Shown in pieces: positions 1 through 64,000 of a DNA stretch of 64,000 nt; within the stretch, counting starts at the first letter, position 1, and each line of letters opens with the position of its first letter. This stretch comes from Cryptosporangium arvum DSM 44712 (GTDB lineage Bacteria; Actinomycetota; Actinomycetes; Mycobacteriales; Cryptosporangiaceae): positions 7,036,894 through 7,100,893 of the forward strand of contig NZ_KK073874.1 of assembly GCF_000585375.1 (NCBI RefSeq), written 5' to 3'. The notes beneath the pieces are model-generated. The model was not told the DNA's origin, ran no database searches, and saw nothing but the letters and a program-made list of their open reading frames with translations. The position numbers and the translations under genes were made by a program.

Positions 1-585
1 ATCGATCAGCCAGAGCACAGTCGCGGCTATGACCTGGCAGGTCAGCCAGACCGAGAGCCACGTCTTGGCGTGCTGCGACTGGAACGCGATGAGGACGATG
101 AAGCTGACGAATATCGCGGTGGAAGTCGCCGCTCTCAGGCGATAGACAAAAGCGAAACGGCCGTTGGCGAAGGCCGCTGCGGCCGGCAGATTAGCGGCGG
201 CCATCGCTCCTGCTCCGAGAACCGCGAACAGCACCTCGGAATGCGCCGAGTAAACTGCGAGGATCGCGGCGGCCAGCCCGGCCATCGGCACGGTCGATGC
301 GAGGATCGTCATTTTCAAGGATCCATACACTCCGCGCAACCACTGCGCGCCGCGGGCCAGCAAGAATGTGTCCATCGACAGTCCACCGAGCGCCGCGCCA
401 AGTGCGATGCTGCCGCTCGTCGCGACGTATATCCCCCGCTCCGCCGGCGCGAGAGCAGCGGTGGCGATAATTGAGAGGCCGTTGATGACCAACGTGAGGG
501 CATATGTCGCGGTGTTCGACGCGGCTAGCTGCAGTGCCGGCCTCAGGCGTATGGGTGCTGCTTTCACAACGACGACGCACCCCAT
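1..585 (-). CDS. Flippase-like polytopic membrane protein, partial (3' end outside window)
   Basis: An open minus-strand frame runs from the ATG at 585 off the left edge without a stop (195 codons). The product is strongly hydrophobic, with about five or six probable membrane segments. An N-terminal stretch (LAPAERGIYVATSG) follows the first helix and resembles the L-x-P-x-E-x-G-x-Y signature at the start of Wzx/MVF-type oligosaccharide flippases. The family call is inference from that motif and the helix pattern. A GTG at 567, preceded by GGGGTG, is an equally good start. It would export a lipid-linked sugar or similar substrate across the inner membrane. The downstream partner genes are outside the window. 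Confidence 0.5.
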   Translation of the reverse strand, partial: MGCVVVVKAAPIRLRPALQLAASNTATYALTLVINGLSIIATAALAPAERGIYVATSGSIALGAALGGLSMDTFLLARGAQWLRGVYGSLKMTILASTVPMAGLAAAILAVYSAHSEVLFAVLGAGAMAAANLPAAAAFANGRFAFVYRLRAATSTAIFVSFIVLIAFQSQHAKTWLSVWLTCQVIAATVLWLID

Positions 586-1849
586 TTGAGTTGGATCGAG
601 GAGTGGTTCGGCAGAGCGGTGTCGACCGGCGAGACATCCGCCGCTCGGGCGATGGAAGGCCCTTGCGCTCCGGCCGGGTGAGCACCGAGGAGAGGGGAAC
701 CGGACGGCGACGGAGAACACCGGTGAGGATTCGGCGCGAGCGTGCAATGGCCACGGTGCCGGTTAGGCGTGTTTCCCCGTGCACCACGAATGCTTGTCGG
801 TCGAGCTTTCACGTCGATCCTCGCGTCACACGATCGCTTCAGGAGGGAAGAATTTGTTCCGCCAGCAAGGCGCTGACCCGGAAACGCGCCTGGTCGGACA
901 TGCCGCATTATCGTTCGCGCGCCTCGGCATCATGTGCCTTGGATGGGCGTACCACCATCCGGCGAATGGCACGAGTCATTCGAGATCTCTCCCCCGATGT
1001 CAACTACTACCAAAGAGATCCTCGAACCTTCCCCTCTTCCCGCGTGGTTACCGACAGGCCTGACAAATTCCCGATCGCGCCACTCGGAGGCGGAATTCGG
1101 ATCATTCGACCGGCGAACTGGCTATCTCTGCTTTGTTGCGACTGCCGTTATCTCGGCCGCAAACGGGAATTACTCCCCCTCACAGAGTTCAGGCCAGTGA
1201 ATAGACTCTACGATGTACCGACTAAGCACCCCACCCGTCGGGCCTACATTATTACGTTGCTGGCGCGCTGATTCGCAACCCGCTATTCGGTAACGCGTTC
1301 GCCCACCGAGTCGCCAGGGTGACTGTGGATGGTGGGCTCCGGCGGCCGTCAGGACCTGGTCTACAGAGAGCGGAACGCCGAACCCGGCGCCCCGTGCGGG
1401 TCGACAGGTCGAATCCCGCGGCGCCGTCGACGAAGACCACCGTGCTCATGCCGCTGGCCATCAGGAACGGCCTTCTGGTCACCCCCGGGCGCCGCCGGGG
1501 CCCGGTGCCGATCAACACGACGGCCGGTCGAACTCCGACGTCAGCGGCCTACGTCTGTGCCGCGGTCCGGCGGCGGGGGCGACCGTCACCTCCGCGCGTG
1601 TCAGGCGCGCACCGACGGACCAGCGTCAGGCCGCGCGCCCCCGGCGCCCGGCCCCGGCGACGTGCGCGTCTGCCGGGGCAGCACAATCGTTCGGACCTAG
1701 CCGCGTTCATTCGTTACTACGCCGGCTAGAGCTCCGGTGGTGTTCGCGACCCGTCAGCGGATTGCTTCTCGGCTCTTCGGCGACGCCTCGAGGCCACTCG
1801 GCGCCATCAATCGGAACTCCCCGTCAGATCTTGGTGACACGTCCGGCTA
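586..1849. other. Stretch without a supportable gene
   Basis: This 1.26-kb stretch has several short open frames on both strands. None shows a recognisable motif, and their residue usage (many Arg and Pro in shadow frames) does not look coding. The part from about 780 to 1260 is visibly less GC-rich than the rest of the window. A frame at 934-1200 (88 codons, GTG start) has more balanced composition but no recognisable domain. The stretch may be regulatory, or decayed DNA next to the polysaccharide-type gene at the left edge. Confidence 0.5.
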
Positions 1850-2350
1850 CTACGCGTCGGCCTCCCGGGTGGCGCGGCGGGCGTCGCGGGCCTTTTCCCA
1901 GTGGGTCAGGAGCTCTTCCATCTCCGACTGGATGAAGGCGTAGAACGCGCGCATCTCGTCGAGCCGATGGCCCGCGACACTGTCCTCGCCCACCGTGTCC
2001 ACCCCGTCGGCGGCCAGGTCGATGATCGCCTGGGCCATGACGCGGTATTTGTGCATCACGGTGTCGTACCAGCCGTTGTCGGCGATCCGGAAGTGGTCGC
2101 GCCTGCTCCCGGGCGCCGGCACGCGCTCGACCATGCCGATCGTCGTGAGCGTCTTCACCGCGCCCGAGATGGCTCCGGCGCTGGCCTGGAGCGACTCCGC
2201 CAGTTCCGGCATCGTCGTGGTGGGTGACTCGGCCACCATCAACGCGGCGTAGACGCGGGCCACCATGCGTTGCATGCCGAAGTTCGTCAGCACCAGCGCG
2301 AAGCGTTCGCGGTAGTCCGCCAGCCGCGGGTCAATGACCGGTTCCGTCAC
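1850..2350 (-). CDS. GbsR/MarR-family transcriptional regulator
   Basis: A 166-aa winged-helix protein. Residues about 20-90 carry the MarR-like DNA-binding domain, including an ASAGAISGAVKTL recognition-helix region and a wing (PGSRRDHF). The C-terminal half is helical and acidic, as in GbsR-type regulators of transporter genes. The start is GTG at 2350, preceded by AAAGGAG at six bases spacing. It is divergent from the ABC exporter at 2444, and the 93-bp gap holds a perfect 16-bp palindrome. The simplest reading is a ligand-responsive repressor of the exporter and of itself. The ligand is unknown. Confidence 0.85.
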   Translation of the reverse strand: MTEPVIDPRLADYRERFALVLTNFGMQRMVARVYAALMVAESPTTTMPELAESLQASAGAISGAVKTLTTIGMVERVPAPGSRRDHFRIADNGWYDTVMHKYRVMAQAIIDLAADGVDTVGEDSVAGHRLDEMRAFYAFIQSEMEELLTHWEKARDARRATREADA

Positions 2351-2407
2351 CCGTTGCTCCTTTCAACCGGTTCTCATCGTGCCATGGGGTTGTGACTCTC
2401 GCCAACG

Positions 2408-2423
2408 TTCACAAATTTGTGAA
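2408..2423. promoter_or_regulatory. Perfect 16-bp palindrome, candidate GbsR/MarR operator
   Basis: TTCACAAATTTGTGAA is an exact, AT-rich inverted repeat in an otherwise GC-rich region. It lies 20 bp before the exporter start and 57 bp before the regulator start. Position and symmetry fit a dimeric winged-helix operator; binding is inferred. Confidence 0.6.
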
Positions 2424-2443
2424 GACTCGGTACCGTCAGAACC

Positions 2444-3331
2444 ATGTCGACGAATGCGATTGAACTGGCCGGGGTGATCAAGACCTTCGGGGCGGTCCGG
2501 GCACTCGACGGACTCGATCTCTCGGTTCGGACGGGTGAGGTCCACGGCTTCCTCGGGCCAAACGGCGCGGGCAAGACCACGACGATCCGGGTCCTGCTCG
2601 GCTTGTTGCGTGCCGATTCGGGCGGGGCCCGGCTGCTCGGCGGCGACCCGTGGCGGGACGCGGTGGCCCTCCACCGGCGCCTGGCCTACGTCCCCGGCGA
2701 CGTCAACCTGTGGCCGACGCTCACCGGCGGCGAGGTGATCGACCTGCTCGGGCGGGTTCGCGGGGGGCTCGACCCCCGGCGACGGAAGGACCTGCTCGAA
2801 CGGTTCGAGCTCGATCCCCGCAAGAAGGCCAAGACCTATTCGAAGGGCAACCGGCAGAAGGTCGCGCTGGTGGCCGCCCTCGCGTCCGACGTCGAACTGC
2901 TGATTCTGGACGAGCCGACCTCCGGTCTCGACCCGCTCATGGAGGCTGCCTTCCAAGAGAGCATCCGCGAGGAGCACCGCACCGTGCTGCTCTCCAGCCA
3001 CATCCTGGCCGAGGCCGAGAAGCTCTGCGACCGGGTGAGCATCATCCGCTCCGGCCGGGTCGTCGAGACCGGCACGCTCACCGAGCTCCGCCACCTCACC
3101 CGCACGTCGATCGACGCCGAGCTCGAGCGGACGCCGGACGCGCTCACCGGCTTGTCGGGCCTGCACGACGTCGAGATCTCGGGCACCCGCTTCGCCTGCC
3201 AGGTCGACCAGGCGTCGCTCGGCCCGCTGCTTGCCCGGCTCGAACGGTTCGGGATCCGGAGCCTCACCAGCCAGCCGCCCACGCTGGAGGAGTTGTTCCT
3301 CCGGCACTACTCCGACACGGTCGCGTCATGA
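2444..3331 (+). CDS. ABC-2 type exporter, ATP-binding subunit
   Basis: A 295-aa DrrA-like ATPase. Walker A is GPNGAGKT at residues 38-45, the signature region is YSKGNRQKV at about 132-140, and Walker B plus D-loop is [12 protein letters not shown] at 152-163. The H-loop is in [11 protein letters not shown]. The Q-loop position reads [10 protein letters not shown] with no glutamine, a variant I associate with tetronasin-type exporters. The C-terminal ~80 residues form the usual DrrA accessory domain. No clear Shine-Dalgarno precedes the ATG, so the message may be leaderless. It overlaps the permease by 4 bp (ATGA) and should power drug or lipid efflux under the divergent regulator. Confidence 0.9.
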
Positions 3332-4995
3332 CTACGGTGCTCAGCGCCGAACCCCGGACCCAGGCGCCCGATGCCGGCGGTGGGTTCACCGGCACGGCGA
3401 GCCTCTTCCGGCTGGCGCTCCGCCGCGACCGGATCCGCGCGACCGCGTGGGTGCTCGGCGTCGCGGTGTTCATCTACAGCCAGGCCGCTCCGCTCAAAGG
3501 CCTCTACCCCACTCAGGCCGATTTGGACGCGCTGGCCCGCGCCTACGGCGGCAGCGTGAACCCCGGGCTGGTCGCGATCACCGGACCTCCGCGTGCGCTG
3601 AACACGTACGGCGGCGCGACGGCCTGGCAGGTGCTGACGTTCGCCGCGGTGCTGCTCGCGCTGATGAGCTATCTGATGGTGCTCCGGCACACCCGCGCCG
3701 AGGAGGAGGCCGGCCGGTCCGACCTGCTCGACGCCGCGCCGGTCGGCCGCTACGCCCGGCTGGCCGCCGCGCTCGTCTACGTCGGGCTGCTCAACGCCCT
3801 GATCCTCGTGCTCGGTGTCGCCGGGCTGTTGACCGTCGGCGACATCCCGTTCAGCGGCTCGCTCGCGCTGGTGGCCGCATGCGTCTCGGTCGGGCTGGTC
3901 TTCGCCGCGGTCGGCGCGATCGCCGCGCAGCTCACCGAGCACTCGCGTTCCGCCGGTGGGATCGCCGGTGCGCTGCTGGGAGCCGCTTTCCTGCTCCGCG
4001 CGGCCGGCGACTCGGCCGCGGTCAACGGATCGTCGGGGCGGTGGCTGTCGTGGTTGTCGCCGATCGGCTGGGCCGAGGAGGTGCGGCCGTACGCCGGAAA
4101 TCGGTGGGCCGTACTGCTCGTCCCGGCGGTGGCCGTCGTCCTGCTGCTCGTCGGTGTCGCGGTACTGCGCGCGCGTCGGGACGCCGGTGCGGGTGTCTTC
4201 CGGACCCGGTTGGGGCCGGAATCCGCACCATCCACGTTGAGCGGTCCGCTGGGTCTCGCCTGGCGACTGCAGCGCGGCAGCATTCTCGGCTGGGCGATCG
4301 GCGCCGGGATCGGCGGCCTGGTGTTCGGGGGTCTCGCGCAGGACATGGTCACCGCGGCGAACGACGATCCGAACACCGCGGAGATGCTGCGTGAGTACAC
4401 CGGGGCGGGTGGCAGCCTGGCCGACGTCTACCTCGGGATGATCTACCTGGTGATGGGCATGGTGGTCGCGGGTTACGCGGTGGCCGCGGCGCTGCGTCTG
4501 CGAGCCGAGGAGGAGTCGCTGCGAGCCGAGCCGGTGCTCGCGACCGCGGTCAGCCGGGTGCGGTGGGCCGGAGCGCACGTGGTGTGGGTGGTGGTCGGAT
4601 CGGCGGTGATCCTGGCGTCGTCCGGGGTGCTGGCGGGGCTCGCCCACGGGTTGCGCACCGGTGCGGTCGGTACCGAGGTGTCCCGGCAGCTCGGCGCGGC
4701 GCTCGCACAGTTGCCGGCGGTGCTGGTGCTGGCCGCGGTCGCGGTGGCGCTGTTCGGGTTGCTGCCGCGGTTCACGCTGCTCAGCTGGGCGGTGCTGCTG
4801 CTGGCGATCGTGATCGGACAGTTCGGGGAGATCCTGCAGCTCCCGACGGCGGTCATGGACCTTTCTCCGTTCACCCACCTGCCCCAACTGCCGGGTGCCG
4901 ACGTCACGCCGGCGCCCTATCTGTGGCTGCTGGCCCTGGCGGCGGTCCTCACCGGGGCCGGGCTGACCGCTTTCCGCCGCCGCGACCTGGGCTGA
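3328..4995 (+). CDS. ABC-2 type exporter, permease subunit (tetronasin-resistance-like)
   Basis: The ATG at 3328 overlaps the stop of the ATPase gene. A longer upstream reading of this frame is a shadow of the ATPase gene. The product has about 555 aa and roughly twelve hydrophobic segments in two similar halves, each beginning with an amphipathic [13 protein letters not shown]-like or [13 protein letters not shown]-like stretch. This two-half fused permease, larger than ordinary ABC-2 permeases, is the TnrB3/EfrB-like arrangement. Together with the ATPase it should form an exporter. The substrate is not evident. The next gene, coaE, is convergent. Confidence 0.85.
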
Positions 4996-5017
4996 CGCCG
5001 CCCCGGCCCGGGCGGGC

Positions 5018-5908
5018 TCAAGCGGGCGTGCGGAGGTGGAGGACGCCGGGGTTGCCGGGGTCGGCGGAGTGCGCGGTGACGTGATCGGAGGCCACGATCC
5101 AGCCGGACCCCGGCAGCGCCCCGGCTACCGCGCGCACCTCGTCGGCGTCGGCCAGGAATGCTTGGAGCTCGAGCGGGCCGGACTTGTCGGCGCACTCGAC
5201 GCGCAGGTCGGGGCGGTGCAACCAGCTGCGTAGCCGGGCAGCGGCGCGGTCGAAGTGCGCGTCGGTCACCGTCCCCGGGGTGGCCGAGGACGGCACACCC
5301 TTGGCGATGCCGGACGCGTAAGGCACCAGCCGGTCCTCCCAGAGCGCGTCCACGGCCGCGCGGAGCTCGGCCAGCCCGCCGGAGTTGTCGAGCAGGACGT
5401 CGGCGGCGGCGACCCGCTGCTCGTCGGTGGCCTGCGCCGCGATCCGGGCCCGGGCGTCCTCGAGCGGCATCCTCCGCAGCTCGGTCAGGCGGCGCAGCCG
5501 GACCTCCTCCGCGGCCATCACCACGACCACCAGGTGGAAGCTCGCCCCCGAGCCGCCCTCGACGATCAGCGGGATGTCGTGCACGACGATCCCGTCGGGC
5601 GGCGCGGCGGCCGCACGCTCGGCGGTCAGCGCCCCGATCAGCGGGTGCAGGATGCCGTTGAGCCGCGCCCGCGCCGCGTCGTCGGCGAAGACGATCTTCC
5701 CGAGCTTCGGCCGGTCCAACGAGCCGTCCTCGGCCAGCACGTCGGCGCCGAACGCCGCCACGACCGCGGCCAGGCCGGGCGTGCCCGGTTCGACCACCTC
5801 ACGGGCCAGCCGGTCCGCGTCGACGACGACTGCCCCCGACTCGGCCAGCCGCGCGGCGACCGCGCTCTTGCCCGCCCCGATTCCACCGGTCAACCCGATC
5901 CGCAGCAT
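5018..5908 (-). CDS. coaE: Dephospho-CoA kinase with C-terminal extension
   Basis: Catalyses the last step of coenzyme A synthesis, ATP-dependent 3'-phosphorylation of dephospho-CoA. The P-loop is GGIGAGKS at residues 8-15, followed by [12 protein letters not shown] and the HPLIG and DIPLIVE motifs of the family. I chose ATG 5908 because AGGATGG sits just upstream; an in-frame GTG at 5926 is possible. The kinase domain covers about residues 1-200. The last ~95 residues are an extra domain I do not recognise. It is shorter than the GrpB/UPF0157-type domain fused to mycobacterial CoaE. The gene follows rpsA on the same strand, separated by a hairpin, which is the standard actinobacterial pairing. 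Confidence 0.93.
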
Positions 5909-5930
5909 GCGCCCATCCTGCCGCACAGAA

Positions 5931-5964
5931 CGAGGCCCTCCCGACCGGAGTCGGAAGGGCCTCG
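5931..5964 (-). terminator. Hairpin between rpsA and coaE
   Basis: CGAGGCCCT and CCGAC pair with GTCGG and AGGGCCTCG around a CGGA loop, with one mismatch. It lies just after the rpsA stop on the minus strand. There is no real T-tract, so it could terminate or only attenuate before coaE. Confidence 0.6.
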
Positions 5965-5978
5965 ATCACTGCTGGGAC

Positions 5979-7487
5979 TTAGCTACGGCCGCCCGCGAGC
6001 TTCTCGCGGAGCGCGGCCAGCGCCTCGTCGGTCGCGAGCGTTCCCGTCGCGGCCGAGTCGTCGCGGCTGCTGCTGCTCGAGCTGCTGCTGCTCGAGCTGC
6101 CGCTGGCTGCGGCGCCGGAGTCGGACGAGTACGAGGTCTCCTCGGCAGCGTTCGCCTCGGCCGCGCGGGCCTCGGTGATCTGCTTCTGGTGGGCCTCGAA
6201 GCGGGTCTGCGCCTCGGAGTACTGGCGCTCCCACTCCTCACGCTGCTTCTCGTAGCCCTCGAGCCAGTCGTTCGTCTCCGGGTCGAAGCCCTCCGGGTAG
6301 ACGTAGTTGCCCTGCTCGTCGTACGTGGCCGCCATGCCGTACTGAGTCGGGTCGAACGAGTCGGGGTCGATGGCCCCTTCGTTGGCCTGCTTCAGCGACA
6401 GCGAGATCCGGCGACGCTCGAGGTCGATGTCGATGACCTTGACCATGATCTCGTCGCCGACGTTGACGACCTGCTCCGGGATCTCCACGTGGCGCTCGGC
6501 CAGCTCGGAGATGTGGACCAGACCCTCGATGCCCTCGTCCACGCGGACGAACGCACCGAACGGCACCAGCTTGGTGACCCGGCCGGGGACGACCTGGCCG
6601 ATCTGGTGCGTGCGGGCGAACTGACGCCACGGGTCTTCCTGGGTGGCCTTCAGCGACAGCGAAACGCGCTCGCGGTCCAGGTCGACGTCGAGAACCTCGA
6701 CCTCGACCTCCTGGCCGACCTCGACGACCTCGGACGGGTGGTCGATGTGCTTCCAGGAGAGCTCGGAAACGTGGACCAGACCGTCGACGCCGCCCAGGTC
6801 GACGAAGGCACCGAAGTTGACGATCGACGAAACGACGCCCTTGCGGACCTGGCCCTTCTGCAGCTTGTTGAGGAACTCGCTGCGGACCTCGGACTGGGTC
6901 TGCTCCAGCCACTGGCGGCGGGAGAGAACCACGTTGTTGCGGTTCTTGTCGAGCTCGATGATCTTCGCCTCGAGCTCGCGGCCGACGTACGGCTGCAGAT
7001 CGCGGACGCGACGCATCTCCACCAGCGAGGCGGGGAGGAAGCCGCGGAGGCCGATGTCGAGGATGAGACCACCCTTGACGACCTCGATGACGGTGCCGGT
7101 GACGACGCCGTCCTCGTCCTTGATCTTCTCGATCGTGCCCCAGGCCCGCTCGTACTGAGCGCGCTTCTTGGAGAGGATCAGTCGGCCTTCTTTGTCCTCC
7201 TTCTGGAGGACTAGTGCCTCGACGTGGTCACCCACGGAGACGACCTCGGCCGGATCGACGTCATGCTTGATCGACAACTCGCGCGAGGGAATGACGCCCT
7301 CGGTCTTGTAGCCGATGTCGAGCAGAACCTCGTCGCGGTCGACCTTGACGATCGTGCCCTCGACGATGTCGCCGTCGTTGAAGTACTTGATGGTCTCGTC
7401 GATAGCGGCGAGGAAGGCCTCTTCCGAACCGATGTCGTTGACCGCTACCTGCGGGGTGGTCGGCTGGGCCTCGGTGCTGCTCGTCAT
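5979..7487 (-). CDS. rpsA: 30S ribosomal protein S1
   Basis: A 502-aa protein with four S1 RNA-binding domains at roughly residues 35-105, 122-188, 206-275 and 291-362. The third and fourth contain the strongly conserved VNFGAFVDLGGVDGLVH and VPFGAFVRVDEGIEGLVH segments. Four domains plus an acidic tail is the actinobacterial form. The tail (about 380-502) is glutamate- and alanine-rich. Near residue 465 it contains a serine run encoded by repeated GCTGCTGCTGCTCGA units on the plus strand. The start is ATG 7487; the upstream open extension is unconserved leader. The protein delivers mRNA to the 30S subunit and may contribute to trans-translation. A 350-bp upstream region probably holds its promoter. 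Confidence 0.96.
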   Translation of the reverse strand: MTSSTEAQPTTPQVAVNDIGSEEAFLAAIDETIKYFNDGDIVEGTIVKVDRDEVLLDIGYKTEGVIPSRELSIKHDVDPAEVVSVGDHVEALVLQKEDKEGRLILSKKRAQYERAWGTIEKIKDEDGVVTGTVIEVVKGGLILDIGLRGFLPASLVEMRRVRDLQPYVGRELEAKIIELDKNRNNVVLSRRQWLEQTQSEVRSEFLNKLQKGQVRKGVVSSIVNFGAFVDLGGVDGLVHVSELSWKHIDHPSEVVEVGQEVEVEVLDVDLDRERVSLSLKATQEDPWRQFARTHQIGQVVPGRVTKLVPFGAFVRVDEGIEGLVHISELAERHVEIPEQVVNVGDEIMVKVIDIDLERRRISLSLKQANEGAIDPDSFDPTQYGMAATYDEQGNYVYPEGFDPETNDWLEGYEKQREEWERQYSEAQTRFEAHQKQITEARAAEANAAEETSYSSDSGAAASGSSSSSSSSSSSRDDSAATGTLATDEALAALREKLAGGRS

Positions 7488-7678
7488 GTGGGCGGTTGCT
7501 CCGGATTGGGACAATGGGTCGTGCCGCGCGTCAAGGGCCCGCCGCGTACGCGGGTCGAAACACTCCAGCCACACCCCGGTGCCAATCGGGCGCGACTCGG
7601 GCGCACTCAGACCCGATCACGCATACGGCTGCGAGCCTGCTCCCTACTGAGGCACGGTCAGCCCATAACGCGTTCTCA

Positions 7679-7709
7679 AGCCTACCGTGCAGGCGGGCTT
7701 AAGGTCCAA
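7679..7709 (-). promoter_or_regulatory. rpsA: Possible rpsA promoter
   Basis: On the minus strand, TTGGAC (7709-7704) and TAGGCT (7684-7679) are 19 bp apart. They resemble sigma70-type -35 and -10 boxes with a slightly long spacer. The resulting leader would be about 185 nt. The rest of 7488-7839 shows no gene. Confidence 0.3.
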
Positions 7710-7839
7710 CGCGAGGTGCGGTGCACCTTCGCATGCTGGCCAACAGCCGATCCGGCGGTGCTATTCCGCCTCCCGTAACCGGAATTCCGGGTATCAGGGG
7801 GCCGCGCAACCGACGCGATGCGTCGATCACACTGGGAGC

Positions 7840-8697
7840 GTGCAGAACACAACGGAGACGGACGACGGCCCCGAGAAGTTCACCGCCGTCCAGGCGCTCG
7901 GCACCACCGGCATCACGCACCGCACGGTCGGGCCGGCGGAGAGCCGGTCGGCGAGCCGGCTCTGGTGGGACGCGGACGCCGACGACTACCAGGCCGCGCA
8001 CGGGGACTTCCTCGGCGACGTGCGGTTCCGCTGGTGCCCGGAAGGGCTCACCGAGGAAGGGGCCGGCCTGCTGGGTCCGGTGGCCGGCCGGGACGTGCTC
8101 GAGGTGGGCTGCGGCGCGGCGTCCTGCTCCCGCTGGCTGCTGACGCGAGGCGCGCGGCCGGTGGCCCTCGACCTCTCCGCCGGCATGCTGCGCCACGCGG
8201 CCGAAGCGAACGCCCGGTCCGGGGTGTCGGTGCCGCTGGTCCTGGCCGACGCCACCGCGCTGCCGTTCCCGGACGCCAGCTTCGACATCGCCTGCTCGGC
8301 GTTCGGCGCGGTGCCGTTCGTCGCCGACTCCGGCGCGGTGATGCGTGAGGTGCACCGGGTGCTGCGACCCGGCGGCGCGTGGGTCTTCGCCACCACGCAC
8401 CCGCTGCGGTGGGCGTTCCCCGACGACCCGGGGCCGGAAGGGCTGACCGTCTACCACTCGTACTTCGACCGGACGCCGTACGCCGAGTTCGACGACGACG
8501 GCCGGATCACCTACGTCGAGCACCACCGGACGCTCGGCGACCGGATCCGGGAGCTGGTCGCGGCCGGGTTCGAACTGGCCGACCTGGTCGAGCCGGAGTG
8601 GCCGGACGACCACCAGGAGGTCTGGGGCCAGTGGAGCCCGCTGCGCGGCGCGCTGGTGCCCGGCACCGCGATTTACGTCTGTCGCCGGGCTGAATAG
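7840..8697 (+). CDS. Class I SAM-dependent methyltransferase
   Basis: About 285 aa. Motif I (VLEVGCGAAS) is at residues 86-95, followed by the acidic end of strand beta2 (VALDLSAGM), ADATALPFPD and the LRPGGAWVFATTHPL post-motif region of the Methyltransf_11 fold. The N-terminal part (RLWWDADADDYQAAHGDFLG) is typical of actinobacterial small-molecule methyltransferases of unknown substrate. The start is uncertain. GTG 7840 fits the domain boundary, but GGGAG lies only one base upstream; longer in-frame starts enter noncoding sequence. It is a single gene convergent with the DUF3068 gene. Confidence 0.8.
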   Translation: MQNTTETDDGPEKFTAVQALGTTGITHRTVGPAESRSASRLWWDADADDYQAAHGDFLGDVRFRWCPEGLTEEGAGLLGPVAGRDVLEVGCGAASCSRWLLTRGARPVALDLSAGMLRHAAEANARSGVSVPLVLADATALPFPDASFDIACSAFGAVPFVADSGAVMREVHRVLRPGGAWVFATTHPLRWAFPDDPGPEGLTVYHSYFDRTPYAEFDDDGRITYVEHHRTLGDRIRELVAAGFELADLVEPEWPDDHQEVWGQWSPLRGALVPGTAIYVCRRAE

Positions 8698-8699
8698 CG

Positions 8700-8734
8700 A
8701 ATAGTGCCGCCCCCGGTCGGGGGGCGGCACTATT
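8700..8734. terminator. Bidirectional terminator hairpin
   Basis: A perfect 15-bp stem (AATAGTGCCGCCCCC and its complement) closes a 5-nt loop between the convergent methyltransferase and DUF3068 genes. Stem ends rich in A/T serve both directions. Confidence 0.85.
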
Positions 8735-8761
8735 ACGCGGTACGAACCCGTACCTAACGGA

Positions 8762-9730
8762 CTACGACTTCACCGGGGTCCGGGTGTCCGACGACTTGGT
8801 GGACCGAAACGACGATTCCGTCTTTCCGCCCCTGCGCAACACCAGGAAAAGCCCGACGACGATCAGGATCACGCCGAGCACACCGACCACGATCGGCGCC
8901 ACCGAGCTCACCAAAGTGATCTGCGAGATCGAATCCTTGGCCAGGTTCACGGCCTCGTTGACGGTCTGGTCGTCGAACGTGAGCGTCGCGGCGAACAGCG
9001 TCACCTTGTCGGCGCCGGCCGCGTCACGCAGCGTCTGCGACTGCTTTTCCTGGCCCTTGAGGATGATGCCGGTCTTCGGCTCCACCCACACCGTGCGGGT
9101 GTTGCTGTAGTACCGGTCCGCGGTGACCGCGGGCTCGGTGCTGCCCACCAGCTCACCCGGCACCTCGAGCTGGCCGATCTTGGTGGCCGGGATCTGCATC
9201 TCGTACTTGTACGTCTCGAGGCCGTCGACGTCCTCGCTGGTCACGTACTTGGCCTCGTAGGTCTTCTTGGTCGTGGTGTCGAAGTAGTCGTACGACTTCT
9301 TCTCCGCACCGAACGGCCACTTGTAGATCAGGCCCTCGTGGTCGGTGGGCTCGTCGTCCACCGCCGCGTCGAAGCCGGGCTGGGCCTCCGCGGTACGCCG
9401 GTCGAGCCCCACCCGGTCACTCGTGAACGTGATCTGCTTGTCGTCCCGCGAGTCCTGGACGACGAGGAACGCATCGAACACGACCACGTCGTCGGTGCTC
9501 TTCTCCGGATCGGCGCGAACCGTACGGGTCGCCTCGACCGGAACGTTCTCCTGCACGGTGAGAGAAGCAACGTCGAATACGGTTGCGTTGTCGGACGTGG
9601 CCACGCTGACCGTGTACTGGTCGAGCGGGGTTTTCACCAAATTCCCGGCCACGTAGGTGGGCAGCAGAATCGCTGCGACCACCAAGAAGCTTCCGAGTGC
9701 CAAAACCACGGCACCCACGGTGCGACGCAT
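8762..9730 (-). CDS. DUF3068 (PorA-like) membrane-anchored protein
   Basis: A 322-aa protein with one N-terminal membrane segment (about 4-26), a large polar extracytoplasmic region and a second membrane segment near the C-terminus (about 278-305) followed by a basic tail. This architecture and segments such as GLIYKWPFG and DRYYSNTRTVWVEP match DUF3068, the family of M. tuberculosis Rv0227c. The molecular function is unknown. ATG 9730 is chosen because GGGAGG lies seven bases upstream. It heads the minus side of the envelope block and is divergent from the large membrane protein at 9888. Confidence 0.85.
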   Translation of the reverse strand: MRRTVGAVVLALGSFLVVAAILLPTYVAGNLVKTPLDQYTVSVATSDNATVFDVASLTVQENVPVEATRTVRADPEKSTDDVVVFDAFLVVQDSRDDKQITFTSDRVGLDRRTAEAQPGFDAAVDDEPTDHEGLIYKWPFGAEKKSYDYFDTTTKKTYEAKYVTSEDVDGLETYKYEMQIPATKIGQLEVPGELVGSTEPAVTADRYYSNTRTVWVEPKTGIILKGQEKQSQTLRDAAGADKVTLFAATLTFDDQTVNEAVNLAKDSISQITLVSSVAPIVVGVLGVILIVVGLFLVLRRGGKTESSFRSTKSSDTRTPVKS

Positions 9731-9887
9731 GAGGTTCCTCCCAGGAGACCTGCACTTCAACGCTGTTTTCCCCGAGCGATCCCGCAGAGGTTACCAGTGA
9801 GTAAACTCCCCGTGGGCGCAATCGCATGGTTCCCTCGAGGCAGTTTTCCGGTGCCATCTCCGCAGCTCCAGGACGGTGTGTGAGGAC

Positions 9888-11792
9888 ATGACGACGTACT
9901 CGCCGACGGCTCCGGCGCGCAAGCGCCCGGGGTCAGGGGCCGGCGGGAAACGCGGGTTACGGCCGTGGACGCTCGCCGTCGGGGCGATCATCGCGCTGCA
10001 GGGCGTGGTGATCGGCGCGCTGGCGCTGAGCGGCTACTTCTACCTCGACGACCTGGACATGAGCGCCGAGGCCGCGAAGCACCCCTTCGGCTGGGACTAC
10101 GTCACGCTCGCCCTCAACGACCACCTGACGCCGGGCCTGCGGACGTTCTACTGGCTGAGCGCCCACCTGGCCCCGTACGACAACACGACGACGGTGGTGG
10201 TGCGGCTGCTGGCCCAGGCGGTGGCCACCGGGCTGATGGCCTACCTGCTGGCGCAGCTGCTGGGCCCGGGAAAGGCGGCGCTGCTCGGGCTCGGGCTCTA
10301 CGCGTTCTCGCCGCTGCTGGTGCCGTCGCTGCTCTCGCTCTCCAGCGGCGTCAACCTGCTGCCGACGCACATCGGCATCCTGCTGCTGCTGGTCATGCAC
10401 GTGCGCTACGAGGCCACCCGCGAGCTGCGCTACGCCGTCTTCGGTGCGCTCGGCGTCCTGCTCGCGCTGGTGTTCTGGGAGAAGGCCGTGCTGAGCGTCG
10501 GGCTCGCCCCGCTGCTGACGCTGCTCTACCTGAGCTCCGGCGGCGTGAAGGCCCGGTTCCGCGCGGTGGGCCGTTCCTGGGCGGCCTGGGTGGCGTACGC
10601 GACGCCGGTCGTCGTGTTCTTCGCGTTCTTCGTCCTCGGCGACTACGCGAAGTCCGGATCGTCGCCGAAGGTGGGCGACATCTGGAACGTCTTCTGGGAC
10701 GCGTGGATGCACTCGCTCGCCCCCTCGCTGTTCGGGGGGCCGTGGAACTGGTACTCGGCCGAGATCATCTACTACAGCGCGGCGCATCCCGGCCCGATCA
10801 CGACCGTCGCCGGACAGCTGACCGCGATCGTGCTCAGCGCGGTGGCCGTGCGCCGGAACGGTTACCGCGCGCTGCGGGCCTGGCTGCTGCCGTTCACGGT
10901 CCTGCTCGGCACCGCGGTGCTGCTGGCCGCCGGCCGCTTCGAGTACGTCGGCGTGATCCTGGCCCGCAACTTCCACTACCTCTCCGAGCTGACGATCCCG
11001 CTGGTGCTCGCGGCCGTCCTGCTGCTCGTGGTGCCCGACCCGGCGGCGGTGGCCGAGCGGGGCCGCTCCGGCCTCTTCCCGGGCGACGAGGAGCCCGCGA
11101 CCAGAACGGTCAGCCTCGGCCTGGTCGCCGTCCTGCTCGTCTACGCGGTCAGTTACGGCGTCACCGTCCGCGGGTTCGAGGACCGCTGGGTGGAGAACCC
11201 GATCCGGGACTACCTCACGACCGGGATCCACGATCTGCGGACGAACGCTGCGGATCGTCAGATCGCGATCTACGACAACACGGCGCCGCCGGCCGTCGCG
11301 ACGCTGTTACAGGTCAACCGCCGGGTCTCCGATATCTTCCGGCCGATCGAACGGGGTTTACCGAACGCCGTCCGATGGGACGATGCATCACGACCGCTGT
11401 ACATGTTCGACCAGGGAGGCCACCTGCTCCGGGCCCGTCTCGTGGAGGAGGCCACCAGTGCTGATCAGCCAGGCGTGTTCTGCGCGCATCCGTTACGCGG
11501 GGTCGGGTCGGTGACCGTGACGTTGAGCAAACGCATTACTCGTCCGGACTCGTTCGTCCGGTTGGACTACCTGTCGCGGTTACCGTCCACGGTGTCGATC
11601 CGGCTGGCCGACGGGGACCGCACGTTCGCGCCGCGCCGGTTCGCCACGCCGACGCTGACCGCGGGCAAGTACTCCTCGGTGCTGCTCGGCACGCCGGGCA
11701 AGGCGTACGACCGCGTCACGGTCTCCACCACCGACCCCGACGCCTCGATCTGTCTGGCCGCGAAGGCCGGGCACCCGGAGCCGATGTCATGA
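9888..11792 (+). CDS. Polytopic membrane protein, candidate GT-C fold glycosyltransferase
   Basis: About 634 aa with an N-terminal hydrophobic segment, an aspartate-rich first external loop (FYLDDLDMS), some ten further membrane segments and a soluble C-terminal region of about 200 residues. An acidic pair in the first loop is characteristic of GT-C enzymes that use polyprenyl-phosphate sugars; assignment to that superfamily is inference. It overlaps the acyltransferase gene by 4 bp, so the two are translationally coupled and may modify one glycan. A GTG at 9876 is an alternative start. I do not recognise a closer family. Confidence 0.65.
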   Translation: MTTYSPTAPARKRPGSGAGGKRGLRPWTLAVGAIIALQGVVIGALALSGYFYLDDLDMSAEAAKHPFGWDYVTLALNDHLTPGLRTFYWLSAHLAPYDNTTTVVVRLLAQAVATGLMAYLLAQLLGPGKAALLGLGLYAFSPLLVPSLLSLSSGVNLLPTHIGILLLLVMHVRYEATRELRYAVFGALGVLLALVFWEKAVLSVGLAPLLTLLYLSSGGVKARFRAVGRSWAAWVAYATPVVVFFAFFVLGDYAKSGSSPKVGDIWNVFWDAWMHSLAPSLFGGPWNWYSAEIIYYSAAHPGPITTVAGQLTAIVLSAVAVRRNGYRALRAWLLPFTVLLGTAVLLAAGRFEYVGVILARNFHYLSELTIPLVLAAVLLLVVPDPAAVAERGRSGLFPGDEEPATRTVSLGLVAVLLVYAVSYGVTVRGFEDRWVENPIRDYLTTGIHDLRTNAADRQIAIYDNTAPPAVATLLQVNRRVSDIFRPIERGLPNAVRWDDASRPLYMFDQGGHLLRARLVEEATSADQPGVFCAHPLRGVGSVTVTLSKRITRPDSFVRLDYLSRLPSTVSIRLADGDRTFAPRRFATPTLTAGKYSSVLLGTPGKAYDRVTVSTTDPDASICLAAKAGHPEPMS

Positions 11793-13336
11793 GCACCCCG
11801 AAGGCCGGTGGCCACCTCGACGTCCTGGACGGCGTCCGCGCCCTGGCCGCGTTCGCGGTCGTCGGCACGCACGTCGGTTTCCAGACCGGTCGCGCGGTCG
11901 AAGGGTTCTGGGCCCCGTTCCTGGCCCGGCTCGACTTCGGCGTGACGCTGTTCTTCCTGCTGTCGGGCTTCCTGCTCTACCGGCCGTTCGTGGAGGCCGC
12001 GCTCGACCTGCGTCCGCGGCCGGAGAGCAAGGCGTTCCTGTGGCGGCGGTTCGCCCGGATCTTCCCGGCCTACTGGGCCCTGCTCGTGCTGACGATGCTG
12101 ATCCGGCCGTGGGAGCACGACGTCGGCTTCACCGTGCAGAAGACGACGTGGACCGACTGGATCGAGTACGCGACGCTCACCCACATCTACTTCGGTGACA
12201 ACCCGCACCAGGCGCTCACGCACATCTGGAGCCTCACCGTCGAGATGTCCTTCTATCTGGCGCTGCCGCTGATCGCGGCGGTCTCGCTCAAGGGCAGGCG
12301 GCCGCGGCGGATCATGCGGCGGCAGACGATCGCGCTCGCGGTGCTGTTCGCGATCGGCCCGCTGTGGGGCCTGGTCATCCACCAGATCCCGGCGATGCGT
12401 GACCAGCTGGCGCTGCAGTGGCTGCCGGCCTACCTGGACTGGTTCGCGCTCGGCATGGTGCTGGCCTGCCTCCCGGCCGCCGCGTCGGTCGACGCGTGGC
12501 CGCGCCTGCGCACGCTGGCCGAGGACCTGGCGACCGCGCCCGGCACCTGCTGGATCATCGCCGGCATCCTGTTCGCGCTCTCGATGACGCCGGTCGCCGG
12601 ACCGTACACGCTGGAAGCGGCGACGACGTCGCAGTGGCTGGCCAAGCACCTGCTCTACGGCGCCACCGCGTTCTTCATGCTCTTACCCCTGGTGTCCCCG
12701 GCCCCGGCCGGTACCCGCACCCACCCGCTGCGCGCGGTGCTCACCGACAAGCGGGTGCGGTGGCTCGGGGAGATCAGCTACGGCGTCTTCCTGTTCCACC
12801 TCGTGCTGATGTTCACGCTCGTGGACGCGCTGAACCTCGAGTTGTTCCGCGGCGGCTTCAGCACGCTGTTCCCGCTCACGGTGCTGGCCGCGATCGTCGT
12901 CGCGGCGATCAGCTACCGGGTGCTGGAGCGGCCCGCGCAGGCCTACGTCCGGCGCCGTACCCGGCGGGGCGCGGCCGACATCCAGGCCACCGAGGCGGCC
13001 GTCCCGGCACCCGACGCCCCGCCCGTGCCGCCGGCCCCGCCCGCGCCGCTGACTCCCGTCGCGCCGCCGACCACGGCCGCGGCCCCCGAGCCGGTCGCGG
13101 AGCGGGCCTCGGTCGCGGAGCCGGAGCCGGCTGCGTGGTGGGACTACGACCAGCCGGTTCAGCTCGGCCCCTGGGTGCCGGAGCCCGCGGCCGAGGAGCG
13201 CACCACCGAACCGATCCCCCAGCTGCCCCCGCCGTCCGCGCTGCCCCCGCCGCCGATCGAGTGGCCGACGATCCCGCACGGATCGCCGGCTTCCTCCCAC
13301 TCCGTCCCGCCCGCTCAGCGGCGTCCGGCCGACTGA
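11789..13336 (+). CDS. Acyltransferase-3 family membrane protein (OafA/YrhL-like)
   Basis: 515 aa. The N-terminus has the family hallmark LDGVRALAAFAVVGTHVGF with the conserved histidine, then RRFARIFPAYW. About ten membrane segments extend to residue ~385. The last ~130 residues are a Pro/Ala/Glu-rich soluble tail. Such enzymes move acyl groups onto exported sugars across the membrane. M. tuberculosis Rv0228, next to the DUF3068 gene Rv0227c, belongs to the same family. Here the gene is coupled by ATGA overlap to the preceding polytopic protein. It is convergent with aftD; the 51-bp gap shows no clear terminator. Confidence 0.88.
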   Translation: MSTPKAGGHLDVLDGVRALAAFAVVGTHVGFQTGRAVEGFWAPFLARLDFGVTLFFLLSGFLLYRPFVEAALDLRPRPESKAFLWRRFARIFPAYWALLVLTMLIRPWEHDVGFTVQKTTWTDWIEYATLTHIYFGDNPHQALTHIWSLTVEMSFYLALPLIAAVSLKGRRPRRIMRRQTIALAVLFAIGPLWGLVIHQIPAMRDQLALQWLPAYLDWFALGMVLACLPAAASVDAWPRLRTLAEDLATAPGTCWIIAGILFALSMTPVAGPYTLEAATTSQWLAKHLLYGATAFFMLLPLVSPAPAGTRTHPLRAVLTDKRVRWLGEISYGVFLFHLVLMFTLVDALNLELFRGGFSTLFPLTVLAAIVVAAISYRVLERPAQAYVRRRTRRGAADIQATEAAVPAPDAPPVPPAPPAPLTPVAPPTTAAAPEPVAERASVAEPEPAAWWDYDQPVQLGPWVPEPAAEERTTEPIPQLPPPSALPPPPIEWPTIPHGSPASSHSVPPAQRRPAD

Positions 13337-13387
13337 CCCCCGGCCCTACCGCCCGCCGCATGAGCCCGGAAACCTGTCGTAGGCCAC

Positions 13388-16300
13388 CTATTCGTCGCCG
13401 GTGAGCTTCTCCGGGGCGTCCTCGGCCGACGTGGGATGCACCGCGACGACGGCCACGATCACGACCGCCGCCAGGCAGAGGGCCTGCACCGGCCACGAGT
13501 CGGCCCACGGCTCGTGCTCGCCGGCGAACGGGCGGTACGCGCTCGCGATCCCGGCCGCCACCAGCGCAGTGCCGCCCACCAGTGGCAGCCACCGCACCAG
13601 CGCGCGGCCCCGGCGCAGCTTGCGCACGACGAGCCAGAGCACGGCCGTGCCGATCAGGCCGGGCATTCCGCCGATCACCGCGGGCAGGAACAGCGGCAGC
13701 CGCCGGGCGAGCGGTGTCCGCCCGGCCCCGACCGGCTCCAACGCCTCTGGCGAGCCGGCTTCGGCGGTCGCCGGCGTCGTCCGGCCGAGCGGCCGGCCCC
13801 ACCGGGCGAGCGCGAGCAGCGCGATCACCGCCAGCAGCCCGGCGAGCAGGCCGCCCCAGTAGATCCACTTCGGCCGGTAGCTGAGCGTGACCGTGCCGCC
13901 GTCACCGGCCGGGACGATCCACGCCTGCTGCCAGCCGTCGACCCGGATCGGGACCAGCTTCTGCCCGGTGAGCTTCGCGACCCACCCCTCGTTGTAGTTC
14001 TCCGGCACGACGAGCACGCTGGGCCGGTCGGACGGGCCGAGGTCGACGCTGCGCGAGGTCGATCCCCAGTCGCGGACGTCGGCGGTGCGCTGGGCGGAGC
14101 GGATACCGGTGGCTCCGAGCGGCGCCATCATCACCGACACCGGACGGAGGTTGTCGGTGCCGACCAGCTGCAGACGGTGTTCACCGGCGCTCAGCTCGAG
14201 ATCGGCGCCCGGTCGGCCGTCGTCCGCGCACGGCTCGATCTTGACCGGCCGCTCCTCCAGCAGGTCGCCGACGGTCAGCGGCCGCTGCTTGGCCGCGCCC
14301 TCGAGCTGGGTGTCGGCGCGGGTTCCGGTGGCCGGCCCGACGACCCGGGTCGGCACCGTGCGGCCGTCGATGCGCAGTGTCGGCCCCTTGCCGCAGGGCA
14401 GGTCGACGACCGTGTCGGCCGGCACCGATTTCACCGTGTCCTCGGCCCCGACCAGCTGCAGCTCGGCGATGCCCGGTGGCAGCAGCTCCTGGAAGCCGTT
14501 GGCCGCGTTCGTCGTCGCCACCGGGGCCGTCTCGACGACCGTGACCTCGAACTCCCGGCCGGTCAGCGGCTTGGCGAAGCGCACGGAGCCGGTGACGCCG
14601 TTCGGCACCACGGTGCCGAACTGGGTCTGCCCGGTGTCGCTCGTCACCTGGAGCGTGCGTGGCGGCGCGGCGGTCGCGGTGCCGTCGAGCCGCAGCGTCA
14701 GCCCGGTGATCCGGCGGCGCTCGGGCAGCGTCACCGTGAGCTTCGGCGCCTGGACGCCGGGCGCGGCGATCCAGACCGTGTCCGGATCGCCGTCGAACAC
14801 CGCCTGGGGGCGGGTCCTCGGGTCGTTGTACCCGGTGTCCTCGCTGGACGCGATCGCCGCGTCGTCCTCCTCCGGCGCGAGCAGCGCGTCGAGCGCGTCG
14901 CCGGAGATCGGCTGGCCGGCGATCGTCACCGCGTAGTCGGCCTTGGCCGGCAGCGTGAACGTCCGGTCGAGACCGGTCGGCTCCTCGGCCGGAGTGGACA
15001 GCCCTGGCAGGCACACCGGGCGCTCGTCGAACGTCAGGCAGTCGCCGTGGCCGCTGGTGGCCGCGCGGAAGACGACGATGGCCGGGTTGGTACCGGTCAC
15101 CGGCGGGGTCACCAGGGTTCGGGTGGGCCGGATGCCCGGCACCGTGATCTCGGAGATCGCCACGCCACCGGCCTTCGCCGGGTCACCGTCGACGTCCCGG
15201 ACGGTCAGGCGCAGCCGGCTGGTCGTCCCGGCCGGGACGTCGATGCGCTGCGGGTCGCCGGTGGGGCGCACGTCCACCGGGCGGCTCCCCGCGTCGGTGG
15301 TGACCTCCAGCCGCGTCGGCATCGGTCCCAGCTTCAGCGCGGCGTCGAACTGCACGGTGATCGACGTCAGATCGACGTCGTGGTCGAAGCGCAGTTCGAG
15401 CCACTGACCGACCGCTCCGGGCGAACCGGTCGCCCAGCTGCTGCGCGGGTCACCGTCGACCGCGAACCAGGGCGCGTGGGCCGCGTCGTGCGAGACCGCC
15501 GCGTCGACGTCGGACCCGGAGGACGACGCCCGGAACCCCGACACCCCGCTGTAGCGGGCCACGGTGAGCAGCGAGGGGTCGTCGCTGTTGAGGTAGTCGT
15601 GCGCGGACCGGTCGGCGATGAACGGTTCGTCCTCGGTCATCGTCGCCGAGACGTTGTGCCTGACCTCGCCGAAGTTGACCTCGCGGCGACGGAGCGTGTC
15701 GGTGACGACCGGCGTGCCGACCCCGTCGCCGAGCAGCCGGTCGTCGCCGGCCAGCACCGAGGGCCGACCGACCTGGAGGCCCTGTTCGGCCAGCGAGAGC
15801 GTGGCCTCCGGGCCGCCGGCCATCCGCAGGACGTTCTCCAGCGGCACGCTGCGTACCGTCGCCGGTACGCCGGTGACCCGGTAGATCTCGACCGCGCGGT
15901 ACGCGGCCACCTTGGGGTCGTAGAGCTTGCGGTCGACCAGGTCGCCGGCCACCGTCAGCTCGGGCCCGAACGCCTTGACCCGCTCCAGGCCGGGGGAACC
16001 GTCGAGCGCCTCGTGCACGAGTTCGGGCCGGGTGGCGCGCCCGCGGCGCCAGTCCAGGTCGTTGCGGACGACCACGTAGCCGATGCCGGCGCCGGCGAGC
16101 GCGGTGGCCAGGCCCGCGGACGGCTGGCCGTCGGCGAGCAGCTGGTCGAACGCGTCGAGCAGCCGGATGTTGCCGGCCGAGCTCAGCGGCACGCCGTCGC
16201 GGACCAGCCAGCCGCTCTTGGCCAGCGGCTGGAGGACGTCGTCGTTGGTGCGTCCCCAGTAGTAGAGGCCGAACGGCGCGCCGGGAACGACGAGCCCTCG

Positions 16301-17713
16301 GCTCTCCCCCGCGTTCTCGGCGAGCCAGTCGGCGGTGTCGGCCCAGTACGTCGGGTACTCGGTGGGCCGGGACCGGTTGACCAGGTCGCCGCTGACCGCG
16401 GGCACGGCGCTGACCAGCAACATCGCGGCCACCGCGATCCGGACGAGCGCCGCGACCGGGAGGTCGCGCCACTGGATGCCGCGCAGCGGCCGGATCGCGG
16501 CCAGCAGGTGCGCCAGCCCCAGGCTGAGCATCAGCCGGATCACCGGGTCGAACTTGTGGATGTTGCGGAACGGGCTGAGTGGCCCGTCCAGCAGGTCCTG
16601 GGCGAACGGCGCCCACGGCGGGGCCAGCGGCCCGGTGTGGCCGAACGTGATGAGCGCGAGGCCGATGACCAGGCCACCGCCGAGGAACAGGCGGTGCGGG
16701 TTGCTGCGCTGCACGGCGCCGACCAGCCCGACCGCCGCCACCAGCACGGTGGCGATGATCGCGGCCGGCGCGGTGAGCAGCACCCAGCCCGCGGTCCACT
16801 CGGGGCCGTCCGGACCGGCGATGCGCGCGACCCACTGCGTGGTGCCCCGCCACGACTCGATCAGGCTGGTGGCCGACGTCGTGAACGCGCTCGACTCGAT
16901 CCAGTCGAGGAACGGCGGGCTGTAGCGGCCGAGCACGAGCAGCGGCACGACCCACCAGAGCGACGCCAGCCCGATCGCCAGCACCCACCAGCGGATGAGC
17001 TGGTTCTTGCGCTTGCCTTTCGCGCGGGTCAGCAGCCACCAGGCCGGGAGCGGCAGGATCGCGATCGCGGCGGCCGCGTTGACACCACCGGCGAACAGGA
17101 ACGCGACGCCGGAGGCCGCGGCCGCCCGCCGGGGCGAGCCTCGCCGGGCGCCGAGCACCAGCGGCGTGAGCACCCACGGCGCGACCGCGAACGGGATCAC
17201 CTCGGCCGAGATGCCGCCCAGCTCGGTGAGCATCCGCGGCGCCAGCGCGTAGGTGAGCGCGGCGATCACGCGGACCGTCGGCGTGCCGATGCGCAGCGCG
17301 TTCAGCAGCCGGTAGGTGCCGCCCCACGCGCCCACGAGCAGCGCGGCGAACCAGAGGCGCTGCACCATCCAGGCGTCGATGTGCAGGATGTCGCCGAGCG
17401 CGAAGAACGACCCCATCGGGAAGACGTAGCCGTACGCCTGGTTCTGCAGCTGACCGGCGTAGCCGGTCGGATCCCAGAGCCCGAGCGCGCGGCCGAGGAA
17501 CGCCAGCGGGTCGACGACGAGGTCGAGCTTGGTGTCCGCGGCGATCTCGCCCGGCTTCTGCAGGAAAGCCAGCACCACCAGAGCCAGTGCGACGCCGATC
17601 AACCGCACGCGGCGGACGGTCGGCGTCGTCTGCGTGGTGCGCCCCGGCCCCGGGCGATCCACGGTGTGTTCGTCGGACGTGTCGTCAGGACCGGTGACCG
17701 CGGTGGCGGTCAC
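13388..17713 (-). CDS. aftD: Alpha-(1->3)-arabinofuranosyltransferase AftD-like
   Basis: A very large (about 1441 aa) GT-C protein. The first ~450 residues hold about eleven membrane segments with an acidic first loop (IAADTKLDLVVDP), as in the DUF3367/AftD domain. The long exported middle contains discoidin-like or carbohydrate-binding modules (for example PWFAVDGDPRSSWATG and FDGDPDTVWIAAPG). A membrane segment pair lies near the C-terminus. Mycobacterial AftD (Rv0236c) is about 1400 aa and adds alpha-1,3 arabinofuranosyl branches to arabinan. The start is GTG 17713, preceded by GAGGG and overlapping the stop of the upstream methyltransferase as GTGA. A longer reading to 17782 is unlikely. 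Confidence 0.9.
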   Translation of the reverse strand: MTATAVTGPDDTSDEHTVDRPGPGRTTQTTPTVRRVRLIGVALALVVLAFLQKPGEIAADTKLDLVVDPLAFLGRALGLWDPTGYAGQLQNQAYGYVFPMGSFFALGDILHIDAWMVQRLWFAALLVGAWGGTYRLLNALRIGTPTVRVIAALTYALAPRMLTELGGISAEVIPFAVAPWVLTPLVLGARRGSPRRAAAASGVAFLFAGGVNAAAAIAILPLPAWWLLTRAKGKRKNQLIRWWVLAIGLASLWWVVPLLVLGRYSPPFLDWIESSAFTTSATSLIESWRGTTQWVARIAGPDGPEWTAGWVLLTAPAAIIATVLVAAVGLVGAVQRSNPHRLFLGGGLVIGLALITFGHTGPLAPPWAPFAQDLLDGPLSPFRNIHKFDPVIRLMLSLGLAHLLAAIRPLRGIQWRDLPVAALVRIAVAAMLLVSAVPAVSGDLVNRSRPTEYPTYWADTADWLAENAGESRGLVVPGAPFGLYYWGRTNDDVLQPLAKSGWLVRDGVPLSSAGNIRLLDAFDQLLADGQPSAGLATALAGAGIGYVVVRNDLDWRRGRATRPELVHEALDGSPGLERVKAFGPELTVAGDLVDRKLYDPKVAAYRAVEIYRVTGVPATVRSVPLENVLRMAGGPEATLSLAEQGLQVGRPSVLAGDDRLLGDGVGTPVVTDTLRRREVNFGEVRHNVSATMTEDEPFIADRSAHDYLNSDDPSLLTVARYSGVSGFRASSSGSDVDAAVSHDAAHAPWFAVDGDPRSSWATGSPGAVGQWLELRFDHDVDLTSITVQFDAALKLGPMPTRLEVTTDAGSRPVDVRPTGDPQRIDVPAGTTSRLRLTVRDVDGDPAKAGGVAISEITVPGIRPTRTLVTPPVTGTNPAIVVFRAATSGHGDCLTFDERPVCLPGLSTPAEEPTGLDRTFTLPAKADYAVTIAGQPISGDALDALLAPEEDDAAIASSEDTGYNDPRTRPQAVFDGDPDTVWIAAPGVQAPKLTVTLPERRRITGLTLRLDGTATAAPPRTLQVTSDTGQTQFGTVVPNGVTGSVRFAKPLTGREFEVTVVETAPVATTNAANGFQELLPPGIAELQLVGAEDTVKSVPADTVVDLPCGKGPTLRIDGRTVPTRVVGPATGTRADTQLEGAAKQRPLTVGDLLEERPVKIEPCADDGRPGADLELSAGEHRLQLVGTDNLRPVSVMMAPLGATGIRSAQRTADVRDWGSTSRSVDLGPSDRPSVLVVPENYNEGWVAKLTGQKLVPIRVDGWQQAWIVPAGDGGTVTLSYRPKWIYWGGLLAGLLAVIALLALARWGRPLGRTTPATAEAGSPEALEPVGAGRTPLARRLPLFLPAVIGGMPGLIGTAVLWLVVRKLRRGRALVRWLPLVGGTALVAAGIASAYRPFAGEHEPWADSWPVQALCLAAVVIVAVVAVHPTSAEDAPEKLTGDE

Positions 17714-18501
17714 CGAACCCTCAGCACGAGAACGAGGTTCCACGTCACGAGCTCCCGCACACCAGGTACGCGAACCACCCACTTGGCTCCGTCGGGGTGG
17801 TAGCGCGGAACGACGTCGAGGAGGTCGAACCTACCCGCTGAGCGACCCTCCTTGGCCCAGCGGATCATCCGGCCCGCGGTAATTCGGAAGAGGCTCTCAC
17901 CGAAGACGTTCTTGGGCTGATGACCCTGTTTTCGGGCGTAACGGCGTGCGGCGTAGTCCCCGCCCAGGTAATGCCAGGGCGACGTCTCGTGGCCGCCGTG
18001 CGGGCCCCACCACAGCATGTACGACAGGAAGACGGTGCCGCCGGGCTTGGTCACCCGCACCATCTCGTCGGCCATCAGCTCGGGCCGGTCGACGTGCTCG
18101 AGCACATTGGACGAGTAGCAGACGTCGATCGAGCCGCTGCGGATCGGCAACGCCATGCCGCTGCCGAGCACCGTGCCCGGTCCCGGCTCGGTGCGCGCCG
18201 CGAGTTCTCCCAGGTCGGCGTCGATCCCCACGTAGTTCGCACCGGCCTTGCGGAACGCGTCCGCGAAGTAGCCGGGGCCACCACCGACGTCCAGCACGGT
18301 CTTCCCGGCCAGCTCCGCGTAGCCGGCGACCTGTCTGGCCGAATCAGCCGCGAGCATCCCGTAGAAGAGGTCGGGATCGGTCTGCTCGACGCGGAACGCG
18401 CGGAACAGCGCGATCGAGCGACGGAGCGTTCCGGGCGGCGGCACGATCAGCTGGCGCCCGTCGGCGGCGGTGCCGGTCGAGCTCCCTGAAACGTCGATCA
18501 A
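17710..18501 (-). CDS. SAM-dependent methyltransferase of the AftD cluster
   Basis: About 263 aa from TTG 18501, chosen because GGAGGG lies about ten bases upstream; another TTG at 18528 is in frame. Motif I is VLDVGGGPGYFADAF and motif II is VGIDADLGEL. YSSNVLEHVDRPE and VTKPGGTVFLSYMLWWGPHGGHE follow, which is a class I methyltransferase layout. M. tuberculosis Rv0224c, next to the GT4 gene Rv0225, has the same family type. The gene is coupled to aftD by a 4-bp overlap and divergent from the GT4 gene. A role in methylating an envelope sugar or lipid intermediate is inferred. Confidence 0.82.
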   Translation of the reverse strand: MIDVSGSSTGTAADGRQLIVPPPGTLRRSIALFRAFRVEQTDPDLFYGMLAADSARQVAGYAELAGKTVLDVGGGPGYFADAFRKAGANYVGIDADLGELAARTEPGPGTVLGSGMALPIRSGSIDVCYSSNVLEHVDRPELMADEMVRVTKPGGTVFLSYMLWWGPHGGHETSPWHYLGGDYAARRYARKQGHQPKNVFGESLFRITAGRMIRWAKEGRSAGRFDLLDVVPRYHPDGAKWVVRVPGVRELVTWNLVLVLRVR

Positions 18502-18577
18502 CGCGATTCGTCCCTCCGGACGGGCCAAGTGTCGTACGGTGTCGCGGCAAGGTTACTGATTGGTAGGGAGATGCGTG

Positions 18578-19693
18578 GTGGAAACCGCTGCTCTACCCGC
18601 CGTACTCATCTTGAACTGGCGGGATTTACGTAATCCCGAGGGCGGTGGCTCCGAGTTGTACGCGGAGCAGGTCGCCGCGGCGCTGGCCCGGAGGGGTCAT
18701 TCCGTCACGATGTTGTGCGCGGCGCACGCGCACGGGGCGCCGGAGGAGACCACCGATTCGGGCGTGCGGATCGTGCGCCGCGGCGGGCGCCACACGGTGT
18801 ACGCCCGGGCCGCTTGGGAGTACGTGCGCGGGCGGCTGGGTCGTCCCGGCGTCGTGATCGACGTCCAGAACGGGCTGCCGTTCCTGTCCCGTCTCTACGC
18901 CCGGACGCCCGTCGTTCTGCTCGTGCACCACGTCCACCGGGAGCAGTGGCGGGTCGTGCTCGGTCCGGTCGCCGCCCGGTTCGGCTGGTGGGTCGAGTCC
19001 TGGCTGTCCCCCCGCGTCCACCGCGGCTGCCGCTACATCGCGGTCTCGGAGTCCACGCGCGACGAGCTGACCGAGCTCGGGGTCGACGCCGAGCGGATCA
19101 CGATCATCCACAACGGCACACCGCCGCCGCGGTATCTGTCCACGTCCCGCGCGGCGGTGCCGACGCTCCTGGTCCTGGGTCGCCTGGTACCGCACAAGCG
19201 GGTCGAGGTGGCGTTACGGACCGTGCAGCGCCTCGCGGCCGACCACCCGGACATCCGGCTGGTCGTGGCCGGCCAGGGCTGGTGGCTCGACCCGCTGCGT
19301 GACGAAGCCTCCCGGCTGGGCATCAGCGATCGCGTGCGGTTCGCCGGGTTCGTCGACGAGGACGAGAAGCAGCAGCTGCTGGCGTCGGCGTGGGCCATGC
19401 TGGTGCCGTCGTTGAAGGAAGGCTGGGGCTTGTCGGTCATCGAGGCGGCCGCGCACGGCACGCCCGCCGTCGCGTTCCGCACGGCCGGCGGCGTCGCCGA
19501 GTCGGTCGTCGACGGTGAGACCGGCTTCCTGGCCGACGACGAGGACGAGTTCCTCCGGCACTGCGCCCGTCTCGTCCGGGACGACGAGTTACGCAGCGCG
19601 ATGGGCGAGGCCGCGCGGGCTCACGCCGGGCGTTTCACCTGGGACGAGACCGGCAAGCGATTTGCGGCCCTGGTGGACGACGTCACGGGCTGA
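18578..19693 (+). CDS. GT4-family glycosyltransferase
   Basis: About 371 aa with a GT-B fold. The N-terminal domain starts ILNWRDLRNPEGGGSELYAEQ, with the glycine-rich acceptor loop. The C-terminal domain has LLVLGRLVPHKRVE, the donor-site region and the EGWGLSVIEAAAHGTPAVAF signature with the E-x7-E pattern. A retaining cytoplasmic transferase using a nucleotide sugar. Two tandem GTG codons follow AGGGAG (18565-18570); 18578 gives seven-base spacing and is chosen. Rv0225 is the mycobacterial counterpart by family and position. It is divergent from the methyltransferase and followed by a hairpin. Confidence 0.88.
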   Translation: METAALPAVLILNWRDLRNPEGGGSELYAEQVAAALARRGHSVTMLCAAHAHGAPEETTDSGVRIVRRGGRHTVYARAAWEYVRGRLGRPGVVIDVQNGLPFLSRLYARTPVVLLVHHVHREQWRVVLGPVAARFGWWVESWLSPRVHRGCRYIAVSESTRDELTELGVDAERITIIHNGTPPPRYLSTSRAAVPTLLVLGRLVPHKRVEVALRTVQRLAADHPDIRLVVAGQGWWLDPLRDEASRLGISDRVRFAGFVDEDEKQQLLASAWAMLVPSLKEGWGLSVIEAAAHGTPAVAFRTAGGVAESVVDGETGFLADDEDEFLRHCARLVRDDELRSAMGEAARAHAGRFTWDETGKRFAALVDDVTG

Positions 19694-19706
19694 ATACGCC
19701 ACTTTC

Positions 19707-19740
19707 GTACCGCGCGCTCCGGGTTGGGACCGCGCGGTAC
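19707..19740 (+). terminator. Hairpin after the GT4 gene
   Basis: GTACCGCGCG pairs perfectly with CGCGCGGTAC across a 14-nt loop, 14 bp after the GT4 stop. No T-tract follows. Confidence 0.5.
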
Positions 19741-19850
19741 CAACCGTGTTCCCCGAATTGGCGCAGCGTATTTGTCATGCGGCTCGCAAAAGCGTTCACG
19801 CGGAATTGATGGTGCGCTTAAATGCGACATATTGACCAGCGTAAATGACA

Positions 19851-19897
19851 AAGGTCGGCGTGGCCGTAGTCGATCCGACTCCGGCCACGCCGACCTT
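19851..19897 (-). terminator. Strong hairpin after the DUF2613 gene
   Basis: A perfect 16-bp stem (AAGGTCGGCGTGGCCG with its complement) continues into an inner 5-bp stem (AGTCG/CGACT) across one mismatch. On the minus strand it ends CTTTGTCATTT, giving a weak T-rich tail. It lies 41 bp after the DUF2613 stop. Confidence 0.8.
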
Positions 19898-19938
19898 CGA
19901 CACTGATCGGCCGCCGCCCCGCGAACGGCGGCGGGAAC

Positions 19939-20088
19939 TCAGCGGTGCCCGTACTGGACCAGCGGCTTACTCACCGCCGGCGTGTTCTCGGGCGACTGCT
20001 TGCTGACACTCACGATCCCGATAGTGGTCGCCACCGCCAGCACGACGCCGATGACGGCGGCGACGACGATCGAGAGAAACGAGCTCAT
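19939..20088 (-). CDS. DUF2613-type small membrane protein
   Basis: A 49-aa frame, too short for most ORF cut-offs. ATG 20088 has GGAGGGAG upstream. The product has one N-terminal hydrophobic helix (SIVVAAVIGVVLAVATTIG) and a short polar tail ending VQYGHR. That layout matches DUF2613, the family of M. tuberculosis Rv0236A, which sits beside aftD. Its neighbours are the GT4 gene and the Rv0226c-like membrane gene, and a strong hairpin follows it. Function is unknown; a small accessory role for a membrane glycosyltransferase is only a guess from position. The good ribosome binding site and terminator make it convincing as a gene. Confidence 0.82.
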   Translation of the reverse strand: MSSFLSIVVAAVIGVVLAVATTIGIVSVSKQSPENTPAVSKPLVQYGHR

Positions 20089-20122
20089 GGGGGCTCCCTC
20101 CACGTACGAAGCGGGGATGACG

Positions 20123-20144
20123 TTACCAAGCAGTAGCTTGGTAA
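20123..20144. promoter_or_regulatory. Perfect inverted repeat upstream of the DUF2613 gene
   Basis: TTACCAAGC and GCTTGGTAA flank AGTA. The site lies between the stop of the large membrane gene (20199) and the DUF2613 start (20088) on the minus strand. It could be a short terminator or an operator; there is no T-tract. Confidence 0.45.
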
Positions 20145-20198
20145 GGGAAGTCTTGTCGTGAATACCCTCGCGCGATTCCGGAAAACAGATCTGTGCTC

Positions 20199-22070
20199 TT
20201 ACTCAGATCGTTCGACGTGCCTCCGCGACCGGGTGAGCGCCCATGATGCCAAGGCGCCGAGCAAAATGCCAATGGGAACCGTGTATCCGAACACAACCGT
20301 TACCACCCGGGCCGTTTCAGGATCCCCCGACGACGCCGTGGCTGGACCCGCGCGGTAGAGCGCGAGGTCCCGGCCTTTCCAGAACGCCTGGTAGCCGGCC
20401 AGGGCGCTCGCCGGCACCGGCCCCGGAGTGTGGCGCTCCACCACCACCCACCGGATGCCGACGCTGGTGAGCGACCGCCCGTCGGCCAGCGCGCCGCGCA
20501 CCGCCGCCGCCCGGGGACTCTCCCCGCTGATCGTGACCCCGGCGACGATCAGCGTGTCCTCGGTGACCACGTCGACCGGGAAGTAGCGCGGCGCCGGGTC
20601 CAGCACGGTGCGCTCGTCGTTCCAGGTGAAGGCGCGGAAGGTGACGAACGGCAGCACCGCGAGCTCGCCGTGGGGGTCGGCGGCGATCTTCGCGGCGACG
20701 TCCTCCCAGTCCTCCGGGTACTGCGTGGAGGCGAGTCGGCCGGCACCGCCCCAGGCCAGGTCGGGGAGCGCGGCGATCGGGAACAGGAGGGCCGCGACCC
20801 CGACCGCGACCGCGGCTCCGCGTGCTCCCCGGATGCGGAGGGCGTCGGCGATCCGCTCGATCCCGAGCGCGAAGGCGAGCGTGGTCAGGAGAGCGAACGG
20901 GGCGAGGAACTTCTGCCCGTCGCGGAGGAGGCCGGCGCCGGGGAGGTGGGCGACGAGGGCGCCGAGGAGACGGTCGCCGCCGGGGACCACTCCCAGGAGC
21001 GCGACCACGATCCCCCCGACGGCGACGGTCGCCAGGGCCGCGGTCCGGATCGGGCTGCTGCGGAGGAGGGGGCGGAGACCGAGCCAGGCGACGACGAGAA
21101 CGATCAGGGTGAAGAGGGGTGCGGCGGGGAGGGTTCGGCTGGTCGGGACCACCTCGGCGTTCCAGATGCCGCCGAGGCCGAGCACCGCGCCGAACGGGCC
21201 CGACCAGTTCTCCGCCCGGGCCGCGAAGGCCGCGACGCCGTCGGGATCGGACACCGCGCTCACCCGCGCCACCGCCCCGGCCAGCACCCAGGGCGCGTTC
21301 AGCGCGATCACCGCCAGCGCCAGGACGACGCGCTGCCCCCGGCCCACACCCGCTCCGAGCTCCGCCTCCCACCCCGGCCCTGGCTCCACGCCCCGATCGG
21401 GAGGGGCCGGATCGGATGCGGCGGGCGGACCGGCCGGAGCGGAGCCGGGTGCGGTGGGTGACGGGTGGCGCTGGGCGTCGGCCGGGCGTGGTGCGGGCCA
21501 GAGGAGCACCGCGGACGCGGTGACCGCGGCGATGATCCCGCCGGTGGGCGTGAGCGCCGCGAGCGCACACCACGCCAGGAGCGGCGCCCCGCGACCCAGT
21601 GCGGCGACCGTGCCCGCGCTCCCACCTCCGGAGCGCACGCGGTGGGCGGCGGACACGATCCACGGGAGCGCGGCGTACGCGAGGAGCAGCCCCCAATGGC
21701 CGATCAGCAGGCGTTCGGCGACGAACGCGTTCCAGCCGTAGAACGCGCCCGCCACCAAGCGGACGACCAGCCGGTCGCTCGGCACCAGACGCGCCGCCCC
21801 GACCACGGCGAGCCAGACCACCGCGACCAACGCGACCAGCTGCACCACCGACCCGGGCACCACCGTGGTGAGCACCGCGAGCACCGCGTCCTGCGGCACC
21901 GCGCGCGGCAGACCGTCGCCCCAGCCGAGCGTCGCCGCGGTGAACGGCACCCGGGGGGTGGCCACCATGTCGTAGCTCAGCACGTAACCCGGCCACAGCA
22001 CCGGCGCGAGCACCAGCAGTGCGAGAGCGACCGCGAGCCCGTGCTCGGCCGCAGCACGGCGTCGGCGCAC
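20199..22070 (-). CDS. Large polytopic membrane protein of the arabinan cluster (Rv0226c-like)
   Basis: About 623 aa with some twelve membrane segments. The first external loop (GYVLSYDMVATPRVPFT) carries an acidic residue, and a WNAFVAERLLIGHW segment follows. A large soluble insertion of about 200 residues precedes the last helix. This fits a GT-C-like transferase. By family look and neighbourhood it corresponds to the mycobacterial transmembrane protein Rv0226c, whose substrate I do not know. GTG 22070 is chosen because GGGAGGG lies just upstream, although spacing is short; ATG 22103 is the longer alternative. It is divergent from the flippase gene. Confidence 0.72.
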   Translation of the reverse strand: MRRRRAAAEHGLAVALALLVLAPVLWPGYVLSYDMVATPRVPFTAATLGWGDGLPRAVPQDAVLAVLTTVVPGSVVQLVALVAVVWLAVVGAARLVPSDRLVVRLVAGAFYGWNAFVAERLLIGHWGLLLAYAALPWIVSAAHRVRSGGGSAGTVAALGRGAPLLAWCALAALTPTGGIIAAVTASAVLLWPAPRPADAQRHPSPTAPGSAPAGPPAASDPAPPDRGVEPGPGWEAELGAGVGRGQRVVLALAVIALNAPWVLAGAVARVSAVSDPDGVAAFAARAENWSGPFGAVLGLGGIWNAEVVPTSRTLPAAPLFTLIVLVVAWLGLRPLLRSSPIRTAALATVAVGGIVVALLGVVPGGDRLLGALVAHLPGAGLLRDGQKFLAPFALLTTLAFALGIERIADALRIRGARGAAVAVGVAALLFPIAALPDLAWGGAGRLASTQYPEDWEDVAAKIAADPHGELAVLPFVTFRAFTWNDERTVLDPAPRYFPVDVVTEDTLIVAGVTISGESPRAAAVRGALADGRSLTSVGIRWVVVERHTPGPVPASALAGYQAFWKGRDLALYRAGPATASSGDPETARVVTVVFGYTVPIGILLGALASWALTRSRRHVERSE

Positions 22071-22150
22071 GCACCCTCCCGATTCCGAACCGAAGCTACC
22101 CATGAGTAGCTAGGCTGAGCCCCTTCACCGTATCGAGTGCGAGGGAGCAC

Positions 22151-23404
22151 ATGTCCGAGCCGCAGCCGACCGGCGTCTCCGGGCCCACCACCGCGGCCCG
22201 GTTCGCAGCCGGAGCCACTCTCGTCGCGGTCGCCGCGATGGCGGCGAACGTCCTCGCGTACGGCCTCCGGCTCGGCGGCAACTGGCTCCTCGACACCGAC
22301 GAGAACGGCGCGCTCGGTGCGCTGATCGCGCTGCTCACCGTGTCGTCGGTCCTCCAGGTCGGCACCCAGACCGTCGCCGCGGTCCGCACCGCGAGGGGCA
22401 ACAGCGACCCCGAACGCCTGGTGACGATCGGGGTGCGTCTCTCGCTCGCGTCCTCGGCGGTGTTGCTGCTGGCGTCGCCGCTGCTCGTCGCCGTGCTCCA
22501 CCTGCCGAGCATCTGGCCGGCCGTGGCGCTGGCGGCGGCGGTGGGACCGCTCAACGCGATCGGCATCCACATGGGGCTGCTGCAGGGCTCCGAGCGGTTC
22601 GGACGGCTCGCCGTGGTGACCGCGGTGGCAGCGTTCGGCCGCTCCGGCGGTGGGCTGATCGGTCTGCTGATCGGCCGCGACGCGTTCTGGACGCTGCTCG
22701 GGGTCGCGATCGGCGGGGCGCTGGCGCTGGTCGCGGCCTACGCGTTGTCGCGCCCGGTGCGGCACGCGGCCGGGGCGGGCGCGCCGCGGATCGTCGAGGT
22801 GCTCGGGGCGTGCAGCGCGATGCTGGCCATGCTCGCGCTCGTCAACGCCGACCTGCTGCTGGCACGAGCGGTGCTGCCCGCCGACGTCAGCGGCGAGTAC
22901 GCGGTCGGCGCGATCCTGTCGAACGCCGCGTACTGGGCGCCGCAGGTGGTAGCGGTGGTGGCGCTCCCCCGGCTGGCGCAGGGTCAGCGGCGGGCGCTGG
23001 TGGTCGGTGCGCTGGTCGTGGGCACGACCGGGCTGATCGGGGTGCTGGCGACGGTGTTCGCCGGCGATCTGGCGGTACGCGTGGCCGGCAAGGGCGACTA
23101 CGCCGGGCTGGCCGACGAGGCGTGGCTGTTCGCGGCGGCCGGAGCCGGGTGGGCGCTGGTGAACCTGTTCCTGACCGCCCGGATCGCCGCCGGTTCGCGC
23201 TGGGTGGCGGCGCCGCTCTGGGCAGCCGCGCTGGTCGAGGCGCTGGGGGTGCTCGCATGGCGGCCGTACTCGCTGACCCACACCGCCACGGTCGCGCTGC
23301 TCACCGCGGCCGGCAGCGTCGTGGTCGCGCTTCTCCTCACCCGCTCCCGCACGAACGCGACTCCCCGCGTCCCCGTACCGGCCGCCGGCGTGAGCGCAGG
23401 CTGA
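22151..23404 (+). CDS. Polysaccharide flippase-like membrane protein (MOP superfamily)
   Basis: 417 aa with about eleven or twelve membrane segments and almost no long soluble loops. The first segments (NVLAYGLRLGGNWLL, then ENGALGALIALLTVSSVLQVG) follow the pattern of Wzx/MviN-type exporters, and a PLNAIGIHMGLLQGSERFGRL loop is also typical. GAGGGAG precedes ATG 22151. It lacks the full ~480-aa length usual for Wzx, so it may be a shortened member. Next to several membrane transferases, it is a candidate for moving a lipid-linked sugar. The substrate is unknown. Confidence 0.72.
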   Translation: MSEPQPTGVSGPTTAARFAAGATLVAVAAMAANVLAYGLRLGGNWLLDTDENGALGALIALLTVSSVLQVGTQTVAAVRTARGNSDPERLVTIGVRLSLASSAVLLLASPLLVAVLHLPSIWPAVALAAAVGPLNAIGIHMGLLQGSERFGRLAVVTAVAAFGRSGGGLIGLLIGRDAFWTLLGVAIGGALALVAAYALSRPVRHAAGAGAPRIVEVLGACSAMLAMLALVNADLLLARAVLPADVSGEYAVGAILSNAAYWAPQVVAVVALPRLAQGQRRALVVGALVVGTTGLIGVLATVFAGDLAVRVAGKGDYAGLADEAWLFAAAGAGWALVNLFLTARIAAGSRWVAAPLWAAALVEALGVLAWRPYSLTHTATVALLTAAGSVVVALLLTRSRTNATPRVPVPAAGVSAG

Positions 23405-23476
23405 GCTCGGGCTACGCCGGGTTTCCGGGCCTATGCGGGCTGTCGTGGGCCCGAGAACTCGTCGTAGTGCCGGAAG

Positions 23477-24868
23477 CTAGCCGGAGGGCCACGGGCCCGG
23501 AGCGAACAGCGGGTCGAAACCCGAGCCTTTCGACGTCCCGCGCAGCGCGATCGCCACCTCGGTGAGCGACGGTCGCGCCCCGGTACGCACCCAGCGATTG
23601 AGGCTCGTCACCGCACCGACCCGCTCGTCGGCCGTGAAGTTGCAGTGCCCGGCCCCGTACGGCGCCCCCGACCCGGTGTACCTCGCCGGCGGCGTCGTCG
23701 AGAGCTGCATCAGATCACCGGTGCGCCCGGTCGATCGCAGCGCGCGATTCGCGAACACGGTCTCGTTCGCCACGATCGCCGCCGCGTCGTATCCGGTGTG
23801 CAGGGTGAGCGTCGGCACGCGCAGCGCCCCGGTGGGGTCGCCGAGCAGATCGGCGCGTCGGCGCGCGGCCGCGTCCGCGGTGACCCGGGGAGCGCGGGCC
23901 AGCTCGGCGAGGTGGCGGGTCAACCCACCCGGGTCGACGAACTCCATGTCCTGTCTCTCCGTGGCGGAGACCCGCTCGTCGTAGCGCGCTCCCGTGTTCG
24001 ACGACGGGTTGCCGAACACCCGCTGCTCCAGGTCGTACCGGACGATCGTGGCGTACCCCATGACCTCGAACAGGACGTCCAGTCCGGCGTCGTTGCGCGA
24101 CCCGATCGTCGCGTCGTCGTGATCACGCGACTTCCAGGTCTGGTTGCCCAGCGCGCTCACCAGCATCAGGCGCCCCACCTGGTCGGGGCCGCCGGACAGC
24201 GCGGCCGTCGCACGCCGACGCACCTGCGTCCACACCGCCCTGGCCTCGGCGTCGCTGCGGTAGCCGGTCAGCTTCATCTCCGGGTACAGCAAGGTCTTGA
24301 ACGCGAAGGCGACGTCGAGCGCGAGGTCGAAGTTCGCGTTCGTACCGGCCAACGCGGCGCACATCGGGAGCGCACCGTCCACCCAGTCCTCCTGCTCGGC
24401 CAGCAGTTCGCTGACGACACCGCCCAGCGACTCGCCCCACACGTACGTGCGCTCGGGGACACCGACGGTCTCGTGGAAGAACCAGTAGAGGTTCCGGCCG
24501 GCCTCGACCCCTTCGCGGAGCGCGTACCCGCCGGCGTCGCGTGTGGTACCGGCCAGGGCGTAGCCGGCCTCGAGCAGTGCGTTCACGGTCCTGCCGTCGC
24601 CGGCCACGGGCGCGTCCGTGCGGGGACGCGCGAACGCGGGCGGGAACGGGCCCGCGGCGCGGAACTCGTGCGCGTAGAGGAGCAGGGTGCCGTTCCAGAC
24701 CTGGGGCAGGCGGATCTGGTACTTCACGCCGTTGAGCTCGCCGGTGCAGGCGACCTCGTCGCAACTGCGGAACGACGGTGGCGCGGCGCCGTCCCGGCCG
24801 GCGCAACCGGCCACCGCGAGCACCAGCGCGAGGCCCGAGGCCACCACCTTACGCGCGAGTAAGGACAT
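23477..24868 (-). CDS. Lipoprotein alpha/beta-hydrolase
   Basis: 463 aa beginning with a lipoprotein signal (MSLLARKVV..., lipobox AVAGC, acylated Cys 22). The nucleophile elbow is GESLGG, and candidate acid and base are the Asp in HTGYDAAA and the His in GAGHCNF. The chain NGTLLLYAHEF supplies an early strand and oxyanion region. It should be tethered to the outer face of the membrane, where it could cleave an ester, lipid or peptide. No strong Shine-Dalgarno precedes ATG 24868. It converges on the flippase gene, so joint regulation is not implied. Confidence 0.8.
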   Translation of the reverse strand: MSLLARKVVASGLALVLAVAGCAGRDGAAPPSFRSCDEVACTGELNGVKYQIRLPQVWNGTLLLYAHEFRAAGPFPPAFARPRTDAPVAGDGRTVNALLEAGYALAGTTRDAGGYALREGVEAGRNLYWFFHETVGVPERTYVWGESLGGVVSELLAEQEDWVDGALPMCAALAGTNANFDLALDVAFAFKTLLYPEMKLTGYRSDAEARAVWTQVRRRATAALSGGPDQVGRLMLVSALGNQTWKSRDHDDATIGSRNDAGLDVLFEVMGYATIVRYDLEQRVFGNPSSNTGARYDERVSATERQDMEFVDPGGLTRHLAELARAPRVTADAAARRRADLLGDPTGALRVPTLTLHTGYDAAAIVANETVFANRALRSTGRTGDLMQLSTTPPARYTGSGAPYGAGHCNFTADERVGAVTSLNRWVRTGARPSLTEVAIALRGTSKGSGFDPLFAPGPWPSG

Positions 24869-24974
24869 GCGCGTGAGTGTCGCACGGCCTGCACGGTTCA
24901 GTGCCGGATCGCGGGGTACTGGGCTGGTGAGGCGCGGTGCTCACCGCGCCGAAGAATCCGTCCGGGAGCACACG

Positions 24975-25469
24975 ATGACCATCCCCGTCGGGCCGGCCGC
25001 CGGCCCACCCGTCAGCGCGAACGACGTCGACCGGACCCTGCTCGCCAGCTACGGCGACTACCTGTCCGCGCAGCGTGCGGTGGACTACCTCTCCGATCAG
25101 AAGTTCCCCGTCGAGCACACGACGATCATCGGCAGCGACCTGCGGCTCGTCGAGCAGGTGATCGGCCGGATGACGTTCGGCAAGGCGGCCGCGGCCGGTG
25201 CCGGGTCCGGCGCCTGGTTCGGTCTGTTCTTCGGCCTGCTGCTCGGCCTGTTCAGCGACGACAGCTTCGGCTCGTGGATCGCGCTGATCCTCACCGCGGT
25301 CGCGATCGGAGCGGTGTGGGGCGCGATCTTCGGCCTGGTCGCCCACTCGCTGACCGGCGGCCAGCGCGACTTCGCGTCACGCAGCTCCCTGGCCGCGGGC
25401 CGCTACGACGTGCTGGTGAGCAGCGCCCACCTGAGCGACGCCCAGCGCCTCCTAGAAGGCCTGCAGTAG
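24975..25469 (+). CDS. General-stress-protein-like membrane protein (YflT/17M-type N-terminus)
   Basis: 164 aa. The first ~75 residues (LLASYGDYLSAQRAVDYLSDQKFPVEHTTIIGSDL) form the small alpha/beta domain found in general stress proteins. Two glycine-rich membrane helices follow (GAGSGAWFGLFFGLLLGLF and IALILTAVAIGAVWGAIFGL), then a short domain ending in YDVLVSSAHLSDAQRLL. ATG 24975 has GGGAG six bases upstream. The protein probably sits in the cytoplasmic membrane; its biochemical role is not known. It is monocistronic, convergent with polA, with a large inverted repeat between them. Confidence 0.78.
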   Translation: MTIPVGPAAGPPVSANDVDRTLLASYGDYLSAQRAVDYLSDQKFPVEHTTIIGSDLRLVEQVIGRMTFGKAAAAGAGSGAWFGLFFGLLLGLFSDDSFGSWIALILTAVAIGAVWGAIFGLVAHSLTGGQRDFASRSSLAAGRYDVLVSSAHLSDAQRLLEGLQ

Positions 25470-25495
25470 GCCTTCGCAATTGGCTTGAACCTGGA

Positions 25496-25593
25496 GCCCG
25501 CCCAGGGCGGCGCTGCCAGTCGAGCGCGAATCCGCCGCGTATAGCTGATACTCAAGGGTTCGCGCTCGCCTGGCAGCGTCGTCCTGGGCGGGC
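25496..25593. repeat. Large imperfect inverted repeat between convergent genes
   Basis: Arms of about 36-38 nt (25496-25533 and 25556-25593) pair with only a few mismatches. The outer 11 bp (GCCCGCCCAGG) and inner blocks CGCTGCCAG and GAGCGCGAA are exact. The element lies between the stress-protein gene and polA and could terminate both. It shares its outer end with a repeat at 43638. Confidence 0.75.
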
Positions 25594-25603
25594 CGCCCAC
25601 GGT

Positions 25604-28282
25604 TCAGTGGGCGGCGTCGTCCCAGGTGCGGCCGGAGCCGACGCTCACGTCGAGCGGCAGGTCCAACGGGTAGGCCGCGCCCATCGCGTCGCGGACCAGG
25701 GCCTCGAGCGCCTCGCGCTCGCCGGCGGCGGTCTCGAACACGAGCTCGTCGTGCACCTGGAGCAGCAGCCGCGACCGCAGCCCTTCCTCGCGCAGGCGCT
25801 TGTCGACCGCGAGCATCGCGACCTTGATGATGTCGGCGGCCGAGCCCTGGATCGGGGCGTTGAGCGCCATCCGCTCGGCCATCTCGCGCCGCTGCCGGTT
25901 GTCGCTGTTGAGGTCGGGCAGGTACCGCCGCCGCCCCATCATCGTCTCGGTGTACCCCTCGCCGCGGGCCCGCGCCACCACCGCGGACAGGTAGTCACGC
26001 ACGCCGCCGAACTGTTCGAAGTAGTCGGTCATCAGCGCCCGCGCCTCCTCGGTGGTGATGCCGAGCTGCTGGGAGAGCCCGTACGCCGAGAGCCCGTACG
26101 CCAGGCCGTAGTTCATCGCTTTGATCTTGCTGCGCTGCTCGCCGCTGACCGCGGTGGGCTCGACGCCGAACACGCTGGCCGCGGTGGCCGCGTGGAAGTC
26201 GTGCCCGGACGTGAACGCCTCGATCAGCGTCGGGTCGGCCGAGAGGTGCGACATGATGCGCATCTCGATCTGGCTGTAGTCGGCCGTGAGCAGGGTCTCG
26301 TACCCCTCCCCCACGACGAACGCCTTCCGGATCGTGCGCCCCTCCTGGGTGCGTACCGGGATGTTCTGCAGGTTCGGGTCGGTGGACGAGAGCCGCCCGG
26401 TGGCCGCGATCGTCTGGTTGTACGTGGTGTGGATGCGGCCGTCGTCGGCGACGGTCTTCAGCAGACCGTCGACAGTGGTCTTGAGCTTCGCGACGTCCCG
26501 GTGACGCAGCAGGTGCTCGAGCAGCGGGTGTTCGGTCTGCGCGTAGAGCCACTGCAGCGAGTCGGCGTCGGTGGTGTAGCCGGTCTTGATCCGCTTGGTC
26601 TTCGGCAGGCCCAACTCGTCGAACAGGATGACCTGCAGCTGCTTCGGCGACCCCAGGTTGAACTCGCGCCCGATCACCCCGTAGGCGGCCTGCGCGGCGG
26701 CCTTCACCTCGGCGGCGAAGTGCGACTCGAGATCGGCCAGGTGCGCGGTGTCGGCGGCGATACCGACGCGTTCCATGCCGGCCAGCACGCGCACCAGCGG
26801 CAGCTCGACGCCGGTGAGCAGCGCCGTGCCGCCGCGCTGGTCGAGCTCCTGCACCAGCGCCTCGGCGAGCTCGCTGGTGGCCTGCGCCCGCTCCATCAGG
26901 TGGTTCTTCTCGGCGTTCTCGTCCAGCCCGTCGAGTGAGAGCTGACCGTCGCCGGAACCCTCGGCACGCAGCTCGCGCCGGAGATACCGGAGGGCGAGGT
27001 CGGCCAGGTCGTACGTGCGGTTGTCGGGCTTGACCAGGTAGGCGATCAGCGCGGTGTCGGCGGTGACACCCTCGATGCTCCAGCCGCGGGCGGTCAGCGC
27101 CAGCAGCGGACCCTTCAGGTCGTGGATCGCCTTGGGCCGGGTCTCGTCGGCGAGCCAGGCCGCGACCGCCTGGTCGTCGGCCGAGGTGAGCTGCGACGGG
27201 TCGAACCAGGCCCCGGCTCCGTCGGCACCGGCCACCCCGACCGCGGTCAGCTCACCGCTGCCGCGGCCCCACTTCCCGTCGAACGCCACCCCGGTGCGGA
27301 CGCCGACCGGCGCGTGCGCGGCGAGCCACGGCCCGACCGCGTCGGCCCCCAGCAGTTCGCCGGTGACCTCGATCGTCGAATCGGCCTCCGGCTCGGCGGA
27401 CTCGAGCGTCGCGTAGAGGCGGTCGCGCAGGACGCGGAACTGCAGCGTGTCGAAGACCTGGTGGACCTGCTCCCGGTCCCACGCGCGACGCTCCAGGTCG
27501 GCCAGGTGCAGCGGCAGCTCGAGCTCGGTCATCAGCGCGTTGATCTGGTAGTTGCGCAGGACGTCGGCCAGGTGCGTGCGCAGGTTCTCACCGGCCATGC
27601 CCTTCACCTCGTCGACGTGCTCGACCAGGCCTTCGAGCGAGCCGTACTGGGTGAGCCACTTCGCCGCCGTCTTCGGGCCGACCTTCGGCACACCGGGCAG
27701 GTTGTCGCTGGTCTCGCCGACCAGCGCGGCCAGGTGGCGGTAGAGCGCCGGCGGTACGCCGTAGCGGGCGACGACCTCGGCCGGATCGATCCGGGCCAGG
27801 TCGGAGACGCCCTTCCGCGGGTAGAGCACCGTGGTCTTGTCGTTGACGAGCTGGAACGCGTCCCGGTCGCCGCTGCAGATCAGCACCTCGGCCCCGGCGG
27901 CGTTCGCCTCGGTGGCCAGCGTCGCCAGGATGTCGTCGGCCTCGTAGCCCTCGACGCTGAGGAACGGGATCTGCAGCGCGTCCAGAATTTCCTGGATCAG
28001 GCTGACCTGGCCCTTGAAGTCCGACGGTGTCTCCGAACGGCCGGCTTTGTACTCCGCGTACGCCTCGGTGCGGAACGACGTCCTGGAGACGTCGAACGCC
28101 ACGCCGAGGTGCGTGGGTTTCTCGTCACGCAGCACGTTGATCAGCATCGACGTGAAGCCGTACACGGCGTTCGTCGGCTGCCCGGTGGTGGTGGAGAAAT
28201 TCTCCACCGGCAGCGCGAAGAACGCCCGGTACGCCAACGAGTGGCCGTCGAGCAGGAGCAGTCGGGAGGCGGTCTGGCTCAC
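25604..28282 (-). CDS. polA: DNA polymerase I
   Basis: 892 aa. The N-terminal 5'-3' nuclease domain starts LLLDGHSLAYRAFFALP and includes GYEADDILATLA. The C-terminal polymerase domain has motif A (ADYSQIEMRIMSHL), motif B (RSKIKAMNYGLAYGLSAYGL) and motif C (LLQVHDELVFE). The middle 3'-5' exonuclease-like domain lacks the D-x-E motif and the KYD aspartate, so proofreading should be absent, as in mycobacterial PolA. Functions are Okazaki-fragment processing and excision-repair synthesis. The start is GTG 28282; TAGGCT six bases upstream suggests a leaderless transcript. It is divergent from the thioesterase gene. Confidence 0.97.
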   Translation of the reverse strand: MSQTASRLLLLDGHSLAYRAFFALPVENFSTTTGQPTNAVYGFTSMLINVLRDEKPTHLGVAFDVSRTSFRTEAYAEYKAGRSETPSDFKGQVSLIQEILDALQIPFLSVEGYEADDILATLATEANAAGAEVLICSGDRDAFQLVNDKTTVLYPRKGVSDLARIDPAEVVARYGVPPALYRHLAALVGETSDNLPGVPKVGPKTAAKWLTQYGSLEGLVEHVDEVKGMAGENLRTHLADVLRNYQINALMTELELPLHLADLERRAWDREQVHQVFDTLQFRVLRDRLYATLESAEPEADSTIEVTGELLGADAVGPWLAAHAPVGVRTGVAFDGKWGRGSGELTAVGVAGADGAGAWFDPSQLTSADDQAVAAWLADETRPKAIHDLKGPLLALTARGWSIEGVTADTALIAYLVKPDNRTYDLADLALRYLRRELRAEGSGDGQLSLDGLDENAEKNHLMERAQATSELAEALVQELDQRGGTALLTGVELPLVRVLAGMERVGIAADTAHLADLESHFAAEVKAAAQAAYGVIGREFNLGSPKQLQVILFDELGLPKTKRIKTGYTTDADSLQWLYAQTEHPLLEHLLRHRDVAKLKTTVDGLLKTVADDGRIHTTYNQTIAATGRLSSTDPNLQNIPVRTQEGRTIRKAFVVGEGYETLLTADYSQIEMRIMSHLSADPTLIEAFTSGHDFHAATAASVFGVEPTAVSGEQRSKIKAMNYGLAYGLSAYGLSQQLGITTEEARALMTDYFEQFGGVRDYLSAVVARARGEGYTETMMGRRRYLPDLNSDNRQRREMAERMALNAPIQGSAADIIKVAMLAVDKRLREEGLRSRLLLQVHDELVFETAAGEREALEALVRDAMGAAYPLDLPLDVSVGSGRTWDDAAH

Positions 28283-28334
28283 ACCCCGAGCCTAGTCAAG
28301 ACCACCGACAAAACTCGCGCCTAGGCTAAGTGCC

Positions 28335-28745
28335 ATGTTCACCAGCGATGATCTCGGCCCGTTCGCCAAATTCCTCGGGCTGGAACTCGAGACCGTCACG
28401 GCGGACGAGATCTCCGCCTCCTGGACGGTGCGGGCCGACCTGCTGCAGCCCTACGGGATCCTGCACGGCGGTGTGCACTGCGCGATCGTCGAGAGCCTGG
28501 CCAGCACCGGGGCCGCCGTCTGGCTCTCCGACCGCGGCCAGGTCGTCGGGGCCACGAACACCACGGACTTCTACCGGCCCACCACCGAGGGCGCCCAGCT
28601 GCGATCGGTGGCCACGCCGGTCCACCGCGGCCGCTCGCAGCAGGTCTGGCTGGTCGAGACCCACGACGCGGACGGCAAACTCGTCGCCCGCGGCCAGGTG
28701 CGCCTGGCGAACCTAGGCGTCGACACGCTCCACAATGCCCGGTAG
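28335..28745 (+). CDS. PaaI-type hotdog-fold thioesterase
   Basis: 136 aa, the usual length for the family. The helix motif LHGGVHCAIVESLAS carries the catalytic-region HGG, and GATNTTDFYRPTTEG matches the following strands. It likely hydrolyses an aryl- or acyl-CoA in the cytosol. TAGGCT lies seven bases before the ATG, so the transcript may be leaderless. The 3' end overlaps the 3' end of the convergent P450 gene by 33 bp. It is divergent from polA. Confidence 0.88.
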   Translation: MFTSDDLGPFAKFLGLELETVTADEISASWTVRADLLQPYGILHGGVHCAIVESLASTGAAVWLSDRGQVVGATNTTDFYRPTTEGAQLRSVATPVHRGRSQQVWLVETHDADGKLVARGQVRLANLGVDTLHNAR

Positions 28746-30083
28746 CCCACCGGCCGGACGCAGCGTGATCGCCGCGTGCAGCGCCATCCGGTGGCCCGGG
28801 TCCACCCGGAACGACCAGCGGCGGGCCAGCGCGGCGAGCACCAGCACCGCCTCGGTCCAGGCGAACGACTCGCCGATGCAGATCCGGGTGCCGGCGCCGA
28901 ACGGGTACCAGGCGCCGCGCGGCACGCCCGGGTTGTCCTCGCTGAAGCGACCGTCCGCGTCCAGCCACCGCACCGGCGCGAACACGTCCGGCTCGGGCCA
29001 GAACCGCGGGTCGCGGTGGAGCACGAACTGCGACGCGAGCACGGTCGCCCCGGCGGGAATCGTCCAGCCACCGAGGGCGAGGTCCTGCTCGACCTCGCGC
29101 TCGAGGATCCAGGCCGGCGGGAACAGCCGGAGCGTCTCCGCCACCACCGCGTAGGCGTAGTGCAGTTCGCGCAGGTCGCCGTAGCCGGGATCGGCGTCGG
29201 GCAGCGACTCGCGTAAGGCGGCGGCCTCGGCCGGGTGCCGGGCGAGCAGCCAGAACGCCCAGGTCAGCGCCAACGCGGTGGTCTCGTGCCCGGCGAGCAT
29301 CAGGTTCATCGTCTCGTCGTGCATCGCGGCGTCGTCGAGTGCGGCGCCGTCGTCGCGGGCCTTCCTCATCTCGGTGACGACGCTGTCCGCGGTCTCCCCG
29401 GCGAGCACCCGCCGCACCACCGCGTGGAGGTTGTCGGCCGCCGCCCAGAACCGGCGGGGCGCGCCCAGCGGGAGCTTCAGGTACCAGGCACCGCCCGGCA
29501 CCATCAGCGCCTCCCAGCCGCGCATCGCGATCGTGAGCTCCTTGCCCACGTGCTGCCAGTCCAGCTCGGCCCCGAGGACGGTGCGGCCGATGACGTCGAG
29601 CGTGAGCCGGGACATCTCCCGGCTCAGGTCCACGTGCGCGCCGTCCCGCCAGCGGGCGTCGGTGGCGCGGGTGGCGTCGAGCATGCCGGTGGCGTAGCCC
29701 GCCATCCGCGCGTGGGCGAACGCCGGGTTGACCAGGCGGCGCCGCGGCAGGTGCAGGGCCCGGCGGGCGGTGATCAGACCCTCGCCGAGCACGATGTTCG
29801 CCGTGCGCAGCGCCTCGCCCTTGTCGACCTTCCGGCCGTCGGTCACCAGCACCTGGCGGACCAGCTCCGGGTCGGAGACGAGGTAGAGGTGCCGGCCGGG
29901 CACCCCGAGGTAGGCGACGCCCGGCCAGCGCCGGGCGACCGCGCGCATCGTCCAGGGCATGGTCTCGCGCCGGAAGCCGGCCAGCCGGTCCAGCGAGAAC
30001 CCCGGCCCCGGCGGGAGCGGAACGCCGCCCCCTCGCGAGGTGCGGCGCCGCTCCCGCAGCGTGATCGACGGGCCGATGCTCAT
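28713..30083 (-). CDS. Cytochrome P450
   Basis: 456 aa. The I-helix has LAGHETTALALTW, the K-helix ExxR is ETLR, and the heme-binding loop FGAGTRICIGE places the thiolate ligand at Cys 402. The sequence around WILEREVEQDLALGGWTIPAG resembles CYP4/CYP102-like fatty-acid or terpene hydroxylases more than the CYP107/105 type. No ferredoxin gene is adjacent, so redox partners must be encoded elsewhere. It starts 36 bp after the amino-acid ABC ATPase gene on the same strand and could be read through from that operon; functional linkage is doubtful. Confidence 0.93.
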   Translation of the reverse strand: MSIGPSITLRERRRTSRGGGVPLPPGPGFSLDRLAGFRRETMPWTMRAVARRWPGVAYLGVPGRHLYLVSDPELVRQVLVTDGRKVDKGEALRTANIVLGEGLITARRALHLPRRRLVNPAFAHARMAGYATGMLDATRATDARWRDGAHVDLSREMSRLTLDVIGRTVLGAELDWQHVGKELTIAMRGWEALMVPGGAWYLKLPLGAPRRFWAAADNLHAVVRRVLAGETADSVVTEMRKARDDGAALDDAAMHDETMNLMLAGHETTALALTWAFWLLARHPAEAAALRESLPDADPGYGDLRELHYAYAVVAETLRLFPPAWILEREVEQDLALGGWTIPAGATVLASQFVLHRDPRFWPEPDVFAPVRWLDADGRFSEDNPGVPRGAWYPFGAGTRICIGESFAWTEAVLVLAALARRWSFRVDPGHRMALHAAITLRPAGGLPGIVERVDA

Positions 30084-30119
30084 GGCTCGGACGTTACCAT
30101 CCAGGGATGGCGATATAGC

Positions 30120-30884
30120 TCAGAGCACCTTCGAGAGGAACGTCTTGGTGCGTTCGTGCTGCGGGTTGTTGATGACCTCGCGCGGCGGGCCCGACTCGAC
30201 CACCACACCGCCGTCCATGAACACCAGGCTGTCGCCGACCTCGCGGGCGAACCCGATCTCGTGCGTGACGACGACCATCGTCATGCCGTCCTCGGCGAGC
30301 GAGCGCATGACGTCGAGCACCTCGCCGACCAGCTCCGGGTCGAGCGCCGACGTGGGCTCGTCGAACAGCATCAGCTTCGGACGCATGGCGAGCGCCCGGG
30401 CGATCGCCACCCGCTGCTGCTGTCCGCCGGAGAGCTGCGCCGGGTAGTTGTCGACCTTGTCACCCAGGCCGACCCGGTCGAGCAGCGTCCGGGCGCGGTC
30501 CCGCGCGTCCGCCTTCCGCTCCCTCTTGACCTGCACCGGCGCCTCGATGACGTTGTCGAGCACCGTCTTGTGCGGGAACAGGTTGAAGCGCTGGAACACC
30601 ATGCCGATGTCCCGCCGCTGGGCCGCGATGTGCTTCTCCGACAGCTCGTGCAGCTTGCCGCCGCGCTCCCGGTAGCCGACCAGCTCACCGTCGACCCAGA
30701 GCTTTCCGGCGTTGATCTTCTCCAGGTGGTTGATGCACCGCAGGAACGTCGACTTCCCCGACCCGGACGGGCCGAGGATGCACATCACCTCGCCGGGGTC
30801 GACCCTCAGGTCGATCCCCTTGAGCACTTCGAGGCTGCCGAACGACTTGTGGACGTTGTCGGACAGAACCATTGGAGTACTCAT
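30120..30884 (-). CDS. Polar amino acid (glutamate/glutamine type) ABC importer, ATP-binding subunit
   Basis: 254 aa of the GluA/GlnQ type. Walker A is GPSGSGKST, the Q-loop is [11 protein letters not shown], the signature is [15 protein letters not shown], and Walker B is [16 protein letters not shown], followed by the H-loop VVVTHEI. The ATG at 30884 overlaps the stop of the permease gene by 4 bp. Longer readings of this frame are shadows of the permease. Together with the next two genes it forms a complete importer. Family assignment is firm; the exact amino acid is not. Confidence 0.93.
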
Positions 30885-31867
30885 GCGCCCCCCGCTCCCC
30901 CGCGGATGCCCAGCCGCCGCCGGGGCTGCTGCAGCCCGAACCCGCGGCCGAAGTACCGCTCCAGGAAGTACTGACCGATCATCAGGATGCTGGACAGCGC
31001 CAGGTACCACAGGCAGGCCGAGACGAGCATCGGGAACACCTGGAACGTGCGCGACCCGACCTCGCGGAGCTGGAAGAACAGCTCGTTGGTGACCGGCACC
31101 GCGGTCAGCAGCGAGGTGTCCTTGAGCATCGCGATCGTCTCGTTGCCGGTCGGCGGCACGACCACGCGCATCGCCTGCGGCAGCACGATCCGACGCATCG
31201 TCAGCGGCCGGGACATGCCCAGCGCCTGCGCCGCCTCGTTCTGCCCCGGGTCGACCGACTGGATGCCGGCCCGGACGATCTCGGCCATGTACGCGCCCTC
31301 GGAGAGCGCGAGACCGATCAGACCGGCGGTGAACCCGGCCAGCCACTCGTTCGCGCTGAAACCGAAGAACCGCCCGTCCAGGTCGAAGCCGAACAGGTTA
31401 CCGAGCTGCCGGTCGAACGGGATCCCGAACTCGAAGCGCGCGTAGAGGATGCCGAGGTTGCCGCAGAGCACGAGCAGCACGTACCGCGGCACCGCGCGGA
31501 AGAACCAGGTGTAGAACCAGGCCGCGCCGGCGAGGATCGGGTTCGGCGAGAGCCGCATCACGGCGACGAGCGTGCCGATCAGCACGCCGATCACCATGGC
31601 CAGCACGGTCATGATCAGCGTGGTGCGGACACCCTCGATGATCGGCGTCCGGAACATGTGGTTGACCATGAACTCCCACTGGAACGCGGGGTTGGTCACC
31701 AGCATGTGGGCGAACATCACGACCAGGAGCGCGATGACGACGACCGCGACCCAGCGGCCGGGGTGGCGGACGGGAACGGCTGCGATCGGCTCCGGACGGA
31801 CCCGCGCGGCGGACGCCGAAGCGCCCGCCGCGGGGGAAGCCGGGGAACCGTCCTCCGGCGAACTCAC
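30881..31867 (-). CDS. Polar amino acid ABC importer, permease subunit
   Basis: 328 aa from GTG 31867. After a ~35-residue Ala/Pro-rich cytosolic leader come five or six membrane segments with the HisM/GlnP-type domain. The EAA loop reads [23 protein letters not shown], the contact site for the ATPase. A single permease gene implies a homodimeric channel. It starts seven bases after the stop of the binding-protein gene, and its stop overlaps the ATPase start. Confidence 0.92.
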
Positions 31868-31874
31868 GGCCGGA

Positions 31875-32780
31875 TCAGGGGTTGACGGCCGGGTCGGTGA
31901 TCGCGCCCGCTTCGACGCCCCACTTCTCCAGGATCGTCTTGTAGCTGCCGTCGGCGATCAGCGCCTTCGTCGCGTCAGCCACCGCCTGGCTGAAGTCGCC
32001 CTGCGCCTTCTTCACCACGTAGCCGTAGGGCGCGGCGTCGTAGATGTCGCCGACGAGCTCGAGCTGCCCGTTCGTCTTCTCCACCGCGTACGCGGCGATC
32101 GGCGAGTCGGCCAGCGTGGCCTCGTCCTTGCCCGACACGACGGCCGCGGTGGCCTGGTCCTGTCCGTCGTACTGGTCGATCTTGATCGCCGGCTTGCCGG
32201 CGGTGGTGCACTTCTTCGAGCGGGCGGTGATGTCCTCGACCTGGACGGTGCCCTGCTGGACGGCGATCTTCTTGCCGCACGCGTTCTCGATGTCGATGCT
32301 CGCGCCCTTCTTCGCCGCCCACTGGGTGCCGGCGTTGAAGTAGCTGATCATGTCGACGGTCTTCTTGCGCTCGTCGTTGATCGTGAACGACGAGACGCCG
32401 ACCTCGTACTTGCCCGAGCTGATGCCCGGGATGATCGCGTCGAAGTCCGCGGTCTGGAACTCCGCCTTCAGGCCGAGCTTCTGGGCGACCGCGGTGAACA
32501 GGTCGATGTCGAAGCCCTGGATGGTCTTGCCGTCCTCGGCGAGGAACTCGTTCGGGGCGTACGACGAGTCGACGCCGACCAGGAGCTTGCCGTCGGTCTT
32601 GAGCGCGTCCGGCACCTTCGAGGCGAGGTCGGTGTCGGCCGAGGCGCTCGGAGCCGACGACGACTCGGCGGTGCTGGTGCTGGGGTCGTCGCCACAGCCG
32701 GCCAGGCCGGCCGCGACGGCGGTCAGCACCGCCACGGTGGCGAACATTCGACGGCCACGGCCGACGGGGAGCGAGCGCAT
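31875..32780 (-). CDS. Polar amino acid ABC importer, substrate-binding lipoprotein
   Basis: 301 aa. The lipobox is GLAGC (Cys 29), followed by a Ser/Thr/Ala-rich linker and an SBP_bac_3 fold: LLVGVDSSYAPNEFLAEDGK, GFDIDLFTAVAQKLGL, DFDAIIPGISSGKYEVGVSSF. These resemble cyclic glutamate/glutamine/cystine-binding proteins. ATG 32780 has GGGAGGT upstream. The protein would be lipid-anchored outside the membrane and pass its ligand to the permease encoded next. A strong hairpin separates it from livF, so this importer probably has its own promoter within the 106-bp gap. Confidence 0.92.
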   Translation of the reverse strand: MRSLPVGRGRRMFATVAVLTAVAAGLAGCGDDPSTSTAESSSAPSASADTDLASKVPDALKTDGKLLVGVDSSYAPNEFLAEDGKTIQGFDIDLFTAVAQKLGLKAEFQTADFDAIIPGISSGKYEVGVSSFTINDERKKTVDMISYFNAGTQWAAKKGASIDIENACGKKIAVQQGTVQVEDITARSKKCTTAGKPAIKIDQYDGQDQATAAVVSGKDEATLADSPIAAYAVEKTNGQLELVGDIYDAAPYGYVVKKAQGDFSQAVADATKALIADGSYKTILEKWGVEAGAITDPAVNP

Positions 32781-32838
32781 TGGAGTTACCTCCCGGTGGA
32801 TAACTGGCGCCGGGTCGAGGGAACCGGCGGGAATGCCA

Positions 32839-32873
32839 CCGCGGGCCGGCTTCTGCGCTGAGCCGGCCCGCGG
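32839..32873 (-). terminator. Hairpin after livF
   Basis: CCGCGGGCCGGCT pairs perfectly with AGCCGGCCCGCGG over a 9-nt loop. It lies between livF and the binding-protein gene and should end the liv operon. No T-tract. Confidence 0.7.
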
Positions 32874-32886
32874 GCCTTGCATGGGG

Positions 32887-33603
32887 TTATGCGACGCCCA
32901 GGTAGGCGGCCTTGATCGCGGGGTCGCCGAGCATGTCACGTCCCTGACCGCTCTTGACGATCGAGCCGGTCTCCAGGATGTAGGCGCGGTCGGCGATCGA
33001 GAGCGCCTGCTGGGCGTTCTGCTCGACGACGAGCACCGTGGTGCCCTGCTCGTTGATCTCCTTGATGATGCGGAAGATCTGCGCGATGAGCATCGGCGCC
33101 AGCCCCATCGACGGCTCGTCGAGGAGCAGCAACCGCGGACGCGCCATCAGGGCCCGGCCGATCGTGAGCATCTGCTGCTCACCGCCCGACATCGTCCCGG
33201 CGATCTGGGTACGCCGCTCCGCCAGCCGCGGGAACAGCGTGAACACGCGCTCGAGGCCTTCTTCCCGAGCCCGGCCACGCAGGTCCTTGCGGGCGTACGT
33301 TCCCATGTCGAGGTTCTCGGCCACCGTCATGCCGGCGAAGATTCCCCGGCCTTCCGGTGCCTGCGAGATGCCCCGCGTCACACGCAGGTCCGCGCGCAGC
33401 GTGGTGATGTCCTCGCCGTCGAACACGATGCTGCCGCGGGTCGCCGGTCGCAGACCGGAGATCGCGCGCATCGTCGTGCTCTTCCCGGCGCCGTTGGCGC
33501 CGATCAGCGTGACGATCTCGCCCGCCTCGACCTGGATCGAGATCCCGTGCAGTGCCTCGATCCGCCCGTAGGCGACCGCGAGGTCGTTGATCTCAAGCAA
33601 CAT
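32887..33603 (-). CDS. livF: Branched-chain amino acid ABC importer ATPase LivF
   Basis: 238 aa. Walker A is GANGAGKST, the Q-loop is SQAPEGRGIFAGMTV (the LivF-specific PEGRxIF form), the signature is MSGGEQQMLTIGRAL, and Walker B is LLLLDEPSMGLAP. ATG 33603 overlaps the end of livG by 11 bp, so the two are coupled. It is the last gene of livJHMGF. It pairs with LivG to power uptake of leucine, isoleucine, valine or related amides. Confidence 0.94.
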   Translation of the reverse strand: MLLEINDLAVAYGRIEALHGISIQVEAGEIVTLIGANGAGKSTTMRAISGLRPATRGSIVFDGEDITTLRADLRVTRGISQAPEGRGIFAGMTVAENLDMGTYARKDLRGRAREEGLERVFTLFPRLAERRTQIAGTMSGGEQQMLTIGRALMARPRLLLLDEPSMGLAPMLIAQIFRIIKEINEQGTTVLVVEQNAQQALSIADRAYILETGSIVKSGQGRDMLGDPAIKAAYLGVA

Positions 33604-34478
33604 CGGTCGGCTCCTCCTCCGGCACACCGAGGTAGGCGGCGATGACCGCGGGGTTGTCGCGGACCTCGGCCGGCGTGCCCTCGGCGATCTTCTTGCCGAA
33701 CTCGAGGACGACGATCCGGTCGGTCACTCCCATGACCAGCCGCATGTCGTGCTCGATCAGCAGGACCGTGTACCCCTGGTCCCGGATCGCCCGGATCAGG
33801 TCCATCAGTTCGGCCTTCTCGGCCGGGTTGAAGCCGGCGGCCGGCTCGTCCAGGCAGAGCAGCGTCGGCTCGGTGGCCAGCGCCCTGGCGATCTCCAGAC
33901 GACGCTGGTAGCCGTAGGGCAGGTTGCGTGCCGACGAGTACGCCTGGTCGGCGATCCCGACGAACTGGAGCAGCTCCATCGCCCGCTCGCGGCCGTCCCT
34001 CTCCTCGCGGAAGTGCCGCGGGGAGAGGCGGAAGACCGCACCGGGCACGCTCGTCTTGTGGCGGGCGTCGGCCCCCACCATGACGTTCTCGAGCGCGCTC
34101 ATCTCGGGGAACAACCGGATGTTCTGGAACGTCCGGGCGATGCCGAGGCGGGTGATCTGGAACTTCTTGCGCCGGCCCAGCTTCTTGCCGTCGAACCAGA
34201 CCTCACCGTCGGTCGGCTGGTAGACGCCGGTCATCACGTTGAAGCACGTGGTCTTGCCGGCACCGTTGGGCCCGATCAGACCGAGGATCTCGCCCCGGTT
34301 GATCGCGAAGTCGACGCCGTTGAGCGCCGTGACCCCGCCGAAGCGCAACGTGACGTCACGCATCTCGAGCAGCTTCTCGCCGACGCTGACATGTGCCTCG
34401 GGCTCCGGCAGATCGACGCTCTCGTCGATCGCCGGCGGCGGTGCGTCCGGGACGACGCCGTTCGTCTCGGGGGCGTTC

Positions 34479-34492
<14 letters not shown>
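33593..34492 (-). CDS. livG: Branched-chain amino acid ABC importer ATPase LivG
   Basis: About 299 aa from GTG 34492, which has GGAGGT nine to ten bases upstream and overlaps the livM end by 14 bp. A ~45-residue Pro/Glu-rich N-terminal extension precedes the ATPase domain. Walker A is GPNGAGKTT, the Q-loop is ARTFQNIRLFPEMSALENV, the signature region is LPYGYQRRLEIARAL, and Walker B is LLCLDEPAAGFNPAEK. This YGxQRRLEIARAL signature is characteristic of LivG. Confidence 0.93.
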
Positions 34493-36028
<1,536 letters not shown>

Positions 36029-36032
<4 letters not shown>

Positions 36033-36979
36033 GCGCGGGCCCTCCCCAGCGACTCGCCGAGCAGACCGGTCGGCCGGAACATCAGGACCAGGATCAGGAA
36101 GACGAACGCGATGACGTCACGCCACTGCGACCCGATCACCGCCTGTCCCCAGTTCTCGACCAGACCCAGCAGCAGCCCGCCGAGCAGCGCGCCGCGCAGG
36201 TTACCGATACCGCCGAGCACCGCGGCGGTGAACGCCTTGAGGCCCAGCAGGAAGCCCGCGTTGAACTTCGTGACGCCGAACTGCAGGTTGTAGAGCACCG
36301 CGGCGACACCGGCCATCAGACCGCCGAGGACGAACGTCCACGCGATGACGCGGTCCTTGTTGACGCCCATCAGCGCGGCGGCGTCCGGGTCCATGGCCAC
36401 CGCCCGGATACCGCGGCCGAGCCGGGTCCGGTTGATGATCGTGTCGAGCAGGATCATGACGCCGAACGCGGCGACGACGACCAGGATCATCTGGTTCGTG
36501 ATCGACGCGCCGAGGAGCTCGAACTGCGTCGAGGGCTCGATCAGGTTGCCGACCGGCACGTTGTCGCGGCTGTAGAAGACGCCGAACGCCTCCGAGATCG
36601 CGATCGACGCGCCGATCGCGCTGATCAGGAAGACCAGGGGCGGCGCGTTGCGCTTACGCAGCGGGCGGTACGCGACCCGCTCGACGATCAGCGCGGTGGC
36701 ACCCGACGCGGCCATCGCGGCGACCACGGCCGCGAAGATCACCGCGATCACGATCGCGACGCTCGGCACCGCCTCGTCCGCGCCGACACCCACCAGTCGA
36801 AGGGTGAGGATCGCCGCGAAGGTGCCGGTGACGAACACCTCGGAGTGCGCGAAGTTGATCAGGCGCAGGACGCCGTACACGAGCGTGTACCCCAGGGCGA
36901 CGAGCGCATAGATCGCCCCCTGGGTGAAGCCGGTCGCTGTCAGCTGACCGAAGTTATCGAAGAGTGCAGAGAAGTCCAT
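36029..36979 (-). CDS. livH: Branched-chain amino acid ABC importer permease LivH
   Basis: About 316 aa. The N-terminus GFTQGAIYALVALGYTLVYGVLRLINFAHSEVFVTG is the classical LivH start, and the coupling loop is GRGIRAVAMDPDAAALMGVNKDRVI. ATG 36979 (MDFSALFDN) is chosen; a TTG five codons upstream is possible. The gene follows livJ after a 174-bp gap that contains a strong hairpin. This is common when the binding protein is made in excess over the membrane subunits. Confidence 0.94.
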
Positions 36980-37056
36980 CTGCCAAAGTTCCAACCGGTG
37001 GGTTCGAGGGGCTACAGGGTGACGCTGCCGTTCGTGGCGGCAACGCCTGGCCTTGC

Positions 37057-37103
37057 ACGACGAAGGCCGGGCGCCGCTCGGTGCCGGCGCCCGGCCTCGT
37101 CGT
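37057..37103 (-). terminator. Strong hairpin between livJ and livH (attenuator)
   Basis: Twenty-nucleotide arms (starting ACGACGAAGGCCGGG) pair with a single bulged A around a 7-nt loop. On the minus strand it follows the livJ stop by about 50 bp. It may partly terminate after livJ or protect its mRNA 3' end. Confidence 0.75.
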
Positions 37104-37153
37104 TACTCAGGAGAAGATCAGGCGGGCCGGAAATACGATCCGGCCCGGCGAAA

Positions 37154-38311
37154 CTACTTGATCTCCTTGAGCGCGACGATCTTGCCGCCCTCGAACTTGT
37201 AGGCCCAGACGCCCTTGTCGGCGACCTCACCCTTGTCGTCGAACTTGACCTGCTTCGTGATGCCCTGCTTGTCGTAGGCGTTCACGAACTCGAGCATCTC
37301 GGCGCGGGTCTTCTTGCCGTCGGCGATGCCGTCGAGGAACACGGTCGCGGCGTCGTACGCCTCGGCCGAGTAGGTCGACGGGTCGGCGCTGAAGGCCTTC
37401 TTGTAGTCGTCGAAGAACGTGCCCGGGGCCTTCTCCGGCGGGAGGCACGGGCAGGTGACGATGGTGCCCTCAGCGGCGGCCGCACCGGCACCGTCGACGA
37501 ACTTGACGTCCTTCACACCGTCGCCGGCGATCATCGTGATCGCCTGGCCACCGGCCTGGCTCAGCTGCTTGCGGAGCAGACCGGCCTCGTCGTAGTAACC
37601 ACCGAAGTACACGGCGGTGGCACCGGACGAGCGGATGTCGGTGACGACCGCGGAGAAGTCGGTCTGACCGTCCTGGATCGTCTGCGACTTGACCACGGCG
37701 CTGCCGAGGTCCTTCTTGACGATGTCGGCGAGGCCCTTGCCGTACTCCGACGCGTCGTCGACGACGTAGACCTTCGTGGCCTTCAGGTCTTCCTTGATGT
37801 ACTTCGCGGCCTGCGGGCCCTGCGCGTTGTCGCTACCGAGAACGCGGTGGAAGATCTTCCAGCCGTTCTCCGACAGCGCCGGGTTCGTCGCCGAGGCGGA
37901 GATGATCGGGAGACCGGCCTCCTCGAACGTCGGGCCGGTCGCCTTGGTCTCACCCGAGAACGCCGGGCCGACGACGCCGATGATCTTCTCGTCCTGGACG
38001 ACCTCGGGAACGACCGTGGAAGCCTTCTCGGGCTTGCCCTCGGAGTCGTACTTCTTCAGCGTGACCTTGCAGTCCGCGTTCTTCTCGTTGTACTGGTCGA
38101 CGGCCAGCTGGGCCCCGTTCGAGATGTTGATCCCGAGCGCCGCGTTGTCGCCGGTCTGCGGCCCGACGAACCCGATGATCAGGTCACAGGCCTTGTCGCC
38201 GCCGCTGGCGGACGACCCGCCCTCGTCGTCACCGCCGCTACTGCAGCCGGTGATGGCGAGCGCGACAGCGGCACTGACAGCCGCCACGCGCGCGAGGTTG
38301 CGAAGACGCAC
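37154..38311 (-). CDS. livJ: Branched-chain amino acid-binding lipoprotein LivJ
   Basis: About 385 aa from GTG 38311, which has GGAGG seven bases upstream. A lipoprotein signal ends AITGC (Cys 23) and is followed by a Gly/Ser/Asp-rich linker. The type I periplasmic-binding fold is shown by IIGFVGPQTGDNAALGINISNGAQLAVDQ-like strands, GVVGPAFSGETKATGPTFEEAGLPIIS and a DSTYSAEAYDAATVF-like segment. It captures branched-chain amino acids outside the membrane for LivHMGF. It leads the operon and is separated from livH by a hairpin. Confidence 0.94.
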   Translation of the reverse strand: MRLRNLARVAAVSAAVALAITGCSSGGDDEGGSSASGGDKACDLIIGFVGPQTGDNAALGINISNGAQLAVDQYNEKNADCKVTLKKYDSEGKPEKASTVVPEVVQDEKIIGVVGPAFSGETKATGPTFEEAGLPIISASATNPALSENGWKIFHRVLGSDNAQGPQAAKYIKEDLKATKVYVVDDASEYGKGLADIVKKDLGSAVVKSQTIQDGQTDFSAVVTDIRSSGATAVYFGGYYDEAGLLRKQLSQAGGQAITMIAGDGVKDVKFVDGAGAAAAEGTIVTCPCLPPEKAPGTFFDDYKKAFSADPSTYSAEAYDAATVFLDGIADGKKTRAEMLEFVNAYDKQGITKQVKFDDKGEVADKGVWAYKFEGGKIVALKEIK

Positions 38312-38567
38312 GAGTAAACCTCCACTAAACGTGGGCATGCCGTCCGTCACCGCTCTCGGCACGAATCCGCATCCCCCTGTGTGGGAGGGACTATAGGAGT
38401 GCCGTCACTGCTCTGACCAGCCTTGTTGGACGTCGTAACAGCAAAGTGATCAGAAGAAAGCTCGCGTTGGGGCGAAATCCGCACGTCGTGCGTCTGACCA
38501 GCAGAGAGTGACAACCCGGCCGTTACCCAATTGGGACGACCGGGTGCCCGAAAGGACTACTACCGCC

Positions 38568-39203
38568 TCAACTACCGGCTCGTTGCGTCTGCGTTTCCAC
38601 GATGGTTTCGGCGACCAGTTTCATCGTGGTCCGGCGGTCCATGGCGGTGCGCTGGATCCAGCGGAACGCCTCCGGCTCGCTCATGCCCTGCTCCTGGAGC
38701 AGCCCCTTGGCCCGCTCGATCACCTTGCGGGTGGAGAGGCGCTCGGTGAGGTCGGTGACCTCCTTCTCGAGCGCGGTGATCTCGGCGAAGCGCGACACCG
38801 CCATCTCGATGGTGGGCAGCAGGTCCTTCTTCTGGAACGGCTTGACCAGGTAGGCCATCGCGCCCGCGCTGCGGGCCCGCTCGACCAGGTCGCGCTGGCT
38901 GAACGCGGTGAGAATCACCACCGGCGCGATGCGGTCGCCGGCGATGCGCTCGGCGGCGGCCAGCCCGTCGAGCACCGGCATCTTGACGTCCAGGATCACC
39001 AGGTCGGGGCGGAGCTCTTCGGCGAGCTCGATCGCCTTCTGGCCGTCACCGGCCTCACCGACCACCTCGTAGCCCTCTTCGACCAGCATCTCCTTCAGAT
39101 CGAGGCGGATCAGTGCCTCGTCCTCGGCGATGAGGACGCGTCGCGTCGTAGCTGCGGTTTCGGCGGCGGCCGAAGCCGGGTTGGACGCCGGAGACTCAGC
39201 CAT
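38568..39203 (-). CDS. pdtaR: ANTAR-domain response regulator, PdtaR-like
   Basis: 211 aa. After an Ala/Ser-rich 20-residue leader, the receiver domain has the acidic pair E27-D28, phospho-acceptor D72 in VILDVKMP, and the conserved Thr and Lys in ILTAFSQ and LVKPF. A coiled linker (EITALEKEVTDLTERL) leads to the C-terminal ANTAR RNA-binding domain (RKVIERAKGLLQEQGMSEPEAFRWIQRTAMDRR). M. tuberculosis PdtaR (Rv1626) has the same layout and lies in the same genome neighbourhood. It probably acts as a phosphorylation-dependent antiterminator. Its sensor kinase is not adjacent. Confidence 0.92.
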   Translation of the reverse strand: MAESPASNPASAAAETAATTRRVLIAEDEALIRLDLKEMLVEEGYEVVGEAGDGQKAIELAEELRPDLVILDVKMPVLDGLAAAERIAGDRIAPVVILTAFSQRDLVERARSAGAMAYLVKPFQKKDLLPTIEMAVSRFAEITALEKEVTDLTERLSTRKVIERAKGLLQEQGMSEPEAFRWIQRTAMDRRTTMKLVAETIVETQTQRAGS

Positions 39204-39387
39204 GGGGCCTCCTCTGGGTTGACGTGGAGCCGTGCTCGCGCACCCCGGGTCGCGGGGTGTCGGAGACCGACGGCTGATGGTGCCTGCTGGCGAGCAGCGT
39301 ACCGGGCTAAGCTGTCAGAGCTTCCGTGCGCGGGCCGTGAACCGGCTGCCGGTCTCTTTCGGCTGCCCGATTCACAGTGCGCAGATG

Positions 39388-39417
39388 TTGCGGAGGCAGG
39401 TCGCGCGGTGGTAACTC
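39388..39417 (+). promoter_or_regulatory. Possible tRNA-Leu promoter
   Basis: TTGCGG (39388-39393) and TAACTC (39412-39417) are separated by 18 bp, and the tRNA begins about 14 bp after the second box. A weak match to a sigma70-type promoter. Confidence 0.3.
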
Positions 39418-39431
39418 ATGCTCACCACCCC

Positions 39432-39517
39432 GCCGGGATGGAGGAATGGCAGACTCGGACGCCTCAAAAGCGTCTGCCCGAAAGGGCGTGCGGGTTCGAA
39501 TCCCGCTCCCGGCACCA
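39432..39517 (+). tRNA. tRNA-Leu (anticodon CAA), with encoded CCA
   Basis: The acceptor stem GCCGGGA pairs with TCCCGGC, discriminator A is at 39514, and CCA is encoded at 39515-39517. The anticodon arm is GACGC-CTCAAAA-GCGTC with CAA at 39465-39467, reading UUG. A long variable arm with a GCCCGAAAGGGC stem marks a class II tRNA. The T-arm is GCGGG-TTCGAAT-CCCGC. An intrinsic terminator follows within 5 bp. Confidence 0.97.
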
Positions 39518-39521
39518 CCGG

Positions 39522-39554
39522 AAAGGCCTGGCCGCCGCAGCGGCCAGGCCTTTT
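39522..39554 (+). terminator. Intrinsic terminator of tRNA-Leu
   Basis: AAAGGCCTGGCCGC pairs perfectly with GCGGCCAGGCCTTT around a 4-nt loop, and the T-run TTTT follows. It may also serve pyk on the opposite strand. Confidence 0.9.
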
Positions 39555-39567
39555 GTTCTGAATGGGT

Positions 39568-40983
39568 TCAGCCCAATGACCCGATCCGGTGGACGCGGAC
39601 GGTGTTGGTCGCGCCGGCCTGGTTCGGCGGCGTGCCCGCGACGATGACGACGCTGTCGCCCTGCGAGCACCAGCCGGCCTCCTGCAGCAGCGTGTCGACC
39701 TGCTTCACCATGTCGTCGGTGTGCTCGACCGACGGTGAGAGAAACGTCTCGACACCCCAGGACAGCGCGAGCTGGTTGCGCACGCTCTCGATCGGTGTGA
39801 ACGCGAGCAGCGGCAGCTGGGTGTGCAGACGGGCGACGCGGCGCACGGTGTCGCCGGTGAGCGTGAACGCCACCAGGGCCTTGGCCTCGATGACCTCGCC
39901 GATCTGGCGCGCGGCGGCCGCGATGGCGCCACCCTGCGTCCTCGGCGCGTGCAGCAGCGACGGGACCGGCGTCTTCGACTCCTCGACCGTCTCGATGATC
40001 TTGCCCATCGTGCGGACGGTGAGGATCGGGTAGCGCCCGACGCTGGTCTCGGCCGAGAGCATCAGCGCGTCGGCGCCGTCGAGGACGGCGTTCGCGACGT
40101 CGGAGGTCTCCGCGCGGGTCGGGCGCGAGTTCTCGATCATCGAGTCGAGCATCTGGGTCGCGACGATCACCGGGCGGGCGTTCTCACGCGCCAGCTGGAT
40201 CGCGCGCTTCTGCACCAGCGGCACCTGCTCCAGCGGGAGCTCGACGCCCAGGTCGCCGCGGGCGACCATCAGCCCGTCGAACGCCAGCACGATCTGCTCG
40301 AGGTGGTCGACCGCCTCGGGCTTCTCGATCTTCGCGATGACCGGGACCCGGCGGCCCTCCTCGTCCATGATCGCGTGGACGAGCTTGATGTCGTCGGGCG
40401 AGCGGACGAAGGAGAGCGCGATCATGTCGGCGCCGAGACGGAGGGCGAAGCGGAGGTCCTCCGCGTCCTTCTCCGAGAGTGCGGGCACGCTGATCTTCAC
40501 GTTGGGCAGCGAGAGGCCCTTGTTGTTGCTGACCGGACCACCCTCGAGAACCAGGCAGCGGATGTCGTTGCCCTCGACGCCGGTGACCTCGAGGGCCAGC
40601 TTGCCGTCGTCGATCAGCAGCCGGTCGCCGATCGCGACCTCGTTGGCCAGCTTGCGGTAGGTGGTGGAGACCCGGTCGTGATCGCCGAGGATGTCGTCGG
40701 TGGTGATCGAGACGACCTCGCCGGTCTTCCACTCGACAGGACCCTCGGCGAACTTACCGAGGCGGATCTTGGGTCCCTGCAGGTCGGCGAGAACACCGAC
40801 CGCCTTGCCGGTGGCCTCGGCGGCCTCCCGGACCCGTTGGTAGACCCCTTCGTGGTCGGCGTGTGCACCGTGGCTGAAGTTCAGCCTGGCGATGTTCATA
40901 CCGGCGTCGACCAGCGCGCGGAGGCGCTCTGACGACGCGGTCGCCGGTCCGATGGTGCACACGATTTTGGCTCGACGCGTCAT
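39568..40983 (-). CDS. pyk: Pyruvate kinase
   Basis: 471 aa. The start RRAKIVCTIGPA and the NFSHG, DLQGPKIRLG, IAKIEKPEAV and MVARGDLGVELP motifs form the A and B domains with the Mg/K-binding residues. TQMLDSMIENSRPTRAETSDVANAVLDGADALMLSAETSVGRYP is the family signature region, and an allosteric C-domain ends the chain. It makes pyruvate and ATP from phosphoenolpyruvate and ADP. TACCTT six bases before the ATG suggests a leaderless transcript. A CRP-like site lies 20 bp further upstream. Confidence 0.97.
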   Translation of the reverse strand: MTRRAKIVCTIGPATASSERLRALVDAGMNIARLNFSHGAHADHEGVYQRVREAAEATGKAVGVLADLQGPKIRLGKFAEGPVEWKTGEVVSITTDDILGDHDRVSTTYRKLANEVAIGDRLLIDDGKLALEVTGVEGNDIRCLVLEGGPVSNNKGLSLPNVKISVPALSEKDAEDLRFALRLGADMIALSFVRSPDDIKLVHAIMDEEGRRVPVIAKIEKPEAVDHLEQIVLAFDGLMVARGDLGVELPLEQVPLVQKRAIQLARENARPVIVATQMLDSMIENSRPTRAETSDVANAVLDGADALMLSAETSVGRYPILTVRTMGKIIETVEESKTPVPSLLHAPRTQGGAIAAAARQIGEVIEAKALVAFTLTGDTVRRVARLHTQLPLLAFTPIESVRNQLALSWGVETFLSPSVEHTDDMVKQVDTLLQEAGWCSQGDSVVIVAGTPPNQAGATNTVRVHRIGSLG

Positions 40984-41003
40984 GAGGTCAAGGTAGCCCT
41001 CCT

Positions 41004-41019
41004 AGTGAACCGATTCACA
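41004..41019. promoter_or_regulatory. CRP/GlxR-like site upstream of pyk
   Basis: AGTGAACCGATTCACA matches TGTGA-N6-TCACA except for the first base. It lies in the 116-bp gap between the divergent pyk and FmdB-like genes, 21 bp from the pyk start. Regulation by a cAMP-receptor-type protein is inferred. Confidence 0.5.
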
Positions 41020-41099
41020 TCCCTCCCGTGGCTGATAGATGGCAACTAGGGTGCTATAGGCGGAGAGACGTGTGCCGGGGCGGCGATATCGTGGTGCCC

Positions 41100-41315
41100 G
41101 TGGCTGCATATGAGTACCGCTGTCGGGAGTGTCGCACCACCTTTGAGGTGCGACGTTCGGTGCACGAGAGCACCCCGTCGGTGGTGTTGTGCCCCGCGGG
41201 TCACGCGGCGACCTCGCGGGTGTTCTCCGCCGTCGCCGTGGGTGGGGGCGCGTCCGCGCCGGCTCCGGCCGGATCGGCCGGGGGCGGGTGCTGCGGCGGG
41301 GGTTGCTGCGGCTGA
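41100..41315 (+). CDS. FmdB-type small zinc-ribbon protein
   Basis: About 71 aa. The N-terminus AAYEYRCRECRTTFEV is the FmdB/regulatory-protein signature, with CxxC paired to a later CPAGH to bind zinc. The C-terminus is Gly/Ala-rich and ends in two CC pairs (GGGCCGGGCCG), typical of actinobacterial members. Start choice is uncertain: GTG 41100 matches the family start, while GTG 41091 and 41094 are in frame. It is a single gene, convergent with the GT39-like gene 13 bp away. The biological role is unknown. Confidence 0.82.
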   Translation: MAAYEYRCRECRTTFEVRRSVHESTPSVVLCPAGHAATSRVFSAVAVGGGASAPAPAGSAGGGCCGGGCCG

Positions 41316-41328
41316 GGTCGCCCGGCCG

Positions 41329-43584
41329 TCATGACGTCGGTTTCGTGAGGTCGTAAACGGTCTGGCTGCCGACGGTGGTGGCGGTGTAGTGCTGCTCCAC
41401 CCAGGTGGAGATGGCGCCGGCGGTGCCGCGGTCACCGCCCCGGCCACCGCCCCGGCCACCGCCGCCCATTCCGCCGCCGACGAAGTAGTGGATCCGGCCT
41501 TCGGCGACCCACTGCTGGAACCGGGCGAGCGTGGGGGCGGGGTCGCCGCCGCTGAAGCCGCCGATCGGGATGACCGCGCGGTCGCTCTCCAGCTGGAGGG
41601 CCGAGGCGCTCTGGGAGCCGATCGCGGCCGCGGCCCACTTCGTGGTGGTCTTCTTCAGCAGCGCGACGACTGCGGCGTCGGCCTGCCCGCCGCGCCCGAA
41701 GCCCGGCCCACCGTTCGCACCTGGAGTGCCCGGCGCCGATCCACCCGGCGCGGTTCCACCCGGCGCGGTTCCACCCGGCGCGGTTCCACCCGGCGCGGTT
41801 CCACCCGGCGCCGTACCACCCGGCGCCGTGCCGCCAGGCGGGTTGCCGCCTTGCGCAGTGCCGCCCGGACCGTTGCCGTTCGGGACGTTGCCGTTCGGGA
41901 CGTTGCCGTTCGGGACGTTGCCGTTCGGGACGTTGCCGTTCGGGACGTTGCCGTTCGGGACGTTGCCGCCCGGGAGGTTCGGGGCGCCGGGGAAGTCGCC
42001 GCCGGGGAACTGGCCTCGGCGGGTGCCGGGGCCGCCGAAGCCGCCGGTGCCCGCCGGGCCCGCGGTCGGGGTCGAGCCGGTGTGCGGGGTCGCCGCGGTC
42101 TGCGCGGCGTACGCGGCCGGCCCGGCCAGCACGGCGACGGCCCCGACGGCGGCCCCGACCACCGCGACCCGCCGAGCCGGACGCGCCCCGACGAGCAGCG
42201 CCAGCGCCCCGAGCACCCCGGCGACCAGCACGACCCACCGCAGCCAGGGGTTCCAGTCGGCCGCGCGCCCGAGCAGCTCCCACGCCACCCAGGCCGACAC
42301 CGCGACCAGCCCCGCGAGCCCGACCCGCCCGGCGACGCTCCCCCGCACCCGCCAGAGCTCACGACCACCGATCGCGAGCGTCGCCGCGACCCCGGGCGCG
42401 AGCGCGACGTTGTAGTACGAGTGGAAGATGCCTTCCATGTAGCTGAAGATCCCGGCGGTCACGACCAGCCACCCGCCCCACAGGATCAACCCGGCCCGCA
42501 CCCGGTCGGTACGCGCCGCCCGCCGCGTGAGCCACAGCCCGGCCACCAGCGCCACCACCGCCGCCGGCAGGAACCACGCGATCTGCGTCCCCATCTGCTC
42601 GTTGAGCAGCCGGGTCAGTCCGGTCGTGCCGCCGAAGCCACCGCCGCCGAAGCCACCGCCACCGAAGCCACCGCCGCCGGGCCCCCCGCCCGGGCCGCCT
42701 CCGCCCCCGGAGACGACCCGGTCGAGCCCGTTGTAGCCGAACGCGAGCCCCAGAAACGTGTTGTCCCCCGATCCGCCGAGGTAGGGCCGGCTCTCCGCCG
42801 GCCACAGCATCGTCGCGACGACGTACCACCCCGCCGCGACGACCAGCGCGGCCCCGCCGACGAGCAGCTGCCCCATGCGCCGCCAGAGCCCGGTCGGCGC
42901 GCACACCAGGTACACCAGCGCCAGCGCCGGCAGCACCAGGAACGACTGCAGGGTCTTGGTGAGGAACGCGAACCCCAGCGCGACCCCGGCCAACGCCAGC
43001 CACCACGTGCCGCCCCGCGACGCCGCCGCGTCCACGGCCCGCGTCACGCAGTACGCCGCCGCGAGCATCAGCAGCACGAGCAGGGCGTCCGGATTGTTGA
43101 ACCGGAACATGAGCACGACGACCGGCGTGACCGCGAACGACGCGGCGGCGGCCAGGCCGGCCGCGGGGCCGGACCAGCGGCGGACGGCCGCGTAGAGCAG
43201 CCAGACCGAGGCCACGCCCATCAGCGCCTCGGGCACCAGCATGCTCCAGCTGGAGAAGCCGAAGATCCGCCCGGACAGCGCCATCACCCACATCGCCGCC
43301 GGTGGCTTGTCGACGGTGATGACGTTGCCCCAGTCGGACGAGGCGAAGAAGAACGACGTCCAGCTCTTCGTGCCCGCCTGCACCGCCGCGGCGTAGAAGT
43401 CGTTGGACCAGCCCGACGCCCCGAGGTCCCAGAGGTAGAGCAGGGCCGCCACCGCCAGGATCACCAGCAGCGCGGGACGGACCCAGGCGGGGTCGCGCGG
43501 GCGGGTGGTCGCCGCCGGGGTCGAGCTTCGTTCGTCGGTCGCAGTCTCCAGCACGGAGCCGACGATCGACGACGAACCTGGCAC
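41329..43584 (-). CDS. GT39/ArnT-like membrane glycosyltransferase (YkcB-type) with repeat-encoded linkers
   Basis: 751 aa. The first external loop contains WSNDFYAAAVQAG and later ITVDKPPAAMWV, the pattern of PMT_2/ArnT-type enzymes using polyprenyl-phosphate sugars. About eleven membrane segments reach residue ~500, interrupted near 305-330 by a Gly-rich loop. The exported C-terminal part has six GNVPN and six GGTAP repeats, then a small soluble domain (DAAVVALLKKTTTKWAAAAIGSQSAS...). That domain resembles the C-terminal domain of YkcA/YkcB-type proteins. The GTG start at 43584 lacks a clear ribosome binding site, so the true start may be slightly downstream. Confidence 0.82.
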   Translation of the reverse strand: MPGSSSIVGSVLETATDERSSTPAATTRPRDPAWVRPALLVILAVAALLYLWDLGASGWSNDFYAAAVQAGTKSWTSFFFASSDWGNVITVDKPPAAMWVMALSGRIFGFSSWSMLVPEALMGVASVWLLYAAVRRWSGPAAGLAAAASFAVTPVVVLMFRFNNPDALLVLLMLAAAYCVTRAVDAAASRGGTWWLALAGVALGFAFLTKTLQSFLVLPALALVYLVCAPTGLWRRMGQLLVGGAALVVAAGWYVVATMLWPAESRPYLGGSGDNTFLGLAFGYNGLDRVVSGGGGGPGGGPGGGGFGGGGFGGGGFGGTTGLTRLLNEQMGTQIAWFLPAAVVALVAGLWLTRRAARTDRVRAGLILWGGWLVVTAGIFSYMEGIFHSYYNVALAPGVAATLAIGGRELWRVRGSVAGRVGLAGLVAVSAWVAWELLGRAADWNPWLRWVVLVAGVLGALALLVGARPARRVAVVGAAVGAVAVLAGPAAYAAQTAATPHTGSTPTAGPAGTGGFGGPGTRRGQFPGGDFPGAPNLPGGNVPNGNVPNGNVPNGNVPNGNVPNGNVPNGNGPGGTAQGGNPPGGTAPGGTAPGGTAPGGTAPGGTAPGGTAPGGSAPGTPGANGGPGFGRGGQADAAVVALLKKTTTKWAAAAIGSQSASALQLESDRAVIPIGGFSGGDPAPTLARFQQWVAEGRIHYFVGGGMGGGGRGGGRGGDRGTAGAISTWVEQHYTATTVGSQTVYDLTKPTS
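41741..41830. repeat. 15-bp tandem repeat inside the GT39-like gene (GGTAP-coding)
   Basis: Six units of CCACCCGGCGCGGTT, four identical and two with variant ends, with a more divergent unit following. The reverse strand encodes six GGTAP pentapeptides. Length variation between strains would be in-frame. Confidence 0.92.
41871..41975. repeat. 15-bp tandem repeat inside the GT39-like gene (GNVPN-coding)
   Basis: Six identical units of CGTTGCCGTTCGGGA and a seventh degenerate copy. The reverse strand encodes six GNVPN pentapeptides. Near-perfect identity at the DNA level implies recent expansion or homogenisation. Confidence 0.95.
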
Positions 43585-43637
43585 CAGACTGAGTCACACC
43601 CCAGAACAACCTGTGCCTTCGGCGGTTGCTCTGACCC

Positions 43638-43656
43638 GGAGCCCGCCCAGGGCGGC
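43638..43656. repeat. 19-bp dispersed repeat, second copy of the sequence at 25493-25511
   Basis: GGAGCCCGCCCAGGGCGGC occurs exactly here and at the outer end of the inverted repeat at 25493-25511. A related GGCCCGCCCAGAGCGGC lies at 44668-44684. All are intergenic. Confidence 0.7.
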
Positions 43657-43660
43657 CCAC

Positions 43661-44137
43661 CTACCGGAAGATCATGCAGGTGGTGGTGGCGTGGGCCAGG
43701 AGTTTGCCGGCGCTGTCGGTGACGCGGCCGTCCGCGGTGGCCACCCGGCCCCCGACGTGGATCACCTCGCCGACGCAGGTCAGCGTTCCGGCGTCCAACG
43801 TGATGGCTTTGACGTAGTTGACCTTCAGTTCGAGCGTGGTGTAGCCGACGCCGGCGGGCAGCGTGGTGTGCACGGCGCAGCCCATCGCCGAGTCGAGCAG
43901 CGTGGCGTGGATGCCGCCGTGCACGGTGCCGAGCGGGTTCGAGAACTCCCGCCTGGTGTCGAGCGTGAACACGACGCGGCCCTCGTCGGCCTCGACCATC
44001 TGCATGCCCAGCAGCTGGGCGATGTTCGGGGGTGGGGCCTCGCCGGTGGCGATCGCGCGGATGAGCTCGAGACCGGAGAGGCCGGCCCGGCCGTGAAGGG
44101 CGGACGGATCCGACTGTCCCGGTCGGGTCGTGGTCAC
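43661..44137 (-). CDS. PaaI-like hotdog thioesterase
   Basis: 158 aa from GTG 44137 with GGGAG upstream. The motif FSNPLGTVHGGIHATLLDSAMGCAV holds the HGG turn and catalytic Asp region, followed by TTLELKVNYVKAI and VGGRVATADGRVTD. An N-terminal stretch (LIRAIATGEAPPPNIAQLLG) is typical of the group. It is expected to cleave an aromatic or fatty acyl-CoA. It is divergent from an HxlR regulator 61 bp away, so the pair is probably co-regulated. It is not closely similar to the thioesterase at 28335. Confidence 0.88.
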   Translation of the reverse strand: MTTTRPGQSDPSALHGRAGLSGLELIRAIATGEAPPPNIAQLLGMQMVEADEGRVVFTLDTRREFSNPLGTVHGGIHATLLDSAMGCAVHTTLPAGVGYTTLELKVNYVKAITLDAGTLTCVGEVIHVGGRVATADGRVTDSAGKLLAHATTTCMIFR

Positions 44138-44198
44138 GGCGTCTCCCTGCCTCGGTGAGTTCTGTTTCGGAACCTAGCAGCTCAGATAGGATCTTGGG

Positions 44199-44651
44199 AT
44201 GCGATGGTCGGAGATCGGCGGGGAGCGGTGCTCGATTGCCCGGACGCTGTCGGTGGTCGGTGAGCGCTGGACGATGCTCGTGTTGCGGGAGTCGTTCCGC
44301 GGTGTGCGGCGGTTCGAGGACTTCCAGCAGCGCACCGGGGCGTCGCGGCCGGTGCTGGCCGAGCGGCTTCGGCAGCTCACCGCCGACGACGTGCTGCGGC
44401 GCGAGCGGTACGCCGAGAAACCCGACCGGTACGAGTACCGGCTCACCGCGAAGGGGCTGGAGCTGTATCCGGTGATCGTGTCGCTGATGAGTTGGGGCGA
44501 TCGGTGGATGGACGACGGCAGCGGGCCGCCGGTGCGGCTCACCCACGTGCACTGCGAAGGGCCGCTCGCCCCCACCCTCGCGTGCGGTACCTGCGGTGAC
44601 CCGGTCACCGCCCGCGACGTCCGCGCGACCCCCTCCGCACCCGCCACCTGA
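44199..44651 (+). CDS. HxlR-family transcriptional regulator
   Basis: 150 aa. The winged-helix domain starts CSIARTLSVVGERWTMLVLRESFRGVRRFEDFQ, with Cys 11 in the position that senses thiol or electrophile stress in many HxlR proteins. RYEYRLTAKGLELYPVI closes the domain. A C-terminal CGTCGD motif may bind metal. TAGGAT lies six bases before the ATG, suggesting a leaderless transcript. It is divergent from the thioesterase gene, and the gap contains GTTC-N7-GAAC, a possible operator. It likely represses itself and the thioesterase. Confidence 0.87.
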   Translation: MRWSEIGGERCSIARTLSVVGERWTMLVLRESFRGVRRFEDFQQRTGASRPVLAERLRQLTADDVLRRERYAEKPDRYEYRLTAKGLELYPVIVSLMSWGDRWMDDGSGPPVRLTHVHCEGPLAPTLACGTCGDPVTARDVRATPSAPAT

Positions 44652-44683
44652 CCCGACCGCCTCGCGCGGCCCGCCCAGAGCGG

Positions 44684-44852
44684 CCCGCACGAACCGGCCC
44701 GCACGAGGCGGTCCCGCACGAACCCGGCCCCGCACGAACCCGGCCCCGCACGAACCCAGCCCCGCACGAACCCGGCCCCGCACGAACCCGGCCCCGCACA
44801 AACCAGCCCCGCACAAACCGGCCCCGCACGAACCAGCCCCGCACGAACCGGC
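44684..44852. repeat. Intergenic minisatellite, 11 units of 14-16 bp
   Basis: Consensus CCCGCACGAACCCGGC. Units 3-7 (44713-44792) are 16 bp and nearly identical; units 8-11 are 15 bp with GAACC or AAACC. It fills most of the gap between the HxlR gene and the acyltransferase gene. Both strands stay open through it, which makes spurious long frames. Confidence 0.92.
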
Positions 44853-44886
44853 CGAGGCTGCGAAGCGGGCGGGGCCGCGGGAGCGG

Positions 44887-46065
44887 TCAGAGCACGTGGA
44901 TCGCGTAGGCGCCGAAGCCGGCCGAGAGCGCCACCGCCACCGGCCCGATCCGGCGCAGGACACCCGTCCACTCGGCCTCGAAACGGCGGGTGGCCCACAC
45001 CAGCCCGGCCAGCACCACGCAGTGCACCGGGAGCCACAGCAGGCGCCAGCCCGCCCAGCCGAGACCGTCCGGCAGCTCGTGGAGCCCGGGCAGATCGGCC
45101 GTGACCAGCGTCAACACGACGAGCGCGAGCTGGTGCCAGCAGAACACGGTGAGCGCGACCAGGTTCAGCATCGCCACCGCCGCCCATCGCCGCGGTGACC
45201 GCAGGAACGCCGCCAGCCGGTCGCGCAGCAGTACGGCCAGCCCGCACTGCGCCATCGCCAGCGCCACGACCAGCAGGGACGGCGGGTGCGAGTTCACCCG
45301 TCCGGCGCCGGGAACGCCGACCACGCTCGCCGGGTAACCGAACCACAGCACCAGCGCCACCAGCAGGACCACGCCGACGCCCGCGAGCGCCGCCGACGCC
45401 CGCCGCGACAGCCGCCCCCGGGCCCAGGCGACGCCGAGCACGTACGCGAACGCCCAGCCCGGCAGCACGTTGAGCAACCCGATCCAGCCCGGGACGCCGT
45501 CCACCCCGTAGCGCAGGGCGTCGACGACCGCGACGGTCACCACCAGCGGCAACGCGGCCCAGGCCCCCATCCGGCGCACCGCCGCGACCACCAGCGGCGT
45601 CAGCGCGGTCACCACCCCGTACACCGCGATGAACCACAGCGGCTGGATGACGAGCGCGGTCGTGGTGCGCAGCGTCCCGGCCGGCACCCCGGCCAGCGCC
45701 AGTAGCGGGAACGCGCAGGCCAGCACCGCGGTCACCGCGATCACCGGCCGGGTCAGCCGGACCAGCCGGCGGCGGATCCAGGGGCCGTACGCGCGGCCCT
45801 CCAGGCCCCGCGCCGCCGAGTACCCACCGACCAGGAAGAACAGCGCCAGCAGCTGGAGCACCCAGCTCAGCGGCGCGAAGTCCGGCAGCGCGGTGAGCGG
45901 GCTGCGTACCCGCAGCGCTCCCGAGGCGTCCGGCACCAGCGCCATGACCAGGAAGTGACCGACGACGACGCCGACCACGGCCAGAGCACGCAGACCGTCG
46001 AGCGCCCGGTCCCGGTTCGCCGGAGTAGCGGCTTCGATGCGCGTCACGAACGAGTTCTGAGTCAT
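44887..46065 (-). CDS. Acyltransferase-3 family membrane protein
   Basis: 392 aa with about ten membrane segments. The N-terminus RDRALDGLRALAVVGVVVGHFLVM has the conserved histidine of the family. A later stretch, YGPWIRRRLVRLTRPV, corresponds to the RRxxRI/L-P motif. ATG 46065 overlaps the upstream hydrolase stop by 4 bp, and GGAGGT lies ten bases before it. Longer readings of this frame enter the hydrolase gene. It probably adds acyl groups to a cell-surface sugar. It ends 34 bp before a minisatellite. Confidence 0.87.
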   Translation of the reverse strand: MTQNSFVTRIEAATPANRDRALDGLRALAVVGVVVGHFLVMALVPDASGALRVRSPLTALPDFAPLSWVLQLLALFFLVGGYSAARGLEGRAYGPWIRRRLVRLTRPVIAVTAVLACAFPLLALAGVPAGTLRTTTALVIQPLWFIAVYGVVTALTPLVVAAVRRMGAWAALPLVVTVAVVDALRYGVDGVPGWIGLLNVLPGWAFAYVLGVAWARGRLSRRASAALAGVGVVLLVALVLWFGYPASVVGVPGAGRVNSHPPSLLVVALAMAQCGLAVLLRDRLAAFLRSPRRWAAVAMLNLVALTVFCWHQLALVVLTLVTADLPGLHELPDGLGWAGWRLLWLPVHCVVLAGLVWATRRFEAEWTGVLRRIGPVAVALSAGFGAYAIHVL

Positions 46066-47168
46066 CGCAGCGTCACCTCCGCCGCGTGTCCGAGCACGAT
46101 CCGGGTGATGTTCGCCAGCGACTCGGTGCCTTCGGCGTAGTACTGGTCGTGGCCGACGGCCGTGCCGGTACGGAACACCCGCGCGCCGAATTCCGGGTCG
46201 ACCGGTGACGTGCCGTGCCCCAGCCCGAGCACGCGGACCGCCGGGGTGATGCGGATCGGGTCGTCGGCGGTGCGTGCGGCCCAGACGCGGGCGGTGGTGC
46301 GCAGGTCGGACGCCGTGCCGACGTCCATGCCCGGCGAGCCGAGCGCGACCACCTCGTCGACCGGCGAACCGGGGAGCGCGCGGCCGCAGACCACCGTGCC
46401 GTAGCTGTGGCAGAGCAGGCTGACGTGCACGGCCGGCAGGCTGTGCAGGAACCGTCGCAGGGCACCGGCGCCGGCGATCGCCCTGGCCGATCCGATCGCG
46501 GCCAGGTCCACCCGCTCCGGAGCGTCGTAGCCGAGCCAGACCACGATCGCCGCGTCCTCGCCGAGCGCGCGCTGTAAGACGACCGCGTTGGCCAGCGGGG
46601 ACACCCGGTGAGCGGAGGGCCAGCGCAGCACGTTGTCCAGCCGCCAGCTGCTGCCGGGCACGAGGACCGCGATGTGCTTCGCCCGCTCCAGGTCGCCGAC
46701 GACCTGCACGACCCGCCCGTCGCCGCGCGGGTCGTAGGCCAGCGTGCGTCCGGGCCGCGTCCGCTCGGTCGGCCGGAGACCGGCGACCGCGTTCACCGCG
46801 AGCACCTGCTCCACCGCCGGGGTGGGGGCCGCGGTCACCATGGACTCGTTGGCGGCGTAACGCATCGTGAGCGGAATGCCGTCGAGGTTGCCGATCGTGG
46901 CCGGCGCGAGCCGCACCAGGTCGTCGCGTTGGCGCGGGGTCAGCCGGTCGGCGAACGCCGCCACCTCGGAGGGGGACGCGGTGGCCGGGTCGGGCACGTC
47001 CGCGCGGTCGAGCCCGGGGGCGATCGTCGTGACGACGCTGGTCCACGCCTCCGCACCGAGGGGAGCCTGGGGACGTGAGGAGGGGTTGCCGGTCGCCCAC
47101 CACCCGGTGGCGGCGATCGAGCCGACAAGGAGCAATCCACTGAGGAGGAGAACGAGGCTGGCCTTCAT
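46062..47168 (-). CDS. DUF1023-type alpha/beta-hydrolase, membrane-anchored or secreted
   Basis: 368 aa. An N-terminal hydrophobic segment (LVLLLSGLLLVGSIAATGWW) acts as signal or anchor. The middle contains GRVVQVVGDLERAKHIAVLVPGS and the nucleophile elbow LLCHSYGTVVCG. The acid is probably Asp in GSPGMDVG and the base His in TAVGHDQYY. These are features of the actinobacterial DUF1023 hydrolases. It is translationally coupled to the acyltransferase, suggesting that one enzyme adds and the other removes or transfers the same acyl group. That pairing is inference. Confidence 0.85.
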   Translation of the reverse strand: MKASLVLLLSGLLLVGSIAATGWWATGNPSSRPQAPLGAEAWTSVVTTIAPGLDRADVPDPATASPSEVAAFADRLTPRQRDDLVRLAPATIGNLDGIPLTMRYAANESMVTAAPTPAVEQVLAVNAVAGLRPTERTRPGRTLAYDPRGDGRVVQVVGDLERAKHIAVLVPGSSWRLDNVLRWPSAHRVSPLANAVVLQRALGEDAAIVVWLGYDAPERVDLAAIGSARAIAGAGALRRFLHSLPAVHVSLLCHSYGTVVCGRALPGSPVDEVVALGSPGMDVGTASDLRTTARVWAARTADDPIRITPAVRVLGLGHGTSPVDPEFGARVFRTGTAVGHDQYYAEGTESLANITRIVLGHAAEVTLR

Positions 47169-47268
47169 GCCTCAGACGCTAGAAATTTCCGCGTCCTGAA
47201 TCGTCACGCTGCGGAGTCCAGCCTGACTCCCTCTCAGGTATCGGTCCCGCGATCGACCCTTAGTACCC

Positions 47269-47925
47269 CTACCCCACCAGCCCGCGCTGGTAGGCGAATA
47301 CGACCGCCTGCGTGCGGTCGCGGAGGTTGAGCTTGGTCAGGATGTGTCCGACGTGCGTCTTGATCGTCTGCTCGGCGAGGAAGAGCTCGGCGGCGATCTC
47401 GGCGTTGGAGAGCCCGCGGGCGATCAACCCGAGCACCTCGCGCTCGCGCGGCGTCAGCTCGGTGACGGCCCCACCAGGCAGATCACGCTTCCGGCGGCGG
47501 GCGAAGTCACCGATAAGGCGCCGCGTGACCGACGGGGCGAGCAGTGCGTCACCCCGCGCGACGACACGCACCGCGTTGAGCAGGTCCGCGCCCGGCGCGT
47601 CCTTGAGCAGGAAGCCGCTCGCTCCGGCGGAGAGCGCGTCGTACACGTACTCGTCGAGGTCGAACGTCGTCAGCACGAGGATCTTCGGGGCGTCGTCCTC
47701 CGGCGTCTCCCCCAGGATCTCGGCGGTCGCGGCGATGCCGTCGAGCACCGGCATCCGCACGTCCATCACGATGACGTCGGGCGTGAGGCTGCGCGCCAGC
47801 TCCACCGCCTCGCGGCCGTTGCCGGCCTGTCCCACCACCTCGACGTCGCCCGCGGCGGTCAGCAGCGTCGCCAGACCGTCCCGAATCATCACCTGGTCGT
47901 CGGCGACCACCACCCGGATCGTCAT
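47269..47925 (-). CDS. NarL/LuxR-type response regulator
   Basis: 218 aa. The receiver has D9-D10, phospho-acceptor D55 in VIVMDVRMP, T in LVLTTFD and K in LLKDAPG. The C-terminal LuxR helix-turn-helix reads LTPREREVLGLIARGLSNAEIAAELFLAEQTIKTHVGHILTKL. The cognate kinase is almost certainly the gene ending at 48424 on the same strand. About 500 bp, including an opposite-strand small gene, separate the two, so they are not a simple tight operon. The target genes are not evident. Confidence 0.93.
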   Translation of the reverse strand: MTIRVVVADDQVMIRDGLATLLTAAGDVEVVGQAGNGREAVELARSLTPDVIVMDVRMPVLDGIAATAEILGETPEDDAPKILVLTTFDLDEYVYDALSAGASGFLLKDAPGADLLNAVRVVARGDALLAPSVTRRLIGDFARRRKRDLPGGAVTELTPREREVLGLIARGLSNAEIAAELFLAEQTIKTHVGHILTKLNLRDRTQAVVFAYQRGLVG

Positions 47926-48081
47926 GGACGCACCTTATTGGGTTGCCACCCGGCCGTAGATTGGAGGACGTGCTGACCGAAGGAGAGAGGGCCCGACGGC
48001 CCCGCGGCGGGCTGTTGCCCTGCGGGGTTCGCTAGCCCTTCCAGGCGAGCCCCGGCCCATCTCCTCGCTTGGAGCACCCCC

Positions 48082-48414
48082 ATGCCACGGCTTTCCCGTA
48101 ACCGTGTCTTCTACCGACGGCTCTGGTTGAACCGTCCGGGCTTCCACAGCACGGCGTACGTGCTGTCGGAGATCAAACTGCAGCCGGACGACCAGGGTCT
48201 CGACCTTCTCGCTCAGTTCCAGCTCGCGGATTGTTCCCGTTCGGCGCGACTCGACTTCGACGTCTACTCGAACACCCCCGAGCCCGATCGCAAGAACATG
48301 CTGCGCAAGGCCCGTCTTCTGCGTCAGTCGGTGAACGATTTCTGCGACGCGCTCGAAGCCGCCGCCGCCGAACAGAAGAAGGCCACGAAGAAGCGCCCGC
48401 GCAAGTCCGCCTGA
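48082..48414 (+). CDS. Small hypothetical protein inside a two-component locus
   Basis: 110 aa from ATG 48082 with GGAG eight bases upstream. The sequence (LSRNRVFYRRLWLNRPGFHSTAYVLSEIKLQP...) is soluble and mixed in charge. It has a likely helical region (KNMLRKARLLRQSVNDFCDALEAAAAEQ) and ends in a lysine-rich tail. I recognise no domain. It lies on the opposite strand between a kinase and its response regulator and stops 9 bp from the kinase stop. Balanced composition and a good ribosome binding site support a real gene. The 155 bp before it carry GC-rich hairpins. Confidence 0.72.
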   Translation: MPRLSRNRVFYRRLWLNRPGFHSTAYVLSEIKLQPDDQGLDLLAQFQLADCSRSARLDFDVYSNTPEPDRKNMLRKARLLRQSVNDFCDALEAAAAEQKKATKKRPRKSA

Positions 48415-48423
48415 TCCGTTCGG

Positions 48424-49806
48424 TCAGGCCGGAATGCCCGCGCCCGGAAGCCCCGCTCCCGGGCGCGGGGATTCCGCGGTCGGCAGTACCGCGGTCACCG
48501 CCCAGCCCCCACCCGGGCGAGGCCCGGCGGACATTTCCCCGCCGAGCATCGCCGTGCGCTCCCGGATCCCCACCAGCCCGTGCCCGCCCCCGAGCGACGC
48601 CCGCTCCGCGGCTTCGGCCGCCGCCGCGCCCCGGCGTGCTCCGAGCTCGCGGGACCCGTCGGACGGTGCGGGGACGCCACCCGCTCCTACGGCGGCGCGC
48701 TGATCGACGTCGGCGGCGGAGTTGGTGACCGACAGGTGCAGGGCCTCGGGCCCGTACCGGACCTCGACCCCCACCTCGCTGCCGGGCGCGTAGCGCGTGG
48801 CGTTGCTGAGCGCCTCCTGCAGGATGCGGTAGGCGGAGACGTCGACGGCCGCGGACAGCGGGCGGGGCACGCCGACGACCGCGGGCTTCACCCGGAGACC
48901 GCCGGACCGGGCGTGCTCCACCAGGTCCTCGAGGAGCTCCAGGCCGGGCGCAGGAGCCCGCTCGGCGGCCTCCTCCTCCGACCGCAGCAGGCCCACGACC
49001 GTGCGGGTCTCGGTGAGCGCCTCCCGCGCGGCCTTGTTGAGCTGGGCGAAGATCTCGGCCGCCGCGGGCGGGAGGTCGGGCACCTTCAGCGGCGCCGCCT
49101 CGGACTGGATCGCGATCATCGTCATGTGGTGCGCGACCACGTCGTGCAGTTCGCGGGCGATCCGGCCGCGTTCCTCGAGCACCGCCTGGCGGGCCAGGTC
49201 CCGTTTGCGGAGGGCACGCTGCTCGTCGAGGCGGGCCTGGATGCTGCGGCGGCTGCCGACCGCGTCGCCGAACAGCAGCCCGGCGAACGCGGCCGCCGCG
49301 AGGATGTCACCGATCCAGAACGGCATGCCGGCCATCGCCCCGAACCCGAACACCGCGACCGAGCTCAGGACGCCGACCCCGAACCAGATCCGGCGCGGAT
49401 GGGACGCCCCGATCAGAACGAGCGTCAGCAGCATCGCGACGCACGCGGTGACCGGCCACGGCCACACCACGCCCTCGCGCGGGCCGAACGTGACCGCGAG
49501 CGGCGTAACGAGGAAGAAGACGATCATGACGCGCCAGGCCAGCAGCGGCCGGGCCGGCGCGACGACGAGCGGCAACGCCAGGCCGAGCCCCAGGAAGGCG
49601 GCCAGCACGCTCGGCACCCGCAGCGTCAGCACCAGTTCGGCGATCGTGCCGCCGGTGAGACCGCCGCCGACGAGCACCGAGGCCACCCCGAGCACCCACC
49701 GCCGCCACCCGCGCCGGGGCAGCCACGGACGCCCCTGCTCGGGCTTGATCGGCGCGCGGACGGCCGCGTCCCACAGTCCGAGGAAGTAGGACGCGACCGT
49801 TCTCAT
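48424..49806 (-). CDS. NarL-type sensor histidine kinase
   Basis: About 460 aa from ATG 49806. Five or six membrane segments fill the N-terminal ~190 residues without a large external loop, so the signal is likely sensed in the membrane. The HisKA_3 dimerisation motif RGRIARELHDVVAHHMTM carries the phosphorylated His. The ATPase domain has the N-box LSNATRYAPGS and the G-box GGGHGLVGIRERTAMLGG. A 35-40 residue Ala/Gly/Arg-rich insertion sits between SVTNSA and the G-box, enlarging the ATP lid. It partners with the response regulator at 47269. Confidence 0.92.
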   Translation of the reverse strand: MRTVASYFLGLWDAAVRAPIKPEQGRPWLPRRGWRRWVLGVASVLVGGGLTGGTIAELVLTLRVPSVLAAFLGLGLALPLVVAPARPLLAWRVMIVFFLVTPLAVTFGPREGVVWPWPVTACVAMLLTLVLIGASHPRRIWFGVGVLSSVAVFGFGAMAGMPFWIGDILAAAAFAGLLFGDAVGSRRSIQARLDEQRALRKRDLARQAVLEERGRIARELHDVVAHHMTMIAIQSEAAPLKVPDLPPAAAEIFAQLNKAAREALTETRTVVGLLRSEEEAAERAPAPGLELLEDLVEHARSGGLRVKPAVVGVPRPLSAAVDVSAYRILQEALSNATRYAPGSEVGVEVRYGPEALHLSVTNSAADVDQRAAVGAGGVPAPSDGSRELGARRGAAAAEAAERASLGGGHGLVGIRERTAMLGGEMSAGPRPGGGWAVTAVLPTAESPRPGAGLPGAGIPA

Positions 49807-49854
49807 GGGCCCGAGATTACGGCGTGAACGCGGGTGGGGCGTCACCCCACAGAG

Positions 49855-51309
49855 CTAGCGTGCGGTGAGGGCCATCGTCGTCGGGAGGATCGGGGACGGC
49901 AGGAACGTCGAGCCGGCCAGGTGCTTGTCGACCGCGGCCGCGGTGGCCCGGCCCTCGGCGATCGCCCAGACGATCAGCGACTGGCCGCGGCCCGCGTCTC
50001 CGGTGACGAAGACGTTGTCGGCGGCCGTCTTCCAGGTCGCGTCGCGCACGACCCGGCCCCGCTCGTCGATCTCGACGCCGAGCTCGTCGTAGAGCGGGCC
50101 CTTCTCCACCCCGACGAAGCCCATCGCGAGGAAGATCGCCTCCGCCGGGATCTCCCGCGACGTGCCCTCGACCGGCACGAACTTCCCGCCCTCGGAGACG
50201 ACCTCGTGCAGGACGATCGCCCGGACGTTGCCGGCGTCGTCACCCACGAACTTCTCGGTGTTGACGGCGTAGACCCGCTCGCCGCCCTCCTCGTGCGCCG
50301 AGGTGACCCGGTACAGCATCGGGTAGGTCGGCCAGGGCATGTGCCCGGCGCGTGCCTCCGGCGGCTGCGGCATGATCTCCAGCTGCGTGACGCTCTTCGC
50401 GCCCTGCCGGTGGGCGGTGCCCAGGCAGTCCGCGCCGGTGTCGCCGCCACCGATGATCACGACGTGCTTGCCGCGGACGTCGATGTGTCCGTCCGGGTCC
50501 GGGTCCCCGAGAGCCGCCTTGTTGGCGGGCACCAGGTACTCCATCGCGGCGTGGATGCCGTTCAGCTCCCGGCCGGGCGCGGGCAGGTCACGCGGCACGG
50601 TGGAGCCGGTGGCCAGCACGATCGCATCGGCGTCGAGCTCCGACACGGGCAGGTCGGAGCCGACCGTGACCCCGGTGACGAACTTCGTGCCTTCCGCCTC
50701 CATCTGGGCGAGGCGACGGTCGATGTGCGACTTCTCCATCTTGAACTCGGGGATCCCGTAGCGGAGCAGGCCACCGATCTTGTCGGCCCGCTCGTACACG
50801 GTCACCTCGTGCCCGGCCCGCGTCAGCTGCTGGGCGGCCGCGAGACCGGCCGGCCCGGACCCGATCACCGCGACCTTCTTGCCGGAGAGCTTCTCCGGCA
50901 GCTGCGGCTTCACCAGGCCGTCGTCGAACGCGCGCAGGATCGTCTCGACCTCGATCTGCTTGATCGTGACCGGGTCGTCGGCGATGCCGAGCACGCAGGC
51001 CGCCTCGCAGGGCGCCGGGCAGAGCTTCCCGGTGAACTCCGGGAAGTTGTTCGTCGCGTGCAGGCGGTCGATCGCGAGCGACCACTGCCCGGTGCGGGCC
51101 AGGTCGTTCCACTCCGGGATGAGGTTGCCGAGGGGGCAGCCGTTGTGGCAGAACGGGATGCCGCAGTCCATGCACCGGGAGGCCTGCGTCCGCAGGTTCT
51201 TCTCCGGGAACTCCTCGTAGACCTCGCGCCAGTCGGTGATCCGGATGTCGACCGGACGCCGGACGGGCAGCTCCCGCCCGTTCTTCAAGAAACCCTGTGG
51301 ATCAGCCAC
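49855..51309 (-). CDS. gltD: Glutamate synthase (NADPH) small subunit
   Basis: 484 aa from GTG 51309, overlapping the gltB stop by 8 bp. The N-terminal cysteines ([19 protein letters not shown] and [12 protein letters not shown]) ligate two [4Fe-4S] clusters. The FAD site is [17 protein letters not shown] and the NADPH site [19 protein letters not shown]-terminal [22 protein letters not shown] completes the FAD fold. It passes electrons from NADPH to GltB for glutamate formation from glutamine and 2-oxoglutarate. Confidence 0.97.
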
Positions 51310-54300
51310 GAGCCGCCTCCATGATCGCCTCGTCCACCGGACGGCCAGCGGCCTGCGCCTGACGAGTCGCTTCCAGGACCCGCTTGTAGTCGCGGGGCAT
51401 GATCTTCGTGAACGACCGGACGTGCCGGCTCCAGTCGGACAGCAGCCCCTCGGCCACCGTCGAGCCGGTCTCGTCCAGGTGCCGTCCGATCAGCGCGCGC
51501 AGCGTCGCGGCGTCGTCGGTCGAGAGCTCTTCCAGATCGACCATCTCGGTGTTGACGAGCACCGGGTCGAGGTCGAGCACGTACGCGGTGCCGCCGGACA
51601 TGCCGGCGGCGAAGTTACGGCCGGTCGGGCCGAGCACGACGACCGTGCCACCGGTCATGTACTCGCACCCGTGGTCACCGACGCCCTCGACGACCGCGGT
51701 CGCGCCGGAGTTGCGGACGCAGAACCGCTCGCCCACCCGGCCCCGGAGGAAGACCTCACCGGCCGTGGCGCCGTACAGGATCGTGTTGCCGGCGATGACG
51801 TTCTCCTGCGGCAGGAACGTCGCCGCGGCCGCCGGGCGCACGACGATCCGCCCACCGGAGAGACCCTTGCCGACGTAGTCGTTGGCGTCGCCGAGCAGCC
51901 GCAGCGTGATGCCGCGGGGCACGAACGCGCCGAACGACTGGCCGGCCGAGCCGGTGAACGTCAGGTCGATCGTGCCGTCGGGCAGCCCTTCGCCGCCGTA
52001 GCGACGCGTCACCATCGAGCCGAGCATCGTGCCGACCGTCCGGTTGACGTTGCGCACCGGGATCTCGAACTTCACCGGCGAACCGTCGAGCAGCGCGCCT
52101 TCGCAGAGCTGGATCAGTGTGTTGTCCAGCGCCCGGTCGAGGCCGTGGTCCTGCTGCACGGTCTGCTTGAGCGACGCGCCTTCCGGCAGCGAAGGCACCG
52201 CGAAGATCGGCGACAGGTCGAGCCCGTCGGCCTTCCAGTGGTCGACCGCCCCGGCGACGTCGAGCAGCTCGGCGTGGCCGACGGCCTCGTCGATCGAGCG
52301 GAAGCCCAGCTCGGCCAGGTACTGCCGGACCTCTTCGGCGATGTACTCGAAGAACGTGACGACGAACTCCGGCTTGCCGCTGAACTTCTCACGCAGCACC
52401 GGGTTCTGCGTCGCCACGCCCACCGGGCAGGTGTCGAGGTGGCAGACGCGCATCATGATGCAGCCGCTGACCACCAGCGGAGCGGTCGCGAACCCGAACT
52501 CCTCGGCGCCGAGCAGGGCACCGATGACCACGTCCCGACCGGTCTTGAGCTGGCCGTCGACCTGCACGACGATGCGGTCGCGCAGGTTGTTGAGCAGCAG
52601 CGTCTGCTGGGTCTCGGCCAGGCCGAGCTCCCACGGCGCACCCGCGTGCTTGAGCGAGGTCAGCGGCGCGGCACCGGTTCCGCCGTCGTGGCCGGAGATG
52701 AGGACGACGTCGGCGTGGGCCTTGGAGACACCGGCCGCGACCGTGCCCACCCCGATCTCGGCGACCAGCTTGACGTGAACCCGCGCGGCGTCGTTCGCGT
52801 TCTTCAGGTCGTGGATGAGCTGGGCGAGGTCCTCGATCGAGTAGATGTCGTGGTGCGGCGGCGGCGAGATCAACCCGACGCCCGGCGTTGAGTGCCGGGT
52901 CTTGGCGATCCACGGGTAGACCTTGTGGCCGGGCAGCTGACCACCCTCACCGGGCTTCGCGCCCTGGGCCATCTTGATCTGGATGTCGTCGGCGTTGACC
53001 AGGTATTCGCTGGTGACGCCGAACCGGCCGCTCGCGACCTGCTTGATCGCGCTGCGCCGGGTCGGGTCGTAGAGACGCTCCGGGTCCTCGCCGCCCTCGC
53101 CGGTGTTGGACTTCCCGCCGAGCTGGTTCATCGCGATCGCGAGGGTCTGGTGCGCCTCCATCGAGATCGAGCCGTAGCTCATCGCACCGGTGCTGAACCG
53201 CTTCACGATCTCGGAGACCGGCTCGACCTCGTCGATCGGCACCGGGGGACGCTCACCGGTCTTCAGCTTGAACAGGCCCCGGAGCGTGCCCGACTTGGCC
53301 GCGAGCTCGTCGACCGAGGACGTGTACTTCTTGAACACCTCGTACTGCCGCGACCGGGTCGCGTGCTGCAGCAGGAACACCGTCTCCGGGTTGAAGAGGT
53401 GCACCTCGCCCTCGCGACGCCACTGGTACTCGCCGCCGACCTCGAGCCGACGGTAGGCCAGCTCGGTCGAGTTCGTCGGCCAGGCCCGCTCGTGCCGCGT
53501 CTCGACCTCGACCGCGATCGTGTCGAGCCCGATACCGCCGAGCGTCGACGTCGTGCCGGTGAAGTACTTGTCGACGAGCTCCTGCGAGAGGCCGATCGCC
53601 TCGAAGATCTGCGCGCCGGCGTAGGACGCCACGGTGGAGACGCCCATTTTCGACATGACCTTGAGCAGGCCCTTGCCGAGACCCTTGACGTAGTTGCGGA
53701 TCGCCTTCTGCGGGTCGAGCCCGGCCAGCTCGCCGGTCGAGACCATGTCCTCGATCGACTCGAACGCCAGGTACGGGTTCACCGCGGACGCGCCGAAGCC
53801 GAGCAGCAGCGCGACGTGGTGCACCTCGCGGGCGTCGCCGGACTCGGCGATCAGGCCGACCTGGGTCCGCGTCCGCTCGCGCACCAGGTGGTGGTGCACG
53901 GCCGCGGTGAGCAGCAGCGACGGGATCGGCGCCAGGTCGCGGGTGGAATCGCGGTCGGACAGCACGATCAGCCGCGCGCCGTCCTCGATCGCCTCGGAGA
54001 CGTGCTGGCAGATCTGGTCCAGGCGGGCCTTCATGCCCGCGGCGCCGTCCTTCACCCGGTACAGACCGGAGACGGTGACGGCCTGGAAGCCGGACTTGTC
54101 GCCGTCCTCGTTGATGTGGACGATCTTCGCGAGCTCGTCGTTGTCGATGACCGGGAACGGCAGCGTGATCAGGCGGCACGAGGCCGGGCCGGGCTCGAGC
54201 AGGTTCTGCTCGGGGCCGATCGCGTTGCTGACCGCGGTGACGATCTCTTCCCGGATCGCATCCAGCGGCGGGTTCGTGACCTGCGCGAACAGCTGGCTGA

Positions 54301-55864
54301 AGTAGTCGAACACCAGCCGGGAGCGGTTGCTCAGCACCGCGATCGGGGTGTCGGTGCCCATCGAGCCGAGGCCCTCACCGGCGGTTCGCGCCAGCGGCGT
54401 GATCAGAACCCTCAGGTCCTCTTCGGTGTAGCCGAAGGTCTGCTGACGGCGCTGAACGGACTCGTGGCCGTAGGTGACGTGCTCACGATCAGGGAGGTCC
54501 GACAGGTTCATCAGACCGGCGTGCAGCCACTCGGTGTACGGCTCGGCGTTGGCGAGTTCGGCCTTGATCTCGTCGTCGGCCACGATGCGGCCGGCGTCGG
54601 TGTCGACGAGGAACATGCGTCCGGGCTGCAGACGACCCTTGGCCACGACGTCGGCGGGGTCGATGTCGAGGACACCGGCTTCGCTCGCGAGGACGACCAG
54701 GTCGTCCTTCGTCTTCCACCAGCGGGCAGGGCGCAGACCGTTGCGGTCGAGCACGGCGCCGATCAGCGAACCGTCGGTGAAACAGACCGCGGCCGGGCCG
54801 TCCCAGGCCTCCATCATCGTGGAGTGGAACTGGTAGAACGCCCGCCGCTTCGGGTCCATCGCGGCGTTGTTCTCCCAGGCCTCCGGGATCATCATCAGCA
54901 CCGCGTGCGGCAGCGACCGCCCACCGAGGTGGAGCAGCTCCAGCACCTCGTCGAACGTCGCCGAGTCGCTCGCGCCGGGCGTGCAGATCGGGAAGACCCG
55001 CTCGATGTCGCCACCGAAGAGCTCGGTGGTCTGCGGGGAGCGCAGCAGCGCCTCGCGGGCACGCATCCAGTTCCGGTTGCCCCGGACGGTGTTGATCTCA
55101 CCGTTGTGGGCTATGAACCGGTACGGGTGGGCGAGCGGCCAGGACGGGAACGTGTTCGTGGAGAACCGGGAGTGAACCAGCGCGATCGCGCTCTCGACCC
55201 GCGGGTCGAGCAGGTCGGGGAAGAACAGCGGCAGCTGGCTCGTGGTCAGCATGCCCTTGTACACGATCGTGCGGGCGGACAGCGAGGGGAAGTACACCTC
55301 GACGCCGGCCGCGCGGGACTCGTGTTCCACCCGCTTGCGGACGACGAACGCGACCCGGTCGAGGGCCAGACCGGTTCGGGCTTCTTCGCCGACCACGCTG
55401 TCGGAGAAGAAGAACTGGGCGACGTGAGGCTCGACGGCGCGGGCGGTGGGCCCGATGTCGGCTCCGTCGTTGTCGGTCGGAACGGTGCGCCAGCCCAGCG
55501 GCTTCGCACCCTCGTCGACCGCGATGCGCTCGATCAGCTCGATCGCGCGGGCACGCGCGTCGGCGTCGGCGGGAAGGAAGGTGTTGCCGACGACGTACGC
55601 GCCGGCCTCGGGGAGCGCGAAGTCGACGACCTCGCGCAGGAACGCGTCCGGAATCTGCAGCAGGAGGCCGGCCCCGTCACCGGAGTTGGCCTCGGCGCCC
55701 GCGGCACCCCGGTGATCGAGGTTCGCCAGCGCGGTGATGCCCTGTTCGACGATGCGATGAGAACGACGGCCCTGGGCATCGACCACGAACGCGACCCCGC
55801 AGGCGTCGTGTTCGTTCGCGGGATCATACAGTCCCTGAGCCGGGGGGAGCGCAGAAAAAGTCAC
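51302..55864 (-). CDS. gltB: Glutamate synthase (NADPH) large subunit
   Basis: About 1520 aa, full length for the family. GTG 55864 has AAGGAG seven bases upstream; the upstream open extension is not coding. A ~21-residue propeptide precedes the nucleophile Cys 22 ([10 protein letters not shown]) of the class II amidotransferase domain. The FMN synthase domain includes [44 protein letters not shown] and the [3Fe-4S] cluster CHLDTCPVG. The C-terminal beta-helix has [23 protein letters not shown]-type repeats. It works with GltD in ammonia assimilation. Confidence 0.97.
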
Positions 55865-56186
55865 GCGCGGGCTCCTTCCGTCGTCAGCCCGCTGAGATCC
55901 GCTGGGTGCGTGATCGACGGGCGAGGTCGATGCGGGACGACGTCGGCCCAAGTTTCCTAGAGGTTACACATGTGGCGACCCGCCGGTAACAAGTGCTGAA
56001 GTGAGCAACGTCACCGGCGTGGCGTGGACACCGTGCGGTAACGCTCGCTCCAGTTCTTCGTGCTCCCGGGTCGTGTCAGCGTCGTGTAGTTCCCGGTAGA
56101 GACGCTGTTGGGCCGGCCGGAAGACGCGATCCTTCTACTATGCCCGACGCGGGTCGCATTGACACCGGTCCGCGGGTGTGAGGCCG
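55865..56186. other. Intergenic region upstream of gltB
   Basis: No gene is supported in these 322 bp between gltB and lgt. A possible gltB promoter lies at 55961-55989. GTTAC (55963) and GTAAC (55986) form an inverted pair 18 bp apart. An open minus-strand reading through 56011-56703 is a shadow of lgt. Confidence 0.6.
55961..55989 (-). promoter_or_regulatory. gltB: Possible gltB promoter
   Basis: On the minus strand, TTACCG (55989-55984) and TAACCT (55966-55961) are 17 bp apart. The predicted leader is about 90 nt. GTTAC-N6-GTCGC overlapping the boxes is a weak resemblance to a GlnR-type site. Confidence 0.35.
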
Positions 56187-57179
56187 TCAGTCCCGCTCGG
56201 GTTTCGCCTCGGTTTCGGTTTTCCCGGCCGACGCCAGCCCCGGCTGTTCGGGGTCTTCCTCGTCGGTGGCCGGCTCCGCGGCCACCGGCTCCTCGTCGTC
56301 GTCGACCTCGGTGGCCGGTTGCGCGTCCGGGTCGAGAACGACGATCCGGCCGTCGTCGGTGTACTCGAGCCGGGCGGGTGCGATTCCGCGGCGCGCGAGG
56401 AACCAGATCAGGCCACCGATGAAGCAGACGAGCGCGGTCCACTCGTTGAGCCGCAGCCCGAGCACGTGGTGCGCCTCGTCGATGCGCAGGTGCTCGATCC
56501 ACCCGCGGCCGGCGGTGTAACCCATGACGTAGAGCGCGAAGACGCGCCCGCCGCCGAGCCGCCACCGGCGCTCGGCGACGATCAGCAGCACCGCGACCCC
56601 GATGCACCAGAGCGACTCGTAGAGGAACGTGGGGTGGTAGAGGCCCGGCTCCACGTCGACGGCCCGGCCGTCGGCGCCCATCCGGTGGACCTCGAGGCCC
56701 CACGGCAGCGAGGTCTCGCGGCCGAAGAGCTCGTTGTTGAACCAGTTGCCCCAGCGCCCGACGCCCTGCGCCAGGACGAGGCCGGGTGCGACGACGTCAC
56801 CGAGGACCATCAGCGGGAGCCCCGACCGGCGGCACGCGATCCACGCTCCGAGCGCGCCCCCGGCGATCGAACCCCAGACGCCGAGGCCGCCCTCCCAGAT
56901 CTTGAACGCGTCGAGCGGCTGGCCGTTGGCGCCGAAGTAGTGATCCGGCGACGTGATGACGTGGTAGACCCGCGCGCCGATGATGCCGAACGGCACCGCC
57001 CAGACCGCGATGTCGACGATCATGCCGGGCGGGCCGCCCCGGGCCCGCAGCCGGCGATCGGACACCCACACCGCGACCAGCACCCCGGCCAGGATGCACA
57101 GCGCGTACGCCCGGAGCGGGATCGGTCCGAGGTGCCACACGCTTGTCGTCGGGCTCGGGAGCGAGGCGAGGGCGGTCAC
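56187..57179 (-). CDS. lgt: Prolipoprotein diacylglyceryl transferase
   Basis: 330 aa. Seven membrane segments carry the Lgt motifs: IPLRAYALCILAGVLVAVWV, KIWEGGLGVWGSIAGG, the signature GRWGNWFNNELFGRET, and HPTFLYESLW. A ~65-residue acidic cytosolic tail is common in actinobacteria. It transfers diacylglycerol from phosphatidylglycerol to the lipobox cysteine of prolipoproteins, including those encoded in this window. GTG 57179 has GGAGG very close upstream. It lies downstream of the trp genes, as in mycobacteria. Confidence 0.96.
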   Translation of the reverse strand: MTALASLPSPTTSVWHLGPIPLRAYALCILAGVLVAVWVSDRRLRARGGPPGMIVDIAVWAVPFGIIGARVYHVITSPDHYFGANGQPLDAFKIWEGGLGVWGSIAGGALGAWIACRRSGLPLMVLGDVVAPGLVLAQGVGRWGNWFNNELFGRETSLPWGLEVHRMGADGRAVDVEPGLYHPTFLYESLWCIGVAVLLIVAERRWRLGGGRVFALYVMGYTAGRGWIEHLRIDEAHHVLGLRLNEWTALVCFIGGLIWFLARRGIAPARLEYTDDGRIVVLDPDAQPATEVDDDEEPVAAEPATDEEDPEQPGLASAGKTETEAKPERD

Positions 57180-57196
57180 GCCTCCACGCTAGACCG

Positions 57197-57778
57197 TCAG
57201 CGCCGCACGAGACGTACCAGGGCGGCAACACCGCGCCAAGTGGCCACCAGCAATCCGCCGAACAGCGCACCGGACACGTTGAGGATGACGTCGTCGATGT
57301 CGAACATCCGGCCCGCGATGTGGGTGAGCTGCACCAGCTCGACGACGGCCGACGCCGTGGCCGCCGCCAGCACCGCGGTGACGATGCTCAGCCGGGGGAA
57401 CGAATGCGGCACCAGGATGCCGAACGGCACGAACAACAACGCGTTGCCGACGACCTGCGCGAGCGAGCGCAGCGAACCGTCGGCCAGCGAGCGGTTGATC
57501 TCGGCGAACGGCGTGTAGTTGTCGCTCGCGCCCGCACCGGCGGCGGCCTCGGGGTCGCCCGGGCCGAGCGTGATCGCGGCCAGGATGGCGAGGTACACCA
57601 GCAGGAGCAGCAGCGGCCCGATCCGCAGCCAGGGGCGGCGGTACTTGCCCTTGAGCGGCTTCGGAGCCGGCTCCGCGGCCGGCTCCGGCGCGGCCTGCGC
57701 CGAGCGGGGCTTGCGGGTGATCTTCGTGCGCAGTCGGTCAATGGCCCTGGGCGCTGTGGGCTCAACGTTCACGGTCAC
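57197..57778 (-). CDS. VanZ-like membrane protein
   Basis: About 193 aa. A ~50-residue basic, Pro/Ala-rich leader precedes four or five membrane segments. SLRSLAQVVGNALLFVPFGILVPHSF and FDIDDVILNVSGALFGGLL are the VanZ-family hallmarks (N-x-x-x-F-x-P-x-G and the D-D-x-x-x-N-x-x-G motif). GTG 57778 is chosen; GTG 57772 is in frame. It lies between trpA and lgt and may be co-transcribed. The function of chromosomal VanZ-like proteins is not settled. Confidence 0.83.
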   Translation of the reverse strand: MTVNVEPTAPRAIDRLRTKITRKPRSAQAAPEPAAEPAPKPLKGKYRRPWLRIGPLLLLLVYLAILAAITLGPGDPEAAAGAGASDNYTPFAEINRSLADGSLRSLAQVVGNALLFVPFGILVPHSFPRLSIVTAVLAAATASAVVELVQLTHIAGRMFDIDDVILNVSGALFGGLLVATWRGVAALVRLVRR

Positions 57779-57866
57779 GAGGTGCCAGTCCCCCGTGGAC
57801 CACGACTTCAACCCTGCCCCCGCCGGCGTGCACGATCCGACCGGACCGTGCACGCCTCGACGGGCG

Positions 57867-58690
57867 TCAGCGGCGCCGGACCCCGGCGGCCAGATCGGCC
57901 GAGAGCTCCGAGATCGCGCGCAGACCCGCGGCGCGATCGGACGCGTCGAGCAGGCAGCGCACCAGGGCCGACCCCACGATCACCCCGTCGGCGTACCCGG
58001 CCACCTCGGCGGCCTGGGCGCCGGTGGAGACCCCGAGGCCGATACCGACGGGCAGGTCGGTGGCCGAACGCACCCGCTCGACCAGAGGCTGGGCCGCCGC
58101 GCTGGTGGACTCACGCGCGCCGGTCACCCCCATCACCGCGGTGGCGTAGACGAACCCGCGGCACACCGCGACCGTCGACGCGATCCGCGCCGCCGTCGAC
58201 GACGGCGCCACCAGGAACACGCGGTCGAGCCCGTGCTGCTCGGACGCCGCCAGCCACGGCTCGGCCTCGTCGGGAATGAGGTCGGGGGTGATCAGCCCCG
58301 CTCCCCCGGCCGACGACAGATCGGCGGCGAACCGCTCGACGCCGTACTTCTCCACCGGGTTCCAGTACGTCATCACCAGCGCCGGGGCGCCGGCGGACGC
58401 GACCGCCTCGACGGCCTTGAACACGTCCTTCACCCGGACGCCGCCCCGCAGCGCCTGCTCGGCCGCGGCCTGGATCGTCGGCCCGTCCATCACCGGGTCG
58501 GAGTACGGCACGCCGACCTCGACGACGTCGACCCCGGCGTCGACCATGGCCTTCATCGCGTCCAGGGAGCCGGGCACGTCGGGGAACCCGACCGGCAGGT
58601 AGCCGACGAGCACACCGCGGTTCTCGGCCTTCGCCGTGGAGAACACCGCGGAGACGCTCGTCTGCGCTGTCTGCTCTTCGCGCACGCGGC

Positions 58691-58694
<4 letters not shown>
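57867..58694 (-). CDS. trpA: Tryptophan synthase alpha chain
   Basis: 275 aa TIM barrel. The catalytic Glu 59 is in [11 protein letters not shown] and Asp 70 in VMDGPTIQ, at the same spacing as E. coli E49 and D60. [14 protein letters not shown] and [12 protein letters not shown] form the phosphate-binding side. It cleaves indole-glycerol phosphate and channels indole to TrpB. The ATG overlaps the trpB stop by 4 bp. Confidence 0.97.
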
Positions 58695-59911
<1,217 letters not shown>

Positions 59912-60018
59912 GAGGATCCTTACGGGAGAACGGCGTGGGCTATGAACTCAGCCGCGACGCCATCGTCTCCCGTCGGGACGAGCCCTGTCGTCCCCGGTGC
60001 GGTACGTGGTCGCCATGG

Positions 60019-60831
60019 TTAGCGCGGGCTCCGCGGCGTGGCCGGGTGCGAGCCCGCGGTCACCAGATCGGCGACCGCCTGGCGGGGGCTGCGGTCGGTG
60101 ACCAGGCCCTCGCCCACCAGCACCGCGTCGGCACCGGCCGCGGCGTAGGAGATCAGGTCGTGCGGACCGCGGACGCCGGACTCGGCGATCTTCACGATCT
60201 GCGACGGCAGCCCCGGCGCGATGCGCTCGAACACCGACCGGTCGACCTCGAGTGTCTTGAGGTCACGCGCGTTGACACCGATCACCCGGGCGCCGGCCTC
60301 CAGCGCGCGGCTGGCCTCCTCCTCGGTGTGGACCTCGACGAGCGCGGTCATCCCGAGCGACTCGACGCGCTCCAGCAGGCCGGTGAGGCGGTTCTGCTCC
60401 AGCGCCGCGACGATCAGCAGCACGAGATCGGCGCCGTGGGCGCGTGCCTCGTGGACCTGGTACGTCGAGACGATGAAGTCTTTGCGCAGCACCGGTACGT
60501 CGACCTTCGCGCGGACCGCGTCCAGGTCCTCCAGCGAACCGCCGAAGCGGTGCCGCTCGGTGAGGACGCTGATGCAGCGGGCGCCGCCGGCCTCGTAGTC
60601 GCCGGCCAGCGCGGCCGGGTCAGGAATGTCGGCGATCGTTCCGCGTGAAGGCGAAGCACGCTTCACCTCGGCGATCACGCCGACGCCTGGCGCGCGCAGC
60701 GCAGCCCAGGCATCGCGTGCCGGCTTCGCGGCCGCGGCGAGTTCCTTGACCCGTTCGAACGGTACGCGGCTCTCGCGGTCAGCAAGGTCGGCTCGGACGC
60801 CGACCAGAATCTCGTCAAGCGCGCTCGTCAT
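60019..60831 (-). CDS. trpC: Indole-3-glycerol phosphate synthase
   Basis: 270 aa TIM barrel. [15 protein letters not shown] carries the catalytic Lys, [22 protein letters not shown] the second catalytic region, and [15 protein letters not shown] and AESGV the later sites. It converts carboxyphenylaminodeoxyribulose phosphate to indole-glycerol phosphate. GGAG precedes the ATG at four bases. A 146-bp upstream gap contains TACGAT, a possible -10 for an internal promoter. Confidence 0.97.
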
Positions 60832-60977
60832 GCGGCTCCATCCCGTGGTGCCATGGCGGAATCGTAACGAGAGTGCCAGACCGGATGGATCCGGGGTGAC
60901 TCCGGGTGCCCTCTACACGGCTCACCGCCGTACAAACCCCCCAATTTCGAGGTTTTCGCCGCCCCCGGGCCGGCACC

Positions 60978-61544
60978 TCAGCGGGTTGGGTCGTCGCCCC
61001 GGTCCAGGGCGTCCCAGAGCGCGGTGGGGGGCGCGTCGGGGCCGGTGGTGGCGTGGGCCTTCGCCCGGGTCGCCGGCGCGTCGTAGCGGGCGCCCATCGC
61101 GGCCCACCGACGCCCACGGGCGAGCGCCAGGGCACCGGCACCCAGCACCAGCACACCCCCGGCGACGCTCAGCAGCGGCCAGCCGACCGTCGAGTCGCCG
61201 ACGAGCCCGCGGACCCCGCCCGCGACCGCACCGGCACCGGCCAGCGCCACCAGGACCGCAACCGCCGCCCGCCCCCGGCCGCGGGTGGCCAGCAGCGCCA
61301 GCCCACCCGCGATCCCGACCAGCGCCGCAGCCGACGCCCACGGCACCAGGTCGCTGCCGGTCGTCCGCACGGTCTCGGGCAGCAGCGGAGCGGCGCGCGC
61401 GACGGTGGTCGACTCCCACACCCGCCCGGTGGCGAAGTACGCGACCGCGCCTCCGATCACCGCGGCGACCACCGCGACCGCGAGCCCCCGCCGCTGGGCC
61501 CCACCCGGACGGGCCCCCTCCGACCGCGGGTCGGGCTCGGTCAT
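60978..61544 (-). CDS. Tryptophan-operon-associated membrane protein
   Basis: 188 aa with four membrane segments. This is the actinobacterial Trp-biosynthesis-associated membrane family, always found between trpE and trpC (mycobacterial Rv1610 position). [23 protein letters not shown] and [14 protein letters not shown] near the C-terminus are typical. The ATG overlaps the trpE stop by 4 bp. No enzymatic activity is known; a role in transport or membrane recruitment of the pathway is speculative. Confidence 0.9.
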
Positions 61545-63055
61545 CGGGCGGCCCGGAGCGTCTCGGCGGTGGCGATCGCCGACAGCACCGCGGCAGCCTT
61601 GTTCTGCGACTCGCGCTCCTCCGCGAGCGGATCGGAGTCGGCCACGACCCCGCCACCGGCCTGCACGTAGGCCGTACCGGCACGCATCAGCGCGGTGCGG
61701 ATCGCGATCGCCATGTCGAGGTTGCCGGCGAAGTCCAGGTACCCCACGGTGCCGCCGTAGAGCCCGCGCCGCGTCGGCTCCAGCGCGTCGATGATCTCCA
61801 TCGCCCGCACCTTCGGCGCTCCGGTGAGCGTCCCGGCCGGGAACGTCGCGGTCAGCACGTCGAACGCCGAGCGCCCGGCGGTGATCTCACCGACCACCGT
61901 CGACACGATGTGCATCACGTGCGAGTACCGCTCGATCTCCATGAAGTCGACGACGTCGACGGTGCCGGGCTCGCACACCCGCCCGAGGTCGTTGCGCCCC
62001 AGGTCGACGAGCATCACGTGCTCGGCGCGCTCCTTCGGGTCGGCGATCAGCTCGGCGGCCAGCCGCACGTCCTCCTCGGGTGTGGCACCCCTCCAGCGCG
62101 TCCCGGCGATCGGGTGCAGCAGCGCCCGGCCGTCGGTGACCTTGACGTGCGCCTCCGGCGACGACCCGACGATGTCGAACCCGTCGAAGCGCAGCAGGTA
62201 CATGTACGGGCTCGGGTTCGTCGTGCGCAGCACCCGGTAGACGTCGAGCGGGTCGGCCTCGGTGGCCACCTCGAACCGCTGGCTCGGCACGATCTGGAAG
62301 CACTCGCCGGCCCGGATCGCCTCCTTGGCGACCTCCACGGCCTTCGGGAACTCGCCCTCCGGCGTCCGGCTGCGGAACGAGCCCGGGCCGAGCCGGGTCA
62401 TCGTCGCGACACCGGGCGGTGTCGGCCGGGACAGCGCGGTGGTCATCGACTCCAGCCGGCCGACCGCCCGGTAGTAGGCCTCCGAGACCGCTTCCGGCGA
62501 CGCACCGGCGGGCACGATCGCGTTGGCGATCAGCAGCAGCGAGCCGTCGGTGTGGTCGAGCACGGCCAGGTCGGTGGCGAGCATCATGCCCAGTTCGGGC
62601 AGCTCCAGGTCGTCGATACCGTTGCTCGGCAGTTTCTCGATCCGGCGGACGATGTCGTACGCCAGGTAACCGACCATCCCCCCGGTGAGCGTGGGCAGCC
62701 CGGGCAGCACCGGCGACTCCAACGCCGAGACGACCTCGCCGAGCACGGCCAGCGGATCCCCGGAGACGGGCACTCCCGGCGGCGGGTCGCCCAGCCAGTG
62801 GGCGGAACCGTCCCGGCTGGTCAGGGTGGCCACGCTGCGCACGCCGACGAACGAGTAGCGCGACCAGACGCCGCCGTGCTCGGCCGACTCGAGCAGGAAC
62901 GTGCCCGGTCCTCCGGCCAGCTTGCGGTAGAGCCCGACGGGGGTCTCGCCGTCGGCGAGCAGACGTCGGGTCACCGGGACGACCCGCCGGTCGCGGACCA
63001 GGCGGGCGAACTCGTCGCGGTCGGGGCTGAACGTGCCGTCGGTGCCAGTAGTCAC
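61541..63055 (-). CDS. trpE: Anthranilate synthase component I
   Basis: About 504 aa from GTG 63055. The LLES motif in the N-terminal lobe marks the tryptophan feedback site. The chorismate domain has [41 protein letters not shown] and the [18 protein letters not shown] signature. It makes anthranilate from chorismate with ammonia from TrpG, whose gene is not in this window; trpD is also absent. There is no evident leader peptide with tryptophan codons upstream, so control may be by feedback or a T-box elsewhere. It is divergent from a phosphatase gene 52 bp away. Confidence 0.96.
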
Positions 63056-63107
63056 GAACCCATTGTGGCCGACGGGAGAATTCGCGGCAGCCGGGTAACC
63101 CAGGGGC

Positions 63108-64000
63108 ATGGGCGACCTCGGTGAGGAAATGTTCGACGGTCTGCTGCACGGTTCCCATCGCTGCCATCCCGAGGATCTGATCGATCTGGTGGCCACTCAC
63201 GCCACCCCGGTCGGGCTGCACGATCCGCAGCTCTACCTGGCCGATCTGCAGCAGGTGAACCTGGTGCGGGTGCCGCGTGGCCGGGTGGGGACGCCGGTGC
63301 GGCCGGTCGAACGGATCCCGATCGACACCACGTCGGTCGGCCGGGTGTTCCGCCGGACCGGGGTCCAGTACGTGCCGGCCGGGGGCGACCGGACCCACGT
63401 GTGGCTCCCGCTGCTGGAAGGCGCCGAGCGGCTCGGCGTGTTGCGGCTGACGGTCGAGGGACGCGACCGCGACCACGTCGACCCGGTGATCAAGCGACGG
63501 GCCCGCCGGCTCGCCTCGCTGGTCGGGCTCCTGGTCGTGACGAAGCGGGCCTACAGCGACACGCTCGTGGGGCTCACCCGGCACAACGACATGACGCTCT
63601 CGGCCGAGATGCAGTGGGGGCTGCTGCCGCCGCTGACGTTCGCGACCGACCGGATCGTGGTCGCCGGTGCGCTCGAGCCGGCGTACAAGGTGGCCGGCGA
63701 CACGTTCGACTACGGCGTCATCGACGACGGCGTGCACCTGGCGTTGTTCGACGCGGCCGGGCACGACCTGAACTCGGCCGTGGTCGTCGGCCTGGCCGCG
63801 GCGGCGTACCGGCAGGGCCGCCGCCAGAGCCTCGGCCTGCGTGAGCTCGGGGACGCGATCGACGAGAAGGTCGCCGCCCGGTTCGGGCCGCCGGAGCTGG
63901 TCACCGGCGTCCTCGCGCACTTCGACGCCGGGTCCGGGAAACTCGAATGGGTGCTGCGGGGGCACCCGCCGCCCGTGCTGATCCGGGACGGCAAATGGGT
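63108..64000 (+). CDS. PP2C/SpoIIE-type phosphatase, partial (3' end outside window)
   Basis: An open frame from ATG 63108 runs off the right edge (297 codons seen). Residues about 10-145 look like a divergent GAF-like sensor domain. The PP2C/SpoIIE domain follows, with [12 protein letters not shown], metal-binding aspartates in [13 protein letters not shown] and [18 protein letters not shown], and [22 protein letters not shown]. These domains usually dephosphorylate anti-anti-sigma factors. An in-frame ATG at 63129 (after GAGGA) is an alternative start. It is divergent from trpE; a functional link is unlikely. Confidence 0.88.

Follow-up and report, generated by a model that had tools for sequence, protein, structure and literature searches.

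The locus and its small gene

The locus consists of a NarL-type sensor histidine kinase gene, the gene of a NarL/FixJ-type response regulator and, between the two on the opposite strand, a small gene, here called ORF110, that encodes a protein of 110 amino acids from an ATG start (Table 1). It lies in a stretch of 64,000 nucleotides that was analysed as a whole and is referred to as the window. The domain scores of the kinase were 8.8e-20 for HisKA_3 and 3e-8 for HATPase_c, and those of the regulator 6.8e-23 for Response_reg and 1.1e-21 for GerE. ORF110 and the kinase gene are convergent, with nine bases (48415-48423) between their stops. The original prediction had placed a basic-tailed frame of this length on the other strand between kinase and regulator, 9 bp from the kinase stop, and these coordinates hold.

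Table 1. Features of the locus, with positions counted from the first base of the window.
Feature	Position	Strand	Basis
NarL/FixJ-type response regulator (Response_reg + GerE)	47269-47925	-	domain scan
Divergent intergenic stretch of 156 bases, regulator start to ORF110 start	47926-48081		sequence; a promoter role is suggested by position
GGAG, likely ribosome-binding site	48071-48074	+	7 bases 5' of the ORF110 ATG; read from sequence
ORF110, small gene of a rare phage-type family	48082-48414	+	ORF call, G002 orthologue, dN/dS, family profiles
Sensor histidine kinase, NarL-type (HisKA_3 + HATPase_c)	48424-49806	-	domain scan; orthologues 77 % (G002), 76 % (G003)
Inverted repeat of 22 nt, 91 % complementary, 3-nt loop; candidate U-less terminator of the convergent genes	48430-48476		repeat search and folding

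Judged from its sequence, ORF110 is a real gene rather than a chance frame, because GGAG precedes its ATG and a copy with 58 % identity occurs in unchanged place and orientation in a second genome of the genus (G002), with a dN of 0.35 and a dS of 0.89. The resulting dN/dS of about 0.39 was calculated over 104 aligned codons by Nei-Gojobori with Jukes-Cantor, and is the value of a single pair with no formal test. The G002 protein apparently begins further upstream, at an ATG with its own GGAG. In the 9.2 Mb single-contig genome of the window (G000), ORF110 is present as a single copy.

A spurious frame or a decayed remnant would fit two properties of ORF110. Its third-position GC is below that of most window genes (0.81 against a median of 0.93, the third lowest among 43 gene-like ORFs picked by a script), and no close homologue was found outside the genus. 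However, the constrained orthologue, the GGAG before the start in both genomes and the homologues in three further genomes (G248, G627 and G682) speak against this explanation, which is in the main refuted and is considered extremely improbable. The low third-position GC also fits a foreign origin, though the value of the G002 copy (0.93) is not unusual. The lowest value of the gene-like ORFs (0.749) belongs to a 526-codon ORF at window 3307-4887 on the minus strand, which has no Pfam match at an E-value up to 0.01. Elsewhere in the window, short tandem repeats similar to APHEPAPHKP appear in the translation of a plus-strand frame at 44596-45198, and NVPNG and GGTAP repeats lie inside a large membrane-protein-like ORF at 41329-43584 on the minus strand.

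No Pfam or NCBIfam model matched the ORF110 protein above its cut-off, and four of its relatives had no match to these models at an E-value up to 1. A Pfam CEP170_C match in the charged tail (E 0.0086, below cut-off) was discounted as arising by chance from the charged sequence. The protein carries a core pattern of [F/W]L[N] ... DC ... D[F] ... K, followed by a basic C-terminal tail (KKATKKRPRKSA).

Relatives in bacteria and phages

Homologues of the 110-residue protein were found in G002, in three more distant bacteria and among phage proteins. A profile built from the two members of the genus detected a member in G248, a genome of the same class, with an E-value of 7e-21; the identity is 42 % over 83 amino acids (BLASTP E 9e-20, single comparison). 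Including this sequence extended the profile to G682 (E 9.1e-14) and G627 (E 6.9e-13), which belong to the same phylum but not to the same class. The family, of around 100 residues, is rare, with members in 5 of about 1,126 genomes searched with profiles of unequal sensitivity. At an E-value up to 0.001 and with the genome of the window included, members were counted in 2 of 150 relatives by a single-protein search, and in 2/397 genomes of the order, 2/394 of the class and 3/396 of the phylum; the same threshold gave 1/17 in the family of G248 and 1/21 in the family of G627. Since the larger profile searches scored only 11-12 candidates per genome, distant members may have been missed. The class search with the first profile had returned 4/394 at an E-value up to 0.01, of which two were dropped as false. 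These two were the match in G374 (E 0.008, 18.3 bits), which sits inside a 449-residue open frame, and the match in G447 (E 0.003), which contains four internal stops and was not recovered by a better profile.

In the 11.5-12 kb read around each of the three distant bacterial members, no conserved linkage to a kinase or a regulator was seen outside the genus, and their neighbours are unrelated. In G248, a DUF2254 membrane protein is found beside the member together with an FAD oxidoreductase. The G627 member has a phosphodiesterase and an alpha/beta hydrolase as neighbours; a DDE transposase gene and a GAF-ANTAR gene also lie within about 4 kb of it. Next to the G682 member are small ORFs without known function, and further out there are genes for an FAD-binding protein, for regulators of the TetR type and for a family 15 glycosidase. 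The window kinase and regulator had no tblastn match (E 1e-5) in the 12.0, 11.5 and 11.8 kb around the G248, G627 and G682 members, respectively, and no two-component domain was detected in 21 neighbouring ORFs scanned with Pfam. The DDE transposase gene near the G627 member (L028 1306-3084, minus strand) is about 2.4 kb away from it.

Searches with single sequences gave few phage matches. By tblastn, the ORF110 protein matched none of the phages at an E-value up to 0.01 and none of the plasmids, the G627 protein none of the plasmids, and the G248 protein a single phage record with an E-value of 6. Scans of viral contigs with bacterial queries and pattern scans of bacterial genome contigs found no relative. 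As the direct scans of the ORF110 protein were empty, the phage link is drawn through intermediates and profiles. Against 50,697 phage records, the G627 protein matched nine, all from Vibrio phages (best E 1e-4, covering 41 % of the query), and the G682 protein matched four Vibrio phages (E 2e-3 to 8e-3). Searches starting from phage members reached 315, 315 and 78 records in overlapping lists, with 57 of the 78 from Pseudomonas. Among the matches listed, most members are called hypothetical, and the records measure 47 to 140 kb. The annotation of the stretches examined shows no sensor kinase next to the phage members.

A profile-profile comparison of the window clade (three sequences) with eight phage proteins resulted in a probability of 96.9 and an E-value of 1.7e-10 over 82 columns. 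Its score of 57.9 contrasts with a mean of 10.6 and a maximum of 18.8 for 200 column-shuffled phage alignments. The window-clade profile also matched the G627/G682 profile (E 9.4e-17), and the L of FLN/WLN, the D-C and one K of the long helix are invariant across all 11 aligned members. By these profile comparisons, ORF110 belongs to a wider phage-type family that includes the window clade, the members in G248, G627 and G682 and the phage proteins.

One phage family of the PHROG collection, phrog_12065 (111 positions, function not assigned), weakly matches the G682 (E 0.0013) and G627 (E 0.015) proteins. It also matches, at an E-value up to 0.1 (best 1e-9), five of the eight sequences in an alignment that mixes bacterial and phage proteins, and members of this alignment have the L, D-C and K core in common with the ORF110 protein. 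In contrast to phrog_12065, ORF110 is a gene of a bacterial chromosome and its product has a basic tail; the ORF110 protein itself matched 0 PHROG families, phrog_12065 included, at an E-value up to 1. Outside the phylum, the phrog_12065 model matched one of 14 control genomes, that of Bacteroides ihuae. A literature search on phrog_12065 found no paper.

The protein HUN41_00181 (121 amino acids) of Streptomyces phage Coruscant, which is described as a 134-kb phage predicted to be virulent (PMC7650747), was the top profile match among 851 ORFs from three stretches of the phage record, with an E-value of 2.7e-6 compared to 0.02 for the next. It aligns with ORF110 over FLN, DC, EFD and K at 22 % identity. 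Its label 'DUF4047' is not borne out, since there is no Pfam match at an E-value up to 0.01. HUN41_00181 sits within a tRNA array of a phage genome, whereas ORF110 is chromosomal. Overall, tRNA genes occur within the examined stretch in 6 of 12 phage loci (L030, L031, L032, L037, L038 and L058, not L033-L036, L041 and L042); L030 and L031 encode near-identical family proteins. The tRNA linkage was not taken as an indication of function. Family members lie among tRNA genes at L038 1420-1794, L032 1971-2270 and L058 44066-44431, which are two Vibrio phages and one Streptomyces phage. An Rfam search over the window at gathering scores reported tRNA only.

Modelling of ORF110 together with four IMG/VR phage proteins predicted strands at residues 14-26, 29-40 and 44-51 and a helix at 57-90. 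The predicted fold is thus a beta-meander followed by a long C-terminal helix, with a pLDDT of 72.4 that corresponds to middling confidence; the single-sequence model (pLDDT 58.7) has a different fold. The first match among viral models was a 121-residue Coruscant protein (prob 1.00, E 4.5e-3), with no match at an E-value of 0.001; judging by phage and length, this is presumably HUN41_00181. Among solved structures, the search by sequence gave one match (E 0.15) and the search by fold no confident one, with a COMM domain as the best Foldseek match (E 0.15). VIA-align against solved folds reached a Z of 5.5 at most, with leviviral coat proteins first and a PUR-alpha repeat at Z 4.0. A PC4-like or similar nucleic-acid-binding fold was considered and is not established.

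One explanation for these relationships is that a phage protein was domesticated and now serves the host in defence against phages or in tuning nucleic-acid metabolism, its position between kinase and regulator being pure chance. The phage kin, the location of some phage members within tRNA arrays and the basic tail are consistent with such a use. On the other hand, no tRNA was found in the stretches around the bacterial members, the nearest one in the window being 8.6 kb off, and no defence model gave a credible match among 11 family members. The best PADLOC hit, DruE, came from two of these members (best E 0.0013) and not from ORF110; it was rejected, because the model describes an SNF2 family domain and the members have 100 residues. 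We consider this explanation unlikely. Going by the matches obtained, a phage is the likely donor of ORF110, although other bacterial phyla were covered by pattern scans only.

Origin of the interrupted pair

The spacing of other pairs indicates how unusual the arrangement is. In nine other kinase-regulator pairs, one from each of G000-G008 with a kinase identity of 31-42 %, the gaps are -29, -7, -7, -4, 4, -4, -2, 1 and 2 bases, the first codon of the regulator being extrapolated from the alignment. These pairs are a small part of the hundreds of kinase matches in the nine genomes (76 in G000 alone). The statement of the original prediction that such partners are normally adjacent thus agrees with all nine pairs measured (-29 to +4 bases). 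The window resembles NarL/FixJ-type pairs with HisKA_3 kinases in having both partners with their domains; it differs in that the partners are non-adjacent with an opposite-strand gene between them, whereas the nine measured pairs leave no room for one. As read from these spacings, the ancestral arrangement of kinase and regulator is an adjacent one.

A profile search at an E-value up to 0.1 found ORF110 in two of the four genomes of the genus, G000 and G002. Kinase stop and regulator start are separated by 498 bases in the window and by 711 bases in G002, where the small gene lies on the opposite strand between the kinase (77 %) and regulator (94 %) orthologues, and where the gltD and alpha/beta-hydrolase genes of the window locus are likewise found alongside. 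In contrast, the distance, again with an extrapolated first codon of the regulator, is 86 bases at the orthologous locus of G003, which keeps the kinase (76 %) and regulator (95 %), and no trace of the small gene was found there by profile or tblastn. The interruption is therefore carried by one close relative and not by the other. The fourth genome, G001, is uninformative because it is without a clear orthologous locus: its best kinase match has 38 % identity over residues 27-370, and gltB was not found. The 86-base gap of G003 (L016 5021-5108) is present although the gene is absent, while the nine other pairs overlap or touch, and may be the scar of a loss.

The gltB tree pairs G002 with G003 as sisters and places G000 outside; at 92/93, the support for the G002-G003 fork falls slightly short of the 95/80 threshold at which a fork is firm. 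The kinase identities (87.8 % for G002-G003, 77 % for G000-G002 and 76 % for G000-G003) and the gltD identities agree with this tree, and the regulator is too conserved to separate the three genomes. Since G002 and G003 look like sisters, the gene was probably gained before the three species split and lost in G003. One gain and one loss is, on this phylogeny, the simplest account, and two independent gains in the same gap are unlikely. No direct repeat flanks ORF110 in the window; the G002 gene is roughly flanked by a pair of 15-base GC-rich repeats (93 %), which may be a chance occurrence.

Of the recent insertion suggested by the original prediction, the insertion is supported by the adjacency in the other measured pairs, the sporadic family and the phage relatives, but it is not recent if, as is probable, it predates the split of the three species. 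The prediction had also suggested a modulator or target of the sensor system, and a dedicated modulator of the pair might have been recruited within the genus, for example by binding the kinase or the regulator. The gene has indeed been kept in place under constraint in G000 and G002. However, G003 lacks the gene and yet retains both partners, within the stretches examined the three distant members lie beside no such pair or two-component domains and no sensor kinase is annotated by the phage members, and ORF110 is on the opposite strand and hence is not co-transcribed with the pair. These observations do not support a role as modulator or target, although one confined to this genus is conceivable, and dedicated modulation is considered quite unlikely. 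Nothing beyond position ties the ORF110 product to the sensor pair.

Transcript ends and the proposed split of the operon

The inverted repeat at the convergent junction begins 16 bases past the ORF110 stop and overlaps the kinase gene at its 3' end. On both strands, the surrounding 76 bases gave a better fold than each of 200 shuffles (z -3.75 and -3.59), for stretches that were picked after the inverted repeat was seen. Ranked on folding energy itself, the hairpin is equalled or surpassed in stability by 6 of 1,683 windows of this length. The 64 kb contain three hairpins, this one included, with arms of at least 18, no more than two mismatches and a loop of 3-8, compared to 0 in five mononucleotide shuffles. 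A hairpin of other sequence is found at the same junction in G002 (z -3.17), and no hairpin in the kinase-regulator gap of G003 (z +0.48).

Termination at hairpins of this kind has been discussed for mycobacteria. According to one review, mycobacterial genes rely mostly on hairpins that lack a U-run and lie within 50 bp of the stop codon, and intrinsic ends are outweighed by Rho-dependent ones; it also cites work requiring a U-run, and U-less hairpin termination in actinobacteria is disputed (PMC12288462). Shared hairpins may well terminate the transcripts of the kinase and of ORF110, and a kinase transcript that ends there does not reach the regulator.

These observations fit best with ORF110 being an old captured member of a small-protein family otherwise found mainly in large phages, which would have entered between formerly adjacent kinase and regulator genes before the three species split and would later have been lost from one of them. 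The protein itself would work alone, with nucleic acid or another protein as its most likely binding partner. The kinase gene and ORF110 would converge on the strong hairpin, which probably ends both transcripts, and the regulator would then depend on its own promoter in the divergent stretch of 156 bases, which would also have to accommodate the ORF110 promoter. Kinase and regulator would no longer form one operon. We regard such a captured phage-type accessory gene, independent of the kinase and acting on the pair in cis by splitting its operon, as the probable explanation, though with considerable reserve. No sigma-70-like promoter was found in 47926-48081, which means little in this group.

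A further alternative is a circuit rewired by a phage accessory gene that arrived antisense within the operon, in which ORF110 and the kinase, being transcribed towards each other, are expressed in a mutually exclusive manner and the regulator, sitting on the shared divergent promoter, drives or represses the phage-derived protein as an output. If true, the capture would have divided a formerly coupled kinase-regulator operon, leaving a split circuit whose output is a viral protein. We consider this arrangement very unlikely. Under the preferred explanation of a captured accessory gene, an unnamed bacterial small protein is joined to a phage family without assigned function and may provide a chromosomal test case under constraint. 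In addition, three close genomes show the sensor operon with and without splitting by an apparently foreign gene.

The leader between the regulator and ORF110 (47976-48067) can form a long branched hairpin of -53 kcal/mol. A strong 5' leader fold (47955-48100) was rejected as not significant, since 11 of 200 shuffles were as good (z -1.97), and the region aligns poorly with G002. The longest hairpin in the window, with 24 base pairs and a 3-base loop, is located at 19849-19899.
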